A DNA stretch of 13,663 bases from Candidatus Poribacteria bacterium (GCA_014730235.1 WJIO01000370.1:1-13663); one strand, 5' to 3'; positions 1 through 13,663 are shown, counted from the stretch's first letter. Notes: generated by a model not told the origin, from the sequence alone. Numbers and translations are program-made.

Positions 1-405
1 ATCAATAAGCTGTTGTGCATAGCCAATAGGTATTTTATACTTCATTCGAGTATGGGTCCAGGCCATAACTACAGGATCATCAATTGACGGTGTTTCTGAT
101 AATGAGCGTTTTTTCCATTCGTTTAAACCTGATTGCAAGTCACCCTCAGGTATATCCACCAGATCATCACTGATGCGGCAAAAAGAATATAAAGCCCTTG
201 CCGCCCGGCATTTTTCTCCCGGAAGTAAACTTGATGCCACATAAAAAGTGCGGCTGTGATGTTTTGTAAGTTTTCGGCAGTGTTCATAAGCCTCTTCCAG
301 AGCTAATCTGTCAACATCAATGAAGTTGAATTCAACATGCTCTTCAAAGGCCTTATAAGCCTTCTCCAGAAGCTTTTCTTCCCAGGAACATGTATATAGT
401 GTCAT
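1..405 (-). CDS. crtB: Phytoene/squalene synthase family protein (phytoene synthase), 3' end cut by window
   Basis: The first 135 codons are visible and the frame is open to base 1. The family condenses two geranylgeranyl diphosphates head-to-head to phytoene, the first committed carotenoid step, and acts at the membrane surface. The sequence shows HHSRTFYVASSLLP (residues 49-62), the RAARALYSFCR segment (67-77) and the first aspartate-rich motif DDLVD (80-84), which binds Mg-diphosphate. The second Asp motif would lie outside the window. Family members run about 280-310 residues, so roughly half is missing. The ATG (405-403) overlaps the TGA of crtI as ATGA, so translation is probably coupled; only a weak GTGAGAG-like ribosome site precedes it. 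A squalene-type (C30) synthase cannot be excluded from this half alone, but pairing with a CrtI-type desaturase favours phytoene. Confidence 0.9.
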   Translation of the reverse strand, partial: MTLYTCSWEEKLLEKAYKAFEEHVEFNFIDVDRLALEEAYEHCRKLTKHHSRTFYVASSLLPGEKCRAARALYSFCRISDDLVDIPEGDLQSGLNEWKKRSLSETPSIDDPVVMAWTHTRMKYKIPIGYAQQLID

Positions 406-1934
406 CTCTCACTTTCTATTATTTTACCCGGAATGGATACAGATTTTTCAGGAACGCGCTGTTCCTTAAGAATCCGTTCCACAACAAGACGGGCTGATAT
501 TAATACCATAGGAAGTCCCCCGCCTGGGTGCGTGCTGGCTCCAACAAAGTAGAGGTTTTTATAACGGTCATGACGGTTATGAGGTCGTAAATATCCTACC
601 TGAAATAGGTTATGGCTGAGACCAAAGGCCGAACCTTTAGCCAGATTAAGATAATCTCTGTAATCTGTCGGTTCAATTATCTCTTCAAAAGCTATATACT
701 TTTCCAGATTTTTAATACCAATAGATTCCAGTTTTGCAAAGACTTTATTTCTGGCTTTATCCCGGATTGCATCCCAATCCTGGGGGGTTTCTTCGTTAAT
801 ATGACCTACTGGAACCAAGACCAGAAGGCTGTCACCATCCGGTGGAGCGCAGGAGTCATCGGTACGGGATGGGGAACATACATAAAACGAAGGATCATCA
901 GGCAAAGTCAAATCCCGGAAGATTTTATCAAAGGATTCCCGATAATTATTGTCGGCAAGAAATACGTTGTGATGTTGAAGCTGTTCCGGTCTTGTCCCCT
1001 TTATACCCCAATAAAACATTATGGCCGACGATGAATACTTTTTCCGATACAATCTTTTTGCTTTGTTTTTATCCGGCAGAAGTTCCGAATATACATAAGG
1101 TAAGTCTGCATTAGCTATAATGGCATCAGATTCAACTTTTTCACCGTTTTCCAGAGTTACACCTGTTGCCTTTGAACCTTCCACGTTGATTTTTGCCACC
1201 GATGAGTCATAATGAAACTTCACACCCAAGCCCTGGGCAATATCCGTCAGGGTTTCAACAACTTCATACATACCGCCCCGGGGATACCAAACACCCTGAA
1301 CCGCTTCGGTATATTGTAGAAGGGAATATGTGGCCATAGCATCATAAGGGCTAAGACCCAAATACATGTTTTGAAAGGAAAAGCCAGCCCGAAGGCGGGA
1401 GTCTTTGAAAAACTTTGATGTATTGTTGTAATGTTTCGCCAGTGCCTTTATGCGAATCACCAGTGGGAAGTTTGATGGACTCAGGTATTCCAGCCATGAC
1501 CTGAAGTTTCGACCTACAAAATGCTTTAATGACAGGTGATAATTACGGTAACCTTCTTCCGTAAATCTAAGGAAAGCCTCAAAAGAACCCGGTTCTATAG
1601 ACTCCAACTGGTCGAACATGCTTTTAAGATCACCAGTTATATTCAGCTTTGTTCCATCATGAAAATGCACCTTGTATGTAGGATCAATTCGGATTAAATC
1701 AAGATGGTCTTCCATATTTTCACCCAGGGATTCGTAAGTTTCAGCAAATATTTCTGGCATCAAAAAAAGAGTTGGTCCTGTGTCAAAGCGATGACCATCC
1801 CTCTCAATAATTCCAGTTCGTCCTCCAGGAATAGAATTTTTCTCTAAAATGGTAACTCTACATCCCAAACGAGCTAAACGTGCAGCAGTTGAAAGACCAC
1901 CAATCCCAGCGCCTATTACAATTGCTGTATTCAA
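402..1934 (-). CDS. crtI: Phytoene desaturase (CrtI family), TTG start
   Basis: A 510-residue FAD-dependent carotene desaturase, expected to turn phytoene into neurosporene or lycopene at the membrane. Seen in the sequence: an N-terminal dinucleotide-binding motif GAGIGG (residues 8-13), followed by E31 and PGGR (36-39). FDTGPTLF follows (about 51-58). Near the C-terminus is the CrtI signature FVGASTHPGGGLP (about 463-475), which completes the FAD site. Length is normal for the family (about 490-520). The start is TTG at 1934-1932, eight bases after AAGGAG; an in-frame TAA lies only four codons upstream and no ATG lies between. The 3' end overlaps crtB by ATGA. A MITE lies 67 bases upstream and separates it from the prenyltransferase gene. 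The number of desaturation steps, or a C30 substrate, cannot be read from the sequence. Confidence 0.92.
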   Translation of the reverse strand: MNTAIVIGAGIGGLSTAARLARLGCRVTILEKNSIPGGRTGIIERDGHRFDTGPTLFLMPEIFAETYESLGENMEDHLDLIRIDPTYKVHFHDGTKLNITGDLKSMFDQLESIEPGSFEAFLRFTEEGYRNYHLSLKHFVGRNFRSWLEYLSPSNFPLVIRIKALAKHYNNTSKFFKDSRLRAGFSFQNMYLGLSPYDAMATYSLLQYTEAVQGVWYPRGGMYEVVETLTDIAQGLGVKFHYDSSVAKINVEGSKATGVTLENGEKVESDAIIANADLPYVYSELLPDKNKAKRLYRKKYSSSAIMFYWGIKGTRPEQLQHHNVFLADNNYRESFDKIFRDLTLPDDPSFYVCSPSRTDDSCAPPDGDSLLVLVPVGHINEETPQDWDAIRDKARNKVFAKLESIGIKNLEKYIAFEEIIEPTDYRDYLNLAKGSAFGLSHNLFQVGYLRPHNRHDRYKNLYFVGASTHPGGGLPMVLISARLVVERILKEQRVPEKSVSIPGKIIESER

Positions 1935-1942
1935 TATAAATA

Positions 1943-1948
1943 CTCCTT
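1943..1948 (-). promoter_or_regulatory. Ribosome binding site that fixes the TTG start of crtI
   Basis: AAGGAG on the minus strand lies 8 bases before the TTG at 1934. Because a stop codon sits in frame four codons upstream of the TTG, this site decides the start. Confidence 0.8.
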
Positions 1949-1973
1949 ATATATGTTTCATAAGCAATTTCCA

Positions 1974-1979
1974 ATTATA
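1974..1979 (-). promoter_or_regulatory. Possible -10 box for crtI-crtB
   Basis: A perfect TATAAT on the minus strand lies 39 bases before the crtI start. No convincing -35 box lies 16-18 bases upstream; that position abuts the left end of the MITE. If used, it would let crtI-crtB be transcribed independently of the isomerase-prenyltransferase pair. Confidence 0.25.
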
Positions 1980-2001
1980 TAGATGAGATTTTTTCTTGAT
2001 T

Positions 2002-2172
2002 GTAATCGTTAAAAAATGAAAAATGTGTTTAGAAAATACCTTTATAATCATGGTAAATTACAAAATTTGTCATTCCTGCGAAAGCAGGAATCCAGAAAAA
2101 ACTATCATGGGAGACTGGATTCCTGCTCTCGTAGAAATGACAACTAAATTATATCCATTTTTAAACGATTAC
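2002..2172 (+). mobile_element. Intact 171-bp MITE with terminal inverted repeats and 6-bp target duplication
   Basis: The ends are inverted repeats of 16 bases (2002-2017 and 2157-2172) differing at one position; the outer sequence is GTAATCGTT. TTGATT lies directly outside both ends (1996-2001 and 2173-2178), which reads as a target-site duplication. Inside, two 28-base arms (2068-2095 and 2115-2142) pair with three mismatches around a 19-base loop. There is no transposase, so mobility would need a protein encoded elsewhere. Related partial copies are at 4263-4354 and 7881-8010. An open frame across it that gives a peptide containing CHSCESRNP is a by-product of the repeat, not a gene. Confidence 0.82.
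2068..2142. repeat. Long inverted repeat inside the MITE
   Basis: Two 28-base arms would form a long hairpin in RNA or single-stranded DNA. Each arm contains its own small palindrome (TCATTCCTGC / GCAGGAAT). It lies in the gap between the prenyltransferase gene and crtI and could weaken read-through between them. It lacks the T-run of a standard terminator. Confidence 0.75.
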
Positions 2173-2211
2173 TTGATTAGACAATGTTTTTTACATTTCC
2201 ACACTCAAGTC

Positions 2212-3126
2212 TTAAAAACAAATTGCCAGGATAAAACTTACCGAAACACCCAGATTAATTATGAGAGTCTTTGCACATATATTTTCCAACGCTTTATGTT
2301 CTTTATAGTGCTTTTTAAATACCTGAATTATCGTTATCAAAGAAAGTATAAATACTGGCAGAAAAAAGATTAACGCTTTTAAAGGTATACCTGCCCAGAT
2401 AGCAATTAAATATGAAATCCAGATCCCTATACTGAATATAATATAAATCTTACTCATCTTTGACTTACCAAAGCGCACCACCAGGTTTTGCTTTCCTGTC
2501 CTTTTGTCGGCCAGATAATCCGGGAATTCATTAATTAATATCACATTAAATATAGAAAAGATAATAGGTAGTGATGTCCAGTGTATAATATTAGGAAATT
2601 TACCTGTCTGTAAATAGTAAGACGCAGCTACTGTAAGCCATCCATAACAAAAACCTATCCATATTTCTCCAAGTCCTTTATAAGCCCATTGCACAGGTTT
2701 TGCTGAATAAAACAACCCTCCCAAAATCCCGATTATCCCCAGAGGCAAAGTAAATGCGCCGGTATCATAATAAAAATGAAGTATAAATCCTATAACCAGC
2801 GCCGCAGAAACTGATACCAGAGAAGCGATCAAAGCATGATGTCGGGGTATCAATCCTGATTGTATTACCTGGCTGCCTCCTGTAAAGCGATTTCTACCCA
2901 GCTCTGATGAGAGGTTATCCGTTTCATAGTCGTAATATTCTCCTGAATAATAGGTTGCCGAAAGAATCAGAGCAACACACAGAGTTCCCCAGAATAAAAC
3001 TGTCCAGTCAATAACCCCTGTATTATACCAGGCCAGAACATTACCCAGTATAAATGGAAAAATTCCTACTGTGTGAAAAGGCAGTCTGGACAAAGTTATC
3101 CAGGCTTTCAGCTTTTTTATATTCAT
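2212..3126 (-). CDS. UbiA-family prenyltransferase, MenA-like
   Basis: A 304-residue integral membrane protein with about eight or nine hydrophobic segments. UbiA enzymes transfer a polyprenyl chain from its diphosphate to an aromatic or other acceptor. The first Asp-rich motif is at residues 62-70 (G-E63-YY-D66-YET-D70), and FTGGSQVIQSGLIP follows at about 81-94. The second motif is N199-EFP-D203-YLA-D207-KRTGK, followed by a NLVVRFG stretch. The GGSQ...GLI segment and the GKQNLVVRFG segment resemble MenA (1,4-dihydroxy-2-naphthoate prenyltransferase). The usual first ND of the NDxxDxxxD motif reads GE here. Its ATG overlaps the stop of the isomerase gene as ATGA, with only a weak ribosome site. 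Context allows a quinone role or a carotenoid-modifying role such as a lycopene elongase; sequence resemblance favours the former. The acceptor is not known. Confidence 0.85.
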   Translation of the reverse strand: MNIKKLKAWITLSRLPFHTVGIFPFILGNVLAWYNTGVIDWTVLFWGTLCVALILSATYYSGEYYDYETDNLSSELGRNRFTGGSQVIQSGLIPRHHALIASLVSVSAALVIGFILHFYYDTGAFTLPLGIIGILGGLFYSAKPVQWAYKGLGEIWIGFCYGWLTVAASYYLQTGKFPNIIHWTSLPIIFSIFNVILINEFPDYLADKRTGKQNLVVRFGKSKMSKIYIIFSIGIWISYLIAIWAGIPLKALIFFLPVFILSLITIIQVFKKHYKEHKALENICAKTLIINLGVSVSFILAICF

Positions 3127-4181
3127 TTTTTCACCAGATATTTTGTATTTCCCAGTTCCTTGAGGTTAGCTGAACCTGTGCAAAACATAGCAATCTTCAA
3201 TTCTTCAATTATTCTGTTCAGAACGTTTTCCACCAATAAAGGAGATTCCAGGGCTGGAGATAAAAGTGGTAGAGCAATACCTATCACCGAAGCTCCTAAA
3301 GCTATAGCCTTAGCTGCATCAACGCCGTTTCTTATACCTCCTGATGCTATAACAGGTATATCAGGAACAGCGGATTTAACCATATTTAAGCTTTCCGCCG
3401 TTGGTATACCCCAGTCGGAAAAGGTATCCCCTATAGTTCTTTGACAGTCGCTCTTTGCCCGGTAGGATTCGATCATAGCCCAGGATGTACCGCCCGCGCC
3501 GCCGATGTCAATACAGTCAACACCAGCGTCTACAAGTCTGGATGCAACCTCTTTTGATATCCCGCAACCTACCTCTTTGACAATAATAGGCATCTCTATC
3601 TTTCGCCGTAGCTTCTTAATATTTTCCAGCAATCCCCTGAAGTTGGTATTTCCTTCGTATTGTATGGCTTCCTGAAGGGGATTTAGATGGAGGGCCAAAG
3701 CATCAGCACCTATCATGGATATAGCATCGAGACAATTTTCATAATCAAAGCCATTATTAAGCTGAATAGCCCCAATATTTGCTATCAACAAAGCATCAGG
3801 CACTGTATGTCTTACCTGAAACGTATAGGCTAAAGACGGTTGTTCCAGTGATATTCTCTGGGAACCAACCATCATGCCTACCCGCAGTTTCTGGGCAGCT
3901 ATGGCCAGGTTCTCATTGATTTGAAAGCTCAGCTCCGTTCCGCCGGTCATAGATTCAATGATAACAGGATAATTCAGGACTTTGTCGAATAAATTAAGGG
4001 AAAGATCAATATCGCTCATATTAATATCCGGCAAAGCCTGGTGGATAAAGCTATAATTTTCAAAACCCGTTGATTTGTTCTTAAATCCAACATCCTCATT
4101 AAGGCATATACGGATATGATCGGCTTTTCTGTCCTGAGTCATCCTGTTGAATTTTGTTTCTCGGTCTTCTGAATTCCGCAT
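3123..4181 (-). CDS. fni: Isopentenyl-diphosphate delta-isomerase, type 2 (FMN-dependent)
   Basis: A 352-residue soluble flavoenzyme that interconverts isopentenyl and dimethylallyl diphosphate using FMN, reduced cofactor and Mg. Visible family marks: DRKADHI near the N-terminus (17-23); ESMTGGTE (76-83) at the flavin site; and HLNPLQEAIQYEG (165-177), with the conserved QxEG. Further on are KEVGCGIS, DIGGAGGTSW, DWGIPT and ASGGIRNGVDAAKAIALGA, the TIM-barrel phosphate/flavin loops. Length is typical (330-370). The ATG at 4181 has GGAG eight bases upstream. A later Met14 lies next to the conserved region but has no such site in front. It is first in the cluster and supplies C5 building blocks for the prenyltransferase and carotenoid enzymes downstream. 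A 23-base repeated element lies 32 bases upstream of its ATG. Confidence 0.93.
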   Translation of the reverse strand: MRNSEDRETKFNRMTQDRKADHIRICLNEDVGFKNKSTGFENYSFIHQALPDINMSDIDLSLNLFDKVLNYPVIIESMTGGTELSFQINENLAIAAQKLRVGMMVGSQRISLEQPSLAYTFQVRHTVPDALLIANIGAIQLNNGFDYENCLDAISMIGADALALHLNPLQEAIQYEGNTNFRGLLENIKKLRRKIEMPIIVKEVGCGISKEVASRLVDAGVDCIDIGGAGGTSWAMIESYRAKSDCQRTIGDTFSDWGIPTAESLNMVKSAVPDIPVIASGGIRNGVDAAKAIALGASVIGIALPLLSPALESPLLVENVLNRIIEELKIAMFCTGSANLKELGNTKYLVKK

Positions 4182-4212
4182 AAAATATACTCCGAGTTTT
4201 GACTTACATTTT

Positions 4213-4235
4213 TGGCTCTTCCGAATTGAGTGTAG
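4213..4235 (-). repeat. Copy of a 23-base conserved upstream element, before fni
   Basis: Read on the minus strand it begins CTACACTCAA and ends CGGAAGAGCCA. It differs at three positions from the copy at 8195-8217 that precedes the macroglobulin gene. It lies between the partial MITE copy and the fni ribosome site. Function is unknown; it may be a leader motif or the end of a mobile repeat. Confidence 0.65.
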
Positions 4236-4262
4236 AAATAATTTAAAAATTTTCTAAGCATA

Positions 4263-4354
4263 TCATTCCTGCTTTCGCAGGAATGACAAATTTTGTAATT
4301 TACCATCATTATAAAGGTATTTTCTAAACACATTTTCCATTTTTTAACGATTAC
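4263..4354 (-). mobile_element. Partial MITE copy (left end plus hairpin)
   Basis: Read on the minus strand from 4354, it matches the left half of the 2002-2172 element nearly base for base, starting with the same GTAATCGTT end. It stops after a perfect 10-bp hairpin (TCATTCCTGC / GCAGGAATGA with a TTTC loop, 4263-4286). The right arm and right terminal repeat are absent, and no target duplication can be assigned. It lies between encapsulin and fni, inside the 321-base gap. Confidence 0.75.
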
Positions 4355-4387
4355 TCAGAATATATTCTTTTGCTTGAGAAAGTATAG

Positions 4388-4467
4388 GTTGGGTCATGCC
4401 TGTAAAGCATAATTGGTTCACCAAAATAAATTCATTTTAAATGAATAATCAGCAAACCAGACCCAAC
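4388..4467. other. Structured 80-base region downstream of encapsulin
   Basis: Perfect 8-base outer arms GTTGGGTC (4388-4395) and GACCCAAC (4460-4467) enclose two small inner dyads: TTGGT/ACCAA (about 4413-4424) and ATTCATT/AATGAAT (4430-4446). Together they could fold as an outer stem with two inner hairpins. It does not match the MITE. It could be a 3' untranslated structure of the encapsulin operon, a small RNA, or an unrelated mobile repeat. I do not recognise it. Confidence 0.5.
4423..4446 (-). terminator. Weak candidate terminator after the encapsulin operon
   Basis: On the minus strand an A/T-only hairpin (ATTCATT...AATGAAT) is followed by TTTATTTT, about 57 bases past the encapsulin stop. 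The stem has almost no G-C pairs, so it would be a weak terminator. No better candidate was seen in this gap. Confidence 0.3.
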
Positions 4468-4502
4468 AAATTACCTTCCTGTTAAATATTGCAAAGTAAT
4501 CT

Positions 4503-5303
4503 CTATTCAAATGTACATATAGCACCAGGGCGTTTAATTCTCAAAACTACTGTTTCAAACACCCGAAAGGGATGATCCATATCCTCAGCCCCGAGATAAG
4601 CAGTAGTTAGATCCTCTCCCACAACCAGGTCCATATTTTGTTTACCTGTAGCCACAATTATGGCCTGATCACCTTCTATTGCTGGTGATTGAAAAACACC
4701 TTCAGTCATCAATTCCTTGACCATAGCTATTTCAAGAACTCCGGTTCCTTCATACACTCGGTGCATCTTGGCATATAAAGAGGGGCTTACCACCATTGCA
4801 TAAGGACCATAAAAACCACCCGACATTAGCTTTTCCGTACCAGCTACCACATTCTGAAAAGCATTGCCGGTAACCTGCCAGTCCTTAACCTCTGCGGTTG
4901 TACGACCTTCGGCGTTTAACAGTCCTTCATAACCTTCCATACCATTGAAAACCATATTGTCTTCTTGCATAGCGCAATAAGCAGCCGCTCCGGCAGCAGG
5001 CCCTAGTTCCAGCGGAATACCATATACTTTCGCCGATTCAATATCCCGCCAGTGAAGTTTAAAATCTTTTTGTATCATGGGTATGGTGATATTTTCGCGC
5101 TTCTTAACAGCTATTTCACCTTCTTTAAAACCACCCATGGAAGGTTTTGGGACCACAGTAGCACCAGCACCCAAAGGCCCGGTAATGCCTATAAATCTGC
5201 GTCCAACCAGTCGCCTTCGTGCAGATTCCACCACAAGTTTATCTATTTTTTCCCAGTCTTCGCTGCTTAAAGGAGCATCATCTCTTGCAAGATAATCAGC
5301 CAT
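4503..5303 (-). CDS. enc: Encapsulin nanocompartment shell protein (family 1)
   Basis: A 266-residue HK97-fold shell protein, expected to self-assemble into a small (T=1 size) icosahedral compartment in the cytoplasm. Marks of the linocin/encapsulin family: N-terminal DYLARDDAPLSSEDWEKID (residues 3-21), the region that forms the cargo-binding inner surface; the RRLVGRRFIGITGPLGAG segment (about 30-47); FYGPYAMVVSP in the middle; and the C-terminal RVFETVVLRIKRPGAICTF strand. Length is typical (about 260-270). The ATG at 5303 follows the cargo gene's TAA with one base between, and GGAGGGA lies inside the end of the cargo gene, so the two are tightly coupled. Last gene of a three-gene operon. 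The neighbouring cargo points to iron storage and protection from ferrous iron, not a peroxidase system. Confidence 0.95.
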   Translation of the reverse strand: MADYLARDDAPLSSEDWEKIDKLVVESARRRLVGRRFIGITGPLGAGATVVPKPSMGGFKEGEIAVKKRENITIPMIQKDFKLHWRDIESAKVYGIPLELGPAAGAAAYCAMQEDNMVFNGMEGYEGLLNAEGRTTAEVKDWQVTGNAFQNVVAGTEKLMSGGFYGPYAMVVSPSLYAKMHRVYEGTGVLEIAMVKELMTEGVFQSPAIEGDQAIIVATGKQNMDLVVGEDLTTAYLGAEDMDHPFRVFETVVLRIKRPGAICTFE

Positions 5304-5304
5304 T

Positions 5305-5685
5305 TTATTCTCCCTCCGTTTTCTTTTCCTCTATAAGGCTTCCTACAGTCGAATCTGACTTCTCTTCTTCAGGTTCTGTGTTAGATTTTAATGATTCAAT
5401 CATTTCTTCAACCTCTTCATAACCTTCGTCATAGAATTTCTGTTCATCCGAGTCCAGTTCATGAAGCAGTCGGAGAAATTCACCGGCATGAACTCTCTCT
5501 TCGTCTGCAATATCTACAAGAACTTCTATAGCCAATTTGTTGTCCGTTGACTCCGCCAGTTGAATATAAAGCTGAACTGCTTCATATTCTGCGGAAATCA
5601 TAAATCTTATCGCCCTGATCAGTTCCTCATGAGTTAGTTTTCTGTCGTTTTTAAGCCCTGCGAATGCTGACCCAAAATCTGGCAT
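5305..5685 (-). CDS. Encapsulated ferritin-like cargo protein
   Basis: A 126-residue protein with two predicted helices of the encapsulated-ferritin (EncFtn) type. Such proteins form half a ferroxidase site and assemble as rings inside the shell, oxidising Fe(II) for storage. Candidate metal ligands are E33/E35 in SAEYEAVQLY and E63 with H66 in DEERVH. The tail (residues 86-126) is acidic and carries STVGSLI (112-118), matching the family's cargo-loading peptide (TVGSL core), though residues EEKKTEGE follow it. The start is ATG 5685, seven bases after AAGGAGG (5699-5693). An in-frame ATG at 5712 would add nine residues that include the ribosome site and is rejected. It lies one base before encapsulin and 41 bases after the oxidoreductase. 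A rubrerythrin-like role is less likely, as no further iron site is seen. Confidence 0.9.
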   Translation of the reverse strand: MPDFGSAFAGLKNDRKLTHEELIRAIRFMISAEYEAVQLYIQLAESTDNKLAIEVLVDIADEERVHAGEFLRLLHELDSDEQKFYDEGYEEVEEMIESLKSNTEPEEEKSDSTVGSLIEEKKTEGE

Positions 5686-5692
5686 TATAATA

Positions 5693-5699
5693 CCTCCTT
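5693..5699 (-). promoter_or_regulatory. Ribosome binding site deciding the ferritin-like start
   Basis: AAGGAGG on the minus strand sits seven bases before the ATG at 5685. It falls inside the longer in-frame reading from 5712, so the shorter protein is the supported one. Confidence 0.85.
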
Positions 5700-5726
5700 G
5701 AAACTCTTGCATCTTTATAAAAATGC

Positions 5727-7301
5727 TTAATTCAAACGTTTTGTCATATTGACTATTCCCTGGCGCAGTTCATCTGGTTCAGGCATCTGATCTGTACGCA
5801 TTAATTCAGCAATAGCCGGCATATGAGCAATTTTACCTGCACCTGAGGCAGCCATAACTTTATCATTTTTAATGTAATAAGCCACAAAGTTACGCATTGA
5901 TGGTTTACCATGAAAAATTATTTCATCCCAATCTTTTGCATAACCTACATATCTTAGATTGACTCCCAGTTGGTTAGTCCAGAAAAATGGAATACTCCGG
6001 TATTCCGTCTCTTTACCAGCCATATTAAAGCCAGCCACCCGTCCAAGCTGTTCCGCCAGACGCCAATGCTCAATTCGAATTCTTTCCCCTGATCGCCAAT
6101 CTATAAAGCTTACTATATCCCCGGCTGCGTATATATCTTCAGTAACCTGAAAATGCTTATCTACTGTAACACTTCTATCTGGATTTAATTCCATATTTTT
6201 TAGAAAATCTGTAGCAGGACGAACCCCTACACCTGTTACCACAAAATCTGATTCAAGAGTTTCTCCGTTGTCCAGGACAACTTTCTCTACTGATTTATTA
6301 CCTTCAAATCGAGCCACTTTACGGCCAAGTTTAAATACTGTGCCGCTGTTTTCATGTATTTCTTTATACATACTCCCCACTTCAGCACCCAAAATTCTCT
6401 GGTAAGGTAATTCTTCCGGAGCTACAATAGTGATATAAAGTCCTTTTTCAGCTAAATTCGCTGAAATTTCCATACCGATAAAACTCGCCCCGATTATTAC
6501 CAGCTTAGCACCTTTTTGAGCAAGACTTCTGATTTTCAGAGAATTATCCGGATTTCTTAGGGTAATAACATTATCCAGACCTGCACCCGGTACATCAACT
6601 TCTCTTGGAATACTGCCCGGAGCCAAAAGAACCTTATCATATTTGAGATATTTTCCATTGTCAAGCATCAGCTTTTTGCTGTGCGCATCTACTCCAGTTA
6701 CATTATGACCTGTCAAAACTTCAATACCGTATTCCGAATAAAATTCTTCTGAACGCAGCATTTCCGGTTCTTGGTCTTCGCTTTTCAAAAAGCCTTTGCT
6801 TAAACCTGTTCTATCATAAGGTAAACGGCTTTCTTTTGTAAGCATAAGGATTTTTCCCTCAAATCCTCCTTGTCGCATAGCCTCTGCTGCTGTGGCTCCA
6901 GCCGCACCTGTTCCCACAATAATAAAGGTCTGTTTATCAGCGTCTGGATTATATTTTGCCATATCAGGATGACGAGTTTCCGAAGCATCTTCTTCCACAA
7001 TTACAATAACGTTATCATCTTCAATCCGCACATCAAATCGAGCCAGGGAATCCAGGGAAGGTGGTTCTTTAAGATCTCCCGTTACAACATCAAAACAGGC
7101 CTGATGCCATGGACAGCGTATGTGATGTTGGTGCAATACTCCCTCTTCCAACGGCGCGCCAAAGTGAGGGCATGTCGATCCAAGAGCATAAAAATTATTG
7201 TTATCCCGAACTAATAATACCTCTACTTCACCTACTAAAAATTCCTTCATTTCGCCATTTTCTAAATCTGTAGTTTTTGCTACAATCTTTTCAATCTTCA
7301 T
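5727..7301 (-). CDS. Rieske [2Fe-2S] / FAD-NAD(P)H oxidoreductase (AIFM3-like domain order)
   Basis: A 524-residue fusion of a Rieske domain and a pyridine-nucleotide-disulfide-type flavoprotein. Rieske ligands are C44 and H46 (CPHFGAPL) and C63 and H66 (CPWH). The FAD motif is GTGAAG (129-134) after a ~25-residue linker; a second nucleotide motif IIGASFIGMEI (about 270-280) should bind NAD(P)H. A conserved AAGDI segment precedes IEHWRLAEQLGRVAG. Expected reaction: electrons from NAD(P)H through FAD and the 2Fe-2S centre to an acceptor. No signal peptide or cargo peptide is visible, so it is probably cytoplasmic and outside the shell. ATG 7301 has AAGGAGG five bases upstream. It is the first gene of the encapsulin operon. 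By analogy with ferredoxin/reductase partners of bacterioferritin, it may reduce stored iron for release; that is inference. Dioxygenase-reductase function is the main alternative. Confidence 0.88.
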   Translation of the reverse strand: MKIEKIVAKTTDLENGEMKEFLVGEVEVLLVRDNNNFYALGSTCPHFGAPLEEGVLHQHHIRCPWHQACFDVVTGDLKEPPSLDSLARFDVRIEDDNVIVIVEEDASETRHPDMAKYNPDADKQTFIIVGTGAAGATAAEAMRQGGFEGKILMLTKESRLPYDRTGLSKGFLKSEDQEPEMLRSEEFYSEYGIEVLTGHNVTGVDAHSKKLMLDNGKYLKYDKVLLAPGSIPREVDVPGAGLDNVITLRNPDNSLKIRSLAQKGAKLVIIGASFIGMEISANLAEKGLYITIVAPEELPYQRILGAEVGSMYKEIHENSGTVFKLGRKVARFEGNKSVEKVVLDNGETLESDFVVTGVGVRPATDFLKNMELNPDRSVTVDKHFQVTEDIYAAGDIVSFIDWRSGERIRIEHWRLAEQLGRVAGFNMAGKETEYRSIPFFWTNQLGVNLRYVGYAKDWDEIIFHGKPSMRNFVAYYIKNDKVMAASGAGKIAHMPAIAELMRTDQMPEPDELRQGIVNMTKRLN

Positions 7302-7358
7302 TCTTCCCTCCTTAATGTATAAAGTTGTAAAACATTGTTATAAGAAATTCTACAAGTT

Positions 7359-7385
7359 CCCCTTCCCCAAAGGGGGATCAAGGGG
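7359..7385. repeat. GC-rich palindrome in the leader of the encapsulin operon
   Basis: CCCCTT..CCCC pairs with GGGG..AAGGGG around a short AAA loop. On the plus strand it is followed by ATTTTT and so looks like a terminator, but no plus-strand gene ends there. On the minus strand it lies in the predicted 5' leader of the oxidoreductase mRNA, about 58 bases before the ATG. It resembles dispersed palindromes found in many genomes, but could also affect translation of the leader. Confidence 0.55.
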
Positions 7386-7422
7386 ATTTTTATTGAAGTT
7401 TATACTTTAGTATTTATTATCC

Positions 7423-7438
7423 GATTTATTAATCAATC
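7423..7438. promoter_or_regulatory. Imperfect 16-base palindrome at the predicted start of the encapsulin operon
   Basis: GATTTATTAATCAATC is palindromic except for one pair. It lies directly downstream of the candidate -10 box, where a repressor would block transcription. It does not match the usual Fur box closely, so no regulator is named. Confidence 0.35.
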
Positions 7439-7444
7439 TTCATT

Positions 7445-7473
7445 AGTATAAAAAATTTATATATCGATTACAA
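7445..7473 (-). promoter_or_regulatory. Promoter candidate for the oxidoreductase-ferritin-encapsulin operon
   Basis: On the minus strand TTGTAA (7473-7468) and TATACT (7450-7445) are 17 bases apart, a good housekeeping-sigma layout. The predicted transcript starts near 7438 and has a leader of about 137 bases with a GC-rich palindrome. Confidence 0.5.
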
Positions 7474-7785
7474 GAACAAACCACATTAAATCAGTTTTAT
7501 TTTATACGACCTATATATGCAAATGATATACCAAAAACTAAAAATACCCGTAAAAACAGGTTATAATTAATTTTGTAGGATTTTAGCACTTATATGTCTC
7601 TAATTATTTGAGTTATAATTTAGCAAATTTTGCTGTCAATATTTACCAAACAATTAATCAAAAGTGATTCTCCCGGATTTAGTGAAGTATTAACAGACCT
7701 GAGAATTCTAAAAATCTCTAAAACCAATTTTTATAAGAATTCAGCATAAAGAAACAGATGAAAAGGCTCAAAAAATATAGTTCCA
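7474..7785. other. AT-rich non-coding stretch
   Basis: No reading frame with a credible start and ribosome site was found on either strand. It contains a perfect 13-base dyad AGCAAATTTTGCT (7622-7634). A longer imperfect inverted repeat follows (7703-7715 with 7727-7742, GAATTC at the outer ends). Either may be a binding site or a relic of repeats; nothing more can be said. Confidence 0.5.
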
Positions 7786-7813
7786 TGTCATTTCTACGAA
7801 GGCAGTAATGACA
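7786..7813. repeat. Decayed solo copy of the MITE hairpin
   Basis: A 28-base palindrome with TGTCATT and AATGACA ends. Its first half matches the variant right arm of the intact MITE (TCATTTCTACGA). No terminal repeats are attached, so it looks like an eroded or independently spread hairpin unit. Confidence 0.6.
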
Positions 7814-7880
7814 GCCTGGTAACATTTTCATTTGCTCGTACCTCTTCAATCACTGCAACATCTGTTTTTAATTAATTTTA

Positions 7881-8010
7881 GTAATCGTTAAAAATGTGTT
7901 TAGAAAATACCTTTATAATGATGGTAAATTACAAAACTTGTCATTCCTGCGAAGGCAGGAATCCAGTAGATCCGCATAAAGACTGGATTTTTGCCTTCGC
8001 AGGAATGACA
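7881..8010 (+). mobile_element. MITE copy lacking its right terminal repeat
   Basis: It begins with the same GTAATCGTTA end as the intact element and matches its left half closely, apart from a short deletion after the terminal repeat. It carries both 28-base arms (7939-7966 and 7983-8010, two mismatches, 16-base loop). After the right arm the sequence switches to the 8013-8058 repeat instead of the expected right terminus. It lies in the divergent region and points toward the macroglobulin gene. Confidence 0.78.
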
Positions 8011-8012
8011 GC

Positions 8013-8058
8013 ATAAAGAGGTTTCTTATCTTTACCACACCGAACTCGGAAGAACCAA
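8013..8058 (+). repeat. Direct repeat, first copy
   Basis: About 46 bases starting ATAAAGAGGTTTCTTATC that recur at 8173-8218, exactly 160 bases downstream, with a handful of substitutions. It includes one copy of the 23-base element (8035-8057), ending CGGAAGAACCA. Confidence 0.8.
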
Positions 8059-8086
8059 ATTTATGATTGGATTTATTAACTTGCCG

Positions 8087-8115
8087 TTGACAAGGTCTTA
8101 ACAGCGTGTTATTCT
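8087..8115 (+). promoter_or_regulatory. Promoter candidate for the alpha-2-macroglobulin gene
   Basis: A perfect -35 box TTGACA (8087-8092) is 17 bases from TATTCT (8110-8115). The predicted start near 8122 gives a leader of about 124 bases, which contains the second direct repeat. TAACA-GCG-TGTTA (8099-8111) is a perfect dyad overlapping the spacer and the start of the -10 box, a good place for a repressor. Confidence 0.6.
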
Positions 8116-8160
8116 GTTATTGCTTATAATCCTTCATAAATAACTCACAAAAGTTAAGAC
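8095..8160. repeat. Nested inverted repeats around the macroglobulin promoter
   Basis: Outer perfect arms GTCTTAAC (8095-8102) and GTTAAGAC (8153-8160) enclose inner arms GTTATT (8116-8121) and AATAAC (8139-8144). The left outer arm is in the promoter spacer, so it may be a pair of operator half-sites or a DNA repeat rather than an RNA hairpin. Confidence 0.5.
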
Positions 8161-8172
8161 AATAAATGGCTA

Positions 8173-8218
8173 ATAAAGAAGTTTCTTATCTTTACTACAC
8201 TGAACCCGGAAGAGCCAT
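8173..8218 (+). repeat. Direct repeat, second copy, just upstream of the macroglobulin gene
   Basis: Second copy of the 46-base repeat. Its 23-base element (8195-8217, ending CGGAAGAGCCA) stands 28 bases before the ATG at 8246, close to the 32-base spacing of the related copy before fni. Confidence 0.8.
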
Positions 8219-8245
8219 AAATAATATTCAGGGAGGTACTTAAGA

Positions 8246-11200
8246 ATGGATCAGGACAAACAGCAATTATCAGAAGAGAATAGCAAAAAACCCAGGTTAA
8301 GCGTCGGGCTTTGGTTAGGTATAATTGCTGTATTACTGGCTGTTATCATTGCCGGTCTGGCCTATATCTGGGGAACACCGAGAGGCAAGATACCTGTTAC
8401 TATAGAAGACTTTGATCCTGAGGGTGAAATAACCAGAACCACAAATTTTACTGTGGAATTTTCACAGGATATGGTACCCGAAAATCAGGTAGATATACAG
8501 ATAGATAATTTACCCATTGAATTTTCACCGGAAATACCAGGTAAATTTCGATGGATAGCCAGAAATAAATTAAGATTTTTCCCTGAGATAACGTTAAAGC
8601 CATCAACTGAATATACAGCCAAAATCCTGCCTGAGATTTGCACAGTTGAGGGTATGTATCTGAAGGGTGACAGACGCTTTAGTTTTTATACTCAAAGATT
8701 TCGCGTCGATAATACATATTTTTCTTTTAATCTGGCCGATCCTGATGGTGACAAAATCAGAATTCTTGGCACAATTGAATTCAATTATGCTGTTAAAGCT
8801 GATGATTTAGCTGAAAATTTATCTCTGTCATTTGAAAATGGGCCTAAAATACCATATAAAGTCATAACTCCCGATTCTGGACTTGCCATTAAAATTGAAA
8901 CCGAATCCCTGGAACGGAACGAATCGGATAAAAACCTTCAGCTTAATATCTCCCAAAATTTAAAACCAATTGATGGAAATCTCGGTCTTTCCCAGGATTA
9001 TGTCCAGACCATAGTAATGAAAGCCAAAGAGGAATTAAAAGTTGAGGGTGTTTTTGCAGAACAAAGGGGTCAAAAAAGTTATATAAAAATAAGGTTTAGT
9101 TCCCCTGTATCTGTTGATATGGCAAAGCAGTTTATAACCCTTGAACCGAAAATGGAACATACAATTTCAACCAGCAGTTACAATTACGTGGAAATCAGTG
9201 GAAATTTTCAGGCTGGTAAAGGTTATACTGTAAATGTCAACAAAGGCATTATAGGTGTTGACGGCTCCCGGCTTAAAAGCGATTTCTCATCAAGGGTGGT
9301 AATGCAAAACCTGGAACCCAGTATAGGTTTTGTTGGCGATGGTATTTATCTTTCCAGGCAGGGAAATCTCAATATAGGTCTGTCAACTATAAATATCAAC
9401 GAAGTAGAAATAGAAATACAAAAGGTCTATGCTAATAACCTCATACACTTACTTCATACTAATACAGTAGAAAGAGATTATGGATGGTACAACCTTAATA
9501 ACCTGGGTAAGGTTGTAAATGAAAAAGAAATAAATATCGCATCCCGTCTTAACGAAGAAATTGTTACACCAATAAGTATGCGGGATTATCTAATGTCCGA
9601 AAGCAAAGGTATATTTGCTCTGATTGCTCGAAATGTTGAAAAACGTTGGCAATACAGCCGAAAGTGGGTAATGATTACGGATCTGGGTATAACCGTTAAA
9701 AATGCAGGTGGGGATTTCCTGATCTGGGTAAATTCCCTTTCATCCCTGGAGCCTGTGTCAAATGCTGAGATCACTTTATTAAGCCGTAATAACCAGATCA
9801 TGGGTACAAAATCAACAGATCAGGACGGCACAGCCGTTTTTAACTTATCTGAAAGCGTTATGGAGGAATTTGAACCATACCTGGTCACAGTCTCCCATGA
9901 AGGCGATCTGTCTTTTCTGGATATGGATCATCGAAGGGTAGACACCACAGACTATAATGTAGAAGGTAGACCCTACCTTCAGTATGGTTATGATGTCTTT
10001 ATATACGGAGATCGGGATATATACAGACCGGGAGAGACTGCCCATGTAGTGGCAGTTATTAGAGGAACAAAAACCTCAGTTCCCCCATCTTTTCCTCTTA
10101 AAATGGAAATCCTGGGCCCGGACAATCGCATATTTACCGAGTTGATGCAAAAGACCGGTGATGCAGGCGCATGTGAGTTTGATGTGGAATTTCCCAGCTA
10201 TGTAAAAACAGGGCGTTATACTGCCAGGGCTATTGTGGGTAAAGATAACGAAATTGGCCGGGGCTATTTCAGCGTGGAAGAATTCATGCCGGATCGTATT
10301 AAGGTTAAGGTAACCACCGATTCAGATTCCTATGAATTGGGGCAGGATGTCAAGGTAAATGTGGAAGCTGTTAATCTGTTCGGCCCTCCTGCCAGCGGCA
10401 GACAGCTGGAAGCCCGGGCAGAAATTATAAGCCATGATTTTTCTGTTCCTCAATGGAAGTCCTTCACATTCCGGGATTCCAGCAAAAGTTTTGATAAAAA
10501 GAGAATGGATCTGGGAAAGGCAACGCTGGATCAGAACGGAAAATATACATATAATATGAATATAAAGGACAATATCCAGCCTCCTTCATCCCTTCAGGCC
10601 AATATATCAGCTACGGTACTTGAACCCGGTGGGCGGGGGGTAACAGGTTATAAAACCGTTGATGTGCATCCCTACTCCCATTATGTAGGCATCAGGCGCA
10701 CAAAAGAAGGCTATGCGGATGTGGGCAAACCTGCTGAGATGGATTTTATTGCAGTTGATAAAAATGGTAAAGTTGCGCCGGGTAGACAATACGAGGTTTC
10801 ATGTTACCGGATAACATGGCATTCCATATTGCGGCGTGCAGGTCGCAGGGGTTACAGGTATGTATCAGAAAAACAGGAAAACCTTGTTAAATCCTTCCCC
10901 CTGCAATCAGGCGAAAGACCGACCAAATTCTCTTTTACTCCTGACGATTACGGTGAATACCGCGTAGCTATTAAAGACATTGAATCATCCGCTTCGGCGT
11001 CTATAAACTTCTACGCCTCCGGCTGGGGTTATGCTCCATGGGCAATGAATAAACCAGAAAGATTGGAGATCGATCTGGACAAAGAATCCTACAATGCGGG
11101 AGATACTGCCCAGGTGCAAATCCGATCCCCCTTTGCTGGTAAGCTTCTGCTTACAGTGGAAGGTGATAGGATACATCATCGCCAATCCGTTATTATGGAC

Positions 11201-13663
11201 GAAAACACAGCAAAGGTTTCAGTTCCCCTATCATCAAATTACAAACCCAATGCATACATAGTTGCAAGCGTCATCCGTTCCACCCGATCCCTTGAAAGAC
11301 ATGCGCCGGTAAGGGCCTTTGGTGTTGTGCCTTTGTCTATGAATAATGAGGAAAAAAGGCTTTCTATAACAATGAATACCCCTGCTGAAATGAGACCAAA
11401 AACATCCCTGGATGTATCCTTTACCGTAAAAGGTACTCAAACTAATAAAGCATATATAACCATAGCGGCAGTTGACGAGGGTATATGCCAGTTGACAGGA
11501 TTTGAAACCCCTGATCCTTTCAGCTTCTTCTATGGCAAAAAGCGTCTGGAGGTAAACTCTTATGACATATATTCCGCAGTTCTACCGGAAATCGAAAACG
11601 CCATGTCTGCATCAACAACCGCAGGGGATCAGGATACGTCCCGAAGGCGTGTGACACCAGTAAACATACAGCGCGTAAAACCTGTGGCTCTATGGTCAGG
11701 GATAATGGAAACCGACAGAAATGGTAAAGGTAGTGTGTCTTTTGATATACCACAATTCAACGGCAGCCTGCGTATTATGGCCGTGGCTTTTTCAGATGAC
11801 AGCTTCGGTTCTACCCGAAATGATGTAAAGGTATTTGATCCAATTGTCCTTACACCCACCTTTCCAAGGTTTATGGCCGGGGGTGACAGCATACAGATCC
11901 CTGTCAGTATATTTAATGGAACAGGCGTTACCGGGAATTTCTCAGTAACTTTGGGTTTCAGCGGCCCCATTGAAACTTTAAAGCCTGAATCCCATGTTTT
12001 ACAGCTTGAACCAAAGGCAGAAAAACAGGTATTTTTCCTTGCCAGGGCTGAAAACAGCATGGGTAAAATAACTTTCAACCTGTCCGCATCCGGCGGCGGA
12101 GAAAAATCAGAAATGAGTGTTGATCTGCCGCTGCGACCAGCCGCACCAGCCATAACTATAACAGGCAGCGGCGTGGTTAAACCCAATCAGGATACCACTT
12201 TAGAGATTCCCGGCGCCTGGATTCCTGACACAGCCGAATTTGAATTAACCCTTTCTTCATTCCCCGCAACCCAATTTTCCAGCAGTTTACAGTATTTGCT
12301 CAGGTATCCCTACGGATGCGCGGAACAGACTACATCAAAGCTTTTCCCACTGCTTTATTTTAATGACATGGCGAAGCTGGTGGAACCTGAGCTTTTCGGC
12401 ACAAAAAGCCCGGATTATTATATTATTGAAGGCATACAAAAATTAGGCAACATGCAAAATCCATCAGGCGATTTCTCCTTCTGGCCCAGAGGCAATTACA
12501 GCAATCCCTGGACCAGTATATATGTCTCCCACTTTTTGGTTGAAGCCAGAAAAGCTGGATATGAAGTGCCTGATCGGGTATATGATAATATGATAAATGC
12601 CCTTAAAGCCCATGCAAAATCATCTATCCGGGATTACTGGATGCAACAGGCAAAGGTATATGCCTGCTATGTTCTTGCCTTAGCCGGAAGGCCGGAAAAG
12701 AGCGTTATGCTTTATCTTAAAAACAATGAACTGGACGATATGTGGGATTACAGCCAGTTCCAGCTTGCCGGTGCTTTTGCTTTATCCGGGGATGCCAGAA
12801 CTGCCCGTTCCCTGATCCCCAATACAGCACAACCCAGGGAAATTGAAAGAGAAACCGGCAGAAACTTTAATTCATCCACCAGGGCCAGGGCTATCATGCT
12901 GGATGTGCTTTCGGAAGTAGATCCGGATCATCCATCTGTGCCAAAGCTGGTGAGAAGCCTTTCGGATGATGCAGCCAAAAATAATCGCTGGTATACTACC
13001 CAGGATAATGCCTTTGCATTTCTGGCTTTGGGTAAAATTATGCGTAAGCACGAAAAAGCCGATTACAAAGGAGAAGCCGTAATTAACGGTTCTCAATTGG
13101 CTGATTTTGACGAGGGTGATTATAAATTCAGCGGAAAAGACTGGGGTGGAAAGACAATCGACATAAGCATAGACGGACAGGGCACATGCTATTACTACTG
13201 GAAGGCATTCGGTGTTCCCACAACTCCTGATATTAAAGAATACGATCAGGAACTTGTAGTCCGGCGAAGGTATCTGGATAAAAACGGCAGAGAGATAAGA
13301 TATGACAATTTCCAGCAGGGGGATGTGGTTGTGGCTGAGATTAAGGCAAAAGCTGTTACAGAAGACCTTAATAACGTTGTCATTGCTGATCTTCTTCCCG
13401 CAGGACTTGAAATTGAGAACCCAAGACTGGGTTCCCGAGCGGGAATTCCCTGGATTCAGGATAAAGGAGTTAATCCCAGCTATATGGATATAAGGGATGA
13501 CCGGATGTTATTGTTTGTAGATTTACCAAGACAAAAAGAGCAGAAATTCTATTATGGTCTAAGGGCTGTGACTGTGGGAAATTTCGTCCTTCCACCAGTG
13601 GCCGGAGAAGCCATGTATGATCCCACCAAGATTTCTATAGCAAACAGCGGCAGGATTAAAGTA
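8246..13663 (+). CDS. Bacterial alpha-2-macroglobulin, thioester type, membrane-anchored; 3' end cut by window
   Basis: An open frame of 1806 codons running to the last base. Bacterial alpha-2-macroglobulins trap attacking proteases in the periplasm or at the cell surface through a reactive thioester. Visible in order: a charged N-terminus; one membrane segment (about residues 20-42); extended beta domains; GDRDIYRPGE (588-597), the family's macroglobulin motif; AVDEGI (1075-1080) followed by FETPDPFSFFYG; LWSGIMETDRNGKG; the thioester PYGCAEQ, with C1358 and Q1361; and an alpha-helical thioester domain ending near WYTTQDNAFAFLALG. The final visible residues (AMYDPTKISIANSGRIKV) look like the family's C-terminus, so only a few residues are probably missing. 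There is no lipobox cysteine, unlike the E. coli lipoprotein form. The ATG has GGGAGG nine bases upstream. A partner PbpC gene, often adjacent, would lie beyond the window. Confidence 0.95.
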   Translation, partial: MDQDKQQLSEENSKKPRLSVGLWLGIIAVLLAVIIAGLAYIWGTPRGKIPVTIEDFDPEGEITRTTNFTVEFSQDMVPENQVDIQIDNLPIEFSPEIPGKFRWIARNKLRFFPEITLKPSTEYTAKILPEICTVEGMYLKGDRRFSFYTQRFRVDNTYFSFNLADPDGDKIRILGTIEFNYAVKADDLAENLSLSFENGPKIPYKVITPDSGLAIKIETESLERNESDKNLQLNISQNLKPIDGNLGLSQDYVQTIVMKAKEELKVEGVFAEQRGQKSYIKIRFSSPVSVDMAKQFITLEPKMEHTISTSSYNYVEISGNFQAGKGYTVNVNKGIIGVDGSRLKSDFSSRVVMQNLEPSIGFVGDGIYLSRQGNLNIGLSTININEVEIEIQKVYANNLIHLLHTNTVERDYGWYNLNNLGKVVNEKEINIASRLNEEIVTPISMRDYLMSESKGIFALIARNVEKRWQYSRKWVMITDLGITVKNAGGDFLIWVNSLSSLEPVSNAEITLLSRNNQIMGTKSTDQDGTAVFNLSESVMEEFEPYLVTVSHEGDLSFLDMDHRRVDTTDYNVEGRPYLQYGYDVFIYGDRDIYRPGETAHVVAVIRGTKTSVPPSFPLKMEILGPDNRIFTELMQKTGDAGACEFDVEFPSYVKTGRYTARAIVGKDNEIGRGYFSVEEFMPDRIKVKVTTDSDSYELGQDVKVNVEAVNLFGPPASGRQLEARAEIISHDFSVPQWKSFTFRDSSKSFDKKRMDLGKATLDQNGKYTYNMNIKDNIQPPSSLQANISATVLEPGGRGVTGYKTVDVHPYSHYVGIRRTKEGYADVGKPAEMDFIAVDKNGKVAPGRQYEVSCYRITWHSILRRAGRRGYRYVSEKQENLVKSFPLQSGERPTKFSFTPDDYGEYRVAIKDIESSASASINFYASGWGYAPWAMNKPERLEIDLDKESYNAGDTAQVQIRSPFAGKLLLTVEGDRIHHRQSVIMDENTAKVSVPLSSNYKPNAYIVASVIRSTRSLERHAPVRAFGVVPLSMNNEEKRLSITMNTPAEMRPKTSLDVSFTVKGTQTNKAYITIAAVDEGICQLTGFETPDPFSFFYGKKRLEVNSYDIYSAVLPEIENAMSASTTAGDQDTSRRRVTPVNIQRVKPVALWSGIMETDRNGKGSVSFDIPQFNGSLRIMAVAFSDDSFGSTRNDVKVFDPIVLTPTFPRFMAGGDSIQIPVSIFNGTGVTGNFSVTLGFSGPIETLKPESHVLQLEPKAEKQVFFLARAENSMGKITFNLSASGGGEKSEMSVDLPLRPAAPAITITGSGVVKPNQDTTLEIPGAWIPDTAEFELTLSSFPATQFSSSLQYLLRYPYGCAEQTTSKLFPLLYFNDMAKLVEPELFGTKSPDYYIIEGIQKLGNMQNPSGDFSFWPRGNYSNPWTSIYVSHFLVEARKAGYEVPDRVYDNMINALKAHAKSSIRDYWMQQAKVYACYVLALAGRPEKSVMLYLKNNELDDMWDYSQFQLAGAFALSGDARTARSLIPNTAQPREIERETGRNFNSSTRARAIMLDVLSEVDPDHPSVPKLVRSLSDDAAKNNRWYTTQDNAFAFLALGKIMRKHEKADYKGEAVINGSQLADFDEGDYKFSGKDWGGKTIDISIDGQGTCYYYWKAFGVPTTPDIKEYDQELVVRRRYLDKNGREIRYDNFQQGDVVVAEIKAKAVTEDLNNVVIADLLPAGLEIENPRLGSRAGIPWIQDKGVNPSYMDIRDDRMLLFVDLPRQKEQKFYYGLRAVTVGNFVLPPVAGEAMYDPTKISIANSGRIKV

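Follow-up and report, generated by a model that had tools for sequence, protein, structure and literature searches.

Iron exit from encapsulins is an open question, and the locus described here bears on it, as its operon offers a three-component system made of a shell, a ferritin-like cargo and a chain running from NAD(P)H to an iron-sulfur cluster. What, then, would a Rieske–FAD reductase do in front of a cargo gene and a shell gene? We addressed this question in a stretch of 13,663 nucleotides from Candidatus Poribacteria bacterium (GCA_014730235.1 WJIO01000370.1:1-13663), hereafter the window, which contains the following features.

5727..7301, minus strand: Rieske–FAD NAD(P)H oxidoreductase, the operon's first gene, 524 aa (Pfam domains, predicted structure)
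7035..7286, minus strand: Rieske [2Fe-2S] domain, residues 6-89, with ligands C44, H46, C63 and H66 (Pfam, homolog alignment)
6048..6926, minus strand: FAD and NAD(P)H binding domain, residues 126-418 (PF07992, 190 bits; GTGAAGATAA at residue 130)
5748..5987, minus strand: Reductase_C domain (ferredoxin reductases), residues 439-518 (PF14759, 42 bits)
5686..5726, minus strand: reductase-cargo spacer of 41 bases, holding the cargo Shine-Dalgarno AAGGAGGT
5305..5685, minus strand: ferritin-like cargo, EncB family, 126 aa (NF058679, 106 bits, cut-off 90; fold; diiron motif)
5335..5349, minus strand: cargo-loading peptide TVGSL, residues 113-117 of the cargo (sequence motif)
4503..5303, minus strand: family 1 encapsulin shell protein, 266 aa, Myxococcus EncA/IMEF type (NF041155, 279 bits)

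A compact operon of reductase, cargo and shell genes

By analyzing the ORFs of the window, we found the reductase (7301–5727), the cargo (5685–5305) and the shell (5303–4503) in this order on the minus strand, with gaps of 41 bases and 1 base and the cargo starting at ATG 5685. This matches exactly the original prediction of three tightly packed co-directional genes, the first of which encodes a single-polypeptide NAD(P)H-FAD-Rieske protein, the latter being recognized by Pfam through its Rieske, Pyr_redox_2 and Reductase_C domains. A clear Shine-Dalgarno sequence is found at all three starts (AAGGAGGG for the reductase, AAGGAGGT for the cargo and CGGAGGGAG for the encapsulin), and a terminator scan of the coding strand detected no terminator-like site between the operon genes. 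Given that promoter-like sites were about as frequent in our scan as in shuffles (14 versus 11.6, sd 2.7), it is the close spacing that suggests that reductase, cargo and shell may be co-transcribed. The reductase is the sole extra gene of this operon, from which rubrerythrin, peroxidase and rubredoxin are absent.

Around the operon, we noticed three copies (2002-2091, 4265-4354 and 7891-7962) of a MITE-like or REP-like element of 72-90 nt that contains a CATTCCTGC hairpin. Two of them, at 4265 and 7891, are inverted relative to each other (97% complementary) and enclose precisely the three genes of the operon and the region upstream of them; no exact copy was found in the other loci searched. 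Downstream of the operon lies an isoprenoid/carotenoid cluster (402-4181; Pfam, NCBIfam) with a CrtI-type desaturase, a UbiA/MenA-like prenyltransferase and a type 2 IPP isomerase. A large, divergent bacterial alpha-2-macroglobulin gene (8246-13663), open at the contig end, has a 56-nt direct repeat in its upstream region (8013-8068, 8173-8228).

Family assignment of the three proteins

The reductase combines a Rieske domain (PF00355, residues 6-89, E 5.5e-19), Pyr_redox_2 (PF07992, residues 126-418, E 6.7e-56, 190 bits) and Reductase_C (PF14759, residues 439-518, E 1.2e-10, 42 bits). These three domains in one chain, with intact ligands, place it among the Rieske–FAD proteins of AIFM3-like architecture. 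The Rieske ligands belong to the motifs CPH (44-46) and CPWH (63-66), and C44, H46, C63 and H66 are invariant in an alignment of eight homologs. The FAD motif GTGAAGATAA is intact at residue 130, as are all the cofactor residues. Rieske proteins of the bc1 type carry an extra cysteine pair; because this pair is missing here, the cluster is of the ferredoxin type. The AlphaFold model is a confident single assembly (pLDDT 91.6, pTM 0.90) whose best fold matches are putidaredoxin reductase, CYP199A2 ferredoxin reductase and toluene dioxygenase reductase, its flavoprotein part being closest to putidaredoxin reductase and to the ferredoxin reductases of dioxygenases and P450s. We found no loading-peptide motif in the reductase sequence, in agreement with the original prediction; on the same ground, we rejected an identity as an EncD-type ferric reductase.

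The cargo passes the NCBIfam model EncB_fam (NF058679, 106 versus a cut-off of 90) but falls short of the threshold set for TIGR04535, which models classical EncFtn (84.5 versus 125). Its diiron motif E33-x29-E63-x2-H66 has the spacing of a ferroxidase site, and E33, E63 and H66 are invariant in an alignment of eight cargos. The fold of the cargo model matches the P. furiosus encapsulated ferritin domain as well as M. xanthus EncC and EncB, and the loading peptide TVGSL is located near the C-terminus (residues 113-117). The cargo is an encapsulated ferritin of the EncB/P. furiosus type, a classical EncFtn being ruled out by the TIGR04535 score even though the E/E/H motif is present. Of the encapsulin–EncFtn pair proposed originally, the shell and the ferritin-like cargo were borne out but the label was not: EncB_fam is the only one of the two models that the cargo passes, and "EncFtn" is a loose name for it because of the low TIGR04535 score. 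We also rejected an IMEF system, as the cargo belongs to the EncB family and the [2Fe-2S] domain is Rieske rather than Bfd-like.

The shell reaches 279.3 bits against NF041155 (cut-off 100; NCBIfam). Among its solved relatives, M. xanthus EncA scores 281 bits, shell 6nj8 268 bits and the T. maritima shell 55 bits. With an HK97-type shell and an adjoining cargo bearing TVGSL, the pair belongs to the family 1 encapsulins, assembly and loading being predicted. In an alignment of high divergence, Arg occupies the position of the T. maritima flavin-binding Trp in the window shell and in almost every shell of its type, with a Trp one column away; this does not support a flavin relay bound to the shell.

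The Rieske–FAD gene is not a standard encapsulin partner

Among 84 genomes of the window's phylum, encapsulins were found in two, the window genome and another one of the same order (G001), and the strong Rieske–FAD homologs of the phylum belong to the same two genomes. The G001 shell comes with a Flp-type cargo, and its full-length reductase homolog (54% identity, L006:4281-6960) lies on a separate contig, adjoining FolE and a gene of the uroporphyrinogen-decarboxylase (URO-D) family (methyltransferase-like). A Rieske-less paralog in the window genome (50%, L007:7190-9490) is likewise located beside such a URO-D-family, methyltransferase-like gene; these neighbors perhaps point to a second role of these reductases, such as corrinoid reduction.

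A pattern-limited scan of 84,980 species returned at least six further full-length homologs (43–50% identity), which belong, among the matches listed, to KSB1, Zixibacteria, Acidobacteria, a cyanobacterium and Halanaerobiaceae. Together with G001 and with a search of Zixibacteria genomes, this brings the full-length homologs to at least 12. A recurrent association of the fusion with encapsulin genes, which the original prediction left to a genome survey, did not emerge: the two adjoin in the window genome only, and none of the other full-length homologs (0/12, among the matches listed) has an encapsulin or a window-type cargo nearby. Within this sample, the outcome is one that the original prediction had named as speaking against it. 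No Rieske–FAD gene was found beside an encapsulin in 80 genome-contig loci (pattern-limited, among the matches listed) or around 25 shells of the window type, no encapsulin was found near the Zixibacteria homologs, and the viral contigs searched in this survey gave no relative. The ORFs that we read around the homologs encode OsmC, DJ-1-like, Cu-ATPase, PEBP, URO-D and other unrelated proteins, with OsmC and DJ-1-like genes near those of Zixibacteria. The Rieske–FAD gene is not a standard encapsulin partner. A stand-alone EncFtn-like protein of 90 aa without loading peptide is encoded about 8 kb from one Rieske–FAD homolog (L014:12659-12931), and similar stand-alone copies occur in KSB1 genomes.

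We also considered an electron chain serving a ring-hydroxylating dioxygenase. The window holds no terminal oxygenase subunits (ORFs, Pfam, NCBIfam), and no such dioxygenase was seen beside the 12 full-length homologs, whose translated ORFs were read by eye. On this reading of the ORFs, we rejected the candidate: the homologs seen have unrelated neighbors and do not sit mainly with dioxygenases.

Could a general-purpose Rieske–FAD reductase simply have landed before the cargo–shell pair while serving another pathway? The varied contexts of the other homologs, which lack an encapsulin among the matches listed, and the different context of the Rieske-less paralog fit such a chance arrangement. 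We nevertheless consider it unlikely, given the 41-base spacing, the common strand and the presence of a second, different reductase/carrier pair in operons of the same cargo clade, described below.

The closest cargo relatives carry another reductase and carrier

We looked for redox genes around window-type shells in three other phyla, namely Chloroflexota and those of Thermoanaerobacter and of a deltaproteobacterial MAG. First, the cargos nearest to that of the window, three in number (64–74% identity; loci L150, L183 and L184), belong to Bacillota. In G871 (cargo 64%), one strand carries rubrerythrin, EncB cargo, shell, rubredoxin-like, rubredoxin and NADH:rubredoxin-type reductase genes, the latter with Pyr_redox_2 and Rubredoxin_C domains. 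The same gene order is found in G998 and G1004, with a redoxin-family peroxidase ahead of both operons. In G1004 (L184:6162-7869), the shell and reductase genes are damaged, looking truncated or interrupted, with cargo, rubredoxins and rubrerythrin intact, which could be decay or an assembly error. Second, Chloroflexota G316 has rubrerythrin, rubredoxin and an NADH:rubredoxin-type reductase upstream of a Flp cargo and shell. Third, further window-type shells adjoin rubredoxin, rubrerythrin, desulfoferrodoxin or flavodiiron protein, and none of these redox neighbors was found at the control loci with another, EncFtn-type shell (0/11, some contigs being short).

Two other arrangements were noticed at these loci. 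In G199 (L133:282-6399), whose shell is 58% identical to the window shell, pyruvate:ferredoxin oxidoreductase genes and a flavodiiron (FprA-like) protein gene stand between the shell and a tandem Flp cargo gene, all on one strand. In two Chloroflexota genomes, genes divergent from Mx-type shells (L127:2383-2943, plus strand; L128:885-1460, minus strand) encode a 186-191-aa protein with an N-terminal LTVGSL and no Pfam match, possibly a new cargo whose loading peptide is N-terminal.

We built a tree of 16 EncB-like cargos, in which the window cargo groups with those of G871, G998 and G1004 in a single clade (100/99). All four clade members have an NAD(P)H flavoprotein and an iron carrier in their operon, compared to none of the 12 other EncB-like cargos; as G871, G998 and G1004 are close kin, these amount to two independent cases and not four. 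The shells group differently: those of G871 and G998 (L150/L183) are sister to Flp-cargo shells (100/99), and the window shell, whose placement in the shell tree is weakly supported, is closest in sequence to the Flp-cargo shells of G001 and G199 (58–59% identity). Since the shell history differs from the cargo clade, electron supply would track the cargo and not the shell, and the electron chain appears to go with a cargo subtype and to be built from different parts in two lineages. It is possible, although we are less confident in this than in the electron-donor reading of the window operon given below, that an NAD(P)H chain of its own consistently accompanies this cargo clade and was acquired on two or more occasions (a reductase and a rubredoxin in Bacillota, Rieske–FAD here), with electrons crossing the shell from an outside donor.

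The same neighbors suggest another function. The reductase might power peroxide or O2 removal through the cargo diiron site or through rubrerythrins encoded elsewhere, while the compartment locks Fe(II) away so that no Fenton chemistry takes place, on the model of the NADH-flavoprotein-rubredoxin-rubrerythrin chain of anaerobes. Relatives' operons indeed hold rubrerythrin, redoxin-family peroxidase, rubredoxin, desulfoferrodoxin or flavodiiron protein, five further rubrerythrin-family genes are present in the window genome, and the Zixibacteria homologs lie near OsmC and DJ-1-like genes. Because the recurrent neighbors are peroxide- and oxygen-defense genes, this is a strong rival, and they make oxidant handling nearly as likely as iron release. 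Taken on its own, we still find it somewhat doubtful: the window operon itself has no rubrerythrin, peroxidase or rubredoxin, and encapsulated ferritins of this cargo's kind are, to our knowledge, ferroxidases and not peroxidases.

A proposed route for electrons into the compartment

Tentatively, we read the operon as an iron-storing nanocompartment served by its own NAD(P)H→FAD→Rieske donor, probably for reductive iron release. The reductase would take electrons from NAD(P)H and, by analogy with known families, reduce first its FAD and then its Rieske cluster in single-electron steps. The cluster would then feed the compartment, where core Fe(III) would be reduced to Fe(II), which would leave. 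The reductase presumably stays outside the shell, as it lacks a loading peptide and its size should bar it from the pores. The last step across the shell could be carried out by a small carrier (free reduced flavin or another protein), by a relay or by docking on the shell. Our analysis of the operon found no carrier or relay for this step; with no loading peptide, no expected passage through the pores and Arg at the flavin-Trp position, the proposed route has to invoke a small mediator or a reductase docked onto the shell.

Close spacing, a shared strand, strong Shine-Dalgarno sequences, intact cofactor sites and a confident reductase model argue for electron supply, and the rubredoxin and NADH:rubredoxin-type reductase of the closest cargo relatives lend the functional idea some support by analogy. 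The cargo clade, the G316 locus, the control loci and the published donors discussed below also speak for it. Against it, the Rieske–FAD gene adjoins an encapsulin in one genome only (among the matches listed), G001 having both genes apart; the clade comprises two independent cases; and the recurrent neighbors (rubrerythrin, redoxin-family peroxidase, desulfoferrodoxin and flavodiiron protein) are oxidant-defense genes. Since the window operon is without such genes, the balance tilts slightly to the compartment itself.

The gene context would be the same if the reductase acted in loading, either by keeping iron ferrous for entry or by recycling an oxidant or flavin during mineralization (oxidant recycling was the second option of the original prediction), and the T. 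maritima shell does bind flavin (PMC8610991). In the window shell, the flavin-binding Trp is not conserved (alignment of high divergence). Moreover, we know of no encapsulin whose ferroxidase loading needs a reductant, and a loading role seems very improbable.

If electron supply by an outside donor is true, such encapsulins would be electrically supplied nanocompartments, with electrons entering across the shell. The cargo-clade pattern sets encapsulins with a dedicated electron supply apart from those without, and for engineering purposes the operon could yield a simple switchable iron store.

Comparison with known systems

The M. xanthus EncA–EncB/EncC–EncD system resembles the window operon in shell type (281 bits) and in its EncB-family cargo. 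EncD is described as a flavin ferric reductase that depends on NAD(P)H and frees iron from the Mx encapsulin (PMC11202242), a flavin-dependent electron source comparable to the one predicted here; EncD is encapsulated by its own loading peptide, whereas the 524-aa Rieske–FAD reductase has none. In T. maritima, the flavin bound to the shell did not clearly affect iron release, and an undiscovered protein electron factor was suggested (PMC8610991).

The IMEF system of Firmicutes shares a related shell (6nj8, 268 bits) and an operon-encoded [2Fe-2S] carrier (PMC6668986, PMC8346489). A Bfd-like ferredoxin is found in 70% of IMEF operons (PMC6668986) and has been proposed to release iron (PMC6668986, PMC8346489). 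This ferredoxin is a protein by itself with a loading peptide at its N-terminus. In the window, by contrast, the cluster sits in a Rieske domain fused to the NAD(P)H reductase, and the cargo belongs to a family other than IMEF.

In full-text searches, which covered few subscription journals and no supplements, no paper that connects encapsulin to rubredoxin came up, and a single review mentioned both encapsulin and Rieske in passing. This agrees with the original claim that a Rieske–FAD chain is not a standard described encapsulin part. The Bacillota operons (L150/L183/L184), with the nearest cargo relatives, share the logic of an NADH-FAD-small iron carrier chain within the operon, but their reductase is of the Rubredoxin_C subfamily (Reductase_C in the window), their rubredoxin is separate and they have extra rubrerythrin genes; this reductase and rubredoxin beside an EncB cargo and shell are apparently undescribed.

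BphA4, TodA and putidaredoxin reductase, which serve dioxygenases and P450s, have the same flavoprotein fold and domains, and the Rieske domain of the window protein is of the ferredoxin type. Unlike these reductases, the window protein joins both functions in one chain with no oxygenase nearby, and its homologs stand in contexts unrelated to aromatic degradation. Together, these comparisons place the operon as follows: the principle of an electron donor encoded in an iron-storing encapsulin operon is already known, and no earlier description seems to exist of these donor types or of the cargo-clade pattern.
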